From Tritonibacter mobilis (GTDB taxonomy: Bacteria > Pseudomonadota > Alphaproteobacteria > Rhodobacterales > Rhodobacteraceae): DNA of 64,000 bases. Numbering within the stretch: position 1 is the stretch's first letter; the number at the start of each line of letters is the position of its first letter. This document shows, piece after piece, positions 1-64,000 of the stretch. Made by a program: the position numbers and the translations under genes. Below the pieces are notes generated by a model, which did not search any database, was not told the origin of the DNA, and saw only the letters and a list, made by a program, of their open reading frames with translations. Location: the NCBI RefSeq assembly GCF_001681715.1, contig NZ_LNWY01000003.1, positions 248,001-312,000 of the forward strand. The letters are read 5' to 3'.

Positions 1-1025
1 TTGCGGCGCTTCTCTGCGTAATAGTGCCAGTCCCACGGCTCCAGATCGCCGTTGATGCCATCCTCATGCATCATCTGCGTCAGCGCCTCGGCGTCCTTGT
101 CGGCCTGCGCCTTGGCCGGCCCCCAGACATCCATCAAGAGACCGCGCACGGCCTCTGGCGTCTTGGCCATTTCGGTTTCCAGCTTGTAGGCGGCGAAATT
201 CTTATACCTCAGCAGCTTGGCGCGCTCTTCACGCAGGGCCAGGATTTCAGCGGCAATTGCGCGATTGTCGTGTTCACCGCCATTCGCGCCACGTGCCGCC
301 CAGGCGCGGAATGCCTTTTCGCGCAGATCCCGTCGGGGCGAAAATTGCAGGAAGGGTGTCACGATCGAACGCGCGAGCGTAATCACCGGACCGGATGCGC
401 CCTTTTCCTCGCCCGCCGTATGTGCGGCTTTGACCACAAATTCGGGCAGGCCTTCGAGGTCCGCCTCCGAGAGTTCCATGAACCACTCCCGCTCATCCGC
501 AAGGAGGTTCTGGGTGAAATTGGTCCCAAGCGTTGCAAGACGCGATTTGATCTCCTGCATGCGCGTATCTTCCGCACCCTGAAGCGCAGCGCCACCACGC
601 ACAAACCCACGGTGCGTGAGCATCAGCACACGGGCCTGCTCATCCGTCAGGTCAAGCTCATCGCGCTGCTCCCAGACCGCCTGCACCCGGGCATAGAGCG
701 CCTTGTTTGCGGTGATCGCAGAAAAATGCGCGGCCAGCTTGGGTGAAAACTCCCGCTGCAGTGCCTCACGCGCCGGGTTGCTGTCCGCCCCGGCAACCGA
801 GAAGAACACCGACAGCACCTGCTCGAGCTGCTGACAGGGGGTCTCCAACGCCTCCACCACATTGGCAAATGTGGGAGGCTCGGGATTGGTGGCGATGGCC
901 TCGATCTGCGCCTGATGCGCCGCAAGGGCCTGATCGAGCGCGGGGGCAAAATCATCGTCAGAAATCTGATCAAAGGGCGCAATCCCAAAGGGTGTTTGCC
1001 AGTCGCGCAGCAGCGGATTTGTCAT
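1..1025 (-). CDS. M3 family zinc oligopeptidase, N-terminal part (cut by window edge)
   Basis: About 341 codons are visible, starting MTNPLLRDWQTPFGIAPFD. They match the helical N-terminal half of oligopeptidase A / peptidyl-dipeptidase Dcp, cytoplasmic enzymes that degrade short peptides. The zinc motif HEXXH lies in the C-terminal half, beyond base 1, so catalytic competence cannot be judged. The start at 1025 follows the purine-rich AAGGAGA about 7 nt upstream. The gene sits downstream of an amino-acid ABC binding protein and permease on the same strand, which would suit peptide or amino-acid recycling. OpdA versus Dcp cannot be separated from this part. Confidence 0.85.
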   Translation of the reverse strand, partial: MTNPLLRDWQTPFGIAPFDQISDDDFAPALDQALAAHQAQIEAIATNPEPPTFANVVEALETPCQQLEQVLSVFFSVAGADSNPAREALQREFSPKLAAHFSAITANKALYARVQAVWEQRDELDLTDEQARVLMLTHRGFVRGGAALQGAEDTRMQEIKSRLATLGTNFTQNLLADEREWFMELSEADLEGLPEFVVKAAHTAGEEKGASGPVITLARSIVTPFLQFSPRRDLREKAFRAWAARGANGGEHDNRAIAAEILALREERAKLLRYKNFAAYKLETEMAKTPEAVRGLLMDVWGPAKAQADKDAEALTQMMHEDGINGDLEPWDWHYYAEKRR

Positions 1026-1122
1026 GTGAGGTCTCCTTTAGGTCGACGCTAGCGCCTTCCCCTCCGACCTGCAATCTGTCTGCACCACGACGGTTTCTAC
1101 GCCTGCAATACGGCCTGCCCCG

Positions 1123-1929
1123 CTATCGCTGATCCTGCTTGTTGCGCAAATGGCGTTCCAGTGCGCGCAGGCCTAACGACAGGGAAATGGTCATCGCCAA
1201 ATAGATCAGCGCCACCATGTTGTAGGTCTCGAAATAGCGGAAATTGCTGGCCGCCGTGACCTTGCCAAGCTGGGTGATGTCGAGAACACCGAGCACGGAC
1301 ACCAGTGAGGAATCCTTGACCAGCGCCACAAAATCATTGCCAAGCGGCGGCAGGATCGTGCGGATCGCCTGCGGAAATACAATGAACCGGAACCGCTGCC
1401 AGCAATTGAGACCCAGCGCCTTTGCCGCCTCGACCTGACCTTCGGGTACCGATTGCAGGCCTGCGCGAAACACCTCAGCGATAAAGGCGGAGTATGCGAT
1501 CATCAGCGCCACAATGGCGCGCCACAACAGCGGGAAGTTTCGCGTGCGGATCTCTTCCAGCCCGATGAAACTGCCCAACCAGTTGCGCAGATCCACTAGG
1601 GCCGGTGCCAGCACAAAGGCCACATAAAGCAACAGCACGATGATCGGCACGCCGCGCACCACCTCGACGTAGAACCGGCAAATCTGACGCAGCACAAGCC
1701 AGCGCGAATCCGCGCCCAGCGCCAGCGCCATGCCCAAAACGGAGGCCGAAAAGAAGCTCACGACCGTCACAAAGGCGGTGATCCCCACACCACGCCAGAG
1801 CGTGTTCATGATCTGGGCGTAGACATCGCTGCGCGCAACCTCAATGCCCAGATAGACTGCCGTCAGCCCAACGGCCACCAGCCACCACGGGAAATCTTCT
1901 TTGTCTTCGCGCTTGTGGCGATTGGTCAT
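1123..1929 (-). CDS. polar amino-acid ABC transporter permease (HisM/GlnP family)
   Basis: This 268-residue inner-membrane protein has about five hydrophobic segments and the family loop (EAA region) around residues 165-195, including EVFRAGLQSVPEGQVEAAKA. That is the contact site for the ABC ATPase in permeases for Glu, Gln, His, Arg and opines. The start MTNRHKRED lies just downstream of a hairpin that separates it from the binding-protein gene. It probably works with the binding protein at 2004-2795. No ATP-binding subunit is encoded in the visible neighbourhood. Substrate is unknown. Confidence 0.88.
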   Translation of the reverse strand: MTNRHKREDKEDFPWWLVAVGLTAVYLGIEVARSDVYAQIMNTLWRGVGITAFVTVVSFFSASVLGMALALGADSRWLVLRQICRFYVEVVRGVPIIVLLLYVAFVLAPALVDLRNWLGSFIGLEEIRTRNFPLLWRAIVALMIAYSAFIAEVFRAGLQSVPEGQVEAAKALGLNCWQRFRFIVFPQAIRTILPPLGNDFVALVKDSSLVSVLGVLDITQLGKVTAASNFRYFETYNMVALIYLAMTISLSLGLRALERHLRNKQDQR

Positions 1930-1951
1930 GTGCTTGCCCTGTCACGACAAA

Positions 1952-1975
1952 CCCCGGCCTACTGTCTGGCCGGGG
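1952..1975 (-). promoter_or_regulatory. intercistronic hairpin between ABC binding protein and permease
   Basis: A perfect 8-bp inverted repeat, CCCCGGCC and GGCCGGGG, with an 8-nt loop lies between the stop of the binding protein and the start of the permease. There is no strong U-tract. Such hairpins after periplasmic-binding-protein genes usually stabilise the upstream mRNA or partly terminate transcription, giving more binding protein than permease. That role is inferred. Confidence 0.6.
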
Positions 1976-2003
1976 CGGTATTGAAATTCAAAAAGAGAGG
2001 CTC

Positions 2004-2795
2004 TTATTGGCCCATCTTATAGTCGAGGAACCATTTCTTATTGAGCGCATCGAGCGTGCCATCCGCTTTCATTTCCGCCAGCGCCGCATTCACGGGTTCG
2101 ACCAGATCGCTGCCTTTGGGGAAAATAAAGCCGAAATCTTCGGTGCCGAGCGGTTCACCCACGATTTTGAACGCCCCATCAGAGGCGGCGACCACCCCGG
2201 CAGCAGCGGTGCTGTCCGAGAGCGCCAGATCAACATCACCAGCGCGCAAGGCCTGCAGTGATGCGCCAAAGGTTTCAAAGAGTTTGATGCGCGGATTGAC
2301 CTCGTCGCCATCTAACACATCATAGACGGTCACATAAAAGGGCGTGGTGCCGGGCTGAGCCGCGGCCAGCAGGTCCTCGTCGGCTGCAAAACCCGCAGCA
2401 TCGACAAACCGATCCTCATCGCCCGCCACGATCATACGCATCTGCGAGGTCAGGTAACTGTCGGAAAAATCCACCTTTTCCTTACGGTCGTCGCGAATGG
2501 TGATGCCATTCATGGCGATGTCGTATTGGCTGGCGGTGATCGCCGGGATCATCGCATCCCAGCTGGTGTTTTCATAGACCACGGTCATGTTCAGCCGCTG
2601 AGCGATCTCGGCGACGGCGTCATATTCCCAGCCGATGGCCTCACCGCTGTTTGGGTCAATGAACTGCAACGGCGGATAGGTGTTTTCGGTCGCGAATACG
2701 ACCTCGCGCCCCTCAAGATCCGGCAGATCGGCGGCAACAGCGCCAGTGGCAAAAATCGCCGTCGCAAGGGCGCTCAGGGCAAGGGTGCGGGTCAT
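2004..2795 (-). CDS. periplasmic amino-acid binding protein of ABC transporter (SBP family 3)
   Basis: The 263-residue precursor has a clear signal peptide ([22 protein letters not shown], cleavage near residue 22). The rest is the bilobal fold of family-3 solute-binding proteins, with [15 protein letters not shown] and the sequence [20 protein letters not shown] typical of cationic/polar amino-acid binders. It delivers its ligand to the permease encoded next downstream. The start is 2 nt after the stop of the MoeB-like gene, so the two are probably co-transcribed. The ligand cannot be read from the sequence with confidence. Confidence 0.9.
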
Positions 2796-2797
2796 AA

Positions 2798-3874
2798 TCA
2801 GATTTCTCCTGTCGGGGCCGGGTTGCCATTATGGGGTCCACAAATCGGACAATCGGCGCGCGCTTTCAGCGCTATCCGGCGGGTTTCACCATAGAGACCA
2901 TCGTAGATCAACATCTGTGAGCGCAAGACCTCTCCGGCGCCAGTGATCTGTTTCACGGCCTCCACGGCCATCATTGCGCCCAATACGCCGGGCAAAGGTC
3001 CAATCACGCCTGCTTCGGCGCAGCTCGGTGCGAGACCTGCTGCGGGGCTTTCAGGGAAGATGCATTGATAGCAAGGGCCACCTATGACGGGATCAAAGAC
3101 AGAAATCTGCCCCTCCCATTGCGACAGCGCGCCCGAAATCAGCGGTTTTTTCTGAGCAACCGCCGTGCGATTGGCGAGATATCTAGTGGCAAAATTGTCT
3201 GTCCCGTCGAGGATCAGATCATAGTCAGCAAAGAGTTCCGCCGCCAGTTCATCGCTGAGACGGCGATGATAGGGACGCACCTCAACAAAGGGGTTCTGCG
3301 CCTCCATCGCAGCCTGCGCGGAAAAGACCTTTGGCATACCGATGTCTTGGTCGCGATGAATAATCTGTCGCTGCAGATTGGCGTTTTCCACCACATCGTC
3401 GTCAATCACCCCGATGGTGCCGACACCCGCTGCCGCGAGGTACTGAAGCGCCGGTGCGCCCAGCCCCCCGGCCCCGATCACCAGAACCTTTGCATCCTTC
3501 AGACGTTTTTGCCCCAGACCGCCTACTTCGCGCAGCACAATATGGCGCGCATAACGGTCCAGTTCTACATCACGAAAAGGAGCCTCGGATTTTTGCGTCT
3601 CCGGGGTGTTGTCATTGGCTTCGACACGTTGGCGCAGGCGCTTCAACACCGCAGTATAAAGCGCCACGATGACACCAACGCCACCCAAGATCAGCCACAG
3701 ACTGGCAGAACCGCCGGTCGCTTCACGCAGCGGACTGCCCTCGGGCAAGGTCAGCTGAATAAGCAAGACCGCCGCATAAAGCAGCGCCAGCAGCGCCATG
3801 CGCATTGGGCGGGAGAAACCGACCAGACGACCGCCCCACCAGATCAGCCCAGCAAGCCCGAGGACCAGAATCAT
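2798..3874 (-). CDS. moeB: MoeB/ThiF/HesA-family adenylyltransferase with N-terminal membrane segments
   Basis: The 358-residue protein has two parts. Residues 1-80 contain two or three hydrophobic helices. From about residue 105 follows an E1-like adenylyltransferase domain with the nucleotide loop [21 protein letters not shown], the Arg of NLQRQIIH, and paired zinc ligands in CYQC and CPIC near the C terminus. MoeB adenylates the C-terminal glycine of MoaD in molybdopterin synthesis, and ThiF does the same to ThiS. Which partner it serves is not decidable here. It overlaps dut by 4 bp (ATGA) and is followed closely by the ABC binding protein. The membrane anchor is absent from E. coli MoeB. 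Confidence 0.85.
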
Positions 3875-4362
3875 ACCGGCTTGGCTCCGGCACCGGTGGA
3901 ACCAAAGCCCCCGGCCCCACGCTCGGTGCTGTCAGAGAAGTCCTCAACCTCATTCAAGGTTGCACGCAGAACTGGCACAAACATCAGCTGCGCGATGCGT
4001 TCGCCCGGCTCAATACGGATGGCATCGGTGCCCGGCGGGTTCCGGTTCCATGCGCTGATAAACACTTGTCCCGTGTAGTCAGCGTCAATCAACCCGACGT
4101 TATTGCCCATAACCAGACCCTTCTTATGACCAAGACCCGAACGCGGCATCACAAGGGCTGCGCAGGCATTGTCGCCCATGTAAAACGCAAGCCCAGACGG
4201 GATCAGAACAGCGGGCGCTTGTGCTGCGATCTCCATTGGGGCGTCGATACATGCAAAGAGATCAATCGCCGCAGAGCCTTCGGTCTGATAGCTGGGCATT
4301 CCCCAGTCCCGAATACGCGGGTCGATGATTTTCACTTCTACCGCAAAGGGCGCTGCAGTCAT
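3871..4362 (-). CDS. dut: deoxyuridine 5'-triphosphate nucleotidohydrolase (dUTPase)
   Basis: The 163-residue enzyme hydrolyses dUTP to dUMP and PPi, keeping uracil out of DNA and feeding dTMP synthesis. All five motifs of trimeric dUTPases are visible: AAIDLFA (motif 1), PRSGLGHKKG (motif 2), GLIDADYTGQV with the catalytic Asp (motif 3), RIAQLMFVPV (motif 4) and RGAGGFGSTG (motif 5, the mobile arm that closes on the substrate). An AAGGA-type ribosome site precedes the start. It shares ATGA with the downstream MoeB-like gene. Confidence 0.96.
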   Translation of the reverse strand: MTAAPFAVEVKIIDPRIRDWGMPSYQTEGSAAIDLFACIDAPMEIAAQAPAVLIPSGLAFYMGDNACAALVMPRSGLGHKKGLVMGNNVGLIDADYTGQVFISAWNRNPPGTDAIRIEPGERIAQLMFVPVLRATLNEVEDFSDSTERGAGGFGSTGAGAKPV

Positions 4363-4506
4363 GGGGCTATCCTTCTTACGCTTGCGTCATATGGGCCTGT
4401 CTCGCCCACCTGTGCGCAGCGTTTATGCCCCGGAACGGCAGGGAATTGCCACATGGTTATTGAAGCGGCCGCACATCCCTGCACGCGACAGCTTTCACGC
4501 GCGTCC

Positions 4507-7017
4507 TCAGACGATGGTAACGGCCACACCAATCAGCTCTCGGCCGTCCTTTTGGCGGAACGGCGTAAAGGTCATCTCGTGGTTTTCCCCACCAAATTCA
4601 GCGTTTTCGACCAGCGGTGCGCTGGAGCGAAATACCTGCGAAATCCGCGATGTCAGATCCGGCAACCCTTTCACCGGCGCACATTGGCTGATGTGAATGC
4701 CGGATTTTGGCAACGAATCCAGTTCGAACATGGTCATGGCCTGCCGCGATGCATGCCGAACCTGCAACGCCTGATCCACCACGATCATGACAAAGGGATT
4801 GGCGCGCAATACGGCGGTCAATTCCGCACTTACATGCTGGATTTCGGTTGAGTTGACCTGAATTTCCTCGTTGACGGTAATCAGTTCCTCGTTGGTGGAC
4901 TGCAATTCCTCATTCGACGTCTCAAGCTCCTCGTTGGTGGATTGCAATTCCTCGTTCGCAGCCTGCATTTCCTCGTTGACGGACTGCAGTTCCTCATTTG
5001 CGGTCTGCAACTCTTCGATGGTTTGCTGCAACGCTTCGCGGGTCGAAATCACCTCATCCTCGATCTGACGGATGTAGCGATCCTGCTCTTGCGGGTCGAG
5101 ATGTTCGGGGCTTGCGGTTTGCTCTTCCTTGATCCGGGTCTCCACCGCGATCAGCACAACGCTGGCCCCATCGCCGTCACCATCACTGGGCGCGGCAATC
5201 GGATAGCAAGTCAGACGCACCTGCTCATGATCGGACCGAGGCAACGGATGCCATTGCCCACTGCGCACACCACGAGACCGCAGCGCGACGTTGATGAGGC
5301 TAGAGGCCTCACTGCGCAGGGACGGAATCAGGATCTTCAGATCGACTTGCAGCCCCGAGCTTTCCGTAAGCGCCGTCACATAAGAAATATCGCCAATAAT
5401 CCGCAGGATCGCCCCCGTCGAACTCGCAAGGAACCCGTTCGGTGCAAGCACCCGGATCAGGCTATCAAACTGGCGGGTCGAGCCGTGATGACGGTTCTTA
5501 TCCGACAAGAAACGAACCGAGGTCTGCTCTTGCGCAGGGCGCGGAGAAGTCTCTTCCAGAAAAGACTGCAACGCCGGTTTGCGCGTCATTGCACGCTTGC
5601 GGTAAATCCGGTCTGAGGGGGTGGTGGGCTCAAAGATGTTTTCCATCGACCCCACGGTCTCGGCGGCGCCCAAAAACAGCAATCCGTCTGGAACCAGAGC
5701 ATACCCAACCCGCGCCAGCACCTTATCCTGAAGGGTGCCATTGAAATAGATCAACAGGTTGCGCAGGCTGATGCAGTCAAGATTGGTAAACGGCGGGTCC
5801 TGAATGACATTGTGGCGTGAAAACAGAACAAATGCCCGCAGCGCCTTTTTGACCTCAATGGTTTCGGTACGCTCAACAAAGTAGCGATCCACCAGTTCGT
5901 CCGGGATGTCGCTGACCGCGGAAATCGGATATTCCCCCCGCCGCGCCACATCCAATGCCTGCTGGTCGATATCGGTAGCAAACACCTGCAAGCGGCGTTG
6001 CGCCACTTTCTCCAGCCCCCCCATCGCCTCCAAAAAGAGGATTGCAACCGAATAGGCCTCTTCACCGGTGGCACAGCCCGATACCCAGACGCGCACGGTG
6101 CGCTGGTCAGAGGCATCCATTTTCGAGACCATAGCCTCGATATTGGACTTGAGCGCCTCAAACTGCTGCGGATCGCGAAAAAACCGCGTCACCGAAATCA
6201 TCAGATCTTTGTAGAGCGCATCGACCTCCGCCAGATCACGGCGGCAGAAATCCACATAAGCGTTATATTCAGAAAACCCCAATGCAAGCATGCGCCGCGC
6301 GATGCGGCGATTGATGGTGGAGGCTTTATATTCCCGGAAATCCACCCCGGTGCGCGCCGTCAGGATCTGAAACAGATCAGAGAGCTTGTGCGGTTTGTGG
6401 TGCAATTCCTGCAGTTCGGTAAAATCACGCGGACGCGAGAGAATCTTGCCCAGATGTTCGCCAATTTCGCTCGGCAAGAGCGTGAGATCGACGCATCCGG
6501 TTTGCAGGGCCGACGACGGCATGCCGGAATATTTGGAACTGTCTGGATCCTGCGCAATGGTGATCCCGCCCACCTCACGAATGGCGCGCACCCCGTAGCT
6601 GCCATCGCTGCCCGTGCCCGACAGGACAATGGCGGCACAGTTTTCGCCGTATTCCTCCGCCATGGTTTTAAACAGACGGTCGGCCAGCGGTTTGGGACGT
6701 CCACGCTGGCCATCCGGTTCCCGCAATCCCAGCTTGCCCCCTTTGGCGATCACCACATCCTGACCGGGCATCACCACATAGATGGTATTCACCTCCGGCC
6801 AGATGTCCTCTTCTGCGGTCAGTTCCTTCACCGGCAGCCGGGTTTCGCGCGCGATCAATGCGCTCAGCATGCTTTTATGTGTCGGGGACATGTGCTGGGC
6901 AATGACATAAGAGGCCGAATTTTGCTCTCCCAACTCCTGCACCAGCTCTGAAAGAGCCTCCAAACCGCCAGCCGAGGCGGCAATGCCGACCATAAAGGGA
7001 ATAGTGCGATCGCTCAT
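4507..7017 (-). CDS. CheB-CheR-PAS fusion protein (chemotaxis methylesterase/methyltransferase)
   Basis: An 836-residue protein in four parts. A CheB-type methylesterase covers residues about 5-185 with catalytic Ser in ASAGG, His in IAQHMSP and Asp in GTGSDGSYG. CheR follows from about 195 to 480, with the SAM-binding SGCATGEEAYS near 314. After a linker comes a long coiled coil of repeated EELQ-T/S-NEEL units (about 655-735), then a C-terminal PAS domain. There is no receiver domain on the CheB part. A longer frame upstream is open, but GAGG 9 nt before MSDRTIPF supports this start. Such fusions couple receptor-type methylation chemistry to sensing. A pseudo-receiver gene lies about 195 bp upstream on the same strand. 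Confidence 0.92.
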   Translation of the reverse strand: MSDRTIPFMVGIAASAGGLEALSELVQELGEQNSASYVIAQHMSPTHKSMLSALIARETRLPVKELTAEEDIWPEVNTIYVVMPGQDVVIAKGGKLGLREPDGQRGRPKPLADRLFKTMAEEYGENCAAIVLSGTGSDGSYGVRAIREVGGITIAQDPDSSKYSGMPSSALQTGCVDLTLLPSEIGEHLGKILSRPRDFTELQELHHKPHKLSDLFQILTARTGVDFREYKASTINRRIARRMLALGFSEYNAYVDFCRRDLAEVDALYKDLMISVTRFFRDPQQFEALKSNIEAMVSKMDASDQRTVRVWVSGCATGEEAYSVAILFLEAMGGLEKVAQRRLQVFATDIDQQALDVARRGEYPISAVSDIPDELVDRYFVERTETIEVKKALRAFVLFSRHNVIQDPPFTNLDCISLRNLLIYFNGTLQDKVLARVGYALVPDGLLFLGAAETVGSMENIFEPTTPSDRIYRKRAMTRKPALQSFLEETSPRPAQEQTSVRFLSDKNRHHGSTRQFDSLIRVLAPNGFLASSTGAILRIIGDISYVTALTESSGLQVDLKILIPSLRSEASSLINVALRSRGVRSGQWHPLPRSDHEQVRLTCYPIAAPSDGDGDGASVVLIAVETRIKEEQTASPEHLDPQEQDRYIRQIEDEVISTREALQQTIEELQTANEELQSVNEEMQAANEELQSTNEELETSNEELQSTNEELITVNEEIQVNSTEIQHVSAELTAVLRANPFVMIVVDQALQVRHASRQAMTMFELDSLPKSGIHISQCAPVKGLPDLTSRISQVFRSSAPLVENAEFGGENHEMTFTPFRQKDGRELIGVAVTIV

Positions 7018-7212
7018 TTGCGGGTCCTCATGGACGAAACCTTGTTTTCTAGCCTGTCGTGCGCAAGCCTTGAAAAGGCCTCTGTATTTCTCGGGCGCTA
7101 CAATAACAACTTTGGAAAAATTACGACTGCCACTTCTCAACCACGCTAGCACGCTGGGTGGCGAGTGAAAATCATTTGTGGCTCAAAAATTCACCTCAAA
7201 GAGCTCGATGCG

Positions 7213-7587
7213 TCAGCGCACTGCTTCTTGCATCAGGAGCGCCGCGGCCGCATCGCGGATCATCTCTTCGCTGGCGGGTTTTTGAACCACCAAGCCCCGT
7301 TGCGGTTGGATGGAGAGCGGCTCAAGACCTTCTGCATCCGCCATCAGCAAAGTGGGAATTCTCTTGGCGTTGGCCAGTGCCACAGCGCGTTCGCACACGC
7401 CCGTCCGAAGCCGAAGCCCTAAGAAGCAAATGTGAAAATCGCGTTCACGCATCATCTGGCAGGCATCAACCTCACTGAGCGACAGATGGGGCAGACCAAT
7501 GCGGTACATGCGTATCATGTTACACAATAGCTGGCCGAGTAGGATGTCATCTTCCAAGACCAGAATGTCACGCTCTGCCAGTGCCAT
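7213..7587 (-). CDS. stand-alone receiver-domain protein lacking the phospho-acceptor Asp
   Basis: About 124 residues with the receiver fold. The acidic pair is in ILVLEDD, and the conserved Lys is in VVQKPAS. At the end of the third strand, where active receivers have an Asp (typically LLD), this protein has CFLGLRL, so the site is Gly. The Thr/Ser position after strand 4 is also altered (LLMADAEG). It should therefore not be phosphorylated normally and may act as a constitutive or competing partner. The ATG at 7587 overlaps the stop of a small upstream ORF (TGATG), which supports this start over a TTG 15 bp earlier. The cheBR fusion follows on the same strand. Confidence 0.78.
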   Translation of the reverse strand: MALAERDILVLEDDILLGQLLCNMIRMYRIGLPHLSLSEVDACQMMRERDFHICFLGLRLRTGVCERAVALANAKRIPTLLMADAEGLEPLSIQPQRGLVVQKPASEEMIRDAAAALLMQEAVR

Positions 7588-7649
7588 CAGTTTGCGTCCC
7601 AAATGGGGTTCAGCCCGCTTGGGTAGAGGGATTTAACTTTGCTGCTCAT
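7587..7649 (-). CDS. 20-codon leader ORF coupled to the receiver gene
   Basis: A short ORF (MSSKVKSLYPSG...WDAN) has GGAGG upstream, 11 nt from its ATG, and 8 nt from an in-frame GTG at 7652. Its stop codon overlaps the ATG of the receiver gene as TGATG, the classic arrangement for translational coupling. I do not recognise the peptide. It could be a regulatory leader or a small protein. Confidence 0.5.
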   Translation of the reverse strand: MSSKVKSLYPSGLNPIWDAN

Positions 7650-7668
7650 CACCTGCGAAACCTCCGAT

Positions 7669-7686
7669 ATGATCTTTTCTGATCAT
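7669..7686. promoter_or_regulatory. inverted repeat ahead of the leader ORF
   Basis: Perfect 6-bp arms ATGATC and GATCAT are separated by 6 nt, just upstream of the GGAGG of the leader ORF. It may be an operator or a hairpin near the ribosome site. No regulator is identified. Confidence 0.35.
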
Positions 7687-7825
7687 CTGGGGGTTGTTTT
7701 ACCTCTTAATCGCTTAATTCCCTATCGTTCGAGCGTAAAAAACGAAGGCATAAGTTTCACGCACAAACCCAGCCTAAAGGGTATATCCGGCAATTCCGAT
7801 TGAAGGCTTTGCAGTTTTATTGCTG

Positions 7826-9037
7826 TCAATTCCCCGAGATTGGCGAGGACAGTGCGTTGCAGATTATTTCAGCCAAACGCGCGGCCACCTGCTCTTTTGG
7901 CATCCGCGGCCAATGCTGCGCCCCATCAGCAGTGATCAAAACCACTGCATTTTCCGTCCCCCCCATGATTCCCGTGGCGGGTGATACATCATTGGCGACG
8001 ATCCAATCGCAGCCTTTGCGAAGCCGTTTTGCCGTGGCGTGCTCCACCACATCATTGGTTTCCGCTGCAAATCCGACCACCAGACCGGGCCGTCCTTCGG
8101 CACGGGTCGAGACATCGCGCAGGATGTCTGGGTTTTCGGCAAATTCCAGACGCGGCATGCCGTCCTTGGTTTTTTTGAGTTTGCGATCCGACGCAGATGC
8201 CACGCGCCAATCCGCAACCGCAGCGGCAAAAACACCCGCATCCGCAGGCAATGCCGCGTCCACAGCGGCCTGCATCTCACGCGCGGTTTCCACAGGCACC
8301 ACCTGCACCCCCTCAGGAGGGCGCACCGTTGCCGGGCCCGTGATAAACACCACTTCCGCACCCAATGCCTGCAGAGCACGGGCCACCGCTGCCCCTTGCG
8401 CCCCAGAGGATCGGTTGGCGATGTAGCGCACGGGATCAATCGGCTCATGGGTCGGGCCGGATGTGACGATAATACGCTTCCCCTTAAGCGGCCCGGCCTG
8501 AAGCTGCGCAGCGATGGCCCGGACGATTTCATCCGGCTCCGCAAGCCTGCCGGGACCATATTCACCACAGGCCATGCCCCCGTCATTGGGGCCGACAACC
8601 TGAACCCCATCGGCCCGGAGCTGCGCCAGATTGCGTTGGGTTGCCGGATGCTCCCACATGCGCACATTCATTGCAGGTGCCAGCAGCACGGGCGTGTCGG
8701 TCGCCAGCAGCAGCGTCGAGGCGAGATCGTTCGCATGCCCCTGTGCCATCTTTGCCATCAGATCCGCAGTCGCCGGGGCCACCACCAATAGATCCGCGCT
8801 GCGCGACAGTTGGATGTGCCCCATCTCCGCTTCTGCAGTCAGGTCAAACAGATCCCGGTGCACCGCAGACCCAGCAAGCGCCGAGACAGACAAAGGTGTT
8901 ACAAACTCCTCGCCAGCGCGGGTCAGAACAGGCGTCACACGCGCGCCCTGATCTTGCAGCCGCCGGATCAACTCCAGCGATTTATAGGCCGCGATCCCGC
9001 CGCCAATAATCAGCAGAATGTGTTTTCCTGACAGCAT
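7826..9037 (-). CDS. coaBC: bifunctional phosphopantothenoylcysteine decarboxylase / phosphopantothenate-cysteine ligase
   Basis: The 403-residue cytoplasmic enzyme catalyses two consecutive steps of coenzyme A synthesis. The N-terminal CoaC half is the FMN-dependent decarboxylase, with GGGIAAYKSLELIRRL at the start and the conserved PAMNVRMWEHPA. The CoaB half starts near residue 190 with ITSGPTHEPIDPVRYIANRSSG and carries the ligase signature KLKKTKD. The start at 9037 is chosen because GAGGG lies about 6 nt upstream and the CoaC domain begins immediately. Length is normal for the family. Confidence 0.95.
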   Translation of the reverse strand: MLSGKHILLIIGGGIAAYKSLELIRRLQDQGARVTPVLTRAGEEFVTPLSVSALAGSAVHRDLFDLTAEAEMGHIQLSRSADLLVVAPATADLMAKMAQGHANDLASTLLLATDTPVLLAPAMNVRMWEHPATQRNLAQLRADGVQVVGPNDGGMACGEYGPGRLAEPDEIVRAIAAQLQAGPLKGKRIIVTSGPTHEPIDPVRYIANRSSGAQGAAVARALQALGAEVVFITGPATVRPPEGVQVVPVETAREMQAAVDAALPADAGVFAAAVADWRVASASDRKLKKTKDGMPRLEFAENPDILRDVSTRAEGRPGLVVGFAAETNDVVEHATAKRLRKGCDWIVANDVSPATGIMGGTENAVVLITADGAQHWPRMPKEQVAARLAEIICNALSSPISGN

Positions 9038-9141
9038 GATACGCCCTCGGTGTTTGGGTTCTCCGGGCAAAACAAACGCCCTCGCCCACCCTAGTTAATC
9101 GGATGTGCAAGGGCAAACACTGCCTCACATGCCTCTGTGCA

Positions 9142-10008
9142 TCAGTTGAAGGCCGCGCAAGGGTCCGGGCGCGCTACCGGATCGGATGGGATCACCACAT
9201 CAAAGGTTCCATCGATCTGCCCATCCTCCGCCTGACCGAGGGAGAACACCGAAAGCTCCGGCGCTGCATAGCGCAGATAGACCACCGCGCCGCGATCCAG
9301 TCTTGCATGGCCATTTCCCGTTACGATCACCACTGGCCCCGCTTTGGCATTATCCGCACCCTCATGTGCCCGGAGCGCGGCCCGCGCCAGTGATGCATCC
9401 CGCAGCCGCTGAACCTCGACCATACCGGGCAAAAGATCATGCGGCAGCGCATTACAATGCGCGGCTTGTTGGTCGGCCTCACGTTCGGATTGCTCTTCTT
9501 CTGACAAAGCCATGTCTAGCCCAAAGCGGGCTGCGTCTTCTTGGCCAAAATAGGCCACACCGCCCTTTGCCACCGCAGCGCGCGCCTCTGATCGTGGCAC
9601 CGCCGCCCCCCAATGTTGAGCTGCGGGAGAGGCGACAAAGATCGGCTGATACATAGAAAACTCTGGCCAGCCACTTTCTGCCCACCCCAGCACCTCACCC
9701 AGTTGCGCCGGTTGAGCGAGCACCTCTTGGTTCAACAGCTCCGCCTGTTCCTGCGTCAGCATCTCCCAGACCACAGCGACTGGATTGATCGCGGCAATGA
9801 CCTCAGCCTGCACCAGATGATGGGCCGGATTGTCATGAACTTCGCCAAGCAGGACGATATCGGCTTGCTTGGCCTTCTCGATAACGGCTGCCAAATCAGG
9901 ATTTTGCCCGGCGTTGGCAGCGAATGTATAGGGCAGAAGAGCAATTGCGGCTGCTGCCAGACTAAATTGCAGACCCTGAGGTCCGCCCTTAAAATTCGGT
10001 ATTCTCAT
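9142..10008 (-). CDS. ChaN-like haem-binding/iron-regulated protein
   Basis: The 288-residue protein begins with an export signal (hydrophobic stretch up to ANAG, about residue 34) and has the ChaN signature LLGEVHDNPAHH followed by AVVWEMLTQEQAELLN. Campylobacter ChaN is a haem-binding lipoprotein that dimerises around two haems. Here no lipobox Cys follows the signal, so it is probably soluble periplasmic. The C-terminal GNGHARLDRG segment is also typical of the family. It overlaps the upstream sigma-factor gene by 4 bp (ATGA), suggesting co-expression in a stress regulon. The haem role is inferred from the family. Confidence 0.8.
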   Translation of the reverse strand: MRIPNFKGGPQGLQFSLAAAAIALLPYTFAANAGQNPDLAAVIEKAKQADIVLLGEVHDNPAHHLVQAEVIAAINPVAVVWEMLTQEQAELLNQEVLAQPAQLGEVLGWAESGWPEFSMYQPIFVASPAAQHWGAAVPRSEARAAVAKGGVAYFGQEDAARFGLDMALSEEEQSEREADQQAAHCNALPHDLLPGMVEVQRLRDASLARAALRAHEGADNAKAGPVVIVTGNGHARLDRGAVVYLRYAAPELSVFSLGQAEDGQIDGTFDVVIPSDPVARPDPCAAFN

Positions 10009-10883
10009 GCGAGAAAGTTCTGCACCTCACGCGACTGACCTTCAAGGCTCTTTCTCATCTTGAGGAATGCCGCCGCCTCCAGTTGGCGGACACGCTCTTT
10101 GGACAGGCCCAACTCATTTCCGAGACTTTCGAGTGTGCGGGAGTCCTCGCGCAGCTTGCGCTCGCGCACGATAAAGCGCTCACGTTCATTCAGCCCGTTG
10201 AGCGCCGTCACCAGCCACTCACGCAGTTGCCTGCGATCATGATCCGCCGCGACGCGCTCGGCCGCCTGTTCGCTGTCGTCTTCCAGCGCGTCGATCCATT
10301 CGCGCCCGTCCTCATCTGCTGATTGCACAGCGTTCAGCGAAAAATCCGCGCCCGCAAGGCGGCCATCCATCATCTCCACATCGCGCAGGGGCACGCCGAT
10401 TTCTTCGGCAACCATCTGGTGCAGCTTGTGGCGATCCAATTCCACGCCATCGCTCTCTGCTTCGCGTTCGAGCTGCGCTTGCACGCGGCGCATGTTGAAA
10501 AACAGTGACTTCTGCGATGATGTCGACCCTGTGCGCACCATAGACCAGTTGCGCATCACGTAGTCCTGAATCGACGCTTTGATCCACCAGACCGCATATG
10601 TCGAGAAGCGCACCCCACGGTCGGGGTCGAATTTCTCGGCGGCCTTCATCAGGCCCAGTCCCGCCTCTTGGATCAGATCGTTCATCGGCGCACCGTAACG
10701 ACGGAACTTGGAGGCCATCGAGACCGCAAGCCGCATGTAAGCCGTGATCAGGCGATGCAGCGCCTGCACATCCTGATGATCCCGCCAGGCGTAGGCCAAA
10801 GCCAACTCTGTATCTGCATCCAGAAGCTCGGCTTTCATCGCCCGCTTCGGGAGGGGGTTTTCGGTGGTCTCGTCCAGTGCCAT
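10005..10883 (-). CDS. rpoH: RNA polymerase sigma-32 factor, RpoH type
   Basis: The 292-residue sigma factor has region 2 with DLIQEAGLGLMKAAEKFDP and YAVWWIKASIQDYVMRNW, the RpoH-specific box (SSQKSLFFNMRR), and a region 4 helix-turn-helix (ESLGNELGLSKERVRQLE). RpoH directs heat-shock gene transcription. Rhodobacter relatives carry two copies, of which RpoHII is under RpoE control in the singlet-oxygen response. Which copy this is cannot be settled, because no clear RpoE promoter is seen upstream. GGGAG 7 nt before the ATG supports the start. chaN overlaps its end. Confidence 0.93.
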   Translation of the reverse strand: MALDETTENPLPKRAMKAELLDADTELALAYAWRDHQDVQALHRLITAYMRLAVSMASKFRRYGAPMNDLIQEAGLGLMKAAEKFDPDRGVRFSTYAVWWIKASIQDYVMRNWSMVRTGSTSSQKSLFFNMRRVQAQLEREAESDGVELDRHKLHQMVAEEIGVPLRDVEMMDGRLAGADFSLNAVQSADEDGREWIDALEDDSEQAAERVAADHDRRQLREWLVTALNGLNERERFIVRERKLREDSRTLESLGNELGLSKERVRQLEAAAFLKMRKSLEGQSREVQNFLA

Positions 10884-11070
10884 TTTAAACTCCCTGTTCT
10901 AAGAACTACGTTGACAACGTGTGAGGGCGGGCTTTGGTTCAAAAATAAATGTGCCGGATCTTTGAAAGATGCCCATCGCATCCCGGTGAACAGTAGGAAT
11001 GCAAATTACCTGAGCGGCCGCATTTGTCGGCGCGACGCGCAGTATGCTTACAACTTTGAGGATAACCAAC

Positions 11071-11589
11071 TTGGCCAGCAAAGTCACAATTATTCTCGGT
11101 GGTGCCGCCTCGGGAAAGTCCGCATTCGCCGAGCAAGCCTGTGTTAAAACAGGCAAAAACAAAATTTATTGGGCGACTTCACAAATATTTGACCTTGAAA
11201 TGAAAGAGAAAGTCGCGCGCCACCTTACTCAACGCGGCCCCGACTGGACCACAATCGAAGACCCTTATACCGCAGCGACAGCCTTTGAGAATACTCAACC
11301 AAAGGATGTAGTCCTTATGGACTGTGCGACGATGTGGCTGACTAATCATTTGATAGCTGAGCATAATTTGGAAGAGGAAACAGACCGCCTTCTGTCTGCA
11401 ATTGAGACATGCCCGGCAGAGGTGATTGTGGTAACGAATGAAACCGGTCTTGGGATCGTTCCCGAAAATGCCTTGGCGCGTCGTTTCCGTGAGGCGCAAG
11501 GACGTTTGAACATCGCGCTTGCTGCAAAAGCCGACTGCGTCGTGATGGTCGCGGCAGGTTTACCCATGGTGTTGAAAGGCGCGTTGTGA
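11071..11589 (+). CDS. cobU: adenosylcobinamide kinase / adenosylcobinamide-phosphate guanylyltransferase
   Basis: The enzyme phosphorylates adenosylcobinamide and transfers GMP to it in the assembly of the cobalamin nucleotide loop. The P-loop GGAASGKSAFAEQA lies at the N terminus, and the GMP-accepting region and VVTNETGLGIVPEN signature are near residues 110-130. I chose the TTG at 11071 because GAGG lies 9 nt upstream and family members begin almost at the P-loop. An in-frame ATG at 11044 would add nine residues. The first part of the gene is noticeably more AT-rich than its neighbours. It is followed directly (GTGA overlap) by a cobC-like phosphatase. Confidence 0.9.
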   Translation: MASKVTIILGGAASGKSAFAEQACVKTGKNKIYWATSQIFDLEMKEKVARHLTQRGPDWTTIEDPYTAATAFENTQPKDVVLMDCATMWLTNHLIAEHNLEEETDRLLSAIETCPAEVIVVTNETGLGIVPENALARRFREAQGRLNIALAAKADCVVMVAAGLPMVLKGAL

Positions 11590-12167
11590 TCACCCGTTTC
11601 CACATGATACGCCACGGCCCGACCCATGCAAAATGCATGGTGGGATGGTCTGATGTGCCCGCAGATTTGTCGGATACCGAGGCGCTCAGACGGCTGTCAG
11701 ACGGCTTGCCAAGTGAGGCTTTGGTGATCTCCTCTGACCTCGACCGTGCGGTTGCCACCGCTGATGCGATTCAGGGCAAGCGTCATCGCCTTCCCCATGC
11801 ACCCGATCTGCGCGAAATGCACTTTGGCGATTGGGAATTGCGCCGCTGGAAAGACATCGACGCCGAAAGCCCTGATCACATTCGCGCCTTTTGGGAGCAG
11901 CCGGGTGACATCGCCCCGCCCAATGGCGAGAGCTGGAACGCGCTGATGCGGCGTGTATCACTTCAGTTTGATACGCTTGCAGAAGATCACAGAGGACAAG
12001 ACATCATCGTCGTCGGACATTTCGGTCAGATCCTCTGTCAGGTGCAACGGGCCTCCCGTTTGACCGCGACCGAGGCTTTTGCGCAGAAAATCGACAACCT
12101 CTCCCTGAGCCAGATTTATCATAGCGCTGAGGGCTGGCGTGCAGGCACTATAAATCAAATTTTGTGA
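11586..12167 (+). CDS. cobC: histidine phosphatase family protein, probable alpha-ribazole phosphatase
   Basis: This 193-residue protein has the phosphoglycerate-mutase-like RHGPTHAK motif (phospho-His), the second Arg in SSDLDRAVATA, and VVGHFGQI with the second catalytic His. Its GTG start overlaps the stop of cobU, so the pair is translationally coupled. The context argues for removal of phosphate from alpha-ribazole-5'-phosphate or adenosylcobalamin phosphate in the last steps of B12 synthesis. The family is broad, so the substrate is inferred from context. Confidence 0.82.
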   Translation: MITRFHMIRHGPTHAKCMVGWSDVPADLSDTEALRRLSDGLPSEALVISSDLDRAVATADAIQGKRHRLPHAPDLREMHFGDWELRRWKDIDAESPDHIRAFWEQPGDIAPPNGESWNALMRRVSLQFDTLAEDHRGQDIIVVGHFGQILCQVQRASRLTATEAFAQKIDNLSLSQIYHSAEGWRAGTINQIL

Positions 12168-12225
12168 TATATTTCGCAACAAACATTAGTTATTCTGATG
12201 GCGAACGCACGGCTATCCTAGCTCC

Positions 12226-12906
12226 ATGACATATACACTCTACATCGGTGATCGCATGTATTCCAGCTGGTCTTTGCGCGGCTGGCTCATGCTCGAGAAG
12301 TTCTCGCTGCCCTATGACGCGCAGCTTGTGGGGCTTTATTCTGGAACCATGGCGCAGGATCTCGCGGACCTCGCCCCGGCGCGTCTCGTGCCCACCCTGA
12401 AGTTGCCTGATGGCACGGTGATCGGCGAAACGATGGCGATGGCCGAAACCCTCGCGGAGCGCCACCCGGACGCGGGTTTATGGCCGCAAGATGCCAAGAG
12501 CCGCGCCACCGCACGCTGGCTTTGTGCTGAGATGGCCGCAGGGTTCAGCGCCCTGCGCAGTGCCTGCCCCATGCAACTCAGCCATATATGGCAAGGTTTT
12601 CAGCCGTCTGAGGCGGTTTTGGCAGACCTGCGGCGGGTCGAGGCGCTCGTTGCACATGCGCGCAAGATATCTGGTCACACAACCGGGCCGCTCTTTGGCG
12701 CGTATAGTCTGGCAGAGGTGTTCTACACCCCTGTTGCGGCACGGATCGTTGGCTATGATCTGCCAGTCTCTGACGCGACCCGCGCCTATTGCATCAACCT
12801 CCTGAGCGATCCAGCCGTGCTGTCGTGGCAAGAGGCCGCACACGAGGTGCGGTATGATCCGGAGCCCTATCTGCTGGATCTGGACCGCAAGCCATGGGCG
12901 CTCTGA
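12226..12906 (+). CDS. glutathione S-transferase family protein
   Basis: The 226-residue protein has an N-terminal thioredoxin-like domain (residues 1-80) with YSSWSLRGWLMLEK as the glutathione-site loop and the cis-Pro in ARLVPTLKLPDG. The GSH-contact E-T appears in VIGETMAMAETL. A helical C-terminal domain follows. It resembles the GstA/maleylacetoacetate-isomerase-like group found widely in alphaproteobacteria. It is monocistronic with about 60 bp upstream. The substrate is unknown. Confidence 0.85.
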   Translation: MTYTLYIGDRMYSSWSLRGWLMLEKFSLPYDAQLVGLYSGTMAQDLADLAPARLVPTLKLPDGTVIGETMAMAETLAERHPDAGLWPQDAKSRATARWLCAEMAAGFSALRSACPMQLSHIWQGFQPSEAVLADLRRVEALVAHARKISGHTTGPLFGAYSLAEVFYTPVAARIVGYDLPVSDATRAYCINLLSDPAVLSWQEAAHEVRYDPEPYLLDLDRKPWAL

Positions 12907-13019
12907 CATTCACCCTGCACGATTTCGCGGAGGCTTCACGCCGCCCTTAACCAATCAGTAACCACGATTTCCAATGCTGTCCCTTGAGGATCTCATCCGA
13001 GATTTCTCCGGGGGCAGCT

Positions 13020-14522
13020 ATGATTTCACGCGCACAAACTGTTGCATTTCAGGGTGTTGAGGCCTGCCCGGTGGAGGTGCAATGCGCTGTGGCACCGGGG
13101 CTTCCGGCCTTTTCCATCGTGGGGCTTCCGGACAAAGCAGTAAGCGAGGCGCGTGATCGCGTGCGTTCAGCACTGGCAGTGATGTCGATTGCCTTGCCGT
13201 CGAAGCGGATCACCATCAACCTATCCCCTGCGGATCTGCCCAAAGAGGGCAGCCATTTCGACCTACCCATTGCGGTCGCCCTGCTCGCAGCCCTTGAAAT
13301 ACTGCCCCCCGAGGCGGCCAATGAGACCCTCTCGCTTGGAGAGCTGTCGCTGGACGGAACGCTGGTTGCAATCACCGGCGCACTGCCCGCAGCCCTCGCC
13401 GCCGCGGAACAGGACCGCACGCTCCTGTGCCCGAAAGGGTCGAGCGCGGAGGCCGCTTGGGTCGAGGCCGCAACAGTCATCGGCGCGGCCTCCCTGTCGG
13501 AATTGATCCGCCATTTCACCGGACAGGGCGTGATTACACCTGCACAGCCGGGCGAGGTCATTGATGGCCCACCCGACAAGGATCTGTCGGACGTTAAAGG
13601 ACAAGAGGTTGCACGGCGCGCACTGGAAATCGCCGCTGCAGGACGCCACCATCTGTTGATGAGTGGTCCACCGGGGGCTGGGAAATCCATGATGGCCGCG
13701 CGCCTGCCGTCGATCCTGCCACCGCTCACGCCGCAAGAGGCGCTGGAAACATCGATGATCCACTCTATCTGCGGTCTGATCGAGGCTGGAGGAGTCAGCC
13801 GCGCCCGCCCCTACCGGGCACCGCATCACACGGCCTCTATGGCGGCCATCGTTGGCGGGGGGCGGCGGGCACAACCGGGCGAAATCAGCCTTGCGCATAA
13901 TGGCGTCTTGTTTCTGGATGAGTTACCCGAATTTGCCCGCGCCGTTCTAGAAACCCTGCGCCAGCCTCTGGAAACAGGAGATGTGATGGTCGCGCGGGTC
14001 AATGCGCATGTGCGCTATCCGAGCCGTTTCATGCTGGTGGCCGCCGCCAATCCCTGTCGGTGTGGCTACATGACCGACCCTGCCCGCGCCTGCCCCCGCG
14101 CACCAAGCTGCGGAACGGATTACATGGGGCGCATCTCCGGCCCGCTGATGGACAGGTTCGATCTTCGCATAGAGGTAGTGCCCGTGGCCTTTGCCGATCT
14201 GGAACGCAGCCGCCCCGGCGAAAGCTCCGCGACTGTCGCCCGGCGGGTGGCACAGGCCCGCACCATACAGGCAGAGCGATATGCGGCTTGTGACGGGACG
14301 AGTGTGAATGCCGACGCCGAAGGACGCGTTCTGGAAGATGTCGCCCAGCTCCAAGACGACAGTCGCGCACTCATGATGCAGGCCTCCGAACATTTCGGTC
14401 TTAGCGCGCGGGGGTATCACCGGGTGCTGCGGGTCGCCCGCACCATCGCCGATCTGGACGGCGCGCCCCAGATCGCGCGTGATCACGTCGCCGAGGCCCT
14501 CTCGTATCGCTTGCCGCGCTGA
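13020..14522 (+). CDS. comM: YifB/ComM family Mg-chelatase-like AAA+ ATPase
   Basis: The 500-residue protein has an N-terminal Lon-protease-like (ChlI) domain (FQGVEACPVEVQCAV... AVSEARDRVRSAL). The AAA+ core follows with Walker A GPPGAGKSMM near residue 215 and Walker B LFLDELPEF near 300, and a zinc-type ANPCRCGY loop comes next. ComM is a hexameric helicase that promotes branch migration when incoming single-stranded DNA is recombined during natural transformation. An open frame extends 12 codons upstream, but domain homology and a G-rich site before MISRAQTV favour 13020. Confidence 0.92.
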   Translation: MISRAQTVAFQGVEACPVEVQCAVAPGLPAFSIVGLPDKAVSEARDRVRSALAVMSIALPSKRITINLSPADLPKEGSHFDLPIAVALLAALEILPPEAANETLSLGELSLDGTLVAITGALPAALAAAEQDRTLLCPKGSSAEAAWVEAATVIGAASLSELIRHFTGQGVITPAQPGEVIDGPPDKDLSDVKGQEVARRALEIAAAGRHHLLMSGPPGAGKSMMAARLPSILPPLTPQEALETSMIHSICGLIEAGGVSRARPYRAPHHTASMAAIVGGGRRAQPGEISLAHNGVLFLDELPEFARAVLETLRQPLETGDVMVARVNAHVRYPSRFMLVAAANPCRCGYMTDPARACPRAPSCGTDYMGRISGPLMDRFDLRIEVVPVAFADLERSRPGESSATVARRVAQARTIQAERYAACDGTSVNADAEGRVLEDVAQLQDDSRALMMQASEHFGLSARGYHRVLRVARTIADLDGAPQIARDHVAEALSYRLPR

Positions 14523-14531
14523 GATCAGAGC

Positions 14532-15419
14532 CTAGAGGTTCATGCGGGCGAAATAGGCAATATCGCAAAGCGACCTGCGCGCCTCAGGAATCCAACCGTC
14601 AAACAGATGCCAGACATGGGGCGCTGTGGGGTGCAGATACTCTGAGACCTCTGCACCGGATCCACGCAGATGCTCTGCCATGCGGCGACAGTCATCAAAC
14701 AGGATTTCGGTTTCGCCATACTGTAACAGAACCGGCGGACAGTCGGGAAACGCGGCAAATAGGGGCGACACTCGTGGATCAGCGGGTTGCATGCCCGCTG
14801 GAACCACATAATCCACCAGCTCTCTGATGCGTGCGACCGGCAGAAAAGGATCACGGTCTGCGTTGCGGGTCAGGCTCTCACCACTCAGGCTCAGATCACA
14901 CCACGGCGACATGGCAAACAGGGCCGCTGGCGGCGTGCCCGCGCGACACAGATGCGACAGCAGCGCCAGTGCCAGCCCTCCCCCTGCGGAATCCCCGCCA
15001 ATCACCACATCGGAGGGGGCATACCCCGTTGCGATCAGATGCGCCCACGCCGCAACGGCTGCGTCAAAGGCCGCCGGAGCGGGGTGCTCTGGCGCGAGCG
15101 GATAATCCGGGGCGCAGACCTCTAGCCCAGAAAGCCGCGAGAGCCGGCCCAGCATCGCCGCGTGGCTCTTGGGGCTTCCGGCGATATAGCCACCGCCATG
15201 AAAGTAAAGGATGATTTTACCCGGCGTGCAGGGACCACACCGGATACGGTCCAGCCCCGCGCGATCCGCGATATGGCACAGGTATGGCGGCGTTTGAAAC
15301 ACCAGACGTGCGGTGCGTTCAAACGATGCGCGCGCCTCTTCTGGGCCTTTGACACGCTGCAACCGGGGCCGCACCAGATGGCGCAGCCCTGCCACCAACA
15401 GGTTAAGTGCGCGGCTCAC
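14532..15419 (-). CDS. alpha/beta hydrolase, hormone-sensitive-lipase-type esterase
   Basis: The 295-residue protein carries the HSL-family oxyanion motif [11 protein letters not shown] at about residue 73, the nucleophile elbow [13 protein letters not shown] near 142, and the acid and base towards the C terminus (the His in TAPHVWHLF). No signal peptide is visible, so it probably acts in the cytoplasm on short acyl esters. It overlaps the end of gshB by 4 bp and is probably its co-transcribed downstream neighbour. The substrate is unknown. Confidence 0.87.
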
Positions 15420-16351
15420 GCAACGCGTGCCTCAATGGCCTCCCAGACCTTTTCAGCGATATTGACACCGTTGAACCGCTCCAGCTCCTGAATGCCGGTG
15501 GGCGAGGTCACGTTGATTTCGGTCAGGTAATCGCCAATGACGTCGATGCCCACAAACACTTGCCCCCGCTCCTTCAGGAGCGGGCCAATTGCGGCACAGA
15601 TTTCAAGGTCACGGTCGGTCAGGCCGATTTTCTCAGGCCGTCCGCCCACATGCATGTTGGAACGTGTTTCGCCCGCAGCGGGCACGCGGTTGATCGCCCC
15701 CACCGGCTCACCATCCACGAGGATCACTCGCTTGTCGCCATTGGACACATCGGGCAGGAATTTCTGCACAATCAGCGGTTCGCGGCTGAAACCAGTGAAC
15801 AGTTCATGCAGCGACGACAGGTTGCGATCATTGGCATCCAGCCGGAACACACCTGCCCCGCCGTTGCCGTAAAGCGGCTTCAGGATCACATCGCCATGTT
15901 TGGCCTTGAACGCCTTGATGGTGTCGAGATCGCGCGCGATCGTGGTTGGCGGTGTCAGCTCCGGGAAGTCCAGAACCAGCAGTTTTTCCGGGTAGTTGCG
16001 CACCCAGAAGGGATCGTTGACCACAAGCACGTCGTCCTTCAGCCGATCCAACAGATGCGTCGAGGTGATGTAATGCATGTCAAACGGCGGGTCCTGACGC
16101 AGCCAGACAACATCGAACTCCGCCAGATCGACCTCGCGGAGTTCACCTAGCGTAGCCGGGGTGCCAGCCACACGTTGTACGACCATGTCATGACCACGCG
16201 CGGTGATGCGCCCTTCCTGATAGGCCAGCTGATCGGGGCCATAGTAAAACAGCTCATGACCACGCTTTTGCGCTTCTTCGGCAAGGCGAAAGCTGCTGTC
16301 GGCGTTGATATCGACGCCCATGATCGGGTCCATCTGAAAGGCAATTTTCAT
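15416..16351 (-). CDS. gshB: glutathione synthetase
   Basis: The 311-residue ATP-grasp enzyme joins gamma-glutamylcysteine and glycine to make glutathione. It has the N-terminal [20 protein letters not shown], the ATP-binding [18 protein letters not shown] near 150, and the metal-site end [14 protein letters not shown]. The start at 16351 follows AAGGGA about 9 nt upstream; an upstream in-frame Met is less likely. The length matches the bacterial enzyme (about 315). Confidence 0.96.
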
Positions 16352-16411
16352 AACATGTGTCCCTTGTTTCACCACCGATACATGGCGCAGGCTTTAGCCA
16401 TGTTCAATGGC

Positions 16412-16786
16412 TCAGCCGTGGCCATAGGCATTTTCGATGATTTCCACCTCACCCGCCCCCCAGACCAACACCACATCAAGGCGCGTCTCAGTGAGCTGGC
16501 CCTTGGGTTCGCCATCCAGAAAGACGGCCGCGCTTGCCATCACCCGCTGCATTTGCGCAGGCAAAATGCGGGCAGCAGCACGATCACGGGTGGAGCTGGA
16601 TTTCACCTCGGCAAAGATGACCTCTTCACCATTTCTAACGATCAGGTCGATCTCGCCATGTGGGCCACGCCAGCGCGTTTCGGCCAAAGCATATCCACGG
16701 GCGAGATAGGCACGGGTGGCAATCTCCTCGGCAGCAGCACCCGCGATATGAGACCTCTGTCCTCGCGCCTGCCTGCCCTGCCCCAT
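16412..16786 (-). CDS. yraN: YraN family (UPF0102) endonuclease-like protein
   Basis: This 124-residue protein has the restriction-endonuclease-like core of UPF0102: GAAAEEIATRAYLARGYALAE, then HGEIDLIVRNGEEVIFAEVKS, which contains the Asp and E-x-K positions of the PD-(D/E)XK fold. The family's function is not established; a Holliday-junction-type nuclease role has been suggested from the fold. It lies 11 bp after rsmI on the same strand, an arrangement common in proteobacteria. Confidence 0.88.
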   Translation of the reverse strand: MGQGRQARGQRSHIAGAAAEEIATRAYLARGYALAETRWRGPHGEIDLIVRNGEEVIFAEVKSSSTRDRAAARILPAQMQRVMASAAVFLDGEPKGQLTETRLDVVLVWGAGEVEIIENAYGHG

Positions 16787-16797
16787 GCTATCCGCCC

Positions 16798-17655
16798 TCA
16801 GCTCTCGCGCGCGATTTGCAACGCTTGTTGATAGATCTTGCGGCGTGGCTCGCCATGCGCCTCGGCCACAATCGCGGCTGCATCTTTGACCGAATTATCA
16901 CGCAGGGCCGCGCGCAGATCGGCCTCCAGATCAGCAGCGCTGGTTGCAGCTTCTCGCTGCCGGTCCACAAGGATTACGATTTCACCTTTCACCGGGGCTT
17001 CGGCAAGCCCTGTCGCGAGATCCGAGAGTGTTCCCCGGCGCACCTCTTCGAATTTTTTGGTAAGCTCACGGCACAGCGCCGCCTCACGCCCGCCAAGGAC
17101 CTCCGCCATATCCAAAAGCGAGGCCGCAACGCGTTTGGGTGATTCGTAAAACACCAAGGTGCCGGGAATATTCGCCACCTCTTCCAGACGCTTACGCCGC
17201 GCGCCGCTGGCATTGGGCAAAAAACCTGCAAAGAAAAACGCATCTGTCGGCAGGCCCGCGAGGGTCAATGCGCAAAGTGCTGCAGAAGCGCCCGGTGCGG
17301 CCGTCACCAGATGGCCCGCCTGCGCGGCCTCGCGACTGAGGTCATAGCCCGGATCGGCGATCATCGGCATGCCCGCCTCAGATGCATAGGCCACCGATTT
17401 GCCCGCAGCGAGGTCCGCCATCAGGCGTGCACGCGCGCCAGCGCCAGAGTGATCGTGATAGGCAACCACTGGACGATCCCCGAGAGGCACCCCGTGGATT
17501 TCAAGGAGTTTACGCATAGAACGCGTATCCTCTGCCGCGATGACGTCGGCAGAGGCCAGCACGTCAAGGGCGCGCAGAGTAATGTCGCGTGCGGTGCCGA
17601 TGGGAGTTGCGACAAAGTATAACCCCGGCGGCAAACTGACGATTTTGTGATTCAC
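16798..17655 (-). CDS. rsmI: 16S rRNA (cytidine-1402-2'-O)-methyltransferase
   Basis: RsmI adds the 2'-O-methyl to C1402 in the decoding centre of 16S rRNA. The tetrapyrrole-methylase fold starts at once with GLYFVATPIGTARDITLRAL. VIAAEDTRSMRKLL and the SAM-site loop SEAGMPMIADPG follow. I chose the GTG at 17655, giving 285 residues like the E. coli protein. The open frame runs about 97 codons further upstream, but that stretch overlaps the divergent lipoprotein gene and has no domain. yraN follows. Confidence 0.92.
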   Translation of the reverse strand: MNHKIVSLPPGLYFVATPIGTARDITLRALDVLASADVIAAEDTRSMRKLLEIHGVPLGDRPVVAYHDHSGAGARARLMADLAAGKSVAYASEAGMPMIADPGYDLSREAAQAGHLVTAAPGASAALCALTLAGLPTDAFFFAGFLPNASGARRKRLEEVANIPGTLVFYESPKRVAASLLDMAEVLGGREAALCRELTKKFEEVRRGTLSDLATGLAEAPVKGEIVILVDRQREAATSAADLEADLRAALRDNSVKDAAAIVAEAHGEPRRKIYQQALQIARES

Positions 17656-17743
17656 GCTGGACCCGCTTTCCTGGTCGTCTATGATCGCTCCAAACCAAAA
17701 CGGGTACGCGAAGCATATCGTCGCGGCCCGGAACAGGGAGTTT

Positions 17744-18928
17744 ATGCGCTTTATGTTTGCTGTTTTCAATCGGGCCCGCAAGGTTGTCCTGACCGCCACC
17801 ACAGTTGTTGCCACTGCACTCGTTGCCGCCTGTGATCCCGGTGCGATTTCCGGCGGTGGACCCACCATCAATACTTCGAAACCCGTGCCGGTCGCTTTGC
17901 TGGTGCCGCGCGGCTCTGCCCAGCGCGGTGATGACGTGCTGGCCAAGAGTTTAGAGAATGCCGCGCGTCTGGCGATTGCAGACCTGAACGGTGTGCAGGT
18001 GGACTTGCGGGTTTATGACACCGCGGGCAATCCACAAACTGCCGCTGCCGTCGCAACCCAAGCGGTGCAAGACGGCGCGCGCATCATCCTCGGGCCGGTT
18101 TACGCTGAGGCCGCCAATGCCGCGGGCATCGCCGCGGCCAAGCGTGGCGTGAACGTGCTGGCGTTTTCCAACAACACCTCCATCGCGGGCGGTAACGTCT
18201 TTGTGCTGGGATCTACCTTTGAAAACTCCGCCCGCCGCCTGACCCAATACGCAAAGCGCCAAGGCAAGAGCAATATGGTCGTGGTCTCCGGCAATAACGC
18301 CGCAGGCCAGACCGGACGCGCCGCGATTCAGCAGGCTGCGGTGCAGAGCGGGATGACCGTTGCCGGCAGTGTGAGCTATGATCTGTCGCAGCAGGGCGTG
18401 ATCAATGCGATCCCGACCATCACCCAGAGCGTTCGCCAAAAGAACGCAGACGTGATGTTCCTGACCGCCACCACCGCAGGTGCGCTGCCGCTGTTGACCC
18501 AACTGCTGCCCGAAGCGGGTGTTGCAACCACAGATGTGCAGTACATGGGCCTGACTCGCTGGGACATTCCGGCACAAACGCTGGAACTGTCCGGCGTGCA
18601 AAATGGCTGGTTTGCGATGCCTGACCCGCAAAAGTCCGGCTCTTTCCGTGCCCGCTACCAGTCCGCCTACGGCGCAGCCCCTCACCCGATTGGCGGGTTG
18701 GCCTATGACGGCATTGCCGCCATTGGTGCACTTGTCAGCTCTGGCAATTCCGGTGCGCTGACCGGTGCGGCACTGACACAATCCGCAGGGTTCCAAGGCA
18801 CAGGGGGTATCTTCCGCCTGCGTCCTGATGGCACCAACGAACGTGGCCTCGCCATCGCAACGATCAAGGACAAGAAAGTCGTCATCATTGACCCAGCGCC
18901 CCGAAGCTTCCCAGGAGCCGGTTCCTGA
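17744..18928 (+). CDS. LpoA/LppC-like lipoprotein (penicillin-binding protein activator family)
   Basis: A lipoprotein precursor of about 394 residues. The signal sequence ends with LVAACDPG, a lipobox with Cys near residue 31, followed by a periplasmic type-I binding fold (PVPVALLVPRGSA, IILGPVYAEAANAA, VVVSGNNAAGQTGR). This is the C-terminal module of LpoA, the outer-membrane lipoprotein that activates PBP1A. The N-terminal TPR domain of enterobacterial LpoA is missing, as in other alphaproteobacteria. AGGGAG precedes the ATG at 17744; an ATG 9 bp later is possible. It is divergent from rsmI, and its 3' end probably overlaps glnD. Confidence 0.85.
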   Translation: MRFMFAVFNRARKVVLTATTVVATALVAACDPGAISGGGPTINTSKPVPVALLVPRGSAQRGDDVLAKSLENAARLAIADLNGVQVDLRVYDTAGNPQTAAAVATQAVQDGARIILGPVYAEAANAAGIAAAKRGVNVLAFSNNTSIAGGNVFVLGSTFENSARRLTQYAKRQGKSNMVVVSGNNAAGQTGRAAIQQAAVQSGMTVAGSVSYDLSQQGVINAIPTITQSVRQKNADVMFLTATTAGALPLLTQLLPEAGVATTDVQYMGLTRWDIPAQTLELSGVQNGWFAMPDPQKSGSFRARYQSAYGAAPHPIGGLAYDGIAAIGALVSSGNSGALTGAALTQSAGFQGTGGIFRLRPDGTNERGLAIATIKDKKVVIIDPAPRSFPGAGS

Positions 18929-21716
18929 ACCGGCGGACGCCAACGACAAAACCCATCCCGAACCTCTGGGGTCGCTGATCTGCGACCCCAGTATGATTTT
19001 TGATACCGATGCGATCCGCCTGCGGGTGCAGGACTTGGCTCAAGAGGCCCAGGGCGCAGAGTTTCGCGCCGCTGTGGTGGCGCTATTGCGCGACGCCAAT
19101 AAGGCCGGACGCAGCGCCATTGCCGAGGCCTTTGAATTGCAGCCCTTCGCGGCGCGGGAATTGGCCCGGTCTTATACCTATCTGACCGATGGGTTGGTCA
19201 CGACAGCGCTCATGGCCGCCGTGGACGTGCTGCACCCCATCGCCACGCCCACCACCGGCGAACGGATTTCTGTCTTTGCGGTGGGGGGCTATGGCCGGGG
19301 TGAGATGGCGCCGTTTTCCGACGTCGACCTGCTGTTCCTGACCCCCTACAAGATCACCGCCTGGGCGGAGAGCGTGATTGAATCCATGCTCTACATCCTG
19401 TGGGATCTGCGGCTGAAGGTCGGCCATTCCAGCCGCACCATCAAGGACTGCATCCGCCTCGGCTCTGAGGATTTCACCATCCGGACCGCCATGCTGGAGC
19501 ACCGGTTTCTGGCAGGTCACGGCCCCCTCGCGGCAGAGTTGGAAGAGCGTTTGGCAAAGGATCTCTTTGCCAAGGACGCCGCCGAGTTCATCGACGCCAA
19601 GCTGGCCGAACGCGATGCCCGCCACCTGAAGCAGGGCGAACGCTACATGGTGGAGCCCAACGTCAAGGAGGGCAAAGGCGGCTTGCGCGATCTGCAATCG
19701 CTGTTCTGGATCGCCAAATATCTCTACAAAGTTCAGGACGTGGCCGAACTTGTCCCCCTCGGCCTGTTTCGCCCCGAAGAATTTGATTTCTTTGCAAAGG
19801 CAGAAAACTTCCTCTGGGCCGTGCGGGCGCATCTGCATCTGAGTGCGGGGCGCGCCACCGAGCAACTGACCTTTGACATGCAGGTGCAGGTCGCCGAGCG
19901 CATGGGCTATCAGGACACCTCCGGCCGGCGCGCGGTCGAGGTCTTCATGCAGGATTATTTCCGTCACGCCACGCAAGTGGGCGATGTGACCCGCATCTTG
20001 CTCTCCAAACTCGAAGACAGCCAGCTCAAGAGCGAACCGCTGCTGGAACGCATCTTCCGGCGCAAACCCCGCATCAAACCCGGCTATAAGATCAATCACA
20101 ATCGTCTGGAAATTGCCGACCCCGAGAGCTTCCTGCAGGACAAGCTGAACCTGTTGCGCATGTTCGAAGAGGCCCTGCGCACCGGCCTGCTCTTGCATCC
20201 TGACAGCATGCGACTGGCGCGCGGCAACCTGCATCTGATTGATGACGAAATGCGCAACAACCCGGATGCGCGGCGGATCTTCATCGACCTTCTGCTGAAA
20301 CACGGCAACCCGGAGCGCGTGCTGCGGCGCATGAATGAACTGGGGGTTCTGTCGACCTTCATCCCGGAGTTCGAGCCGATCGTGGCGATGATGCAGTTCA
20401 ACATGTATCACTCCTACACGGTGGATGAGCACACGATCCAAGTGATCTCCAACTTCTCTGCCATTGAACGGGGCGAGCTGGAGGATGAGTTGCCGCTGTC
20501 GTCCTCGCTGATCAAACAGGGCGTCAATCGCAAGGTGCTGATCATCGCCATGCTGCTGCATGACATCGGCAAGGGACGTCCGCAGGACCACTCTATTCTT
20601 GGCGCGCAGATCGCCCGCAAGGTTGCGCCTCGGCTGGGGCTCAACAAATCCGAATCCGAGACGGTGGAATGGTTGGTGCGCTACCATCTGCTGATGTCGG
20701 ACACCGCACAGAAACGCGACATTGCCGACCCGCGCACGGTGCGCGATTTTGCCAAGGCGGTGCAGACGGTCAAACGGCTGGATCTCTTGTTGCTGCTAAC
20801 GGTCTGCGACATTCGCGGCGTCGGCCCGGATACGTGGAACAACTGGAAAGCGGTGCTCTTGCGCGCACTTTATAACCAGACCCGCGATGCGATGGAAAAC
20901 GGGCTGGAAGCCTTCAACCGCGAGCATCGCGGCACCGAGGCCAAGAAACGCCTGCGCAAGGCTCTGCCCGACTGGGAAAAAGCCGCCGTCAAACGCGAAA
21001 CCGCCCGCCATTATCCGCCCTATTGGCAGGGGCTGCATGTCACCGCGCATGTGGATTTTGCCGAGATGCTGCGCGAGATCGACAGGCTGGATGACCCTTC
21101 GGCCATGCTGGTGCGCCTGCACCCGGACGAGGACCGCGACGCCACCCGAGCCTGTTTCGTGATGCCGGACCATCCGGGCATTTTTGCCCGTATCGCAGGC
21201 GCGCTAGCGCTGGTGGGGGCCAATGTGGTTGATGCACGCAGCTACACCACCAAGGACGGGTTTGTGACCGATGCTTTCTGGATTCAGGATGCCGACGGTC
21301 ACCCGTTCGAGGCCTCCCGCCTGCCCCGCCTGCGCAGCATGATCGAGAAAACCCTGCATGGTGAAGTGATCGCCCGCGACGCGCTGAAATCGCGCGACAA
21401 GATCAAGAAGCGCGAGCGTGCCTTCCGGGTGCCGACCCATATCACCTTTGATAACGACGGTTCCGATATCTACACCATCATCGAGGTCGACACCCGCGAC
21501 CGCCCCGGCCTGCTCTATGATCTGGCGCGCACCTTGGCGGCGGCGAATGTCTATATCGCCAATGCGGTTATTGCGACCTATGGCGAACAGGTGGTGGACA
21601 GTTTCTACGTGAAGGACATGTTCGGTTTGAAATACCACTCCGCAGCCAAGCAGCAGTCGCTTGAGAAAAAACTGCGCGAAGCCATCATCGACGGTGCAAA
21701 GCGGGCCGATACATGA
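18888..21716 (+). CDS. glnD: [protein-PII] uridylyltransferase / uridylyl-removing enzyme
   Basis: GlnD senses glutamine and attaches or removes UMP on PII proteins, setting nitrogen assimilation. Four parts are visible. The nucleotidyltransferase has GGYGRGEMAPFSDVDLLFL near residue 133, the HD hydrolase has HDIGKGRPQDHS near 558, and two C-terminal ACT domains start near 756 and 864. The start is uncertain. TTG 18888 keeps a short proline-rich lead and the SLICDP sequence usual in relatives and overlaps the lipoprotein gene by 41 bp. ATG 18993 would be shorter but lacks a ribosome site. It is followed by murJ with an ATGA overlap. Confidence 0.94.
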   Translation: MTQRPEASQEPVPEPADANDKTHPEPLGSLICDPSMIFDTDAIRLRVQDLAQEAQGAEFRAAVVALLRDANKAGRSAIAEAFELQPFAARELARSYTYLTDGLVTTALMAAVDVLHPIATPTTGERISVFAVGGYGRGEMAPFSDVDLLFLTPYKITAWAESVIESMLYILWDLRLKVGHSSRTIKDCIRLGSEDFTIRTAMLEHRFLAGHGPLAAELEERLAKDLFAKDAAEFIDAKLAERDARHLKQGERYMVEPNVKEGKGGLRDLQSLFWIAKYLYKVQDVAELVPLGLFRPEEFDFFAKAENFLWAVRAHLHLSAGRATEQLTFDMQVQVAERMGYQDTSGRRAVEVFMQDYFRHATQVGDVTRILLSKLEDSQLKSEPLLERIFRRKPRIKPGYKINHNRLEIADPESFLQDKLNLLRMFEEALRTGLLLHPDSMRLARGNLHLIDDEMRNNPDARRIFIDLLLKHGNPERVLRRMNELGVLSTFIPEFEPIVAMMQFNMYHSYTVDEHTIQVISNFSAIERGELEDELPLSSSLIKQGVNRKVLIIAMLLHDIGKGRPQDHSILGAQIARKVAPRLGLNKSESETVEWLVRYHLLMSDTAQKRDIADPRTVRDFAKAVQTVKRLDLLLLLTVCDIRGVGPDTWNNWKAVLLRALYNQTRDAMENGLEAFNREHRGTEAKKRLRKALPDWEKAAVKRETARHYPPYWQGLHVTAHVDFAEMLREIDRLDDPSAMLVRLHPDEDRDATRACFVMPDHPGIFARIAGALALVGANVVDARSYTTKDGFVTDAFWIQDADGHPFEASRLPRLRSMIEKTLHGEVIARDALKSRDKIKKRERAFRVPTHITFDNDGSDIYTIIEVDTRDRPGLLYDLARTLAAANVYIANAVIATYGEQVVDSFYVKDMFGLKYHSAAKQQSLEKKLREAIIDGAKRADT

Positions 21717-23260
21717 AGCCGATCAAATTGATGTCCGGCTTTATGACAGTCGGATTCTGGACGCTGGCGAGCCGTGTTCTGGGGTTCATGCGTGAAATCC
21801 TGATCGCCGCCTATATTGGCCCCGGCGTTCTGGGGGATGCGTTTTACGCCGCCTTCCGCCTGCCCAATATGTTCCGCCGTTTCTTTGCCGAGGGCGCGTT
21901 CAACGCGGCCTTCGTGCCGATGTTCGCCAAACGCTGGGAGGCGGATGAGAACCCGCAGGGCTTTGCTCAGGATGCGTTCAACCTCCTTGCGGCTTCGGTT
22001 CTGTTGCTGACGGCATTGGGCATGGTGTTCATGCCAGCGCTGGTGCTGCTGACCGCCGGTGGCTTTGACGGCGACGCACGGTTCGATCTGACCGTGGGCT
22101 ATGGTCGCATTGTCTTTCCTTATATCCTTTGCATGTCGCTGGCCGCATTGTTTTCCGGCGTTCTGAATGCCACCGGGCGCTTTGCGGCGGCGGCGGCGGC
22201 GCCGGTGCTGTTGAACATCCTCGCCTGCGCCGCAATGCTCGCGGGCGCTTTGCTCGGACAAGAGGTGATCGACTGGCTGGTCTGGGTGATCCCCTTTGCA
22301 GGCATCGCGCAACTGGCGCTGGTCTGGAGCGCCGCCGCACGTGCGGGCATCTCCCTGCGCCCCGGATTGCCCCGCCTCACTCCCGAGATGAAGCAACTGG
22401 TGCGCGTCGCCCTGCCCGCCGCCCTCGCGATGGGGGTCACGCAGGTCAATCTGGTGGTGGGTCAGGCAGTTGCCTCCAGCTACGCCGGTGCGGTCTCCTG
22501 GCTTTCGCTGGCGGATCGGCTCTATCAATTGCCGCTTGGCGTGGTGGGCATCGCGGTGGGCATCGTCTTGCTGCCCGATCTGTCGCGCCGCCTGCGGGCC
22601 GGAGACGATCAGGGCGCGCAGGATGCGCTGTCGCGCGCGGGCGAGTTTTCCCTGCTGCTGACGATCCCATCCGCCGTGGCCTTTATCGCCATTCCGCTGC
22701 CGCTGGTCTCTGTCCTTTATGAGCGTGGCGCAACGGGGCCGCAGGACGCAGCAGCCATTGCCATGGCCGTAGCCATCTACGGCGCAGGGCTGCCGGCGTT
22801 TGTGCTGCAAAAGGTGCTGCAACCGCTTTATTTTGCGCGCGAAGACACCCGCAGCCCGTTTCACTACGCGCTTGTGGCAATGGTGGTGAACGCGGTTCTT
22901 GCGGTGGGATTGCAACCTGTCTTTGGCTGGCTGGCCCCGGCCATCGCCGCCCCGGTCGCGGGCTGGGTGATGGTGTTGCAGCTCTGGCTCGGCGCGCGGC
23001 GCATGGGTGCAGCAGCGCAGTTTGACGCGCGCTTTCAACGCCGGTCCTTGCGCATCGTGCTGGCATCAATTGCCATGGGCGGCGTCTTGTTCGCCGCCGC
23101 CGTGCTGCTCGGCCCAGCATTAGCGACGGCCTATTGGCGCTACCTCGCCCTGCTGGCGCTGATCGTAATCGGTGCGGTGGCCTATTTCGCCATCGGCCAG
23201 ATCATCGGGGCCTTCAGACTGTCGGAGTTCAGATCGGCCCTGCGGCGCGGCAAAGCCTGA
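21713..23260 (+). CDS. murJ: lipid II flippase MurJ (MviN)
   Basis: The 515-residue MOP-superfamily membrane protein has about 14 hydrophobic segments. It moves lipid II across the inner membrane for peptidoglycan synthesis. The start (TLASRVLGFMREILIAAYIG) and FRLPNMFRRFFAEGAFNAAFVP are the family's most conserved segments, including the central-cavity Arg residues. It overlaps glnD by 4 bp, so the two share an mRNA. Length is normal. Confidence 0.95.
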   Translation: MKPIKLMSGFMTVGFWTLASRVLGFMREILIAAYIGPGVLGDAFYAAFRLPNMFRRFFAEGAFNAAFVPMFAKRWEADENPQGFAQDAFNLLAASVLLLTALGMVFMPALVLLTAGGFDGDARFDLTVGYGRIVFPYILCMSLAALFSGVLNATGRFAAAAAAPVLLNILACAAMLAGALLGQEVIDWLVWVIPFAGIAQLALVWSAAARAGISLRPGLPRLTPEMKQLVRVALPAALAMGVTQVNLVVGQAVASSYAGAVSWLSLADRLYQLPLGVVGIAVGIVLLPDLSRRLRAGDDQGAQDALSRAGEFSLLLTIPSAVAFIAIPLPLVSVLYERGATGPQDAAAIAMAVAIYGAGLPAFVLQKVLQPLYFAREDTRSPFHYALVAMVVNAVLAVGLQPVFGWLAPAIAAPVAGWVMVLQLWLGARRMGAAAQFDARFQRRSLRIVLASIAMGGVLFAAAVLLGPALATAYWRYLALLALIVIGAVAYFAIGQIIGAFRLSEFRSALRRGKA

Positions 23261-23278
23261 CCGCAGGGACCCACCCCA

Positions 23279-23965
23279 TCACCGTTCCTGACGCAGTTTC
23301 TGTAAGATCCGCGCCCACCCGCCGGGCACCAGAAAGAACGACATCACAAAACCGGTGCCAAAGCCCGCGAGGTCGGCCACCCATTCCGGGCTGCCGCCAA
23401 ATATCAGGCCAAAGAGCAGCTGAATACCCATCAAGAAGGCGATCAGGGAGAACGCCCGATATTGCTGCGCCCCCACGGTCGCGAGCGACAACCACAACAG
23501 ATGCGTAAACCCACCAATCAGCCCGTAGACCGCCGGAAAGCCCCCAATCAACGCCACATTGCCGCCCACCAAGAGCGCATAGGCCAACGCCCCGCCGATG
23601 GCAGAGCCGAGAAAGATCAGCACCACGGCAATCTCTCCCATCGCCTCGCCTACCATCTTGCCCATGGCCAGCAGGAACACACAGACAAAGATCGTCTGGG
23701 TGAAGGCCCCATGCACAAAAGCGTAGGTGACAAAGCGCTTTAGCAGATCAAAGGGCCAGGTTCCGCTCTCCCACATCCACCAGAAATATTGCGCGCCAAA
23801 ACCGTACTCCTGCAGCGCGCTCAATCGCCAGCCGACCGCCTCTGGCCCGCCAATGAAGCCGCGCGCGCCGAGCGAAAATACAATCTCGATCCCGAGGATC
23901 ACGATCACCAGAGCCACCACCACCGGTGGCAACGCGTTAAAGGGGGATTGGTTTTGATCTTGCAT
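23279..23965 (-). CDS. rhomboid-fold membrane protein without catalytic residues (pseudo-rhomboid)
   Basis: The 228-residue protein has six hydrophobic segments and the rhomboid layout, but the catalytic positions are changed. Active rhomboids have GxSG in TM4; here the aligned sequence is IGGFPAVYGLIGG, with Phe-Pro in place of Ser-Gly. The TM6 His of a H-x-x-G motif is Asp in WVADLAGFGTG. The TM2 region FVHGAFTQTIFVCVF lacks the His/Asn pair. It is thus probably an inactive homologue (like iRhoms or derlins) that binds membrane proteins rather than cutting them. It is convergent with murJ and divergent from trpS. Confidence 0.8.
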   Translation of the reverse strand: MQDQNQSPFNALPPVVVALVIVILGIEIVFSLGARGFIGGPEAVGWRLSALQEYGFGAQYFWWMWESGTWPFDLLKRFVTYAFVHGAFTQTIFVCVFLLAMGKMVGEAMGEIAVVLIFLGSAIGGALAYALLVGGNVALIGGFPAVYGLIGGFTHLLWLSLATVGAQQYRAFSLIAFLMGIQLLFGLIFGGSPEWVADLAGFGTGFVMSFFLVPGGWARILQKLRQER

Positions 23966-24004
23966 TGGTCCTGCTCTCCGGCGCTCTCTGCGGGTCTAGG
24001 CCTG

Positions 24005-24033
24005 TTGACGATACTCTGCGCCATGGGTAAGCG
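24005..24033 (+). promoter_or_regulatory. candidate sigma-70 promoter of trpS
   Basis: TTGACG (24005-24010), a 17-nt spacer and TAAGCG (24028-24033) lie about 35 bp ahead of the trpS start. The -35 is good and the -10 is weak. No leader resembling a trp attenuator is seen. Confidence 0.35.
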
Positions 24034-24069
24034 ACGATGGTGCATAATTCCAGACGGGAGTTTTCGACG

Positions 24070-25098
24070 ATGAGCGAAACCAGCTTCACCCCGCGTGTCT
24101 TTTCAGGCATCCAGCCTTCGGGCAATCTGCATCTGGGGAATTACCTCGGTGCATTGAAGCGGTTCGTCGACTGGCAATCGCGGGATGTGGAATCCATCTA
24201 CTGTATGGTGGACCTGCATGCGATCACCGTCTGGCAAGACCCGGCTGATCTGAAAAAGGCCACCCGCGAGCTATGTGCGGGTTTTATCGCCGCCGGGCTT
24301 GATCCGGAGAAATCCATTCTGATCAACCAGAGCCAAGTGCCAGAGCACGCGCAACTGGCATGGATCTTCAACTGCGTCGCCCGTATGGGCTGGATGCAGC
24401 GGATGACCCAGTGGAAGGACAAGGCCGGCAAGAACCAGCAGAATGCCTCGCTCGGCCTGTTGGCCTATCCGTCCCTGATGGCCGCCGATATCCTGATCTA
24501 CCACGCCACCCATGTGCCGGTGGGCGAGGACCAGAAACAGCACCTTGAGCTCACCCGCGACATCGCGACCAAGTTCAACCACGACTACGGCGTTGATTTC
24601 TTCCCGCTGACCGAACCGGTGATTGAGGGCGCGGCGACGCGGGTCATGAGCTTGCGCGATGGCTCCAAGAAAATGTCGAAATCAGATCCTTCTGATGCAA
24701 GCCGCATCAACCTAACTGATGATGCGGACACCATTGCCAAGAAGATCCGCAAGGCCAAAACCGACCCCGAGGCCCTGCCTTCCGAAGCAAAAGGGCTGGA
24801 AGAACGCCCGGAGGCGCGCAATCTCGTGAATATCTATGCCGCGCTCTCGGGTCAGACTGTGGATCAGGTGCTGGCGGATGTGGGTGGCAAGCAGTTCTCG
24901 GAGTTCAAGCCGATGCTGGCCGATCTGGCGGTAGAGAAAATGTCGCCGATCACTACCGAAATGGCCCGGTTGATGGAAAATCAGGACGAGATCGACAAGA
25001 TCCTCGCCCGAGGCTCGGAGCGCGCACGCGAGATCACCGCGCCGATCCTGCGCAAGACCTATGACATCGTTGGCATGGTTGCCCCGGTCGAAATCTGA
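24070..25098 (+). CDS. trpS: tryptophan-tRNA ligase
   Basis: The 342-residue class I synthetase charges tRNA-Trp. It has [18 protein letters not shown], where the HIGH-type site is HLGN, near residues 12-29. The [16 protein letters not shown] loop holds the KMSKS motif near 200. The start at 24070 has GGGAG about 9 nt upstream. Length fits the family (about 335). A terminator-like hairpin follows at 25128. Confidence 0.97.
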
Positions 25099-25127
25099 CC
25101 TGCACAACACTGCCGTCCGAACACGCG

Positions 25128-25152
25128 AAGGGCCGCCCAAAGGGTGGCCCTT
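25128..25152 (+). terminator. hairpin terminator after trpS
   Basis: Arms GGGCCGCCC and GGGTGGCCC (one G-T pair) with an AAA loop are flanked by AA and TT. They lie 30 bp after the trpS stop. The following T-run is short, so termination may be partial. Confidence 0.6.
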
Positions 25153-25231
25153 ACGTTTATGTGATGCAACTTTCGTCCGACTTCTGCGTTCATGGGGCAC
25201 AGTCATGTGCTGACACAGGAAAGGACTCGCA

Positions 25232-27088
25232 ATGAAACCGGGATTTTTCAAATCGGCCACCGCATTGGCCGTCATCGCCTCGTTGGCAGCGCCGATGCCG
25301 GGGGTGGCCCAAACTGAAGGCGATGCAACATTCGACCTCAGCAAAATGAGCGAGACCGAAATCGCTGCACTTGTGGAGCGTTGCCGCGAAGGCGCTGAGG
25401 CGAACGCAGAGGCCGACGGGGCTGACCCGATTGCCGAGTTCTGCGCACAATATGGTGAAGGCACCTATGATGAGGCGCTGCCGGTTGAGTTGCAGTCTGG
25501 CTCAATTCTGTCGGCCTTGGCACCGGCCGCTGAGGAAGTGAGCGACCTCGAACAGAAGCTGGAAGAGGCGGCAGACGCTGAGCCAGAACCTGCACCAGAA
25601 GCGGACGCCGGGGAAGAGGTGCAAGAAGCGCCCCTCGATGAGGCCGCTGCTGCGGAGGCTGAAGAAACCACCGCCCCCGCCGAGACGACTGATAGTACCG
25701 CTGAAACAGAGCCTGCAGAGGCAGAACAATCTGCCGAGGTCGATCAATCAGATGGCGCTGCGACCGACGCAGACGCGGCAGTTGAAGCAGAACCAACCAC
25801 CGATGAGACCGCTAAGGCCCTAGCGGAGGAACTGGCGGTAGAAAACGCCGATGCCACCACCGAGGCTGAGGCTGAGGCTGAGGCTGAGGCTGAGGCTGAG
25901 GCTGAGGCTGAGGCTGAGGCTGAGGTGGCCGATAGCGCTCCTGTTGACAACCCCGAAGTCACCGAACGCAACAGTCAGGAACAAGCCGACGCATTGGCGG
26001 AAACCCAGACCGAAACCACCGCAGCAGCCGCCGCAGGGGATGACGCGGAGGCTGACGCTGAGGTGATTGAAGAGACCGTGACTGAGGACACCGCGCGCAG
26101 CTCTGCCGAGGAATTCGACACCAAGGTGAACGAGACCGCCGCGACCGAAGACGCCGCCCCTGCCGCGCCAAGCGCAGAAGCCGATAAAGACGATGGCCTG
26201 TCCAAACTGGAAAAAGCAGCCCTCCTCGGGCTTGGCGCTTTGGCAGTTGGGCAATTGCTGAAATCTGGCGAGACCGTGGTCTCTAACAGCGGTGACCGCG
26301 CGGTGGTTGAACAGGACGGCCAGTATCGCGTCATCAAAAATGACGATGCCCTGCTGCGCCAACCCGGCTCCAACGTGAAGACCTACCAGTTTAAGGACGG
26401 CTCCACCCGCACCGTGGTCACACGCGAGGACGGCATCGAGGTGGAAACCATCCGCGCCGCCGATGGCCGTGTGTTGCGCCGCAGCAAGACCCTGACCGAT
26501 GGCCGCACGGTGGTGTTGTTCGACGACACACAAGAGGCTGAAAAAGTGGTGGTAACAGAGCTGCCCAAAGCATCGCCAAACCGCAGAGCTTTCTCGACGG
26601 ATGGCAGCATCTCCGCTGAGGATCTGGCCGCGGCACTCGCAGCCCAACAACCCGAAGGGATCGACCGTCGATTCTCGCTTGCACAGGTGCGTAACATCGA
26701 TGCGGTGCGTCGATTGGTACCGGAAATCAACGTCGACAAGGTGACCTTTGAAACCGGCTCCTCGGTGATCCGCCCGGAACAGGCCGAAGAGCTGACAGCC
26801 CTTGGCAATGCACTGCGCCAGATGATCGAGCGGAACCCGACCGAGGTGTTCCTGATCGAAGGTCACACTGATGCGGTGGGCGCAGCGACCTACAACCTTG
26901 CGCTCTCTGACCGCCGGGCGGAAACCGTGGCGCTGGCGCTGACCGAGTATTTTGACGTGCCACCGGAAAATATGGTGATCCAGGGCTATGGCGAAAGCGA
27001 TCTGGCGGTGCCGGTGCTGGACGCCGAACGCGCCAATCGCCGCGTCACCGTACGGCGGATTACACCACTTCTGGCATCGCGACAGTAA
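25232..27088 (+). CDS. OmpA family protein with long acidic Ala/Glu-rich region
   Basis: The 618-residue precursor has a signal peptide ending near PGVAQ (residue 28). A low-complexity Ala/Glu/Asp/Thr-rich region of about 250 residues follows, including ten perfect Ala-Glu repeats encoded by GCTGAG units. A short hydrophobic segment (ALLGLGALAVGQLL) comes next. The last 130 residues are an OmpA peptidoglycan-binding domain (EVFLIEGHTDAVGAATYNLA, SDRRAETV, ANRRV) with the Asp and Arg that hold diaminopimelate. It likely links cell wall and envelope. No beta-barrel is evident, so it is not a classical OmpA porin. AAGGA lies 7 nt before the ATG. Confidence 0.9.
   Translation: MKPGFFKSATALAVIASLAAPMPGVAQTEGDATFDLSKMSETEIAALVERCREGAEANAEADGADPIAEFCAQYGEGTYDEALPVELQSGSILSALAPAAEEVSDLEQKLEEAADAEPEPAPEADAGEEVQEAPLDEAAAAEAEETTAPAETTDSTAETEPAEAEQSAEVDQSDGAATDADAAVEAEPTTDETAKALAEELAVENADATTEAEAEAEAEAEAEAEAEAEAEVADSAPVDNPEVTERNSQEQADALAETQTETTAAAAAGDDAEADAEVIEETVTEDTARSSAEEFDTKVNETAATEDAAPAAPSAEADKDDGLSKLEKAALLGLGALAVGQLLKSGETVVSNSGDRAVVEQDGQYRVIKNDDALLRQPGSNVKTYQFKDGSTRTVVTREDGIEVETIRAADGRVLRRSKTLTDGRTVVLFDDTQEAEKVVVTELPKASPNRRAFSTDGSISAEDLAAALAAQQPEGIDRRFSLAQVRNIDAVRRLVPEINVDKVTFETGSSVIRPEQAEELTALGNALRQMIERNPTEVFLIEGHTDAVGAATYNLALSDRRAETVALALTEYFDVPPENMVIQGYGESDLAVPVLDAERANRRVTVRRITPLLASRQ
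25865..25924 (+). repeat. (GCTGAG)10 hexanucleotide tandem repeat inside the OmpA-family gene
   Basis: Ten perfect head-to-tail copies of GCTGAG encode (Ala-Glu)10. Because the unit is six bases, gain or loss of copies changes protein length but keeps the frame. All copies are identical, which suggests recent slippage. Confidence 0.95.
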
Positions 27089-27105
27089 GCGCGGTCAACA
27101 AAAAC

Positions 27106-27139
27106 AAAAATGCCCCGGCACATCGCCGGGGCATTTTTT
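27106..27139. terminator. bidirectional rho-independent terminator
   Basis: A perfect 9-bp stem, TGCCCCGGC and GCCGGGGCA, with a 5-nt loop is flanked by A5 on the left and T6 on the right. It can end transcription of both the OmpA-family gene (plus) and the convergent glycine-zipper gene (minus). Confidence 0.92.
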
Positions 27140-27182
27140 ATCTTGCGAGCAGGCCGGCAAAGCCGACCTGTCGATACCGAGA

Positions 27183-27446
27183 TCAGGACGGGCACGCGGC
27201 CTTGTAGGTCGACCCGTTGGCGTTGCGATACGTGCACTGACGTGGTGCGTTTGCACCAAGCTGCGCGCCAACGGCACCGCCCACAAGCGTCGCCGCGGTT
27301 TTACCGCTACCAGACCCAACCTGATTGCCAACCGCCGCGCCAACGAGCGCACCAGATACGGCGTTGATGTCCTGATTGTCGGTACAGCCCGCCACGGCGA
27401 GTGCGGATGCAAACAGTGCTGCGATCACACCTGAAGTCTTTGACAT
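27183..27446 (-). CDS. small glycine-zipper lipoprotein
   Basis: The 87-residue precursor starts MSKTSGVIAALF with AGGAG 8 nt upstream. The lipobox AVAGC puts the lipidated Cys near residue 21. The mature part has the Gly-rich repeat ALVGAAVGNQVGSGSG and LVGGAVGAQLGA of 17-kDa-antigen/YMGG-type glycine zippers, and ends with a Cys-bearing tail (RQCTYRNANGSTYKAACPS). Such proteins sit in the outer membrane and associate with envelope integrity. It is convergent with the OmpA-family gene. Function is otherwise unknown. Confidence 0.85.
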   Translation of the reverse strand: MSKTSGVIAALFASALAVAGCTDNQDINAVSGALVGAAVGNQVGSGSGKTAATLVGGAVGAQLGANAPRQCTYRNANGSTYKAACPS

Positions 27447-27726
27447 TTTCCCATCTCCTGAATGGTTCACGTTTCTTTGGTGTCGTCATCCCGCAAAGAG
27501 CGCATCAGCCGCGCAATACCTTCAGATCCATCACGGGACGGACGATAAGCCTCTGTTATACCTAGACCGTTCAACAGCCTTTCCAAGCGAAGAAATTTTG
27601 ACACAGCAATAGATTGCCGATGACACCCCCCTAAATCGGCGGGTGCCCGAGCGCCTCTTGTGGAAACTGTTGTACGGCTATGGATACGGCCGATTTATCT
27701 GGCGCAGCGGTCACCCAAGACGGTGC

Positions 27727-28323
27727 TCACAGCCCCTGAACACCCTCAAGCGTCAGCCGCGCGACAAGGTCGGCATAGCCTTTGCGATCTTCGGTGTCAG
27801 CCCCGGCATTCCACATGTAATGCCAGTTCAACATGCCAAAGACGGACATGGTGACCGCGCGCAGCTTGCCTTTATCCGCACCAAACGTCTCGGGTGCGGC
27901 GTCGCGGATGGCGGCGCTCATGAATTTCACCATTTCACGCTGATAGGTGCGCAGATGCTCCTGTTGTGGCTCCGGCAGGGCCGAGATTGCGTTGAGCTGC
28001 ACCTTGTGTTCGTGATCGGCGCCCTCATAGGCCAAGAGCACCTCTGTCAGGATACGTCTTAGCCGCGCCACAGGGTCCAGATCGCTCAGGTCCATCTGAC
28101 AGACCCGATCCCGCAGCCTGCGCAGGTAGCTGTCCAACAGGTCGAACAGCAGCGCGTCCTTGCCCTCGTAATAATGGTAGATATTGGCCTTGGAGATCCC
28201 GCAGGCGCGCGCGATCTGGGTCATCGAGGCCCGGTCATAGCCTTCTTCGGCAAACAGCCGCGCCGAGGCCGACAGGATCAGCGCGCGCTTCTGGTCGTGG
28301 TCTTTGGCAATGGTCCGGGCCAA
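27727..28323 (-). CDS. paaR: TetR family regulator of the phenylacetate genes
   Basis: The 198-residue repressor has an N-terminal helix-turn-helix (MTQIARACGISKANIYHYYEGKD region, residues about 32-55) and a helical ligand domain. It lies at the end of the paaG-paaI-paaK run, 6 bp after paaK. By analogy to PaaR proteins it would be released from DNA by phenylacetyl-CoA. A TetR-type palindrome between paaG and paaZ (30980-30993) is the likely operator, which would make the gene autoregulated. The symbol rests on context. Confidence 0.82.
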   Translation of the reverse strand: MARTIAKDHDQKRALILSASARLFAEEGYDRASMTQIARACGISKANIYHYYEGKDALLFDLLDSYLRRLRDRVCQMDLSDLDPVARLRRILTEVLLAYEGADHEHKVQLNAISALPEPQQEHLRTYQREMVKFMSAAIRDAAPETFGADKGKLRAVTMSVFGMLNWHYMWNAGADTEDRKGYADLVARLTLEGVQGL

Positions 28324-28329
28324 GGGCGC

Positions 28330-29640
28330 CTATCCTTTCTCGCGATTGTCGACGACGCGGCGCGCCTTGCCCTGCGAGCGTTCGACACTGCCGGGCTCGC
28401 CTACAGAAATCTCTGCCGAGATGCCAACGATATCCTTGATCCGCTTGGCCAGTTGCTTGGTGCAGGCCTCCCGCTGTTCGGGTGCGGTGGCCGCTGGCAA
28501 GACCTCGACATGGATGCGCATCGCGTCCATTCGGCCCTTGCTATAAAGCTCGATCTGGTAATAGGGCGCGAGCGCCTCCACCGTCAGCATCTGCTCTTCG
28601 ATCTGGCTTGGAAACACATTGACGCCGCGCAGGATGATCATGTCATCCGACCGCCCGGTGATCTTGGCCATCCGCCGCATCGAACGCGCAGTGCCCGGCA
28701 GCAGGCGGGTCAGGTCGCGGGTGCGGTAGCGTACCATCGGCAGGCCTTCCTTGGTCAGCGTGGTAAAGACCAGCTCGCCCAACTCGCCATCGGGCAGCAC
28801 CGCGCCGGTTTCGGGATCAATGATTTCCGGCAGGAAGTGATCCTCCCAGATGACTGGCCCGTCCTTGGTCTCCACACATTCATTGGCAACACCCGGCCCC
28901 ATGATCTCCGAGAGACCATAGATATCCACCGCATGCATATCAAAGGCCGCCTCGACCTCGCGGCGCATCGCATCGGTCCAGGGTTCCGCGCCAAAGACGC
29001 CAACCTTCAGCGAAGAGCTGCGCGGGTCGATCCCCATGCGGTGATATTGCTCAAGGATGTTGAGCATATAGGACGGCGTTACCATGATGCCGTCGGGGCG
29101 GAAATCCTCGATCAGCGTCACTTGTTTTTCGGTCTGGCCGCCCGACATCGGCACCACCGTCGCGCCGAGGCGCTCAATGCCGTAATGCGCGCCAAGCCCG
29201 CCAGTAAAGAGCCCGTACCCATAAGCGTTATGCACCATATCGCCGCGCCGCAGGCCGGACGCACGCAAGGACCGCGCCAGAAGGTCCGCCCAGGTGTCGA
29301 TATCCTTTTGCGTGTAGCCCACCACCGTCGGCTTGCCCGTGGTGCCGGAAGACGCATGCACCCGGAGGATCTGCTCGCGCGGGACTGCAAACATGCCGAA
29401 AGGATAGGCATCGCGCAGATCACCCTTGGTGGTGAAGGGAAACTTCGCCAGATCCGACAGCTCTTGTAGATCGTCCGGGTGTACTCCGGCCGCATCGAAC
29501 CGCGCCTTATACATCGCCACATTGTCGTAGGCATGGCGCAGCGACCATTTCAGGCGCTCCAGTTGCAGGCTGCGGATCTCGTCGATGGACGCGATCTCGA
29601 TCGGGTCAAGGTCTGACCGGTTGGGTGTCAAATCTATCAT
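28330..29640 (-). CDS. paaK: phenylacetate-CoA ligase
   Basis: The 436-residue AMP-forming ligase activates phenylacetate to phenylacetyl-CoA, the first step of aerobic phenylacetate breakdown. The adenylate-binding loop VHASSGTTGKPTVVGYTQKD is near residues 85-105. YGLSEIMGPGVANE and the hinge/C-terminal part (TGRSDDMIILRGVNVFP) are typical of PaaK. Length matches the family (about 437). It is downstream of paaI and upstream of paaR on the minus strand. Confidence 0.96.
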   Translation of the reverse strand: MIDLTPNRSDLDPIEIASIDEIRSLQLERLKWSLRHAYDNVAMYKARFDAAGVHPDDLQELSDLAKFPFTTKGDLRDAYPFGMFAVPREQILRVHASSGTTGKPTVVGYTQKDIDTWADLLARSLRASGLRRGDMVHNAYGYGLFTGGLGAHYGIERLGATVVPMSGGQTEKQVTLIEDFRPDGIMVTPSYMLNILEQYHRMGIDPRSSSLKVGVFGAEPWTDAMRREVEAAFDMHAVDIYGLSEIMGPGVANECVETKDGPVIWEDHFLPEIIDPETGAVLPDGELGELVFTTLTKEGLPMVRYRTRDLTRLLPGTARSMRRMAKITGRSDDMIILRGVNVFPSQIEEQMLTVEALAPYYQIELYSKGRMDAMRIHVEVLPAATAPEQREACTKQLAKRIKDIVGISAEISVGEPGSVERSQGKARRVVDNREKG

Positions 29641-29675
29641 TGGCGTCCTCCGTCGCGGGATAGTCCTGGTGCCGC

Positions 29676-30131
29676 TTAATCGCGGGGCATAGGCGCATCG
29701 GTTTCCTCAAACAGATGCCCTTTGATGGCGCGCGAGCAGCCGCGCATTTCTGCGATCAGCTGTCCGTCCTGATTTTTGACGCTCACGTCATAGAGACCGC
29801 TGCGCCCGGTGAGCGAGATCTCGCGGGCCTCGGCCAGCAATCGGTCCCCTTTGCGCCCCGGCGCGATAAAGCTGATCATATTGTGCTGCGCCACCGTCGC
29901 CTGATTGCGGCTGTTACAAGCAAAGGCAAAGGCGCTGTCGGCGAGCATGAAGATCACACCGCCATGGCAGATCCCATGGCCGTTGCAGTGATGCGTCTCG
30001 ACGGTCAGGGCCAGCGCGGCACTGCCCTCGTCAACGCGTTCGATGCCCATACCGGCCCATTTGGACGCCTGATCGTCGGCCCACATGGCGGCGGCGGATT
30101 TCTCGGCGCGGGTCTTTGCGGTCATGGTCAC
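29676..30131 (-). CDS. paaI: hydroxyphenylacetyl-CoA thioesterase PaaI
   Basis: This 151-residue hot-dog-fold thioesterase hydrolyses dead-end CoA esters formed in the phenylacetate pathway and so frees CoA. The core HHCNGHGICHGGVIFMLADSAFAFACNS contains the family's HGG and the catalytic Asp. The GTG at 30131 has GGGGGA upstream; an ATG 6 bp later is an alternative. It follows paaG by only 3 bp. Confidence 0.94.
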   Translation of the reverse strand: MTMTAKTRAEKSAAAMWADDQASKWAGMGIERVDEGSAALALTVETHHCNGHGICHGGVIFMLADSAFAFACNSRNQATVAQHNMISFIAPGRKGDRLLAEAREISLTGRSGLYDVSVKNQDGQLIAEMRGCSRAIKGHLFEETDAPMPRD

Positions 30132-30134
30132 GGC

Positions 30135-30920
30135 TTATTCCCCCCGAAATACCGGCTGGCGCTTTTCAAGAAATGCCCGCACGCCCTCGGCGTAATCCGC
30201 GCTCTCACCACAGGTTTTCATCGCATCCGCCTCGCGCTCCAGCTGCTCGGCCAGCGTATAGGCCCCCGAGGTCTGGATCAGCGATTTGGTCAGGCTCAGC
30301 CCCAGCGTCGGCCCATCCGCGAGCTTGGCCGTCAGGGCGCGCGCCTCGGTCATTAGCACGTCATCGGCGACGCATTTCCAGATCAGCCCCCAGTCGGCGG
30401 CCTGTTCGGCACTCAGCGGCTCTCCGGTCAGCGCCAGCGCTTTGGCGCGGGCCTCGCCCAGCAGGCGCGGCAAGTGATAGCTGCCAGCGGTGTCGGGGAT
30501 CAGCCCGACCTTGGCAAAGGACTGGATGAATTTCGCGCTATGCGCTGCCAGCACGATGTCTGCGGCCAGCGACAGGTTCGCCCCCGCCCCTGCCGCCACG
30601 CCGTTCACCGCGCAGACCACCGGAAACTCCAGCGACCGGATCAGATTGACCAAGGGCGCATAGAAGGTCCGCACCGTCTGCCCAAGATCCGGAGCGCCAC
30701 CCGCCGCATCCGGGTTACGCGCCGACAGATCCTGCCCGGCGCAAAATCCCCGCCCCGCGCCCGTCAGCAAGAGCGCACGCTTGCCAGAATCGCGCGCTTC
30801 TTCCAAGGCGACACGCAGGGCCAGATGCATCTCATCGGTAAACGCATTGAGCCGATCCGGGCGGTTCAGTGTGATCTCGCACCACGTCCCGTGATCCTGC
30901 GTCAGAATACTCTGTTCCAT
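30135..30920 (-). CDS. paaG: ring-1,2-epoxyphenylacetyl-CoA isomerase (oxepin-forming)
   Basis: The 261-residue crotonase-fold enzyme converts the ring epoxide of phenylacetyl-CoA to oxepin-CoA. It has the CoA-binding loop GAGRGFCAGQDLSARN near residues 55-70 and the oxyanion/active-site region AVNGVAAGAGANLSLAADIV. The start at 30920 has GGGGAGG about 4 nt upstream, so upstream in-frame codons are not needed. It is the first gene of the leftward paa run and is divergent from paaZ. Confidence 0.93.
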   Translation of the reverse strand: MEQSILTQDHGTWCEITLNRPDRLNAFTDEMHLALRVALEEARDSGKRALLLTGAGRGFCAGQDLSARNPDAAGGAPDLGQTVRTFYAPLVNLIRSLEFPVVCAVNGVAAGAGANLSLAADIVLAAHSAKFIQSFAKVGLIPDTAGSYHLPRLLGEARAKALALTGEPLSAEQAADWGLIWKCVADDVLMTEARALTAKLADGPTLGLSLTKSLIQTSGAYTLAEQLEREADAMKTCGESADYAEGVRAFLEKRQPVFRGE

Positions 30921-30971
30921 GATGCCTCCCCTCGCAGCGGCGGGCGATCCGGCGCCCGATTGGGAAAAGAC

Positions 30972-31002
30972 TTGCATAAACCGACCGGACGGTCAATATA
31001 TC
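30972..31002. promoter_or_regulatory. divergent paaG/paaZ promoters with TetR-type operator
   Basis: The near-palindrome ACCGACCGGACGGT (30980-30993; 12 of 14 positions symmetric) resembles operators of PaaR/TetR regulators. Rightward, TTGCAT (30972-30977) and AATATA (30995-31000) are 17 nt apart, with the operator in the spacer. Leftward, TTGACC (30996-30991) overlaps the same operator. One bound dimer could silence both directions. Inferred from motif and position. Confidence 0.65.
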
Positions 31003-31075
31003 TGATCAGGAAAATGGGCCGCCCCGAAACCGGGCGCAGGCACGTTGCACAACAGACTTCAGGGAGACCCGAGAC

Positions 31076-33106
31076 ATGTGCCCGAAAGATGTGGCGAGCT
31101 TTGCCGCCGGAGAATGGATCGCACCGGACAACAGCGCACGCGAGATTGCCTCAGCCATCACCGGAGAGGTGATCGCCCGCGCAGGCAATGCCACGCTCGA
31201 TGTGCAAGCGATGCTCGATTATGCCCGCGATACAGGCGGCCCCGCCCTGCGCGCCATGACCTTCCATGACCGCGCCCGCATGCTCAAGGCGCTGGCACAG
31301 CATTTGGACGCCCACAAACAGAAATTGTATGATCTGAGCTTTGACACTGGCGCGACGCAGAAGGACCACCTGATTGATGTGGACGGCGGCATCGGTACGG
31401 TGTTTGTCTTTGCCTCCAAGGGGCGGCGCGAGATGCCCGACAGCACGGTCTATGCCGACGGCGCGGTCGAGCAACTGTCGCGCCACGGCAGCTTTATGGG
31501 CCAGCACATCTGCACCTCGCTGCCCGGTGTTGCGGTGCATATCAACGCCTTCAACTTCCCGGTCTGGGGCATGCTGGAAAAGCTCGCCCCCACCCTGCTC
31601 GCCGGTGTTCCGGCCATTGTAAAACCAGCCACCGCCACCTGCTACGTCACCGAGGCCGCCGTGCGCCTGATGCTGGACAGCGGCCTTCTGCCCAAGGGCG
31701 CGCTACAGTTGGTAAGCGGCGGCATTGGCGACATGCTGGACCGGCTGACCTGTCAGGATGTGGTGAGCTTTACCGGCTCTGCCGCGACCGCGCTGAAGCT
31801 GCGCCAAACGCCTGCAATCGTTGAAAGCTCCGTGCGGTTCGTGGCGGAACAAGACAGCCTCAATGCGTCGATCCTCGGCCCCGACGCAGCACCCGGCAGC
31901 GCGGAATTCGACCTCTTTCTAAAGGAAGTGCAGCGCGAAATGACCACCAAAGCGGGGCAGAAATGTACCGCAATCCGCCGCATCATCGTGCCCGACGCAC
32001 AGGTTGAAGCCGTTATAGAGGGGCTGAGCACCGCGCTGGCCAAAATCACCATTGGCGACCCACGCGCCGACAACACCCGCATGGGCGCGCTGGTCTCCGC
32101 CGCGCAGAAACGCGATGTGCTGGAGCAAGCCGCCAAGATCGCAACCGAAGCCACCCGCGTTTTTGGCGACCCCGATAATTTCACCGTTGAGGGCGCCGAC
32201 AAGGATAAGGGTGCTTTTGTGCCGCCGATGCTGTTTCATTGCGCTGACCCCGACGCCGCCCAACATGTCCACGACACCGAAGCCTTTGGCCCCGTTTCCA
32301 CCGTCATGGGCTATCGCGACCTTGCGCATGCCGCTGAACTGGCCAATCGCGGCCAAGGCTCCCTCGTGGCCTCGCTCATCACTGCCGACCCTGTGGTGGC
32401 GCGTGAGGTGACACTGAACATCGCAGCCTTCCATGGGCGGGTCTATATCAACAACGCCACCTCCATGAAGGAATCCACCGGCCACGGCTCTCCCCTGCCC
32501 CATATGGTGCATGGTGGCCCCGGTCGCGCGGGTGGTGGCGAGGAACTGGGCGGTGTGCGTGCGGTGAAACACTACATGCAACGCACTGCGGTGCAGGGCT
32601 CGCCCGAGATCCTCTCGGCCATTACCGGTAAATGGGTGCCCGGCAGCCCAGAGGCCACCGGCCCGGCGCATCCCTTCACCCGTCGCTTTGGCGACTTGGC
32701 CATTGGCGAGACGCTTCACACCGCACCGCGCACCGTGACCAGTGACGACATCGCGCATTTTGCGCAGTTCACGGGTGATACGTTCTATGCCCACATGGAT
32801 GACGCCGCCGCTGAACGGAACCCGTTCTTCCCGGGCCGCGTCGCACATGGCTATCTATTGTTGTCCTTTGCTGCGGGCATGTTCGTGCAGCCGGACGAGG
32901 GTCCGGTTCTGGCCAACACCGGTCTCGACAACCTGCGGTTCATGAAACCAGTGGTGCCCGGCGACAGCATCAAGGTGCGCCTCACCGTCAAGGCCAAGAC
33001 CCCGCGCAACGAGGAATATGGCGAAATACGCTGGCACGTGACGCTCACCAATCAGGACGACGAACTGGTGGCGGAATATGAACTGCTGACGATGGTTGCA
33101 TTCTGA
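31076..33106 (+). CDS. paaZ: bifunctional oxepin-CoA hydrolase / 3-oxo-5,6-didehydrosuberyl-CoA semialdehyde dehydrogenase
   Basis: The 676-residue enzyme opens the oxepin ring and oxidises the resulting aldehyde. The aldehyde dehydrogenase half (1-520) has the conserved Glu in AEQDSLN and the nucleophile Cys in [13 protein letters not shown] near residue 296. The C-terminal MaoC-like (R)-hydratase half has [10 protein letters not shown] near 566, with the Asp and His of the active site. Both halves look intact. AGGGAG precedes the ATG at 31076. Transcription diverges from paaG, and a strong terminator hairpin follows at 33145. Confidence 0.95.
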
Positions 33107-33144
33107 CCGCACCCACCTCGGATGTGATATCAGCATATTTTGAT

Positions 33145-33184
33145 GGGGCTGGCGCTCAATCGCGCCAGCCCCTATCGTATTTTT
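33145..33184 (+). terminator. rho-independent terminator after paaZ, abutting paaX
   Basis: An 11-bp perfect stem, GGGGCTGGCGC and GCGCCAGCCCC, with a 6-nt loop is followed by TATCGTATTTTT. The T-run ends on the base before the ATG of paaX. It may act as a terminator for paaZ or as a read-through control for paaX. Confidence 0.85.
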
Positions 33185-34042
33185 ATGACACTGGACACAC
33201 ATGACTGGTTTGCCACCGCGCTATCAGCGCTTGCAGAGCCGCAGGGCCAGCGGGTCTGGTCCATCATCATTTCATTTCTCGGCGACATGGCGCAGGATGA
33301 GGGCGCAGGCATCAGCAGTGCCGCCCTGACCCGTGTGATCACCCCCCTTGGGATCAAGCCCGAGGCCATTCGCGTTGCCCTGCACCGCCTACGCAAGGAC
33401 GGCTGGACCGAGAGCGAGCGTCGTGGCCGTGGTTCGCATCATTTCCTGACACCCTATGGTCGCGCGCAATCTGCGCTGGTTACGCCGCGGATATATGCCC
33501 GCACCGCTTGCCAGACGCAGGCGTGGCATCTGCTGATCGCGGGCACGCCCGAGGGTCTGGAAGCACTGGACGCGCTCGGTGAGCAAAGACCGCAACGGGC
33601 GATCCGCATCAACCGTCATACTGGCCTTGCTACAGGACACGCCGAGCCTACCGCGACAGCTGCGTCAGACATGCTGGTCGCCAATATTGAAATTGCCCAT
33701 GTCCCACAGTGGCTCCAAGAAGAACTGTTCCCGGAGCCATTGCGCCAAAGCTGCGCCGAACTGGACCGCGCCCTTGCTCCCCTTGGCCCACCCCCTGAAC
33801 TAAGCCCGCTGCAACGCGCCTGCCTGCGCACACTGCTGGTCCATCGCTGGCGTCGCATTGCATTGCGCCACCCAGATCTGCCGGGGGCCTTTCACCCCGG
33901 CGATTGGGTCGGGGAATCCTGCCGCTCACGGGTCTTCGCCCTTCTCGATCAGTTGCCGCTGCCGAAACTGATCGAGCTTGAAGATGCCTCTCCCCTGCCT
34001 TCGGCACAAATAACGCCCCTCGCAGCAGAGGTAACTGACTGA
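33185..34042 (+). CDS. paaX: PaaX family transcriptional regulator
   Basis: About 285 residues. The N-terminal winged helix-turn-helix (SSAALTRVITPLGIKPEAIRVALHRLRKDGW) and the PaaX family middle and C-terminal domains are present, the latter around HPGDWVGESCRSRVFALLDQ. In E. coli PaaX represses the paa genes until phenylacetyl-CoA binds. The start at 33185 is chosen because the protein begins MTLDTHDWFATALSAL like its family. No ribosome site is seen, since the sequence before it is the terminator's T-run. A second regulator, the TetR-type PaaR, sits at the other end of this cluster. Confidence 0.88.
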   Translation: MTLDTHDWFATALSALAEPQGQRVWSIIISFLGDMAQDEGAGISSAALTRVITPLGIKPEAIRVALHRLRKDGWTESERRGRGSHHFLTPYGRAQSALVTPRIYARTACQTQAWHLLIAGTPEGLEALDALGEQRPQRAIRINRHTGLATGHAEPTATAASDMLVANIEIAHVPQWLQEELFPEPLRQSCAELDRALAPLGPPPELSPLQRACLRTLLVHRWRRIALRHPDLPGAFHPGDWVGESCRSRVFALLDQLPLPKLIELEDASPLPSAQITPLAAEVTD

Positions 34043-34052
34043 GTTCAAACAA

Positions 34053-34100
34053 GATGCGGTAGCGCGTGGAAAAAACTTCCTGAAAATTCCGCATCTTTTT
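34053..34100 (+). terminator. terminator after paaX
   Basis: Outer arms GATGCGG (34053-34059) and CCGCATC (34089-34095) enclose an inner GGAA/TTCC stem. A run of T follows. It lies about 10 bp after the paaX stop. Confidence 0.75.
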
Positions 34101-34156
34101 GTTTTCGCACTTGACCCTATCGGTGGCATTCCGTAAATCGCCTCCACACAGCGAGC

Positions 34157-34233
34157 GGCGGAGTAGCTCAGTTGGTTAGAGCAGCGGAATCATAATCCGC
34201 GTGTCGGGGGTTCAAGTCCCTCCTCCGCTACCA
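34157..34233 (+). tRNA. tRNA-Met (anticodon CAT), elongator type
   Basis: The 77-nt cloverleaf has acceptor arms GGCGGAG and CTCCGCT (first pair G-T). The D-arm region is TAGCTCAGTTGGTTAGAGC. The anticodon arm has loop CATAA between CGGAAT and ATCCG, and the T-arm is GGGGGTTCAAGTCCCTC. CCA is encoded. It lacks the initiator-type mismatched first pair. It resembles alphaproteobacterial elongator tRNA-Met rather than the lysidine-modified tRNA-Ile. Confidence 0.93.
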
Positions 34234-34261
34234 CTGTTTTCAATCCCAACATTGAAACAGT
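34233..34261 (+). terminator. hairpin after tRNA-Met
   Basis: ACTGTTT-T-CAAT and ATTG-AAACAGT pair with one bulge and a 6-nt loop. The hairpin begins at the tRNA's last base. It is probably the tRNA transcript's terminator. Confidence 0.6.
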
Positions 34262-34372
34262 TTGTGACCTTCCTCTTTTGGCATTTGCGACCTGAAACTC
34301 CGTGCGGGTTCGCTGCAATTTGCTGGGAAAATTGCACCGATCCTTAAGGATACCCGGTCTACTCTCGCCCAT

Positions 34373-37138
34373 ATGAGCATCCGACCGGCCCCTTTATCCA
34401 AGGACGACGCCCCTGATCGTCTGACAGCGCCCGCGCCCCCGCGCGAGGGCACGCTGCACGAGTTGCATGTCAGCAACGCCATGCTGGACGGGATTGAGGC
34501 GATGACGAGCGCCGAGACCCAGGAAACAGTCCTGCAAGCGCTGCGCGAGACGCTCCAGTCCACCACCGGCGCGCAAGAGGTGTTGGTTTTCGGCGATGTG
34601 AGCGAACGCCACTTCGGCAGCCCAGAGAGCCAACCGGCCGTGCTGTTTCCGCCAAAATGCGGACGCGCGCTGAAGGTTGAGCAAATAGAGTGGTTCGCGC
34701 GCCGTCGTCAGATCCGTAATCTCAGCCGTTGTCGCACCCCCGCCGCTGCCAGCCTATGCGGCCATAACGAAGGCAGCCTGATCGCCACGCCCTGCCGTCG
34801 CAAGAACGGCCAGCTCATGGTTGTGCTGTGCTGGCATCAGGAACCCGGCTTTTTTGACGAGAGTAAAGCGCAAGTTCTGTCCCGTCTCACCGCCATCACA
34901 AGTCATGCACTGCGCGGCATCCGCATGGACGACCGCCAGTCGCTGCTCGCCTCGGTTCTTGAGAATGCCGAGGTTCCCGTGATGCTGGTCAACCCCGCCG
35001 ATCAAGGCGGCGATGTGGTCTATGTGAACGCCGCGTATGAGGTCATGTCCGGGCGCACACTCTCTGAAATGCTGGGTATGATGTTTATCACCGAGCGGTT
35101 TCGCCCCGGCGCGGATCTACACAGCATGTGCAACGCCTTTGCCGATGGCCGGCGGGGACGGTTCCGCATCCTGAACACAAAAAAGGACGGCGCCCCATTT
35201 CTCGATGAGATCAGCCTGACCCCGATCCGCAGCGATTCCGGAACGCTACGCTACCTATTGGCCACCCACACGGATGTCACCGAACATGCGCAAACGCAGC
35301 TGGTGGTGCATCAGCTCGAACAACGTATCGAATCCGCGATGGAGGCTGTCACCAGCGCTATCCTGGCAACCGGCGCCGACGGAGAGGTGCTTTATACCAA
35401 CACCGCCATGCGCAGCCTCCTGCACGAATTATACGGCACCGAGATGCGCCCACATCAGGCCATCGTCACCTTTATCAAAAGCGTCGAAGACAGTGATCAG
35501 CGGGTCGAGGTCACCTGCAGCGACGGAACCATCTTCCTTGTGCGCAGCTTTGACAGCAGCGAGGGCGGCCGTGTCATCACCGGCACCGATATCACGGACA
35601 TCAAGCGCACAAAACGTGTGCTGCAACAGCGCGCCGCCGCCATGGACAGCACCGCTGAGGGCATCGCCATTGTCGAGCGTACCGCCCGCATCAACTATGC
35701 CAACCCGGCATTCGCCCGCATCTTTGGCACAGAAAATCCCGACGACATCATTGGGGAAAGCTGGTGCAAAGCCTTTCGTGACGAAGACGTCGCCCGCCTC
35801 TCCTCCGAGGTTCGCTCAAAGGTTGCATCCGAAGGCTCCGCGCAGATCGAAATGCGGGCCAAGTTGGCGGATGGGGAGCGCACATTTGAGGTCTGCGTCA
35901 CCCGCATTGACGAAAAAATGCGCATCGTGGTGGCGCGCGACATCACCCGCCGAATTGAGTATGAAAGAGCCCGCACCAGCTTTGAACAAAAGCTGCATGA
36001 CTTCGAGAAAAACGAAAGCATAGGCCGTCTGGCCGCTGGTGTTGCGCATGATTTCAATAACTTGCTGGCGGTGATCAACGGGCACTCCGCCTTGCTGAAT
36101 GACCGCACGCCGCCGGATAAGGTCCAACTTTATTCCAACCGCATCAGCGAGGCATCTTCGCGCGCGGCAAAGATGATCAACCGCTTCCTTGATCTTGGCA
36201 TGTCCACCGATCAGCAAAGCATGATCGACCTGCGCAATCTGTTGACGGAATCTCAGGATCTGCTGCACAGCGCACTGTCTGCCGACACACGCTTTACGCT
36301 GGATCTGGACGAAGACGAGATGGAGATGCTCTGCTCGCCGTCCGATCTGCTGCGTGTGGCGCTGAACCTTGTGCAAAACGCTCAGGACGCATTGGGTAAC
36401 AAGCCCGGTCGCATCCACCAATGCCTCAAACGCCTGCCCGGCGTTGATCTGATGGATCTGCAGCTTGATGTGGGACAGATCGACCCGGACCAGATCTATG
36501 CGCGCTACGCCGTCGAGGACAGCGGCAGCGGCATCCCCAGCGACGTGCGGAAGCGTCTGTTTAATGAACATTGCTCCACCAAAGGCCAGCGCGGCAGTGG
36601 CATTGGCATGATGGCAATCGCTGAAATCATACGGAACCACGACGGTGCCATTCGCCTTTTGACCGAAGAAGGCAAAGGCACGCGGGTGGAAATCTTCCTG
36701 CCGCTCTCAGATTACTCTCTCACCCGAATCAGTGAACAGGACATCGGTTCGGTGCGGCTCGACGGGCAGTTGGTGTTGCTGGTGGATGATGATGCGCAGG
36801 TCGCTGAATCGATTGCCGCCTTTCTGGAGCGCCTCGGGGCCGAGGTCAGCATCTGCCTGCACCCCGATGAGGCTCTCGAAGCCATTGAAGAAGATCCGGG
36901 CCTGTGGTCCTTCCTTGTGACCGACTATAATATGCCGGGACAAAACGGCGGTCAGCTGGCGCGGGCGGCAAAAACCGCGGATGGGGATTTGCCGATCGTC
37001 ATCGTCACAGCACTCGCACGCAAGCTCTCTGATCCCAACCTGACCGAAGACGTGATCAGCGCCTTGCTTGGGAAACCCGTTGATCTCAACACGCTCGCCC
37101 ATTTGATCGCGCAACACGGCCGCATCAACAGCGCCTAG
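34373..37138 (+). CDS. multi-PAS hybrid histidine kinase with C-terminal receiver
   Basis: The 921-residue protein has no membrane segment. A GAF-like region (about 45-185) comes first, followed by three PAS-type domains (about 195-315, 320-410 and 415-535). The HisKA dimerisation helix with the phospho-His in AGVAHDFNNLLAVINGHS is near residue 558. The ATPase domain has DSGSGIPSDVRKRLFNEHC and GSGIGMM. A receiver from about 800 has the phospho-acceptor Asp in VTDYNMPG and Lys in LGKPVD. It looks like a soluble sensor that autophosphorylates and passes phosphate to its own receiver. The signal is unknown. The chemoreceptor gene follows 120 bp downstream. The start is not backed by a clear ribosome site. 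Confidence 0.9.
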   Translation: MSIRPAPLSKDDAPDRLTAPAPPREGTLHELHVSNAMLDGIEAMTSAETQETVLQALRETLQSTTGAQEVLVFGDVSERHFGSPESQPAVLFPPKCGRALKVEQIEWFARRRQIRNLSRCRTPAAASLCGHNEGSLIATPCRRKNGQLMVVLCWHQEPGFFDESKAQVLSRLTAITSHALRGIRMDDRQSLLASVLENAEVPVMLVNPADQGGDVVYVNAAYEVMSGRTLSEMLGMMFITERFRPGADLHSMCNAFADGRRGRFRILNTKKDGAPFLDEISLTPIRSDSGTLRYLLATHTDVTEHAQTQLVVHQLEQRIESAMEAVTSAILATGADGEVLYTNTAMRSLLHELYGTEMRPHQAIVTFIKSVEDSDQRVEVTCSDGTIFLVRSFDSSEGGRVITGTDITDIKRTKRVLQQRAAAMDSTAEGIAIVERTARINYANPAFARIFGTENPDDIIGESWCKAFRDEDVARLSSEVRSKVASEGSAQIEMRAKLADGERTFEVCVTRIDEKMRIVVARDITRRIEYERARTSFEQKLHDFEKNESIGRLAAGVAHDFNNLLAVINGHSALLNDRTPPDKVQLYSNRISEASSRAAKMINRFLDLGMSTDQQSMIDLRNLLTESQDLLHSALSADTRFTLDLDEDEMEMLCSPSDLLRVALNLVQNAQDALGNKPGRIHQCLKRLPGVDLMDLQLDVGQIDPDQIYARYAVEDSGSGIPSDVRKRLFNEHCSTKGQRGSGIGMMAIAEIIRNHDGAIRLLTEEGKGTRVEIFLPLSDYSLTRISEQDIGSVRLDGQLVLLVDDDAQVAESIAAFLERLGAEVSICLHPDEALEAIEEDPGLWSFLVTDYNMPGQNGGQLARAAKTADGDLPIVIVTALARKLSDPNLTEDVISALLGKPVDLNTLAHLIAQHGRINSA

Positions 37139-37257
37139 TCCGCATAGCAGCCCCTTCGCCGCCCGCAGAACGCGGACGAAGACCGCAAAACAGAATATTA
37201 GGAAACATATGCGACCCTTTGGGGATGCGCACTGCCCTGCCGTAAGGAGAACTCCCT

Positions 37258-39534
37258 GTGTTGCTGAAACCTTCGAGTGTTTCACTCAAGCTCAAACTAC
37301 CCGTTCTGATGGTCGCCCTCACGGTGGCATTCGTGGTGACGGTGTCGTTCCTGATCTATACGATGGCAGAACGCAGCATCCGGGAAAATGTCACCTCCGC
37401 CAAAGCGTCCAAGGCACAAGCCGGGGCGCAGGCACTCGGTTTCAGCATCGGCGCAGCACAGCGCGATGTGGCAAATCTCGCCGCCCTGCCTACGACATTT
37501 CGCGCGATCAACAACTTTGAGCGCGTGATCGGCATGGTGGAGGCCGATGATAAGATCGGCTACCTGAAAAAACACTTCATCACCGACAATCCCAACGCCG
37601 AAGACCAGCGCGCAGACCTCGTGGACCCCGGCGATGGCTCCTATTACAGCCAATCCCATGTCACCTATCACCCGACATTCGTACAAACCGCTACGCTCAA
37701 CCGCTATTCCGATATCTACCTGATCACCCCGGCTGGGCTTGTCGCCTACACGGTTCAAAAGAATGGAGATTTCGCCGAAGACATCAAGGGCGACCTGCTC
37801 GCGGACAGCGCGTTGGCGCGCGTGGCGCAGGCGGCACTGGAAGCAGAACCCGGCAGCGTCGTGGTGGAGGATTTCTCCGCCTACAGCCCTGCTGACAGCG
37901 TCGGCGCCTTCCTCGCCTCCCCCATCCTGAACAAACGCGGCCAGCCGGTCGGCGCAATCGCGGTGCGAATTGGCACCGATTTTGTGCAATCCGCCCTCAG
38001 CGCCAATCTTGAGGCAGACGGGCACGAGAACATTTACTTGATTGGCCCCGATGGCACCGCAAAAAGCCCCGGCATGATCCCCGGTGCCTTTGAAATGCTG
38101 AGCAAACTTCCAGACACACCGCATATCGCCGCCGCCCGTCAGGGCGAGGCTGGTCAGTTCTCGCAAACGCAGACCGCATCTGGCGAACCCGCTGCCGCCG
38201 TCGTTATTCCATTGGCGCTCAACGGGTTTAACTGGTCGGTTGTCATGGAAACCGATGATGCCGAAGCCTTTGCGATGATTTACCGTATTCGATGGATGGT
38301 CCTGTCGCTGATTGGCGCGTCCGTTGTGGTGTCCATCGGCGTCTCTTGGGCCGCGGCAAACCGTGTGACTCGCCCGATCCACCATCTGCGCGACGCCACC
38401 AATGCCTTGGCGCAGGAGGACTACAACATTGCCATCTCCGGGCTGGACCGTGGCGACGAATTTGGTGACCTTGCCCGCAGCCTCGATACGTTTCGCGACA
38501 AACTGAAGCTCGCGGATGAGGCCGCGGCCAGAGAAGAAGAAGCCAAGCGTGAGACCGACTATGTGGTCGAGGAAATGAGCCACGCGCTGTCGCAGCTTCA
38601 GGATGGCAACCTGATCTGTGAGATCGACGGCCCCTTCTCGCCCGACTATGAGACCCTGCGGGAAAACTACAATCACAGCCTGCAGAACCTGCGCAATTCC
38701 CTGCGCGAGGTGGTCGAAGCCGCCCGGCATGTGGACCGCTTCTCGCAAGAGCAGCGCGCCTCTGCCAACGAAATGGCTGAACGCACCGAAAGCCAGGGCT
38801 CCACGTTGGAGAAAACCGCAACCGCGATGCAGGATCTGACCCAGCGTTTGCGCGACACCGCAGAAAAGGCGACCGAGGTCGACAGCACCATGCGCGGCAC
38901 GCGCCGCGAAGCGGAACAAAGCAACGAAGTGGTGCGCTCTGCCGTTGCGGCGATGGATCAGATCCAGCAGGCGTCTTCTGAGATCTCAAAGATCATCAAT
39001 ATGATCGACGACATCGCGTTTCAGACCAACCTCCTCGCCCTCAATGCCGGGGTTGAGGCTGCCCGCGCAGGCGAGGCAGGCGCCGGATTTGCTGTTGTCG
39101 CCTCAGAAGTCCGCAACCTTGCGCGCCGCGCATCCGAAGCCGCAGGTGAGATCAAAACCCTCACCTCCACTAGCGAAGAGCATGTGGCAAACGGGGTCTC
39201 CATGGTGGACAAAGCCGGCAATGCACTCACCAGTATTATTGAGCAAGTCACATCGGTGAGTGACCTGATTTCGGAAATCGCAGGTGGGGTACAACACCAA
39301 TCGCAAGGGCTTGAGGATATCAATGCGGCCATCCGTGAATTGGATTCCGTGACCCAGCAGAACACCGCAATGGCCGAAGAAGCCTCCGCCTCCAGCCAGT
39401 TGTTGCAAAGCGAGGCCCGCACGCTTTCTCGCGTGACCGGGCGCTTTCAGATCGACACCCCGATGAGCGCAGATGCCCCTTCCTCGTGGGACAGTGACGC
39501 AATTGACGCGGCCACAACCGCCCGTTCGGCCTGA
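37258..39534 (+). CDS. methyl-accepting chemotaxis protein with dCache-type sensor
   Basis: The 758-residue transmembrane receptor has TM1 at about residues 14-36, a periplasmic double-Cache-like sensor up to about 335, TM2 near 344-365, a HAMP domain, and a long cytoplasmic signalling rod. The tip sequence IDDIAFQTNLLALNAGVEAARAGE near 585 binds CheA and CheW. The GTG start has AAGGAGA 8 nt upstream. The ligand is unknown; dCache domains commonly bind amino acids or carboxylates. The upstream neighbour is a soluble hybrid kinase. Confidence 0.93.
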   Translation: MLLKPSSVSLKLKLPVLMVALTVAFVVTVSFLIYTMAERSIRENVTSAKASKAQAGAQALGFSIGAAQRDVANLAALPTTFRAINNFERVIGMVEADDKIGYLKKHFITDNPNAEDQRADLVDPGDGSYYSQSHVTYHPTFVQTATLNRYSDIYLITPAGLVAYTVQKNGDFAEDIKGDLLADSALARVAQAALEAEPGSVVVEDFSAYSPADSVGAFLASPILNKRGQPVGAIAVRIGTDFVQSALSANLEADGHENIYLIGPDGTAKSPGMIPGAFEMLSKLPDTPHIAAARQGEAGQFSQTQTASGEPAAAVVIPLALNGFNWSVVMETDDAEAFAMIYRIRWMVLSLIGASVVVSIGVSWAAANRVTRPIHHLRDATNALAQEDYNIAISGLDRGDEFGDLARSLDTFRDKLKLADEAAAREEEAKRETDYVVEEMSHALSQLQDGNLICEIDGPFSPDYETLRENYNHSLQNLRNSLREVVEAARHVDRFSQEQRASANEMAERTESQGSTLEKTATAMQDLTQRLRDTAEKATEVDSTMRGTRREAEQSNEVVRSAVAAMDQIQQASSEISKIINMIDDIAFQTNLLALNAGVEAARAGEAGAGFAVVASEVRNLARRASEAAGEIKTLTSTSEEHVANGVSMVDKAGNALTSIIEQVTSVSDLISEIAGGVQHQSQGLEDINAAIRELDSVTQQNTAMAEEASASSQLLQSEARTLSRVTGRFQIDTPMSADAPSSWDSDAIDAATTARSA

Positions 39535-39558
39535 CTTCAGCGGAGACATCAGACAGGC

Positions 39559-39604
39559 AAACGCAAGGCTCCCGTGCATGTGATGTCGGGGCCTTGCGTT
39601 TTTT
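39559..39604 (+). terminator. terminator after the chemoreceptor gene
   Basis: An 11-bp perfect stem, AAACGCAAGGC and GCCTTGCGTTT, ends in a T-run. It lies 25 bp after the stop. Confidence 0.88.
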
Positions 39605-39736
39605 GTTAAAACGAGGGATCAGCCTTCAAGGTGCCTTGCAAAAAGTTTGCGCCCGCAAAGATTTGAGCGCACTATTGGCGCGAAAGCGAAGAGAGTGCTG
39701 CACGCATTTCGGGTGGCGTCGTGACCAGGAGGGGCC

Positions 39737-40768
39737 ATGTCAGAGTCAAAAATCCGCAATATGGAAGAGCTGGCCAGCGTCAGCGGCATCTCCCGACCCA
39801 CTCTTTCGAAATACTTCAACGACCCCGAAAGTGTCCGCGCCTCGACCCGCAAAAAAGTTGAGGCCGCTCTAGAGACCTATGACTATCAGCCCAACATCTA
39901 CGCGATGAACCAGAACCGGCGGCTGACCAAGAATATCGGCATCGTTGTGCCCTACCTCGCCGACCCGTTCTTTGCCGAGATCGCGCGCGTGATCGAAAAT
40001 CTGGTCATTCAAGGTGGCTTCCGCCCGATCCTCCTCAGCTCTCATGGCGGCACCGGGCAAGAGATCGAAAACCTCGACTCACTGCGCTCGATCCGACCGG
40101 CCGGGGTTTTGCTGGCCCCGCTGGGTCGCAACTCTGACGTGGCCGCGATCGAACGCTTCTGTGCTGATGTGCCAACTGTTTTATTTGACAACAGCATTGG
40201 CGATCTGGGCGAAGCCTTCTTTGGCCTCGACAATCCTCAAAGCATTAAAATGATGGTGAATTACCTGCACGAGACAGGAGAGCCGCCGATTTTCTTTGAG
40301 ATGCGGACACCCACCAACCCCAATGCCTATAAGCGCCGCAATGCCTATATTGAATCGATGGAAGCCTTGGATCTAGAGCCCAAGTTGATCCAGATCGAAG
40401 GCGATACATGGGACTTTGAAGACATTGGCTACCGGGGCGGGCTGGAGGCCATCCGCACGCGCCAACTGACCACTGACACTGTGCTATGTTCAAATGACCG
40501 TCTGGCGATTGGGTTCCTGGCCGCCGCCTATGAATGCGGACTTCGGGTTGGATCTGGGACGGGCTGCGCCCTGCGTGTCGCGGGCCACGACGACCACCCT
40601 TATGCGCGCTTCACCTGCCCACCGCTCACCACCGTAGCACAGGACTATTCCGCCATCGCAACCCGCAGCGTCGAGGCGATTCTCAAACTGATCGAATCGG
40701 GTGAGCGCGCAGAGCAACGCGACACCACCCTATTTGAAGGCACATTGATCAAACGCGCCTCCGCCTGA
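39737..40768 (+). CDS. LacI family regulator of the polyol operon
   Basis: The 343-residue repressor has an N-terminal helix-turn-helix (MEELASVSGISRPTLSKYFND) with the hinge helix, then a periplasmic-binding-like sensor domain with IGIVVPYLADPFFAEIARVIE and the family end of a subunit interface. AGGAGG lies 4-9 nt before the ATG. It is 130 bp upstream of smoE and in the same direction. Its likely operator is the palindrome at 40813-40826. The inducer is probably a hexitol, inferred from the genes it precedes. Confidence 0.9.
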   Translation: MSESKIRNMEELASVSGISRPTLSKYFNDPESVRASTRKKVEAALETYDYQPNIYAMNQNRRLTKNIGIVVPYLADPFFAEIARVIENLVIQGGFRPILLSSHGGTGQEIENLDSLRSIRPAGVLLAPLGRNSDVAAIERFCADVPTVLFDNSIGDLGEAFFGLDNPQSIKMMVNYLHETGEPPIFFEMRTPTNPNAYKRRNAYIESMEALDLEPKLIQIEGDTWDFEDIGYRGGLEAIRTRQLTTDTVLCSNDRLAIGFLAAAYECGLRVGSGTGCALRVAGHDDHPYARFTCPPLTTVAQDYSAIATRSVEAILKLIESGERAEQRDTTLFEGTLIKRASA

Positions 40769-40812
40769 GCGACACCCTAAATGCTTGAGTTCGCATCACT
40801 CACCATCACAAT

Positions 40813-40839
40813 TTTACGCGCGTAAATATTTTATTGACG
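40813..40839 (+). promoter_or_regulatory. LacI-type operator and -35 element ahead of smoE
   Basis: A perfect 14-bp palindrome with the central CG typical of LacI-family sites, TTTACGCGCGTAAA (40813-40826), lies 8 bp ahead of a -35 element TTGACG (40834-40839). A -10 is unclear (TACCGT about 18 nt on). The operator sits 72 bp before the smoE start codon. Confidence 0.7.
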
Positions 40840-40898
40840 ATAACCCCTCCCGCGCCCTACCGTGATTGCATCACATCCAGACACTAGGGAGGAAACGG

Positions 40899-42209
40899 AT
40901 GTACCTGAGAAACGCACTTTGTGCGGCATCTGCACTTGCAGTCATGGCGGCTGGCGCCGTTCAGGCCGAAACCACGGTGACCATTGCCACCGTCAACAAC
41001 GGCGACATGATCCGCATGCAGGGTCTGGCTGACGATTTCACCGCACAACACCCCGACATCAAACTGGAATGGGTCACGCTTGAGGAAAACGTGCTCCGTC
41101 AACGTGTCACCCAGGACATCGCCTCCAAAGGCGGCCAGTTCGACGTGATGACCATCGGCACTTATGAGGTCCCGATCTGGGCCAAGAACAACTGGCTGGT
41201 CTCGCTCAACGACATGCCATCGGAATGGGACGCCGACGACATCCTGCCCGCGATCCGCGGTGGTCTGACCGTTGACGGCAACCTCTATGCCGCACCGTTT
41301 TATGGCGAAAGCTCCATGGTGATGTACCGCACCGACCTGATGGAAAAAGCAGGCCTCGAGATGCCCGATGCCCCCACATGGGAGTTCATCAAGGAAGCCG
41401 CCGCAGGCATGACCGACAAGGACAGCGAAGTCTACGGGATCTGCCTGCGCGGCAAGGCGGGCTGGGGCGAGAACATGGCCTTCCTGACCGCCATGTCCAA
41501 CTCCTTTGGCGCCAAGTGGTTCGATGAGAACTGGACCGCGCAATTTGACTCCGAGGCATGGAAAACCACCCTCACCTTCTACATGGACCTGATGACGAAC
41601 TACGGCCCTCCGGGTGCTTCTACCAACGGGTTCAATGAAAACCTGTCGCTGTTCCAGCAGGGCAAATGCGGCATGTGGATCGACGCCACCGTTGCGGCGT
41701 CCTTTGTGACCAACCCCAACGACTCCACTGTGGCCGATAAGGTCGGCTTTGCACTGGCACCGGACAATGGTCTCGGCAAACGCGGCAACTGGCTCTGGGC
41801 GTGGACGCTGGCGGTTCCGGCTGGGTCCGACGCCACCGATGAGGCCAAGACCTTTATCGAATGGGCCACCTCCAAGAGCTACACCGAGCTGGTCGCCTCC
41901 AAGGAAGGCTGGGCCAACGTGCCTCCGGGCACCCGCACCTCACTCTATGAGAACCAGAACTATCTCGACGCGGCCCCCTTTGCCGAGATGACCCTGAACT
42001 CGATCAACGCCGCCGACCCGACCAACCCTTCTGTGGACCCGGTCCCCTATACCGGCGTGCAATTTGTGGCGATCCCGGAATTTGCGGGCATCGGCACGCA
42101 GGTCGGTCAGGAATTCTCGGCAGCACTGGCCGGTCAGCAATCCGTGGATGAGGCGCTTGCAAAAGCACAGGCGCTCACCACCGACGAAATGGAAGCCGCA
42201 GGCTACTAA
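40899..42209 (+). CDS. smoE: polyol (sorbitol/mannitol) ABC transporter periplasmic binding protein
   Basis: The 436-residue precursor has a signal peptide (MYLRNALCAASALAVMAAGAV, cleavage before ETTV) and the family-1 sugar-binding fold, with IASKGGQFDVMTIGTYEVP and PFYGESSMVMYRTDL. It captures hexitols for the SmoF/SmoG/SmoK importer in Rhodobacter-type operons. GGGAGG lies about 6 nt before the ATG at 40899. A hairpin with a T-run separates it from smoF, which suits higher expression of the binding protein. Confidence 0.92.
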   Translation: MYLRNALCAASALAVMAAGAVQAETTVTIATVNNGDMIRMQGLADDFTAQHPDIKLEWVTLEENVLRQRVTQDIASKGGQFDVMTIGTYEVPIWAKNNWLVSLNDMPSEWDADDILPAIRGGLTVDGNLYAAPFYGESSMVMYRTDLMEKAGLEMPDAPTWEFIKEAAAGMTDKDSEVYGICLRGKAGWGENMAFLTAMSNSFGAKWFDENWTAQFDSEAWKTTLTFYMDLMTNYGPPGASTNGFNENLSLFQQGKCGMWIDATVAASFVTNPNDSTVADKVGFALAPDNGLGKRGNWLWAWTLAVPAGSDATDEAKTFIEWATSKSYTELVASKEGWANVPPGTRTSLYENQNYLDAAPFAEMTLNSINAADPTNPSVDPVPYTGVQFVAIPEFAGIGTQVGQEFSAALAGQQSVDEALAKAQALTTDEMEAAGY

Positions 42210-42223
42210 CGTCACTCCTCCTC

Positions 42224-42262
42224 GGCCAGGGCTTTCGCATCTCGCGAACCCTGGCCCTTTTT
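42224..42262 (+). terminator. intra-operon hairpin with T-run between smoE and smoF
   Basis: GGCCAGGG (42224-42231) pairs with CCCTGGCC (42249-42256), with an inner TTCGC/GCGAA stem and then CTTTTTC. It probably works as a leaky terminator or 3'-end stabiliser, lowering permease and ATPase mRNA relative to binding protein. Confidence 0.8.
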
Positions 42263-42313
42263 CTCTCTGTCGCAGTCTTGGATGGGCCTGACCCATCTGA
42301 CGAGGAGTCCCCC

Positions 42314-43180
42314 ATGGCAACCCAGCATTCCCGCTCTGCCGCGCGCATCATGATGGCCCCGGCCGTCATCCTGCTGCTCGGTTGGATGCTCGTTCCGCTG
42401 ACAATGACCCTTCTTTTTTCGTTCAAGAAGTATCTCCCCCTGCGGGGCGGCGATCTGGGTTGGGTCGGCTTTGACAACTACATTCGTTTTGTTTCGTCCT
42501 CTGCCTTCTGGCCCAGCGTGCAGGCGACGCTTGTGATCGTCGGCGGCGTTCTGGCCATTACCGTCATCTTCGGCGTGTTGCTGGCGCTGCTTCTGGACCA
42601 GCCGATGTGGGGACAGGGGATCGTGCGGATCCTTGTAATTGCGCCCTTTTTCGTGATGCCAACCGTGTCGGCACTGGTCTGGAAGAACATGTTCATGGAC
42701 CCCGTGAACGGGCTCTTTGCGCATCTTTGGAAAGCCTTTGGCGCGGAGCCGATTTCGTGGCTCTCCGAGGCGTCGATGCAGTCGATCATCCTGATCGTCA
42801 GTTGGCAGTGGCTGCCCTTTGCGACCCTGATCCTGCTGACCGCGATCCAGTCGCTCGACAGCGAGCAGCTTGAGGCGGCAGAGATGGATGGCGCAAGCCC
42901 CCTCGCCCGCTTTGGCTATATCATCCTGCCCCACCTTGGCCGGGCGATCACCGTTGTGGTTCTGATCCAGACGATCTTTCTGTTGTCGATCTTTGCCGAG
43001 ATCTTCGTGACCACGGGCGGTTCCTTTGGCACCCGGACCCTGACCTTCCTGATTTTCCAGCGCGTCTTGGAAAGCCAGAACGTCGGCCTCGGCTCCGCTG
43101 GCGGTGTCTATGCCATCATCCTTGCCAATATCGTTGCCGCATTCCTGATGCGCATCGTCGGCAAGAACCTCGACGCGTAA
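42314..43180 (+). CDS. smoF: polyol ABC transporter permease 1
   Basis: The 288-residue membrane protein has six predicted helices. The EAA loop (AAEMDGASPLARFGYIILPHLG) lies near residues 192-213, where the SmoK ATPase docks. GAGGAG lies 6-11 nt before the ATG at 42314. It pairs with SmoG to form the channel of the sorbitol/mannitol importer. Confidence 0.92.
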   Translation: MATQHSRSAARIMMAPAVILLLGWMLVPLTMTLLFSFKKYLPLRGGDLGWVGFDNYIRFVSSSAFWPSVQATLVIVGGVLAITVIFGVLLALLLDQPMWGQGIVRILVIAPFFVMPTVSALVWKNMFMDPVNGLFAHLWKAFGAEPISWLSEASMQSIILIVSWQWLPFATLILLTAIQSLDSEQLEAAEMDGASPLARFGYIILPHLGRAITVVVLIQTIFLLSIFAEIFVTTGGSFGTRTLTFLIFQRVLESQNVGLGSAGGVYAIILANIVAAFLMRIVGKNLDA

Positions 43181-43195
43181 GGGAGGACCACCGAT

Positions 43196-44026
43196 ATGGC
43201 ACGTTCCGTGACCCAACAACGCAAGGCGATCAACACCGTCGCCGCATGGGCGGTTGGTCTTTTGATCTTCTTCCCGATCCTCTGGACCATCCTGACCTCC
43301 TTCAAGACCGAGGCGCAGGCGATCAACGACCCGCCGCTGTTCTTCTTCTTTGACTGGACGCTGGAAAACTACGCCGTGGTGCAGGAGCGCTCTGACTACA
43401 TGCGCTTTTTGTGGAATTCGATCGCAATCGCGGGCGGCTCCACTGTGCTTGGTATTATCATCGCAATCCCGGCGGCGTGGTCGATGGCCTTTGTGCCCTC
43501 CAAACGCACCAAGGATATCCTGCTTTGGATGCTCTCGACCAAGATGCTGCCTGCGGTGGGCGTGCTCTACCCGATCTATCTGATCTTCATCCGCCTTGGG
43601 ATGCTCGACAGCCGCACCGGCCTCATCATCGTGCTGATGCTGTGCAACCTGCCGATCATCGTCTGGATGCTCTACACCTACTTCAAGGAAATCCCCGGCG
43701 AAATTCTCGAAGCAGCGCGGATGGATGGTGCAGGCCTCAAAGAAGAAATCCTCTATGTGCTGACGCCGATGGCGATCCCCGGCATCGCCTCCACGCTGTT
43801 GTTGAACATCATCCTCGCGTGGAACGAGGCCTTCTGGACGCTGAACCTGACAGCCGCCAAAGCCGCGCCTCTTACGGCCTTTATCGCCAGCTATTCCAGC
43901 CCCGAGGGCCTGTTTTACGCAAAACTCAGCGCAGCCTCCACCATGGCCATCGCGCCGATCCTGATCCTTGGCTGGTTCAGCCAGAAACAACTTGTGCGCG
44001 GCCTGACCTTTGGCGCTGTGAAATAA
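43196..44026 (+). CDS. smoG: polyol ABC transporter permease 2
   Basis: The 276-residue membrane protein is of the MalG type, with the EAA loop EAARMDGAGLKEEILYVLTPMAIPG near residue 175. It starts 15 bp after smoF with GGGAGG upstream. It forms the other half of the importer's channel. Confidence 0.92.
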   Translation: MARSVTQQRKAINTVAAWAVGLLIFFPILWTILTSFKTEAQAINDPPLFFFFDWTLENYAVVQERSDYMRFLWNSIAIAGGSTVLGIIIAIPAAWSMAFVPSKRTKDILLWMLSTKMLPAVGVLYPIYLIFIRLGMLDSRTGLIIVLMLCNLPIIVWMLYTYFKEIPGEILEAARMDGAGLKEEILYVLTPMAIPGIASTLLLNIILAWNEAFWTLNLTAAKAAPLTAFIASYSSPEGLFYAKLSAASTMAIAPILILGWFSQKQLVRGLTFGAVK

Positions 44027-44038
44027 GGACGACGAACT

Positions 44039-45042
<1,004 letters not shown>

Positions 45043-45046
<4 letters not shown>

Positions 45047-45072
45047 TACCGCGCGGACACTGGATGAGCTGA
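45043..45072 (+). pseudogene. smoS: 9-codon remnant, probable deletion scar of sorbitol dehydrogenase smoS
   Basis: Between smoK and mtlK there is only ATG ATA CCG ... TGG ATG AGC TGA (MIPRGHWMS). It has GAGG 8 nt before its ATG, overlaps the smoK stop as ATGA and the mtlK start as TGATG. In Rhodobacter the short-chain dehydrogenase SmoS occupies this slot, and as I recall its C terminus reads GGNWMS. The remnant thus looks like the start codon of smoS joined to its last codons after an in-frame internal loss. The ribosome signals on both sides are kept. Confidence 0.6.
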
Positions 45073-46547
45073 TGACGACTCTGACCCTTTCAAATGACAC
45101 TCTCGCCGCCCTGCCCGAGACCATCGCCCGCCCCTCTTATGACCGCAGGGCGTTGACTCCCGGTATCGTCCACATCGGGCTTGGTAATTTCCACCGCGCC
45201 CATCAGAGCTGGTATCTGCACCGGCTGATGCAACAGGGAGAGGCTCAAGACTGGGCGATCCTTGGCGCGGGCGTACGCCCCTATGATGCCGCGATGCGCA
45301 CGCGTTTGCTGGCGCAGGATTGTCTCACCACCTTGATTGAATTGTCCCCCGACACAACCTCGGCCGAGGTTGTGGGGTCAATGATCGACTATTTGCCGAT
45401 TGAGGATGGAAACGGCGCGCTGATCGCCGCCATGGCCCGCCCCGAGATCCGCATCGTGGCGCTGACCGTTACCGAGGGCGGCTATTACCAAGACCCGGTT
45501 GCGGGCGGTTTTGACCTCGCGCATGCCGACATTCAGCACGATATCACCACCCCCAATGCACCGCGCACGGCCTTTGGGGCGATCGTCGCGGCCCTTGGAC
45601 AGCGCCGCGCCTCAGGCACTGGTCCTTTCACCGTGCAAAGCTGCGACAACCTGCAGGGAAATGGCGATATCACCCGCCAGACCGTGCTTGGCCTTGCGCG
45701 CGCCGTGGATGCAGAGCTTGCGGATTGGATCGCGGCAAACTGCACGTTTCCAAACTCCATGGTGGATTGCATCGTCCCTGCCACCGGCCCGGCGGAGATC
45801 GCAAAAGCCGCAGAGATGGGCGTCGCCGATCAGGCCCCCGTCACACATGAGCCCTTCCGCCAATGGGTCATTGAGGACAGTTTTTGCGCCGGACGTCCCG
45901 ATTGGGACAAGGTGGGGGCGACCTTCACCGATGCGGTGCACGCCTATGAGACGATGAAAATCCGCATTCTCAACGCAGGCCATCAGGTGATCGCCAACGC
46001 GGGCGAGCTGTTGTCCTGTGCCACCATCGCAGACTGTATGGAAGACGCTGATATCCGGTCTTTGTTCGAAAAAGTCGAAACCGAAGAGATCGCGCCTTAT
46101 GTGCATGCGGTGCCAGAGATCACACCCGAAGCCTATGTGGCGCTGATTGCATCGCGGTTTTCTAATCCTGCAATCCGTGACACCACCCGGCGGGTGGCCT
46201 TTGATGGCTCGTCACGGCACACGGGTTTTGTGCTACCAATTCTGCGCGATGCGCTGGTGGCGAATGCCAGCATTGACGGCCTCGCCTTGGTTGAAGCGCT
46301 TTGGGCTAGGATGTGCGCCGGCACGCGCGAGGACGGCAGCGAAATCGCAGCCAATGATCCAAAGTGGCAGGAATTGCAGACAGCCGCGCACGCCGCAAAA
46401 TCTGCCCCCTCCGCATGGCTTCGACAGGCGGATTACTACGGCGACATTGCACAAGACGCCCGCTTTGCAGAGCGTTTTTGCCATTGGCTCTCTGTGATTT
46501 GGACCAACGGCACCCGCGCGGCCTTGCAAGCCTATGCACGCAGCTAA
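45072..46547 (+). CDS. mtlK: mannitol 2-dehydrogenase family protein
   Basis: The 491-residue long-chain polyol dehydrogenase oxidises mannitol (often also arabitol or sorbitol) to the ketose with NAD+. It has the N-terminal nucleotide fold GIVHIGLGNFHRAHQSWYLH. The catalytic Lys-centred helix is in YETMKIRILNAGHQVIANAGELL, with the conserved Lys, Asn and His. It starts on the TGATG overlap with the smoS remnant. It is the only polyol dehydrogenase left in this operon. Confidence 0.93.
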   Translation: MTTLTLSNDTLAALPETIARPSYDRRALTPGIVHIGLGNFHRAHQSWYLHRLMQQGEAQDWAILGAGVRPYDAAMRTRLLAQDCLTTLIELSPDTTSAEVVGSMIDYLPIEDGNGALIAAMARPEIRIVALTVTEGGYYQDPVAGGFDLAHADIQHDITTPNAPRTAFGAIVAALGQRRASGTGPFTVQSCDNLQGNGDITRQTVLGLARAVDAELADWIAANCTFPNSMVDCIVPATGPAEIAKAAEMGVADQAPVTHEPFRQWVIEDSFCAGRPDWDKVGATFTDAVHAYETMKIRILNAGHQVIANAGELLSCATIADCMEDADIRSLFEKVETEEIAPYVHAVPEITPEAYVALIASRFSNPAIRDTTRRVAFDGSSRHTGFVLPILRDALVANASIDGLALVEALWARMCAGTREDGSEIAANDPKWQELQTAAHAAKSAPSAWLRQADYYGDIAQDARFAERFCHWLSVIWTNGTRAALQAYARS

Positions 46548-46559
46548 CACTCCGGTGAC

Positions 46560-46581
46560 GCGCGCCCCATAGGGGGCGCGC
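46560..46581. terminator. hairpin between convergent mtlK and a secreted-protein gene
   Basis: A perfect 9-bp stem, GCGCGCCCC and GGGGCGCGC, with a 4-nt loop lies 12 bp after the mtlK stop. There is no T-run, so it may act in both directions with help from Rho. Confidence 0.6.
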
Positions 46582-46584
46582 AGC

Positions 46585-46980
46585 TCAACACCCCGGCGCT
46601 TGTGAGAGATCCGTAAGACCAAGATCTCCCAGAGATTTCAGGCTCGGTTTGGACTTCGACAGATGGTCCAACCTCTGCCCCAGACCGCTCAGGCGGGGAT
46701 CAGACAACATCAGGCAGGATTGGCGCATATGGCCGCTTTCGTCGCAAACCGACTGACAACGCCAGTCGAGCGGTGACATTTGCACCTCGGGCGCGTTTAC
46801 CGCGCGCCGGTCGCCCAATTCATCTTGTGCGCCCAGACTATGGTGCGTTGCCTGCTCTGCGTCATCTGGCAGTCGCGCCTGCGCGGGACCAGCCAGTGCC
46901 ATGATCGCTAAAGCGCCCACCATAAGGCAGTTCGCTAAGCCGCACTGGCCTTCCGCCCGTCTCTTTGAGATTTCAGTCAT
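46585..46980 (-). CDS. secreted Cys-containing hypothetical protein
   Basis: I do not recognise this 131-residue protein. Residues 1-35 form an export signal (hydrophobic LMVGALAIMALAGPAQA). The mature part is polar and has four Cys, in WRCQSVC, RQSC and the very C-terminal PGC. These could form two disulfides in the periplasm. AGGGG lies about 10 nt before the ATG. It is convergent with mtlK and shares the hairpin at 46560. No domain was identified. Confidence 0.6.
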   Translation of the reverse strand: MTEISKRRAEGQCGLANCLMVGALAIMALAGPAQARLPDDAEQATHHSLGAQDELGDRRAVNAPEVQMSPLDWRCQSVCDESGHMRQSCLMLSDPRLSGLGQRLDHLSKSKPSLKSLGDLGLTDLSQAPGC

Positions 46981-47192
46981 TCACAAACGTCCCCTGCCCT
47001 TGCAATACACCGGACCACTCCGGGTCCGATGCGTGCAAAGGTCACTCACCCAATGCGCCACCCCGACGCAGGAACAAGATGCAGGAGATTTATTAACCTC
47101 TGCCTTCCGCAGCGTGGAACCCCGCGCAGAAAGTAAAGAAAAATTCAGAAAAATTTCGCAAAGGTGAAAGCAGCTCTTACGCCACTGTGACG

Positions 47193-48614
47193 CTATTCCA
47201 GCGCCATTGGCTCTGTGTCACCACTGTCTTCTAGGTGCCAGACCGCGTGCCAAGTGCCACCGGTGCGCCGCAATTCCAGATAGTTGCGTTCTGCGGTGTA
47301 GCGGTGTTTTTGCCCCGGAAGCGGATGGATGCGGATCGGATGCCCCGACACCGGCGCATCGCCCAGACCGGCAAGCGTGCCAAGACTGCGCGCATAACCC
47401 TGTGGCGGCGCGCGATGCGCAATGCCCGAAGCCACAAGCTGATGCACGCGCATCTCATCGGGGCCCATCTCTGCGCGGGTGGCAAGGTGGATTTCTCCCG
47501 ACAGAACCGTCACCGGGGCCGTCTCGCGCCACTTCAGAACCTGTTTCAGCATCCGCACCCATTCGTCGCGATGCGCGCGGCTTTGCCATTGGTCGCGCAG
47601 GTCATCCTCGTATTTCTGCATCGTCGGGATCATCATCATGAGCCCCTCAACCAACGAGAGCCGCGGCCCCAGCAAAGGCACGCTGGAGATCAGGAAAGTA
47701 TGCTCCGTGCCCGGCTCCATGGCCTCGGTGGCGGACCAGCCATAGGCTCCCATGACCTGACGCCGTCCCCGCTCGGCGCGCAAATCCGGTGCCAGCAACG
47801 TCACCCCTGGTAAGGCCCGCTGCCACGAAAGCGAAGTGCCGGTCTTATCCAGAAACAGATCGGGGATATCGGCCTCGACGGCGGCGTGCTGAAACAAGAG
47901 GTACATTTCCCGTGCCACCCGGTAGAGACATTGGCCCACTTCTGAGTAGGTTTTGCTCCGGTAGAGCGATCCCCAGCCGTCACAAATATCGTGATCGTCC
48001 CAGATCGCCAGCGTTGGCACCCGTGCCATAATCCATCTGGGTGCCTCGCCAAACAGGGCCTGCACATATCGCTCGGCAAAGCGCTGGCGCAAATGATCCG
48101 CCAGATCCTCCAGTTCTTCGGCGTTGCGGGGGCGATCCGCTTTGTCTGGCCAGGCTTCGCTGAGGGGATGGCCCTGCGTGGCCTCATCGGCGTAGATTTG
48201 ATCGCCCCCTTGCAAAAGCAGCGCAAAAGGCGCGCGGCGATGCGCGTCACACATATGCGCCCACATCAGGTTGCGCTCTTCCTGATCGCGGTCCAGATCC
48301 CCTTCTTCCTCGCCATTGCAGGAGGCAAAGGCGATGCGCATGTCGCCTGTCAGGTCGGTCTGCACGCTATAGCTCTGATCGCCGAGGTGATAGGTGCCGT
48401 TGCTTTGCGTGAGGGTGAAATCATAGCGCCAGATGGCGTTGCGACCGATCTCTCGCAAGAGTTTTGGTGCGTGCTGCGCGTCACCCGCTTCCAACAGATC
48501 GGGCTCTTCGCCAATCGGGAGCAAGACCATTGCTGCAACCTGCAGCGCGTCACCCTTGAGCCCCCGATAATACAGGATAGGCCCCAGCCGCGCCGCTTCG
48601 AATTCAACAGTCAT
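47193..48614 (-). CDS. PhoD-like alkaline phosphatase / metallophosphatase
   Basis: The 473-residue protein has the PhoD-type metal sites: FASCNGEEEGD near 90, LLLQGGDQIYADEA, the IWDDHDICDGWGS motif near 200, and LSGEIHLATRAEM near 395. No twin-arginine signal is present, so unlike classical PhoD it is probably cytoplasmic. It cleaves phosphodiesters or monoesters with metal help; the substrate is unknown. I chose MTVEFEA at 48614 (GAGGG upstream), since the 66 codons further upstream have no domain. Confidence 0.85.
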   Translation of the reverse strand: MTVEFEAARLGPILYYRGLKGDALQVAAMVLLPIGEEPDLLEAGDAQHAPKLLREIGRNAIWRYDFTLTQSNGTYHLGDQSYSVQTDLTGDMRIAFASCNGEEEGDLDRDQEERNLMWAHMCDAHRRAPFALLLQGGDQIYADEATQGHPLSEAWPDKADRPRNAEELEDLADHLRQRFAERYVQALFGEAPRWIMARVPTLAIWDDHDICDGWGSLYRSKTYSEVGQCLYRVAREMYLLFQHAAVEADIPDLFLDKTGTSLSWQRALPGVTLLAPDLRAERGRRQVMGAYGWSATEAMEPGTEHTFLISSVPLLGPRLSLVEGLMMMIPTMQKYEDDLRDQWQSRAHRDEWVRMLKQVLKWRETAPVTVLSGEIHLATRAEMGPDEMRVHQLVASGIAHRAPPQGYARSLGTLAGLGDAPVSGHPIRIHPLPGQKHRYTAERNYLELRRTGGTWHAVWHLEDSGDTEPMALE

Positions 48615-48925
48615 ATGTCCCTCTTCTCGGTTGAGCGCGGTGTCGTTTGTCCAGACATAGGGTCTGATCTGCAGCGTGGAAACCCTCAGACACATTTGCC
48701 CCGGATCACATACGCGCCATCGGTCTATGAGGGAACGCGACCTGCGCTTCCGGGTTCCGAGAATTCCAAACTCGCGCCCTGCCCAGACCCGGCATCCCGA
48801 CAGATACCTCAAGCGGTTTCGAATGCTGACGCATCCGACCGGAGCGCAGGCGCGCGGCCTGGCGGCCGCGCGCCTGCGCTCTCCTCAATAACCGATCTGT
48901 TGCTTTATCTGAGGCAATCCGTGCT
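48615..48925. other. 311-bp non-coding gap with a very stable hairpin
   Basis: No convincing gene is seen on either strand. It holds the upstream region of the PhoD-like gene and, at 48842-48881, an 18-bp perfect inverted repeat listed separately. Short open frames here lack ribosome sites. Confidence 0.6.
48842..48881. repeat. perfect 18-bp inverted repeat with 4-nt loop
   Basis: Arms GAGCGCAGGCGCGCGGCC (48842-48859) and its exact reverse complement (48864-48881) flank TGGC. The stem is almost all G and C. It lies 45 bp past the stop of the FAH-family gene (minus strand), so it may be its terminator, but no T-run follows. Confidence 0.9.
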
Positions 48926-49624
48926 TCAGGTCACCTGAACCACAAGCGGTGTAAGCCCCTCATATGTCAGCTCTAACCTGTCGCCCGGCACCACCGGACC
49001 CACTCCCGAGGGCGTACCGGTCAGGATCACATCACCTGCAGCCAATGTGTAATACTGCGACAGATGCGCAATCATTTCCGGAATTTTCCAGATCATCTGG
49101 TTGAGGTCGCCTTGCTGGCGTGGCTCTCCGTTGACCATGAGTGTCAGCTCACCCGCCTCAGGGTGGCCAAGCGCGCTGGCCGGGGTCAGAGGGGCCACGG
49201 GCGCGGCATGTTCGAAGGATTTGCCGATTTCCCATGGGCGGCCCGCCTTTTTGGCGATGCCTTGTAAGTCACGCCTCGTCATGTCGAGCGCCAGCGCATA
49301 GCCCCAGACGTGATCGAGCGCGTCCTCCTGCGCGATGTTCCGGCCTCCCTTGCCCAGCGCCACCAACAGTTCTGCCTCGTGGTGGACGTCATTGCTCATC
49401 ACCGGATAGGGAAAACGGCCAGACGTATCGAGGCTGTCGGGGGTTTTCTGAAAGAAGAAAGGGGGTTCGCGGTCAGGATCATGACCCATCTCAATCGCAT
49501 GGGCGGCGTAATTACGGCCAATACAATAGACCCGGCGCACGGGAAAGACCGCCGCGCTGCCCGCAATGGGTAATGCGGCTTGTGGCGGTGGCGCAATGAC
49601 ATATTCGGGCTGCGAGGCAGGCAT
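48926..49624 (-). CDS. fumarylacetoacetate hydrolase (FAH) family protein
   Basis: The 232-residue enzyme has the FAH fold: YCIGRNYAAHAIEMG near residue 35, the metal-ligand region DVHHEAELLVALGKGG with the conserved E-x-E type acids near 80, and the C-terminal LTGTPSGVGPVVPGD. Members of this short type are acylpyruvate hydrolases or maleyl/fumarylpyruvate hydrolases. The exact substrate is not readable. AAAAGGA lies about 7 nt before the ATG. Confidence 0.86.
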   Translation of the reverse strand: MPASQPEYVIAPPPQAALPIAGSAAVFPVRRVYCIGRNYAAHAIEMGHDPDREPPFFFQKTPDSLDTSGRFPYPVMSNDVHHEAELLVALGKGGRNIAQEDALDHVWGYALALDMTRRDLQGIAKKAGRPWEIGKSFEHAAPVAPLTPASALGHPEAGELTLMVNGEPRQQGDLNQMIWKIPEMIAHLSQYYTLAAGDVILTGTPSGVGPVVPGDRLELTYEGLTPLVVQVT

Positions 49625-49636
49625 AAGCGATCCTTT

Positions 49637-49657
49637 TCTCTTTGTTACAAAAAGAGA
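49637..49657 (-). promoter_or_regulatory. inverted repeat just upstream of the FAH-family gene
   Basis: Arms TCTCTTT and AAAGAGA are separated by 7 nt. The site ends 13 bp before the start codon of the FAH-family gene. It may be an operator or a hairpin that hides the ribosome site. The regulator is unknown. Confidence 0.45.
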
Positions 49658-49788
49658 TAGAGGCTTTGACTGCGCAGGCCAAGGCTTGACGCGCCAGACA
49701 TGTGCCGATCAAGATCCGCCCGCCCGCCCCCCTGTGGCACGCAGCCACAACGCCCACTTAACACATTGATAATCATGCGGAATGCCCA

Positions 49789-49824
49789 CTGACCTATTGT
49801 TTCGCGTGCTAAACAATAGGTCAG
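49789..49824. repeat. perfect 14-bp inverted repeat, AT-rich
   Basis: CTGACCTATTGTTT and AAACAATAGGTCAG are separated by 8 nt. It lies between the end of the BCCT gene (stop at 49886, minus) and the FAH-family gene. It may be the BCCT terminator (62 bp after the stop) or a regulator site for the next gene. Confidence 0.8.
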
Positions 49825-49885
49825 GAACATTGCCTTTTTAGCAAGCGCCACTTGCGACGACGCGCGGGTTTCAAACCTGAAAGGT

Positions 49886-51553
49886 TTACTCGCCCGCAAT
49901 CTGATCCGCAGTCACAGGCAACCCCGCGCGTCCGCGGATGCTGTCACGGATGATTGCCTTGATCAAAGCCACCCCCATCAGTGCCATCACAACGGAGAAC
50001 GGCAATGCGCCGATAATCATTGCGGTTTGAATTGCACCAAGCCCGCCTATAATCAGCAAGGCCCCCACAACCAGGGCCAGTGCCGCCCCCCAAAAGATAA
50101 TATGCGGCCGCGCCTTTGGCCCCTCATCCCCTGCGGCATTGATGGTGTTGATGATCAACACGGCAGAATCTGCGGAGGTGACCAGATAGGTCATCAACAG
50201 GATCGCCACCACGACCGAGAACGCCCAAGCGAGCCCATCACTCAGCAAAACCGCAAGCGTTGCATAAAGCTGATCGGAGAGCCCCGTACCAAGAATTGCG
50301 CCCTCTGCCACACCAGAAAGCTCCAGATCAATGGCCGTGCCGCCGATCAGGGCGAACCAGACGAAACACATCACGGACGGCACCAACATCGCACCAAAGA
50401 CATATTCGCGGATGGTGCGTCCACGTGAAATTCGGGCAAGGAACAGGCCGACAAATGGCGCAAATGCGATCCACCATGCCCAGTAAAAGATGGTCCAGCT
50501 GCCTTGCCAGCTCTCTAGAGCGGCACCGGTGGCAGTGCCATCATCACTCCAGACCGTGACCAACATGCGAGGAAACGCAACGAGGTAGTCATAAAGCCCG
50601 GTCGCCAGCGCAGAAAGACCAAACACGGTCGAGCCAAAAAACAGGAAAAAAGCGAGCAGAAAGACGCTCAGCGCCATATTGATATTGGAGAGCCACTTGA
50701 TCCCCTTGCCCACGCCGGAAAGAGCCGAAAGGGTCGAGGCGCCCATGATAATCACCAGCGACAGAACGATCGCCACCACAGAGGCCTTTTGCGTGCCGTC
50801 AGCCTCTGTCACCAAAAGCCAGTCCCCAAAACCGATACGGCTGAGGCCCGCGACAAATTGCTCGACGCCAAAGCCAAGCGTTTGCGCCACGCCAAGCACG
50901 GTTGCAATGACCGCAACCACATCCACCGCGTGCCCCGCGTATCCCGACAGTCGATCCCCGAACAAAGGTGTCAGTGCCGACCGGATCGTGAGCGGCAACC
51001 CACGGCGATATGCAAAAAATGCCAACGCCAGACCGGTCAACGCGTAGGCCCCCCAAGGTGACAGCCCCCAATGCAAGAAGGCCCATTTATAGGCCGAACG
51101 CACCGTTTCTGCGCTGCCTCCTTCGACCAGGCCCTTGATGACATCGGGGTTGTTTTGGAAATGATAGATCGGCTCTCCGGTGGCATAGGTCAAAACACCA
51201 ATCCCCATGCCCGCACCAAACATCATCGAGAACCACGAAAACGCCGAGAATTCTGGCCTCTCATGCTCTGCACCCAGCCGCAAACGACCCGATGTGGGCC
51301 AGATCGCAAGCCCAAGGCTGACCACCACGAAAAAGGCCACAACATAAACATACCAGTAATTGAAACTGGCAAGGATCACCCCGTTGAGATGCGACAGCAC
51401 GCCTGCCGCTTGATTGGGAAAGGCCACGGCCCACAAGATCAGGGCAGCCACAAGGATTTTGGCCGTGATGGTCACATCCTTGGTAAAGCCTTTGTAAAAC
51501 CCGCTATCGGCAGTTTTGATCTCTAGCTCCGTCAAAGGAGGTTTAAGCGGCAT
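49886..51553 (-). CDS. BCCT family transporter (betaine/choline/carnitine type)
   Basis: The 555-residue inner-membrane protein has 12 predicted helices. It contains MMFGAGMGIGVLTYATGEP, the Gly-rich TM3 segment of sodium-coupled BCCT carriers. The family signature WTIFYWAWWIAFAPFVGLFLARISRGRTIREY near residue 345-375 carries the Trp box that binds quaternary amines. It takes up an osmolyte such as glycine betaine, choline or DMSP; which one is not decidable. GAGG precedes the start by about 10 nt. It is divergent from a glucosylglycerate synthesis pair, placing uptake and synthesis of osmolytes together. Confidence 0.93.
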   Translation of the reverse strand: MPLKPPLTELEIKTADSGFYKGFTKDVTITAKILVAALILWAVAFPNQAAGVLSHLNGVILASFNYWYVYVVAFFVVVSLGLAIWPTSGRLRLGAEHERPEFSAFSWFSMMFGAGMGIGVLTYATGEPIYHFQNNPDVIKGLVEGGSAETVRSAYKWAFLHWGLSPWGAYALTGLALAFFAYRRGLPLTIRSALTPLFGDRLSGYAGHAVDVVAVIATVLGVAQTLGFGVEQFVAGLSRIGFGDWLLVTEADGTQKASVVAIVLSLVIIMGASTLSALSGVGKGIKWLSNINMALSVFLLAFFLFFGSTVFGLSALATGLYDYLVAFPRMLVTVWSDDGTATGAALESWQGSWTIFYWAWWIAFAPFVGLFLARISRGRTIREYVFGAMLVPSVMCFVWFALIGGTAIDLELSGVAEGAILGTGLSDQLYATLAVLLSDGLAWAFSVVVAILLMTYLVTSADSAVLIINTINAAGDEGPKARPHIIFWGAALALVVGALLIIGGLGAIQTAMIIGALPFSVVMALMGVALIKAIIRDSIRGRAGLPVTADQIAGE

Positions 51554-51972
51554 GACGGTGAGTCCTCTCTGTTGGAATAGCGGTACATTGGGGCACGCAT
51601 GCGCCTGTACCTTTTGGTTGCCACCGCAGCATGAATGCGCGTGTGGATTGCATAAGCGTCCTGCTTTGCCAGGGCGCGCGCCCGTGATGATCCGACAAGA
51701 ATTCGCGCCAATGCGTCATGACACTGGTCCGTGATTTCGACAGATGTCGCGAAGCTGAAAGCCCTGTCGTAAAGCCGCATATGCTTCTTTGCTGCGGCGC
51801 GGCGAATCTCAAACCTCCGTTGATCTGCACAAAAAACATGCAGTTTTTGAAATTTGCTGCATTTGGGATCACGGCGCAGGCGGGGATCTTTGCGCCGGTC
51901 GGATCTGCTCCTTAGGCTTGAAGCAGCCCCTGAACGCGCCTTGTTGGTGCGGCCTTACACAGAGACCACCCT
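51554..51972. promoter_or_regulatory. 419-bp divergent control region between the BCCT and phosphatase genes
   Basis: No convincing gene is seen. An 82-codon frame on the minus strand overlaps the BCCT start but lacks a ribosome site. The region has an inverted repeat, ATGCAG (51838-51843) and CTGCAT (51857-51862), with a 13-nt spacer, and a GGCGCA/TGCGCC hairpin near 51870-51900. It should hold promoters for both osmolyte operons. Confidence 0.5.
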
Positions 51973-52752
51973 ATGCCCCGGCTTCTTGTTTTCAGCGATC
52001 TCGACGGCACATTGCTGGATCACACAACATACAGCTATGCCCCTGCCCGTCCGGCCTTGGCGGCGCTGCGCGCGCGGGATGCTCTGGTGATCCTTGCGAG
52101 CTCAAAAACCGCAGCGGAAATGCTGCCATTGCATCAAGAGCTTGATCTGGGCGCGGCTCCGATGATCGTGGAAAACGGGGCCGCCTGCCTGACCCCGACA
52201 GAGATTGACGGTCGTGATACGGTCTACCGTAAACTACGCGCCTTGCTGTCCACTCTCGACGCGCCGTTCAAGGGATTTGGCGATATGTCAGTGGATGAGG
52301 TCGCCACGCTCACCGGGTTGCCACGCCCTGCCGCTGCCCGTGCCAAAGCCCGCCAGTTCAGCGAACCGGGCCTTTGGCAGGGGGACGCGGATCAAAAGGC
52401 ACAGTTCATCGCCGAGCTGGCACAAGCGGGGATCACCGCCCAAGAGGGCGGGCGGTTTCTGACGCTGTCTTATGGCGCGTCAAAAGCCGATCAGATGCAG
52501 CGCATCTGTCGTCAGAATGCGCCCTGTTTTACCATTGCTCTGGGTGACGCGCCTAATGATGCCGAGATGATCGCTGCTGCGGATCGCGGCGTTTTGGTGC
52601 GCAACGACCATGGCCCGGACCTTGCCGATTTCCCGATTGGCGCGCGCATTTCACGCACCGACCTGCCGGGCCCAGAGGGCTGGTGCGCCGCAATCCTGCG
52701 CCTCCTCTGCGACTGGGACCAATACCAAAAAGGAGCTGCACGCCATGGCTGA
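51973..52752 (+). CDS. glucosyl/mannosyl-3-phosphoglycerate phosphatase (HAD family)
   Basis: The 259-residue HAD hydrolase of the mannosyl-3-phosphoglycerate phosphatase group has FSDLDGTLLDHTTYSY (nucleophile Asp and general acid), the LASSKTAAEM motif II, and ALGDAPNDAEMIAAADRG motif III/IV. It removes phosphate from glucosyl-3-phosphoglycerate or mannosyl-3-phosphoglycerate to give the compatible solute glucosylglycerate or mannosylglycerate. It overlaps the synthase gene by 8 bp, so the two steps are produced together. Confidence 0.87.
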   Translation: MPRLLVFSDLDGTLLDHTTYSYAPARPALAALRARDALVILASSKTAAEMLPLHQELDLGAAPMIVENGAACLTPTEIDGRDTVYRKLRALLSTLDAPFKGFGDMSVDEVATLTGLPRPAAARAKARQFSEPGLWQGDADQKAQFIAELAQAGITAQEGGRFLTLSYGASKADQMQRICRQNAPCFTIALGDAPNDAEMIAAADRGVLVRNDHGPDLADFPIGARISRTDLPGPEGWCAAILRLLCDWDQYQKGAARHG

Positions 52753-53971
52753 CTTTCATCAGAACGGCAATATCGCCCAATTCCATAACCTGCGCAGCCG
52801 TCCGGTCGAGGAATTGGAGTATGAACTCACAACCTTTGCCCAGACCCGCAAAATCTCTCTGATTCTGCCCTGTCTTTATTCGGAACTTGAAGGCCCTGCC
52901 CTGCGCCCCATCCTCGATGAACTGGCCCGCGTCCCCTATCTGCACCACGTCGTGATCGGTCTGGACCGCGCCAATGAGGCTGAGTACCGCCACGCCCGCA
53001 GATATTTCTCCTCCCTGCCCCAAAACCATCGGGTGCTGTGGAACGACAGCCCAAGGATGCAGAACCTGGGCACACGTCTCGCCGAACAGGGGCTCGCCCC
53101 GCCAGAGCCGGGCAAAGGCAAAAACGTCTGGTCCTGCATCGGGTATCTTCTGGCACAGGCCGAGAGTTCGGTTGTGGCCATCCATGATTGCGACATCACC
53201 ACCTATTCCAAGGAAATGCTGGCGCGGCTGGTTTATCCGGTGGCGCATCCGGCGTTCTCCTATCAACTCTCCAAAGGGTATTATGCCCGCGTCGGCGGCA
53301 GCAAACTGAATGGCCGCGTCTCACGCCTGCTGGTCTCTCCACTGCTGATCGCGCTCAAACGCACGATTGGCGATCGCGACTACATCGACTACCTGCGCAG
53401 CTTTCGCTACCCGCTCTCTGGTGAAATGGCTCTGCGCGCGCCCTTATTGCCAGATCTGCGCATCCCCTCGGACTGGGGGCTGGAAATCGGCGTCCTGTCG
53501 GAGGCTTGGCGAAACCTGGGCCGCAAGGCGGTCTGTCAGGTGGAAATTGCCGACAATTACGACCACAAACACCAATCCCTCAGCCCCGAGGACGCCTCCG
53601 CAGGGCTCAACCGGATGTCGACGGATATCTGCAAGGCTATCTTTCGCAAACTCGCCGCCGATGGCACGGTCTTTACCCCCAATGTGTTTCGCACATTAAA
53701 GGCGACCTATTATCGCTCGGCTCTCGATCTGCTGGAGGCCTATTCTCACGACGCCATCATGAATGGCTTAGACATGGACCGCCACGGCGAAGAAAAAATG
53801 GTCGAGATGTTTGCCAATAACATCATGAGCGCAGGGCAGGTGTTTCTGGACAACCCCCATGAAACCCCCTTCATCCCGAATTGGAATCGTATCCATTCCG
53901 CCAATCCGAGCTTCCTTGCGGACCTCAAAGCCGCCGCCCTCGCGGATGAGGCGGACTACGCCCCGGGATAA
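52745..53971 (+). CDS. gpgS: glucosyl-3-phosphoglycerate synthase (GT81-like glycosyltransferase)
   Basis: The 408-residue GT-A enzyme joins NDP-glucose to 3-phosphoglycerate. Visible motifs are the N-terminal ISLILPCLYSELEGPAL, the metal-binding DCDITTYSKEM near residue 155, the acceptor loop RYPLSGEMALRAPLL (PLAGE-type motif of GpgS) near 222, and WGLEIGVLSEAW near 247. The ATG at 52745 has AAGGAG 9 nt upstream and overlaps the phosphatase gene. Its stop codon lies in the loop of the terminator at 53959. GpgS versus a mannosyl enzyme is judged by motif only. Confidence 0.87.
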   Translation: MADFHQNGNIAQFHNLRSRPVEELEYELTTFAQTRKISLILPCLYSELEGPALRPILDELARVPYLHHVVIGLDRANEAEYRHARRYFSSLPQNHRVLWNDSPRMQNLGTRLAEQGLAPPEPGKGKNVWSCIGYLLAQAESSVVAIHDCDITTYSKEMLARLVYPVAHPAFSYQLSKGYYARVGGSKLNGRVSRLLVSPLLIALKRTIGDRDYIDYLRSFRYPLSGEMALRAPLLPDLRIPSDWGLEIGVLSEAWRNLGRKAVCQVEIADNYDHKHQSLSPEDASAGLNRMSTDICKAIFRKLAADGTVFTPNVFRTLKATYYRSALDLLEAYSHDAIMNGLDMDRHGEEKMVEMFANNIMSAGQVFLDNPHETPFIPNWNRIHSANPSFLADLKAAALADEADYAPG

Positions 53972-53980
53972 TCCGGGGCG
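53959..53980. terminator. hairpin with the gpgS stop codon in its loop
   Basis: Perfect 8-bp stem CGCCCCGG (53959-53966) and CCGGGGCG (53973-53980). The loop GATAAT contains the gpgS stop TAA. It sits between convergent gpgS and the GNAT gene. Confidence 0.65.
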
Positions 53981-53997
53981 CAGTCCTGTCAATGTGA

Positions 53998-54489
53998 TCA
54001 CCCAAACGCTGGATGATAGGCGACCTCTCCCTGTGGGATGTCACCGCGCAAAGCACGCGCCATGAAATACACCGCAGGCACACCCGGCAAAACCAGCCCT
54101 GCTCGCGCGGCAAACCCGAAGCGTGCGTAATACGCAGGCTCACCGAGCAAAACCACGCCAGCGGCGCCCGCTTGTTCAAGGTGCTCAAGCCCCGCGCGGA
54201 TCAGCGCAGATCCAATCCCCTTCCCTTGTCGCGCTGGCAATACAGACACCGGCCCGAGCCCCAGCCAGCCCAGATCCTCACCAGAGATGGTGACGGGTGA
54301 AAAGGCCACATGGCCAAGGATCTCCCCCGCTTCCTCGGCAACCAAAGACAACTGCAAGGCCCCCGCGTCACGCAACCGTTTCACGATCATTGGCTCGCTG
54401 CCATCCCCATGTGGATGATCCGCAAAGGCCACAGCCGTCAGATCATGTATCGCGGCCTCATCTGCGCGTCTTTCCTGTCGAATATGCAT
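53998..54489 (-). CDS. GNAT family N-acetyltransferase (YhbS-like)
   Basis: The 163-residue acetyltransferase has GHVAFSPVTISGEDLGWLGLGPVSVLP as the beta4-beta5 segment and the acetyl-CoA loop RQGKGIGSALIRAGL near residue 85-100. GEPAYYARFGF is typical of YhbS-like proteins. The substrate is unknown. It lies in the glucosylglycerate region on the strand opposite gpgS, downstream of a YjhX-family gene. Confidence 0.88.
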   Translation of the reverse strand: MHIRQERRADEAAIHDLTAVAFADHPHGDGSEPMIVKRLRDAGALQLSLVAEEAGEILGHVAFSPVTISGEDLGWLGLGPVSVLPARQGKGIGSALIRAGLEHLEQAGAAGVVLLGEPAYYARFGFAARAGLVLPGVPAVYFMARALRGDIPQGEVAYHPAFG

Positions 54490-54499
54490 TCAAAACCCT

Positions 54500-54555
54500 T
54501 TCTTCTAACTCCAAATATCCCGGGGAGCGCGAGGGGCTGGCCCCTCGCATACCCA
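54500..54555 (+). repeat. dispersed palindromic repeat, copy 1
   Basis: The unit is TTCTTCTAAC, a short gap, AAATATCCCGG, then a GCGAGGGG/CCCCTCGC hairpin. The copy at 58170-58218 shares the left part and a shorter hairpin of the same sequence type. Copy 1 lies between the GNAT start and the yjhX stop. Confidence 0.8.
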
Positions 54556-54595
54556 CACGAGCGTGAGAGAGCCGCCCCCCACGCTCCCCCTCACG

Positions 54596-54853
54596 TCATC
54601 GATTGTCCAACTGTGATCGCACCGAACGCCGCCCCTTGTCTGAGATCCGATAAGGGCTGGAGCACTTGCTCTCTACAAGCCGCTTACGCCGGAGTTTCTG
54701 AAAAATCTCGAGCGTGCAATTGGTCAGGATCAGCCCGTCACGGGTATAACAGATCACCTCTGTGACCCGACCATTGGCGGCGCGTTCATAAAGGATGCGC
54801 CCACCCTGCGCCAACGCGTGCAACACGCGCTGTTCATTTTTGGAAATATTCAT
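54596..54853 (-). CDS. YjhX family protein
   Basis: The 85-residue basic protein is recognised as YjhX/UPF0386 by ISKNEQRVLHALAQGGRI at the start, EVICYTRDGLILTNCTLE and LRRKRLVESKCSSPYRISDKG. The fold is winged-helix-like. E. coli YjhX has been proposed as a toxin partner of YjhQ, a GNAT protein. Here too a GNAT gene follows about 105 bp downstream on the same strand, which makes a toxin-antitoxin-like pair possible. I chose MNISKNEQ at 54853; the longer frame adds 38 Arg-rich residues with no domain. Confidence 0.82.
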   Translation of the reverse strand: MNISKNEQRVLHALAQGGRILYERAANGRVTEVICYTRDGLILTNCTLEIFQKLRRKRLVESKCSSPYRISDKGRRSVRSQLDNR

Positions 54854-54924
54854 CGAATGTTGCCTGTGATTGAACCACGTCAAACCGGCACGCGCACGCC
54901 AAAGCGCCGCGCCTGCGCGGGTGC

Positions 54925-54952
54925 GACAGGTTTCGGGTGAGCCGAACCTGTC
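54925..54952 (-). terminator. candidate terminator after the GH13 phosphorylase
   Basis: GACAGGTTTCGG pairs with CCGAACCTGTC with one bulge and a 5-nt loop, about 86 bp beyond the phosphorylase stop on the minus strand. No T-run follows. Confidence 0.4.
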
Positions 54953-55037
54953 AGCGGGTGGTTGCAATCTCCAACATCAACAATTCCCTAGTCTAGAGGG
55001 GCATTTGCCCTCTCGTATCACCGCAAAGGCCCCTGCC

Positions 55038-56771
55038 TCAACCCTGATTGGTAATCCAGCGACACTGATAAGGCGCAAGTGTGATCTCTGCATCGCTCGC
55101 AAAAGCCTCAGTCGACAACAGATCCCGCCAATGCTCGCCTTCAATCAGGTTCAGCGCACCGGGCGGCAAAATCACCGCCTCCCCGCTCACGTTATGCAAC
55201 GCAAAAATCGACTGCGCCCGGTCCAAAGACTGCCGCCACAGGGCAAACACCCGATCATCCAACTGCAATGTGAACTGCGTGGCGTTGGGGTGAAATGCTG
55301 CCTGTTTTGCCCGGATCTTTAGCCGCTCGGACAGGGCCATCAACACCCGCGCCTGATCGCTTCCGGCATCTGACAGGCAGTTTTTTAACTCAGGATAATC
55401 CCATCGATGCCGGTTGATCGCCCGGTTCATGCCACGCCGCTCCACCGCCTCATGATCATTCGCCGTTGCAAGCATCGCATGGATATAAAACGCCGGAATA
55501 CCCTCAAGCCCCATCGGGATCGTCTGCGCGCAGATAAACCGCTCTACTTTCGACCCTTCACCTCCCTCAAACGTGCGGCTCAACGCATCAAAATAGGTGC
55601 AATTCACCTCATAAGGGGCCTCACCGCCACCGGGCAGACTGCGCATCGAAACGAGACCACCGCCGGCCCGCACACAGTCAATCATCTGATCGATCTCGCC
55701 TTGTGGGAGCACGCCCTCCGCAGGGCGCATGCCGATCCCGTCGTGGCTTGCAGTGAAGTTCAGATAGGCACAGCCCAAAGGCGCTGGCGGCATCGCGCGC
55801 GCCCACTTCAGCAAATACCGGGCCGACCCTGCCATCATTGCATGCAGGATCAGCGGTGGCAGCGGAAAGTTATAAACCACATGCGCTTCATTTCGATTGC
55901 CAAAATAGCTGAGGTTTTCAGCGCGCGGCACGTTGGTTTCCGTCAACAGAACCACCGTCTCCGTCGCGTAATCCGCCAATAGCCGCAGCAGTTGAACAAT
56001 CGCATGGGTTTCAGCCAAATGGATCGAGGATGTCCCCACCTGTTTCCAGATAAACGCCACCGCATCGAGCCGGACAATCCGCACCCCCTGATCGATATGC
56101 AGACGGATAATGCGCAGGATCTCCAGCAGCACCTCGGGGTTTTCAAAATTCAGATCGACCTGATCGTGACTGAAGGTACACCAGACATGTTTCGCACCAC
56201 TGGAGGTCGCCACCTCCTGCAGCAATGGGGTTGTGCGCGGACGCACCACGGCGCTTAGATCGTCTTCTGGCGAGGCCTCGTAAAAGAACCGATCAAATGG
56301 TGCCTGCCCCTGCCGATAGGCATTGAACCACGGGCTCTGCGACGACACGTGATTAAGCACCATATCCGACATCAAATGAAACGCGCTGCCAATGCGGCGA
56401 ATATCGGCCCAGTCACCAAGCTCCGGGTTCACCTTGCGGTAATCCGTCACCGCAAACCCATCATCGGAGGTGAATGGAAAAAACGGCAGGATATGCACCC
56501 CATTCACCACGCCCTTCATATGGGTCAGCAGAAAGTCGTGTAGCAAATCCAGCGGCTTATGCGCACCGTCCCGAATAGAGTTGCCATAGGTGATCAGCAG
56601 GGCATCGCCTTCGGACCAGAGCGAATTCCCGGGCGTGCGCGGGCGTTTGCGCCGATGGGTGCCTTCGGGCCAAAAGGCCTCTACCACTTTGGAGCCGAGG
56701 ATTTCAGCGTCCAGATCCGGATAGATCCGCTGTAAGAGTTGCGACAGTCTCGCAGCAAAGGACGTGGCCAT
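55038..56771 (-). CDS. GH13_18 sugar phosphorylase, probable glucosylglycerate phosphorylase
   Basis: The 577-residue (beta/alpha)8 enzyme of the sucrose-phosphorylase subfamily has HILPFFPFTSDDGFAVTDYR near residue 103, VRIVRLDAVAFIWKQ with the nucleophile Asp near 230, TETNVP with the acid/base Glu, and TASHDGIG with the third acid. GGMN-type loops are altered as in non-sucrose members. Close to gpgS and its phosphatase, the likely reaction is glucosylglycerate plus phosphate to glucose-1-phosphate plus glycerate. The second of two adjacent ATGs (56771) is best spaced from GAGGG. Sucrose phosphorylase remains possible. Confidence 0.83.
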   Translation of the reverse strand: MATSFAARLSQLLQRIYPDLDAEILGSKVVEAFWPEGTHRRKRPRTPGNSLWSEGDALLITYGNSIRDGAHKPLDLLHDFLLTHMKGVVNGVHILPFFPFTSDDGFAVTDYRKVNPELGDWADIRRIGSAFHLMSDMVLNHVSSQSPWFNAYRQGQAPFDRFFYEASPEDDLSAVVRPRTTPLLQEVATSSGAKHVWCTFSHDQVDLNFENPEVLLEILRIIRLHIDQGVRIVRLDAVAFIWKQVGTSSIHLAETHAIVQLLRLLADYATETVVLLTETNVPRAENLSYFGNRNEAHVVYNFPLPPLILHAMMAGSARYLLKWARAMPPAPLGCAYLNFTASHDGIGMRPAEGVLPQGEIDQMIDCVRAGGGLVSMRSLPGGGEAPYEVNCTYFDALSRTFEGGEGSKVERFICAQTIPMGLEGIPAFYIHAMLATANDHEAVERRGMNRAINRHRWDYPELKNCLSDAGSDQARVLMALSERLKIRAKQAAFHPNATQFTLQLDDRVFALWRQSLDRAQSIFALHNVSGEAVILPPGALNLIEGEHWRDLLSTEAFASDAEITLAPYQCRWITNQG

Positions 56772-57101
56772 CATTCTCCCTCTCTGCACGCGCGCGCAGC
56801 ATGTCCCCAACCTGCGCCAACCCATGCAGACGCGTTTCAATCCTATGAGCCACAAATCGCTCGGGCAAATTCTGCGCCTCAGAAACCGAGCCTGCACAGC
56901 GCATCTGACCAATTTACGGGCATATTCCGCGCAACCCGGCCCATCTGCGCTATTCTCCGCATGAAGCCCCCCATTTCGACCAGCCCGGCGCTCACGTGAC
57001 GGGGCTTGATTGGCAGCTTCGTTAGCGTTAACGATAGCCGCGAGTGATAGCGGTACCAGTTTCGGTACCGTGCCCGGAAACCCAACCGGAGTTATTGGCA
57101 A
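56772..57101. other. 330-bp divergent intergenic region between phosphorylase and gap
   Basis: No gene is seen. The gap-proximal part holds the promoter and operator listed separately, and two CGGTACC direct repeats (57051-57057 and 57063-57069) 12 bp apart. The rest shows no clear signal. Confidence 0.6.
57006..57034 (+). promoter_or_regulatory. gap promoter overlapped by a LacI-family-like operator
   Basis: TTGATT (57006-57011) and TAACGA (57029-57034) are 17 nt apart. The -10 lies in the palindrome GTTAGCGTTAAC (57021-57032), which resembles sites of CceR, the LacI-family regulator of central carbon genes including gap in Rhodobacter. The transcript would have a leader of about 60 nt. The CceR link is inferred from motif memory. 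Confidence 0.55.
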
Positions 57102-58106
57102 ATGACCCTTAAGATCGCGATCAATGGATTTGGCCGGATTGGCCGCAATGTGCTGCGCGCGCTGTTGGAAAACGACACCACCGACGTCGAAGTGGTGGCA
57201 ATCAACGACCTCGCGCCCCCCGCCACCCAAGTTCACCTGCTGAAATTCGACAGCGTGCATGGCCGCCTCAACGCCGATGTCACGGTCGAGGGCGACACGA
57301 TGAAAGTGGGCCGTCATGAAATTCGCCTGACCGCGATCCGCAACCCTGAAGAGCTGCCGTGGTCTGATGTGGATATCGCCTATGAATGCACCGGCCTCTT
57401 CACCAGTCGTGAAAAAGCGGCCATGCATCTGAAGAACGGCTCCAAACGGGTGCTGATCTCTGCACCGGGCACCGAGGTCGACCGCACCGTGGTCTTTGGC
57501 GTCAACCACCAAGACCTCACCGCAGATGATATCGTGGTCTCCAATGCGTCCTGCACCACCAACTGTCTCGCACCGGTGGCAAAGGTGCTGGACGATGCCT
57601 TTGGCATCAAGACCGGCTATATGACCACAATCCACGCCTACACGGGCGACCAGCCGACCCATGACACAACCCACAAGGATCTCTACCGCGCCCGTGCGGC
57701 AGCATTGTCGATGATCCCGACCTCCACGGGCGCGGCGCGGGCCATTTCCCTCGTGCTGCCGCACCTGAAAGGTCGCCTTGAAGGTTCCGCCATCCGCGTG
57801 CCCACCCCGAATGTCTCAGTTGTGGACCTGACCTTCCAACCCGAGCGCGCCGCTTCTGTTGAGGGGATCAATGCCGCCATTGAGGCCGCCTCAAAAGAGG
57901 GTCCGCTCAAAGGTGTCCTCGGCTACGAGGAGGCGCCACTGGTCTCCATCGACTTCAACCACGACAAACGCTCCTCAATCTTTGCCGCACCACAAACGGC
58001 CGTCACCTCCGAGGGTCTGGTGCGCGTGGTCAGCTGGTATGACAACGAATGGGGCTTTTCCAACCGGATGATTGACACCGGTCGCGCCATGGGCAAATTT
58101 CTCTGA
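57102..58106 (+). CDS. gap: glyceraldehyde-3-phosphate dehydrogenase, type I, NAD-dependent
   Basis: The 334-residue glycolytic/gluconeogenic enzyme has the N-terminal AINGFGRIGRNVLRAL and the catalytic Cys in NASCTTNCLAPVAK near residue 150. THDTTHKDLYRARAAA follows and the C terminus ends with WYDNEWGFSNRM. The Asp in AINDLAPP after strand 2 points to NAD rather than NADP. A terminator follows at 58136. It is divergent from the glucosylglycerate phosphorylase. Confidence 0.97.
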   Translation: MTLKIAINGFGRIGRNVLRALLENDTTDVEVVAINDLAPPATQVHLLKFDSVHGRLNADVTVEGDTMKVGRHEIRLTAIRNPEELPWSDVDIAYECTGLFTSREKAAMHLKNGSKRVLISAPGTEVDRTVVFGVNHQDLTADDIVVSNASCTTNCLAPVAKVLDDAFGIKTGYMTTIHAYTGDQPTHDTTHKDLYRARAAALSMIPTSTGAARAISLVLPHLKGRLEGSAIRVPTPNVSVVDLTFQPERAASVEGINAAIEAASKEGPLKGVLGYEEAPLVSIDFNHDKRSSIFAAPQTAVTSEGLVRVVSWYDNEWGFSNRMIDTGRAMGKFL

Positions 58107-58135
58107 CCCAAACCGGGTAGGACAGTCATAAAAGA

Positions 58136-58166
58136 GGGCCACAGCAGATGCGGTGGTCCTTTTTTC
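58136..58166 (+). terminator. terminator after gap
   Basis: Stem GGGCCAC (58136-58142) and GTGGTCC (58153-58159) with one G-T pair is followed by a T-run. It lies about 30 bp after the gap stop. Confidence 0.85.
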
Positions 58167-58169
58167 GAG

Positions 58170-58218
58170 TTCTTCTAACCAAAAATATCCCGGAGCGCGA
58201 GGCAGAGCCTCGCATCCC
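58170..58218 (+). repeat. dispersed palindromic repeat, copy 2
   Basis: It shares TTCTTCTAAC, AAATATCCCGG and a GCGAGGC/GCCTCGC hairpin with copy 1 at 54500-54555. It lies between the gap terminator and the convergent chrR gene. Confidence 0.8.
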
Positions 58219-58241
58219 AAAGCTGACATCAGCGCAAGGCG

Positions 58242-58877
58242 TCAGATCCGGAAAATCGGCTGCAACAGGCGCGGCACAAAAGAACGGAACCGCAGCGACG
58301 CATCGGTCGCCGCCAGGCAGATACAGGCAGGACCGTCCTCGGCGATCGGCTCATGCTCCAGATCCCCATCGGCCACCTCCACATCTCCAACACCAAAGCG
58401 GCCCGTCTCATCCCGAAACGCCCCCTGTAGAACCATGGTCAGTTCCAGCCCGTTGTGACCGTGATCCGGCACCCCTTGCCCGCCGGGAATGTAAAGCAGG
58501 CGCACACTGCCGCTGCGGTCGTGATCCAAGATCATCTGCCGCACGCCCAGCCCCAAAGGCTTCCATTTGGGGGGCAGACCGCCCAGCGCTTCCATAACCG
58601 GGGCCGGAAAAATACCTGCGCGATCGTGGCGTTGTTCAATGGCGACCGGGTCGTCCAACGCATCAAACAACCGCCCCTTGAGACCAGAAGACACCTCCGT
58701 CGCTGGCATGTCATCCAAAAGTGCGCCGCCCAATGCCTCATGCGCGCCAAGCCGAGCGCGACACTCGTCGCACATGGACACATGCGCTGCCACCACCAGC
58801 GAAAAAGCCTTTGTCAGGTTTCCCGCCGCATAGGCGATCAGCAACTCATCAGGGATGTGGTGCGTAATGCCCGTCAT
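58242..58877 (-). CDS. chrR: ChrR family anti-sigma factor (zinc-binding, cupin)
   Basis: The 211-residue protein holds RpoE inactive until singlet oxygen is sensed. The N-terminal zinc site is visible as His6, His32, Cys36 and Cys39 (in AAHVSMCDEC). They match the four ligands of Rhodobacter ChrR shifted by one residue. The C-terminal cupin has DHGHNGLELT and LEHEP, and a CIC pair near 190 as in the sensor domain. It overlaps rpoE by 4 bp (ATGA), so both are made together. The gene lies convergent with gap. Confidence 0.94.
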   Translation of the reverse strand: MTGITHHIPDELLIAYAAGNLTKAFSLVVAAHVSMCDECRARLGAHEALGGALLDDMPATEVSSGLKGRLFDALDDPVAIEQRHDRAGIFPAPVMEALGGLPPKWKPLGLGVRQMILDHDRSGSVRLLYIPGGQGVPDHGHNGLELTMVLQGAFRDETGRFGVGDVEVADGDLEHEPIAEDGPACICLAATDASLRFRSFVPRLLQPIFRI

Positions 58878-59431
58878 TTGCGTTCCGTTCCCTTCAACTC
58901 GTGACGCAGTTTTTCCAGCCCCAGCCGGATGCGCGATTTGATGGTGCCCAACGGCAGGCCGGTTTCGGCCTTGATCTCCGCATGGGTCAACTCGCCCAGA
59001 TAGGCGCGTTCCACCATGTCACGCTGCGCGGGCTTCAATGTCTTTAATGCCGCGCGTAAAGCCTGCGTTTCCTGTTCCAGCGCCACCACCTGTGACGCGT
59101 CATCCTCTGTATCCTCGACCGGCTTCAGTTCTTCCGGCACCGGTCGCTTTTCCTTGCGCAATATGTCGATTTGCCGGTTGCGGGCGATCTGGTAGATCCA
59201 CGCAGAGACCTGCGCGCGACCGGGGTCAAACATATGCGCCTTGCGCCAGACCGTGAGCATCACGTCCTGCACAATGTCTTCCGCCTGCGCAGGCGGCAGC
59301 CCCGAGCGGCAAATGACACCTTTAAGACGGGGCGCAAAATGGTCGAACAGACGGCCAAAAGCCACCTTGTCCCGCTGATCGCGCACCGCCAGCATCCAGA
59401 CCGTCGTCTCGGAATATGCTTCGCCTGTCAC
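58874..59431 (-). CDS. rpoE: RpoE-type ECF sigma factor (singlet-oxygen response)
   Basis: About 185 residues. Region 2 is AFGRLFDHFAPRLKGVICRSG and AEDIVQDVMLTVWRKA, and the region 4 helix-turn-helix is LGELTHAEIKAETGLPLGTIKSRIRLGLEKL. Released from ChrR, it transcribes genes with TGATCC promoters. The frame is open for about 83 codons upstream. I chose the GTG at 59431 because GGGAG lies about 10 nt upstream. A TGATCC promoter also lies at 59567-59538, so the transcript starts downstream of the more distal codons. Confidence 0.93.
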   Translation of the reverse strand: MTGEAYSETTVWMLAVRDQRDKVAFGRLFDHFAPRLKGVICRSGLPPAQAEDIVQDVMLTVWRKAHMFDPGRAQVSAWIYQIARNRQIDILRKEKRPVPEELKPVEDTEDDASQVVALEQETQALRAALKTLKPAQRDMVERAYLGELTHAEIKAETGLPLGTIKSRIRLGLEKLRHELKGTERK

Positions 59432-59537
59432 TCTGTCGCTCTCCCGGCAACTGCTTGTGCCCTCGCTCACCCTAGCGGGCGCGACGGGGGCTTCAAGGCT
59501 GTCATCGCAAAGAGCGTCAGGAGCTTCAAACATAATT

Positions 59538-59567
59538 CCACTACGCGCCGGTGATGGAGCTGGATCA
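59538..59567 (-). promoter_or_regulatory. RpoE-type promoter of rpoE-chrR
   Basis: On the minus strand TGATCC (59567-59562) is followed after 17-18 nt by GTAGTG, matching the Rhodobacter RpoE promoter layout (TGATCC, then TA-rich -10). It would make rpoE autoregulated, as in R. sphaeroides. Confidence 0.7.
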
Positions 59568-59625
59568 CAAAAAATCTGCGCCATCGCAAAATCAGCGGAT
59601 ACCCCGACATATTTTTCCGCTTTTT

Positions 59626-59656
59626 TGATCCGATCTAGCGCCTCGCCTCGTAAGCT
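59626..59656 (+). promoter_or_regulatory. RpoE-type promoter of the lipid-modification operon
   Basis: TGATCC (59626-59631) is followed by 18-19 nt and GTAAGCT. It lies opposite the rpoE promoter and about 22-28 bp ahead of the FAD-oxidoreductase start. This puts the whole rightward operon under RpoE. Confidence 0.68.
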
Positions 59657-59678
59657 CATGAAAACCGATGGAGAATAC

Positions 59679-60989
59679 ATGTCCTTTGATGCCCTGCCCT
59701 CTCAGCGCCGCCGGATCGCCATTGTCGGCGGTGGCATATCCGGTCTGGCCGCCGCATGGCTCCTTGGTCCACGTCATGACGTGACCCTGTTTGAGTCTTC
59801 CGCGCGCCTCGGGGGGCATGCACGCACGGTAACGGCAGGCATTCGCGGCGATCAGCCGGTGGATACCGGGTTCATCGTGTTTAACTATGTGAATTACCCG
59901 CATCTGACGCGCATGTTCAACGCGCTGGATGTGCCGGTGGTGCGCAGCGACATGTCCTTTGGCGCGACCATTCAGAACGGTGCGGTGGAATACGGGCTGA
60001 AGGATATGGGGGCATTGTTTGGTCAGCGCCGCAACCTTGGCCGGCCCGCATTCTTTGGCATGGTGCGCGATATCTTGCGTTTCAACGCCCGCGCCGAGAG
60101 CGTGGCCCGTGATGACAGCACCACCATTGGCGAGATGGTGCAGGAACTGTCTTTGGGTGATTGGTTTCAGCGCTATTATCTGATGCCGATATGCGGCGCG
60201 ATCTGGTCCACCCCCCCCGAAGAGATCCGCGCATTCCCGGCCCGCTCTTTGGTGCGGTTCTTTCGCAATCACGCGCTGCTTTCGGCCTCGGGTCAGCATC
60301 AATGGTGGACGGTCAAAGGTGGCAGCCGCGAATACGTCCGCCGCCTGACCCAACATCTGCAAAAGATCGGCGTGGATCTGCGCGCAGCCTGTCCGGTGCA
60401 ATCGGTCGAGCGCACTGAGGATGGCGTCACCCTGCGCCTATCCGAGGGGCGTGTGGAGGGTTTTGACGAGGTGATTTTCGCCTGCCATTCGGATGATGCC
60501 CTGCGCCTGCTGGCCCGCCCCACGCCCCAGGAACAGGCCACCCTCGGGGTAATGCGCTATCAGGACAATCACATGATCCTGCACCGGGATGCGGGCCAGA
60601 TGCCCCACCGCCGCGCCTGCTGGTCCTCTTGGGTCTATAAGGCAGATCAGCGTGACAACCGCCCGGCGATTGGCGTCACCTATTGGATGAACCGCTTGCA
60701 GAACCTGCCGGAAAACGATCCGCTGTTTGTCTCTCTCAACCCCGTGCAGGACGTAAACCCAAAGCTGATCTATGACGATAAAACCTTTCGCCACCCGGTA
60801 TTTGATCGCGCCGCGATCCGGGCACAGGGGGCGGTACAGGCGATGCAGGGGCAGAACCACACATGGTTTGCGGGGGCCTATCTGCGCCACGGTTTCCATG
60901 AGGACGGCTTTGCCAGCGCAGTGCGCGTCGCACGCGGCATCGACGCCCGCTATCACAGCAACCGCGACGCCGCAGAGTTGCTCGCATGA
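59679..60989 (+). CDS. FAD-dependent amine-oxidase-like oxidoreductase, first gene of RpoE operon
   Basis: The 436-residue flavoprotein has the dinucleotide fold RIAIVGGGISGLAAAWLLG near residue 10, ARLGGHARTV and a second FAD contact near the end (WFAGAYLRHGFHEDGFASA). In R. sphaeroides homologous operons are RpoE-dependent and linked to furan fatty acid formation (the UfaD/UfaO steps). Which step this protein would do is not resolvable here. GGAG 5 nt before the ATG at 59679 supports the start; ATG 59658 is in frame but lacks a site. It overlaps the DUF1365 gene by 4 bp. Confidence 0.87.
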   Translation: MSFDALPSQRRRIAIVGGGISGLAAAWLLGPRHDVTLFESSARLGGHARTVTAGIRGDQPVDTGFIVFNYVNYPHLTRMFNALDVPVVRSDMSFGATIQNGAVEYGLKDMGALFGQRRNLGRPAFFGMVRDILRFNARAESVARDDSTTIGEMVQELSLGDWFQRYYLMPICGAIWSTPPEEIRAFPARSLVRFFRNHALLSASGQHQWWTVKGGSREYVRRLTQHLQKIGVDLRAACPVQSVERTEDGVTLRLSEGRVEGFDEVIFACHSDDALRLLARPTPQEQATLGVMRYQDNHMILHRDAGQMPHRRACWSSWVYKADQRDNRPAIGVTYWMNRLQNLPENDPLFVSLNPVQDVNPKLIYDDKTFRHPVFDRAAIRAQGAVQAMQGQNHTWFAGAYLRHGFHEDGFASAVRVARGIDARYHSNRDAAELLA

Positions 60990-61759
60990 GCACGCCCGGC
61001 GACCATACCCCCCGCTGGCCGCAATATCTGGCGGGCACCACCACCCATGCGCGACGTGGCGGCATCCAAAACGCCTTTCGCTACGGGGTGGACTATGTGC
61101 TGCTCGACCCGAACTCGACCCGGGGTCCGCTGCTATTTTCGCGCAATCGCTGGAATCTTGCCTCCGTCATGGATCGCAATCACGGCGGCGCCCCAAAACA
61201 GGGACGCGGGCTGACCTGGGCGAAAGAGGTCTTTGAACGCGCAGGGCTTGCCCCGGACGGACTAACGATCCTGCTGCTGACGCAACCGAGCTTTCTGGGC
61301 TATATTTTCAACCCCGTGAGCTTTTGGCTTGCCTATGACGGCGATGACCTGCGCGCGGTGATCGCAGAGGTCTCAAACACCTTTGGCGACCGTCACAGTT
61401 ATCTCTGCGCGCAGCCCGATTTTGCACCGATCACGGCCAAAACCTGCCTGACTGCGCAGAAAATCTTTCACGTCTCGCCTTTTCAGGAGGTCGCGGGCGC
61501 GTATCGGTTTACCTTTGATATAACGAAGTCACGGATCGCCATCCGCATCGCCCATGAAAACGGCGCGGAAGGCGTGATCGCCACTTTGGTGGGCGACTTG
61601 CACGACCTGAACAACGCCCGCCTGATCAAAGCCAGCCTGCGCCGCCCGCTCGGCGCGATGCGCACTGTTGCGCTGATCTACTGGCAGGCCCTGAAACTCA
61701 AACTCAAGGGCGCGCGCTACAGAAGACGCCCGCTTCCGCCCGAACAGGAGGTAAGCTGA
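60986..61759 (+). CDS. DUF1365 family protein
   Basis: The 257-residue protein carries the DUF1365 core: RGGIQNAFRYGVDYVLLD at the start, LLTQPSFLGYIFNPVSFWLAYD near residue 95-115, EVSNTFGDRHSYL and KIFHVSPFQEVAGAYRFTF. The function is unproven. In R. sphaeroides relatives it belongs to the RpoE-controlled lipid operon and is a candidate for a step acting on phospholipid fatty-acid chains. It overlaps the FAD oxidoreductase by 4 bp and the methyltransferase by 1 bp. Confidence 0.9.
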   Translation: MSTPGDHTPRWPQYLAGTTTHARRGGIQNAFRYGVDYVLLDPNSTRGPLLFSRNRWNLASVMDRNHGGAPKQGRGLTWAKEVFERAGLAPDGLTILLLTQPSFLGYIFNPVSFWLAYDGDDLRAVIAEVSNTFGDRHSYLCAQPDFAPITAKTCLTAQKIFHVSPFQEVAGAYRFTFDITKSRIAIRIAHENGAEGVIATLVGDLHDLNNARLIKASLRRPLGAMRTVALIYWQALKLKLKGARYRRRPLPPEQEVS

Positions 61760-62919
61760 TGCTGTTCATTACCAACCGCGTGAAACGCGATTTTCTCGAC
61801 AGTTGCGCCCGAATCCGACGGGGCAGCCTGCGGCTGATCACCCCCGAAGGCGAAACATATGATTTTGGTCAGGGTGAACCGGCGGCCGAGATGCAGATCA
61901 ACGACTGGGGCGTGGTGACCGCGCTGGCCTCTCGCGGGGACATCGGGTTGGGGGAAACCTATGTGGCCGGACTGTGGGAGACACCGTCGATCGAGGCCGT
62001 GACGCAAGTGGCGCTATTGAACCTCGACTATCTTGAGGCCTTTGCCTACCCGAGCCGCCTTGCCACGCTGAAGTTTCGCCTTGTGGACCGCATCCTGCGC
62101 GCCAATTCCCGCGCCGGGGCCAGCCGCAATATCAAGGCGCATTATGATGTCGGCAATGAGTTCTATCAGCTCTGGCTCGATGAAAGCATGACCTATTCCT
62201 CGGCCCTGTTTGCCCCCGGTGACAAGACGTTGGAGGATGCGCAACACCGCAAGTACGACCGCATCCTGAACCGCGCCAGCGATGCCGAACGCATTCTTGA
62301 GGTCGGGTGCGGCTGGGGCGGGTTTGCAGAGCGCGCCGCAGATCGCGGACGCCATGTGACCGGCATCACCATTTCCCCGAGCCAACACGGGTTTGCCGAT
62401 GCACGCCTTGATGGGCGTGCGGAAATCCAGCTCTGTGACTATCGCGATACCAAGGGCAAATTCGACGGCATCGTCTCGATCGAGATGATCGAAGCCGTGG
62501 GAGAGCGGTACTGGCCGCAGTATTTCGAGATGCTGAAGGATCGCCTGGCCGAGGGCGGTCGTGCCGTGGTGCAGGCAATCACCGTGCCGGACGCCTATTT
62601 CGACATCTACCGCAAGGGATCGGACTATATCCGCCAATATACCTTTCCCGGCGGTATGTTGTTGTCGGATGCCATGATCGCGCATCACGCCGCCAAGGCG
62701 GGGCTGAAGGTCACCGACAACTTTGGCTTTGGTCAGGACTATGCCCGCACCTGCCGGATGTGGTCAGAACGCCTGAGTGCGGCCTCGGACAAGGTGCTCG
62801 GTCTGGGCTATGATCAGGGCTTCCTGCGCAACTGGCAGTTCTACCTGCAGATTTGCGCGGCATCCTTTGAGACCCGCCAGACAGATGTGGTGCAGGTGGA
62901 GCTGACCCATGCGACCTGA
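61759..62919 (+). CDS. cyclopropane-fatty-acid-synthase-like SAM methyltransferase
   Basis: The 386-residue methyltransferase has HYDVGNEFYQLWLDESMTYSSALF, the family hallmark, near residue 133. The SAM loop ILEVGCGWGGFAERAADRG lies near 178, and IEMIEAVGERYWPQYF follows. CFA-type enzymes transfer a methyl(ene) group to unsaturated acyl chains in membrane phospholipids. In the furan fatty acid pathway a related enzyme (UfaM) adds the 11-methyl. GGAGG lies 8-12 nt before the ATG. It overlaps the next gene by 11 bp. Confidence 0.9.
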   Translation: MLFITNRVKRDFLDSCARIRRGSLRLITPEGETYDFGQGEPAAEMQINDWGVVTALASRGDIGLGETYVAGLWETPSIEAVTQVALLNLDYLEAFAYPSRLATLKFRLVDRILRANSRAGASRNIKAHYDVGNEFYQLWLDESMTYSSALFAPGDKTLEDAQHRKYDRILNRASDAERILEVGCGWGGFAERAADRGRHVTGITISPSQHGFADARLDGRAEIQLCDYRDTKGKFDGIVSIEMIEAVGERYWPQYFEMLKDRLAEGGRAVVQAITVPDAYFDIYRKGSDYIRQYTFPGGMLLSDAMIAHHAAKAGLKVTDNFGFGQDYARTCRMWSERLSAASDKVLGLGYDQGFLRNWQFYLQICAASFETRQTDVVQVELTHAT

Positions 62920-63451
62920 GACCGGCCTTGCGACAGTGCTCTCGCTCATTGCAGGGCTGTCGCTGCTGGCGGCGCTGTCCCTTGCCGCGCCGCTGTTTGC
63001 AAGCCCCAGTCCCATCGGTCTAAAAGCGCCAGTGCAGTTGGGTCAGGCCACGCTGCGGTTTCTGGGGTTCGAGATCTATACGGCGACCCTTCATACCGAA
63101 GGCGCGGAGCGGTTCGGCTGGGACCAGCCTCTGTCGCTGCGGCTGGATTACGCGCGCGGGTTCTCCGATCAGGAACTCCTGCAGGGCACCGAAAAAGAGC
63201 TTCAACGCATCGAAGGGGCACAGCCGGATCAAGCGGTGATGCTGCAGAAGCTCGCCACCTGCTTTCGACCAGTCGCGGCCGGGGACAACTACGTCGCCAT
63301 CGCAACGGCACCAAATACGGTCGAGATGCGATTGAACGGTCAACGTATCTGTCGGGTCTCGCATCCTGACCTGCGCCGGCGTTTCCTCGGGATCTGGCTA
63401 TCACCCAACAGCCGTTCTGCACGGCTGTCGGCACAGTTGCGGGGCGAATAG
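62909..63451 (+). CDS. chalcone-isomerase-like exported protein
   Basis: The 180-residue protein starts with a hydrophobic signal (ATVLSLIAGLSLLAALSLAAPLFA). It then has the chalcone-isomerase-like domain of bacterial lipid operons: GQATLRFLGFEIYTATLHT near residue 45 and the end FLGIWLSPNSRSARLSAQL. It lacks evidence for true chalcone isomerase activity and may bind fatty acids in the periplasm. It is the fourth gene of the RpoE-linked operon. Confidence 0.82.
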   Translation: MRPETGLATVLSLIAGLSLLAALSLAAPLFASPSPIGLKAPVQLGQATLRFLGFEIYTATLHTEGAERFGWDQPLSLRLDYARGFSDQELLQGTEKELQRIEGAQPDQAVMLQKLATCFRPVAAGDNYVAIATAPNTVEMRLNGQRICRVSHPDLRRRFLGIWLSPNSRSARLSAQLRGE

Positions 63452-63453
63452 AC

Positions 63454-64000
63454 ATGAAATGGCGGGTCAGCACATACGCGCTGATGCTGGCTGCGGCTGG
63501 CCTGCCACTCTATATCCATTTGCCGCGATATGCCACTGGCGAGCTGGGGATGAACCTTGCGACCCTTGGCGTGATCCTTGCAGGCATCCGGGTGATGGAT
63601 TTTGCGCAAGACCCCGCATTGGGCTGGTTGGTGGATCGCTACCCGCGTTACAAATCTGCCTTTGCAACCTCTGCCGCGCTGGGAATGGCACTGGGATTTG
63701 TGATGCTCTACACGCTGCGCCCCGAAGGAGGTGGGTTATGGTGGTTCATCGCGGCACTGGGCCTAGTGTTCACTTCCTATAGCCTTGGAACCGTTCTGTT
63801 TTACGGCCAAAGCGCGGCCCTTGCGGCACAAACCGATGGGCTGATGCATCTGGCCGGTTACCGCGAGGCGGGCACATTAGGTGGCATCATCCTTGCGGCC
63901 AGCGCGCCTGCCGTGCTGGTGATGCTGGGGGCCACGGGCAGCGGTTATGCGGCCTTTGGTGTGCTGCTGGCCAGTGTGTGCCTGATCGCACTCTGGGTCA
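63454..64000 (+). CDS. MFS transporter, N-terminal part (cut by window edge)
   Basis: About 182 codons are visible, starting MKWRVSTYALMLAAAGLPLY. At least five hydrophobic segments are seen. The loop RVMDFAQDPALGWLVDRYPR resembles the conserved motif of GPH/MFS_2 sugar-cation symporters, whose D-x-x-x-D pattern follows TM2. It begins 2 bp after the upstream stop. The same operons in relatives end with such a transporter of unknown substrate. Confidence 0.85.
   Translation, partial: MKWRVSTYALMLAAAGLPLYIHLPRYATGELGMNLATLGVILAGIRVMDFAQDPALGWLVDRYPRYKSAFATSAALGMALGFVMLYTLRPEGGGLWWFIAALGLVFTSYSLGTVLFYGQSAALAAQTDGLMHLAGYREAGTLGGIILAASAPAVLVMLGATGSGYAAFGVLLASVCLIALWV

Follow-up and report, generated by a model that had tools for sequence, protein, structure and literature searches.

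In the smo operons described in PMC10433430 and PMC3458964, the transporter genes are followed by the place of the sorbitol dehydrogenase gene smoS and then by mtlK. The same order is present in the 64,000-nt stretch of Tritonibacter mobilis DNA that we analysed here (the window), with the difference that the place of smoS is cut to nine codons. This raises the question of what the short sequence between smoK and mtlK is and how it arose. All features of the locus lie on the forward strand. A gene for a LacI-type regulator (39737–40768) is located upstream of the operon, whereas a DeoR-type regulator, SmoC, is described for Sinorhizobium meliloti. It is followed by genes for a smoE-type substrate-binding protein (40866–42209), two sugar ABC permeases of the smoF type (42278–43180) and the smoG type (43196–44026), the 335-aa ATPase of a polyol ABC transporter, smoK (44039–45046), and a 491-aa protein of the mannitol dehydrogenase type, mtlK (45072–46547). 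The transporter genes and mtlK are open and full length, and neither smoK nor mtlK shows signs of decay. The names smoE, smoF, smoG, smoK and mtlK were assigned from operon order and kinship: within the operon only the ATPase exceeded a curated NCBIfam cut-off (UgpC-type subfamily), the binding protein and both permeases, like the regulator upstream, had matches under the cut-offs only, and the best MtlK matches, fructuronate reductase (352 bits) and D-arabinitol 4-dehydrogenase (343 bits), were both below cut-offs of ∼600.

The initial annotation had called a nine-codon open reading frame (ORF) at the smoK–mtlK junction, and re-reading the sequence bore this out: positions 45043–45072 read ATG-ATA-CCG-CGC-GGA-CAC-TGG-ATG-AGC-TGA, i.e. 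nine codons plus TGA. The coordinates likewise agreed with the signals claimed around it. A GAGG motif, the putative inherited Shine–Dalgarno (SD) site of smoS, lies at 45031–45034, 8 nt 5′ of the ATG. Stop–start overlaps are present on both sides, namely an ATGA with smoK, whose stop codon (45044–45046) lies inside the start of the ORF, and a TGATG with mtlK, whose ATG begins at 45072 on the TGA of the ORF.

At the same place, seven genomes of the same genus (G012, G011, G006, G005, G007, G009 and G002) carry an intact smoS of 256 codons. Their neighbouring proteins are 86–96% (SmoK) and 76–83% (MtlK) identical to those of the window, with just part of smoK included in the loci of G007, G009 and G002. 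The smoS gene of G012 (locus L003) scored 446 bits against NF005472 (L-iditol 2-dehydrogenase / SmoS), for which the cut-off is 338. When the junctions were aligned, as the initial annotation had proposed for smoS-intact close relatives, the window showed a single gap of 741 bp, a length divisible by three that corresponds to 247 codons and is in frame. To the right of this gap, the arm at 45053–45072, GCGGACACTGGATGAGCTGA, aligned with the 3′-terminal 20 nt of intact smoS, stop codon in register, and it encodes ..GHWMS*, compared with ..GNWMS* in the nearest relatives. In the 21 nt that precede the mtlK start, 18 positions were identical to G012, G006 and G005, a value equalled by none of 20,000 shuffles, and 15 were identical to G011, equalled by four of 20,000 (four relatives compared, with the final 3 nt kept constant in the shuffles). 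The SmoS tail GGNWMS, to which the initial annotation had likened the HWMS of the ORF, is indeed encoded in G012, G006, G005 and G011 (GGNWMN in G007 and G009, GGNWLN in G002). Compared with the GNWMS codons of G012, G006 and G005, the window carries one change, AAC to CAC (Asn to His).

The left arm comprises at minimum the ATGA at 45043–45046, which is common to the smoK stop and the smoS start. Its presence at the 5′ end is certain, yet it is accounted for by the smoK stop. The arm could reach to ∼45059, with 13 of 17 nt identical to G005. Across the seven relatives, however, the first 17 nt match smoS at 9–13 positions, as opposed to 12–17 among the relatives themselves, and it is therefore possible that the event took place in two steps or that a little filler sequence was inserted at the left breakpoint. 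A split model that combines left and right smoS ends explained 25 of 29 nt with G005, 24 with G012 and G006 and 21 with G011. The intact smoS of the relatives, the 741-bp gap and the match at the 3′ end support well the earlier proposal that the body of smoS was lost by deletion and its ends left behind, and we put the probability that the 30 bp at 45043–45072 are a smoS deletion scar at roughly 95%. In this event, an ancestral smoEFGK–smoS–mtlK operon would have lost 741 bp of smoS, and the first few codons of the gene would have been joined to its last six or so.

Alternatively, the operon might never have had smoS, in which case the 30 bp would be a plain spacer in which an ORF happens to be open. 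Indeed, 5 of the 18 genomes of the genus (G015, G016, G013, G001 and G003) have smoK followed by mtlK without smoS, with junctions dissimilar to that of the window. However, these five lie outside the eight-member clade of the window (support 100/100), and no junction among them scores better against smoS than its own shuffles, whereas the 3′ half of the window's junction agrees in register with the end of smoS. A tree built from SmoK and MtlK joins the window to the smoS-bearing G006 (support 100/99), and the end branch of the window is short (0.037). Rather than close relatives without smoS and with unrelated junctions, which the initial annotation had named as evidence against a scar, we found smoS in all seven other members of the clade, which would most simply date the loss to the branch that leads to the window alone. 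The other refuting outcome that it had named, intact smoS ends that do not align with the 30 bp, was likewise not observed. Together, the in-register match and the position inside a smoS-bearing clade refute, in our view, an operon that never had the gene, and we give this explanation almost no weight.

Another concern is that the true genome carries smoS and that the assembler skipped 741 bp, or that a variant within the culture was sequenced. The scar was found in a single genome, that of the window, as might be expected of an artefact; its 32-mer (45043–45074) is single copy in the 4.72-Mb assembly. On the other hand, the scar has a C where the seven clade relatives have an A (GGACAC versus GGAAAC or GGGAAC), its fifth base is a T where all seven have a G, and it is no plain join of any relative's ends. 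Moreover, the other parts of the assembly, which has 59 contigs, yielded no smoS. We consider an assembly error or culture variant very unlikely. Plasmid records were also searched for another strain of this species: 241 of them matched, and none covered 80% of the query at one place; the best match listed had ∼79% over half of the query, in a collection from which records of the nearest genomes may be left out.

A search for a smoS paralogue in the rest of the genome, also suggested by the initial annotation, was in keeping with a loss of smoS. No SmoS match at E ≤ 1e-75 was found elsewhere in the window's assembly and, unlike the G012 gene at the same place, which belongs to NF005472, no protein of the window's genome exceeded the 338-bit cut-off of this family. 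Matches over the cut-off were present in 10 of the 18 genus genomes searched, the window's own being one of the 18. The best of the 25 SDR matches in the window's genome (C57) was evaluated as a relocated or replacement SmoS and rejected, given its identity of 42%, its score of 245 bits and its location in another gene cluster, between a binding-protein-like and a permease-like ORF according to their translations read by eye. Its candidacy is also countered by the smoS-bearing G011, which carries a similar-scoring match beside its own smoS.

Why did these particular ends survive? In 37 of 50 smoS-bearing operons, mtlK has an in-frame start that either shares one base with the smoS stop or sits 13 nt inside smoS, so that the end of smoS is often the mtlK initiation region (some of these 37 rows list a later mtlK start too, and the other 13 operons have no overlapping start). 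In the clade of the window, the overlap between smoS and mtlK is TGATG, or TAATG in G011. The right arm would thus have survived because the 3′ end of smoS carries the mtlK initiation region, with no need to invoke a role of the mini-ORF, and the left arm because the smoK stop lies within it. Such deletions seem to be bounded by the smoK stop and the mtlK initiation site: the one in the window would have been halted leftward by the former and rightward by the latter, leaving both ends in place. We also considered a repeat-mediated deletion. GCGGAAA is present in phase at both smoS ends in G005, but we do not claim it as the cause. In-phase repeats of ≥6 bp between the smoS ends were found in 5 of 45 intact genes, compared with a mean of 2.6 and a maximum of 8 in codon shuffles, and since this is no clear excess, a repeat mechanism is unproven.

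At the mini-ORF start, we computed a GAGGA site of −5.6 kcal/mol, the same as for smoS in G011, G006 and G005; GAGGA is the top-scoring site of smoS in three of four relatives and of the mini-ORF. The site of mtlK itself scored −3.8 kcal/mol at a spacing of 3 nt, compared with −4.8 to −6.5 at 13 nt in the relatives, all scores being computed against an anti-SD sequence. The inherited GAGGA and the weak mtlK site make a stop–restart relay plausible, and such a relay is possible because the deletion kept the frame: ribosomes would start at the old smoS GAGG, read the nine codons as far as the TGATG overlap, terminate there and reinitiate on mtlK. Judging from the computed site scores, we consider this relay somewhat better than an even bet, and the weak mtlK site is no more than suggestive of mtlK translation that depends on the mini-ORF. 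The account as a whole, i.e. an in-frame deletion of smoS whose ends were spared by the neighbouring genes and which would still allow a relay to mtlK, we regard as very probable.

Selection could also have acted on the nine-codon ORF itself, as a regulatory leader or a small peptide. The inherited start site and the overlaps on both sides are consistent with such a role, as is a remnant of 37 codons that arose independently in Roseovarius lutimaris (L058) and is likewise in frame. Furthermore, among the 28 smoS-less junctions that have a spacer, 8 carry an ORF that bridges smoK to mtlK, compared with 4.1 ± 1.4 expected. This excess is exploratory, since the criterion was set after the junction list had been viewed, related rows were counted separately and the mtlK start was chosen by rule. 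Moreover, 20 of the 28 junctions have no bridge, and 9 further junctions (out of 37 smoS-less ones; 7 of the 9 in one clade) couple mtlK directly to smoK. For the window itself, an open bridging frame was present in 90% of shuffles of a spacer this short, so its bridge carries little weight alone. The initial annotation had described the mini-ORF as 'kept'. We do not follow it on this point, as the shuffles bridge nearly as a rule and the overlaps with the smoK stop and the mtlK start explain the retained ends. A leader or peptide selected for its own sake is therefore unlikely, and it is doubtful, though less so, that the in-frame scar was selected rather than a product of chance (1 in 3).

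Insertions in the smoS gene of S. meliloti are reported to be polar on mannitol growth, which plasmid-borne mtlK restores (PMC10433430), and a coupling-preserving deletion would therefore be a cheap route to smoS loss. Among the smoS-less operons, coupling would have been kept or rebuilt through in-frame mini-ORFs (the window and L058), through direct smoK–mtlK overlap or through a new ribosome site. A tentative reading, which we consider less likely than not, is that recurrent smoS loss is filtered by coupling, with the overlapping ends serving as a translation relay to mtlK and the overlap predicting the form of the scar.

Globally, mtlK was detected at E ≤ 1e-140 in 237 of 394 genomes of the family sample and smoS at E ≤ 1e-75 in 207 of 394. 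On a tree of 87 rows, the presence of smoS changes at least 19 times, a count that is blind to gain versus loss, and well-supported branches require 10 changes when L054 is scored as smoS-minus. This locus has two smoS copies, both far from mtlK, and scoring it as smoS-bearing left the tree count at 19. The 87 rows were drawn from 91 loci, leaving out L049, L045 (same junction as L130), L133 and L135. Loci L002, L003, L063–L065 and L068 represent the same operons as L140–L143 and were not used, nor were L059–L061 and the paralogue loci L078–L091. The smoS-less junctions, 37 in number, are a convenience sample and no census: 18 smoS-less family genomes were picked by eye among the matches listed, and in 2 of these (L133 and L135) smoK does not adjoin mtlK.

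Of the 37 smoS-less smoK–mtlK junctions, 11 scored higher against intact smoS than any of their 40 shuffles did (the window itself, listed as L062, and L043, L044, L050, L051, L058, L124, L127, L129, L130 and L136); about one chance match is expected in 37, the weakest are L050, L130 and L136, and four of these junctions come from related Ancylobacter. In all 11, the remnant is a 3′ part of smoS (nt 501–771 in L124, elsewhere within approximately the final 100 nt), whereas no remnant was detected in the remaining 26. The remnants at smoS-less junctions indicate that several of the presence changes are losses. Like the window, L058, L124, L129 and L130 have retained the smoS 3′ part beside mtlK, but their junctions are ∼100 to 500 nt long, compared with 25 nt in the window, and all except L058 are more decayed.

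Manual inspection of single loci revealed further variation. The remnant of R. lutimaris (L058, 6879–8001) runs from the smoK ATGA overlap to the smoS stop and ends in ...YNVDSGQWIT, and the smoK of this locus matches in two overlapping pieces, which suggests a frameshift. In L124 (G052), ∼500 nt separate smoK and mtlK and hold a strongly diverged smoS remnant in one 167-codon frame (36% identity over residues 71–256, several gaps in the nucleotide alignment, a bridge in ∼1% of shuffles). After smoK, L007, L138 and L139 carry a more distant SmoS-like SDR with 58–61% identity to R. sphaeroides SmoS, and in L138 and L139 the smoS stop overlaps the mtlK start as in ordinary smoS operons.

For S. 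meliloti, mtlK is described as serving the use of mannitol and D-arabitol, sorbitol excluded, and the likely cost of the deletion is therefore sorbitol and galactitol. By analogy, the window strain would continue to use mannitol and D-arabitol, whereas oxidation of sorbitol and galactitol through the operon has likely been lost. The suggestion that the host relies on MtlK alone for hexitols was not established, as the S. meliloti analogy points to lost oxidation rather than to a takeover by MtlK. The mannitol dehydrogenase of R. sphaeroides, however, is reported to have some sorbitol activity, and our prediction is therefore no more than an analogy.

The in-frame deletion of this operon gene is real and well supported. 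It is of an ordinary kind and has a tidy form, and as such it is a clean natural counterpart of the in-frame deletions made within operons in the laboratory. Among the best matches of a literature search, which gave operon descriptions, we found no report of smoS deletion scars. PMC3458964 describes how the order of the genes that flank the sorbitol dehydrogenase gene varies, and the terms 'gene loss' and 'lost' are absent from its text. The general lesson on overlaps and gene-loss scars is modest: if coupling does filter deletions, gene overlaps would shape what is left of lost genes, and this could be read from short spacers that annotation ignores.

Two minor observations concern the other genes of the operon. 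The window's genome contains one MtlK-family match, whereas one or more further homologues, with ∼36–38% identity, are present in each of G012, G011, G006 and G005. The identity of smoE to the window is 95–96% in G012 and G011, 81% in G006 and 72% in G005. Unlike smoE, the smoF, smoG and smoK of G006 and G005 (L142 and L143) are ∼90–96% identical, and the binding-protein gene may thus have been exchanged in some lineages.
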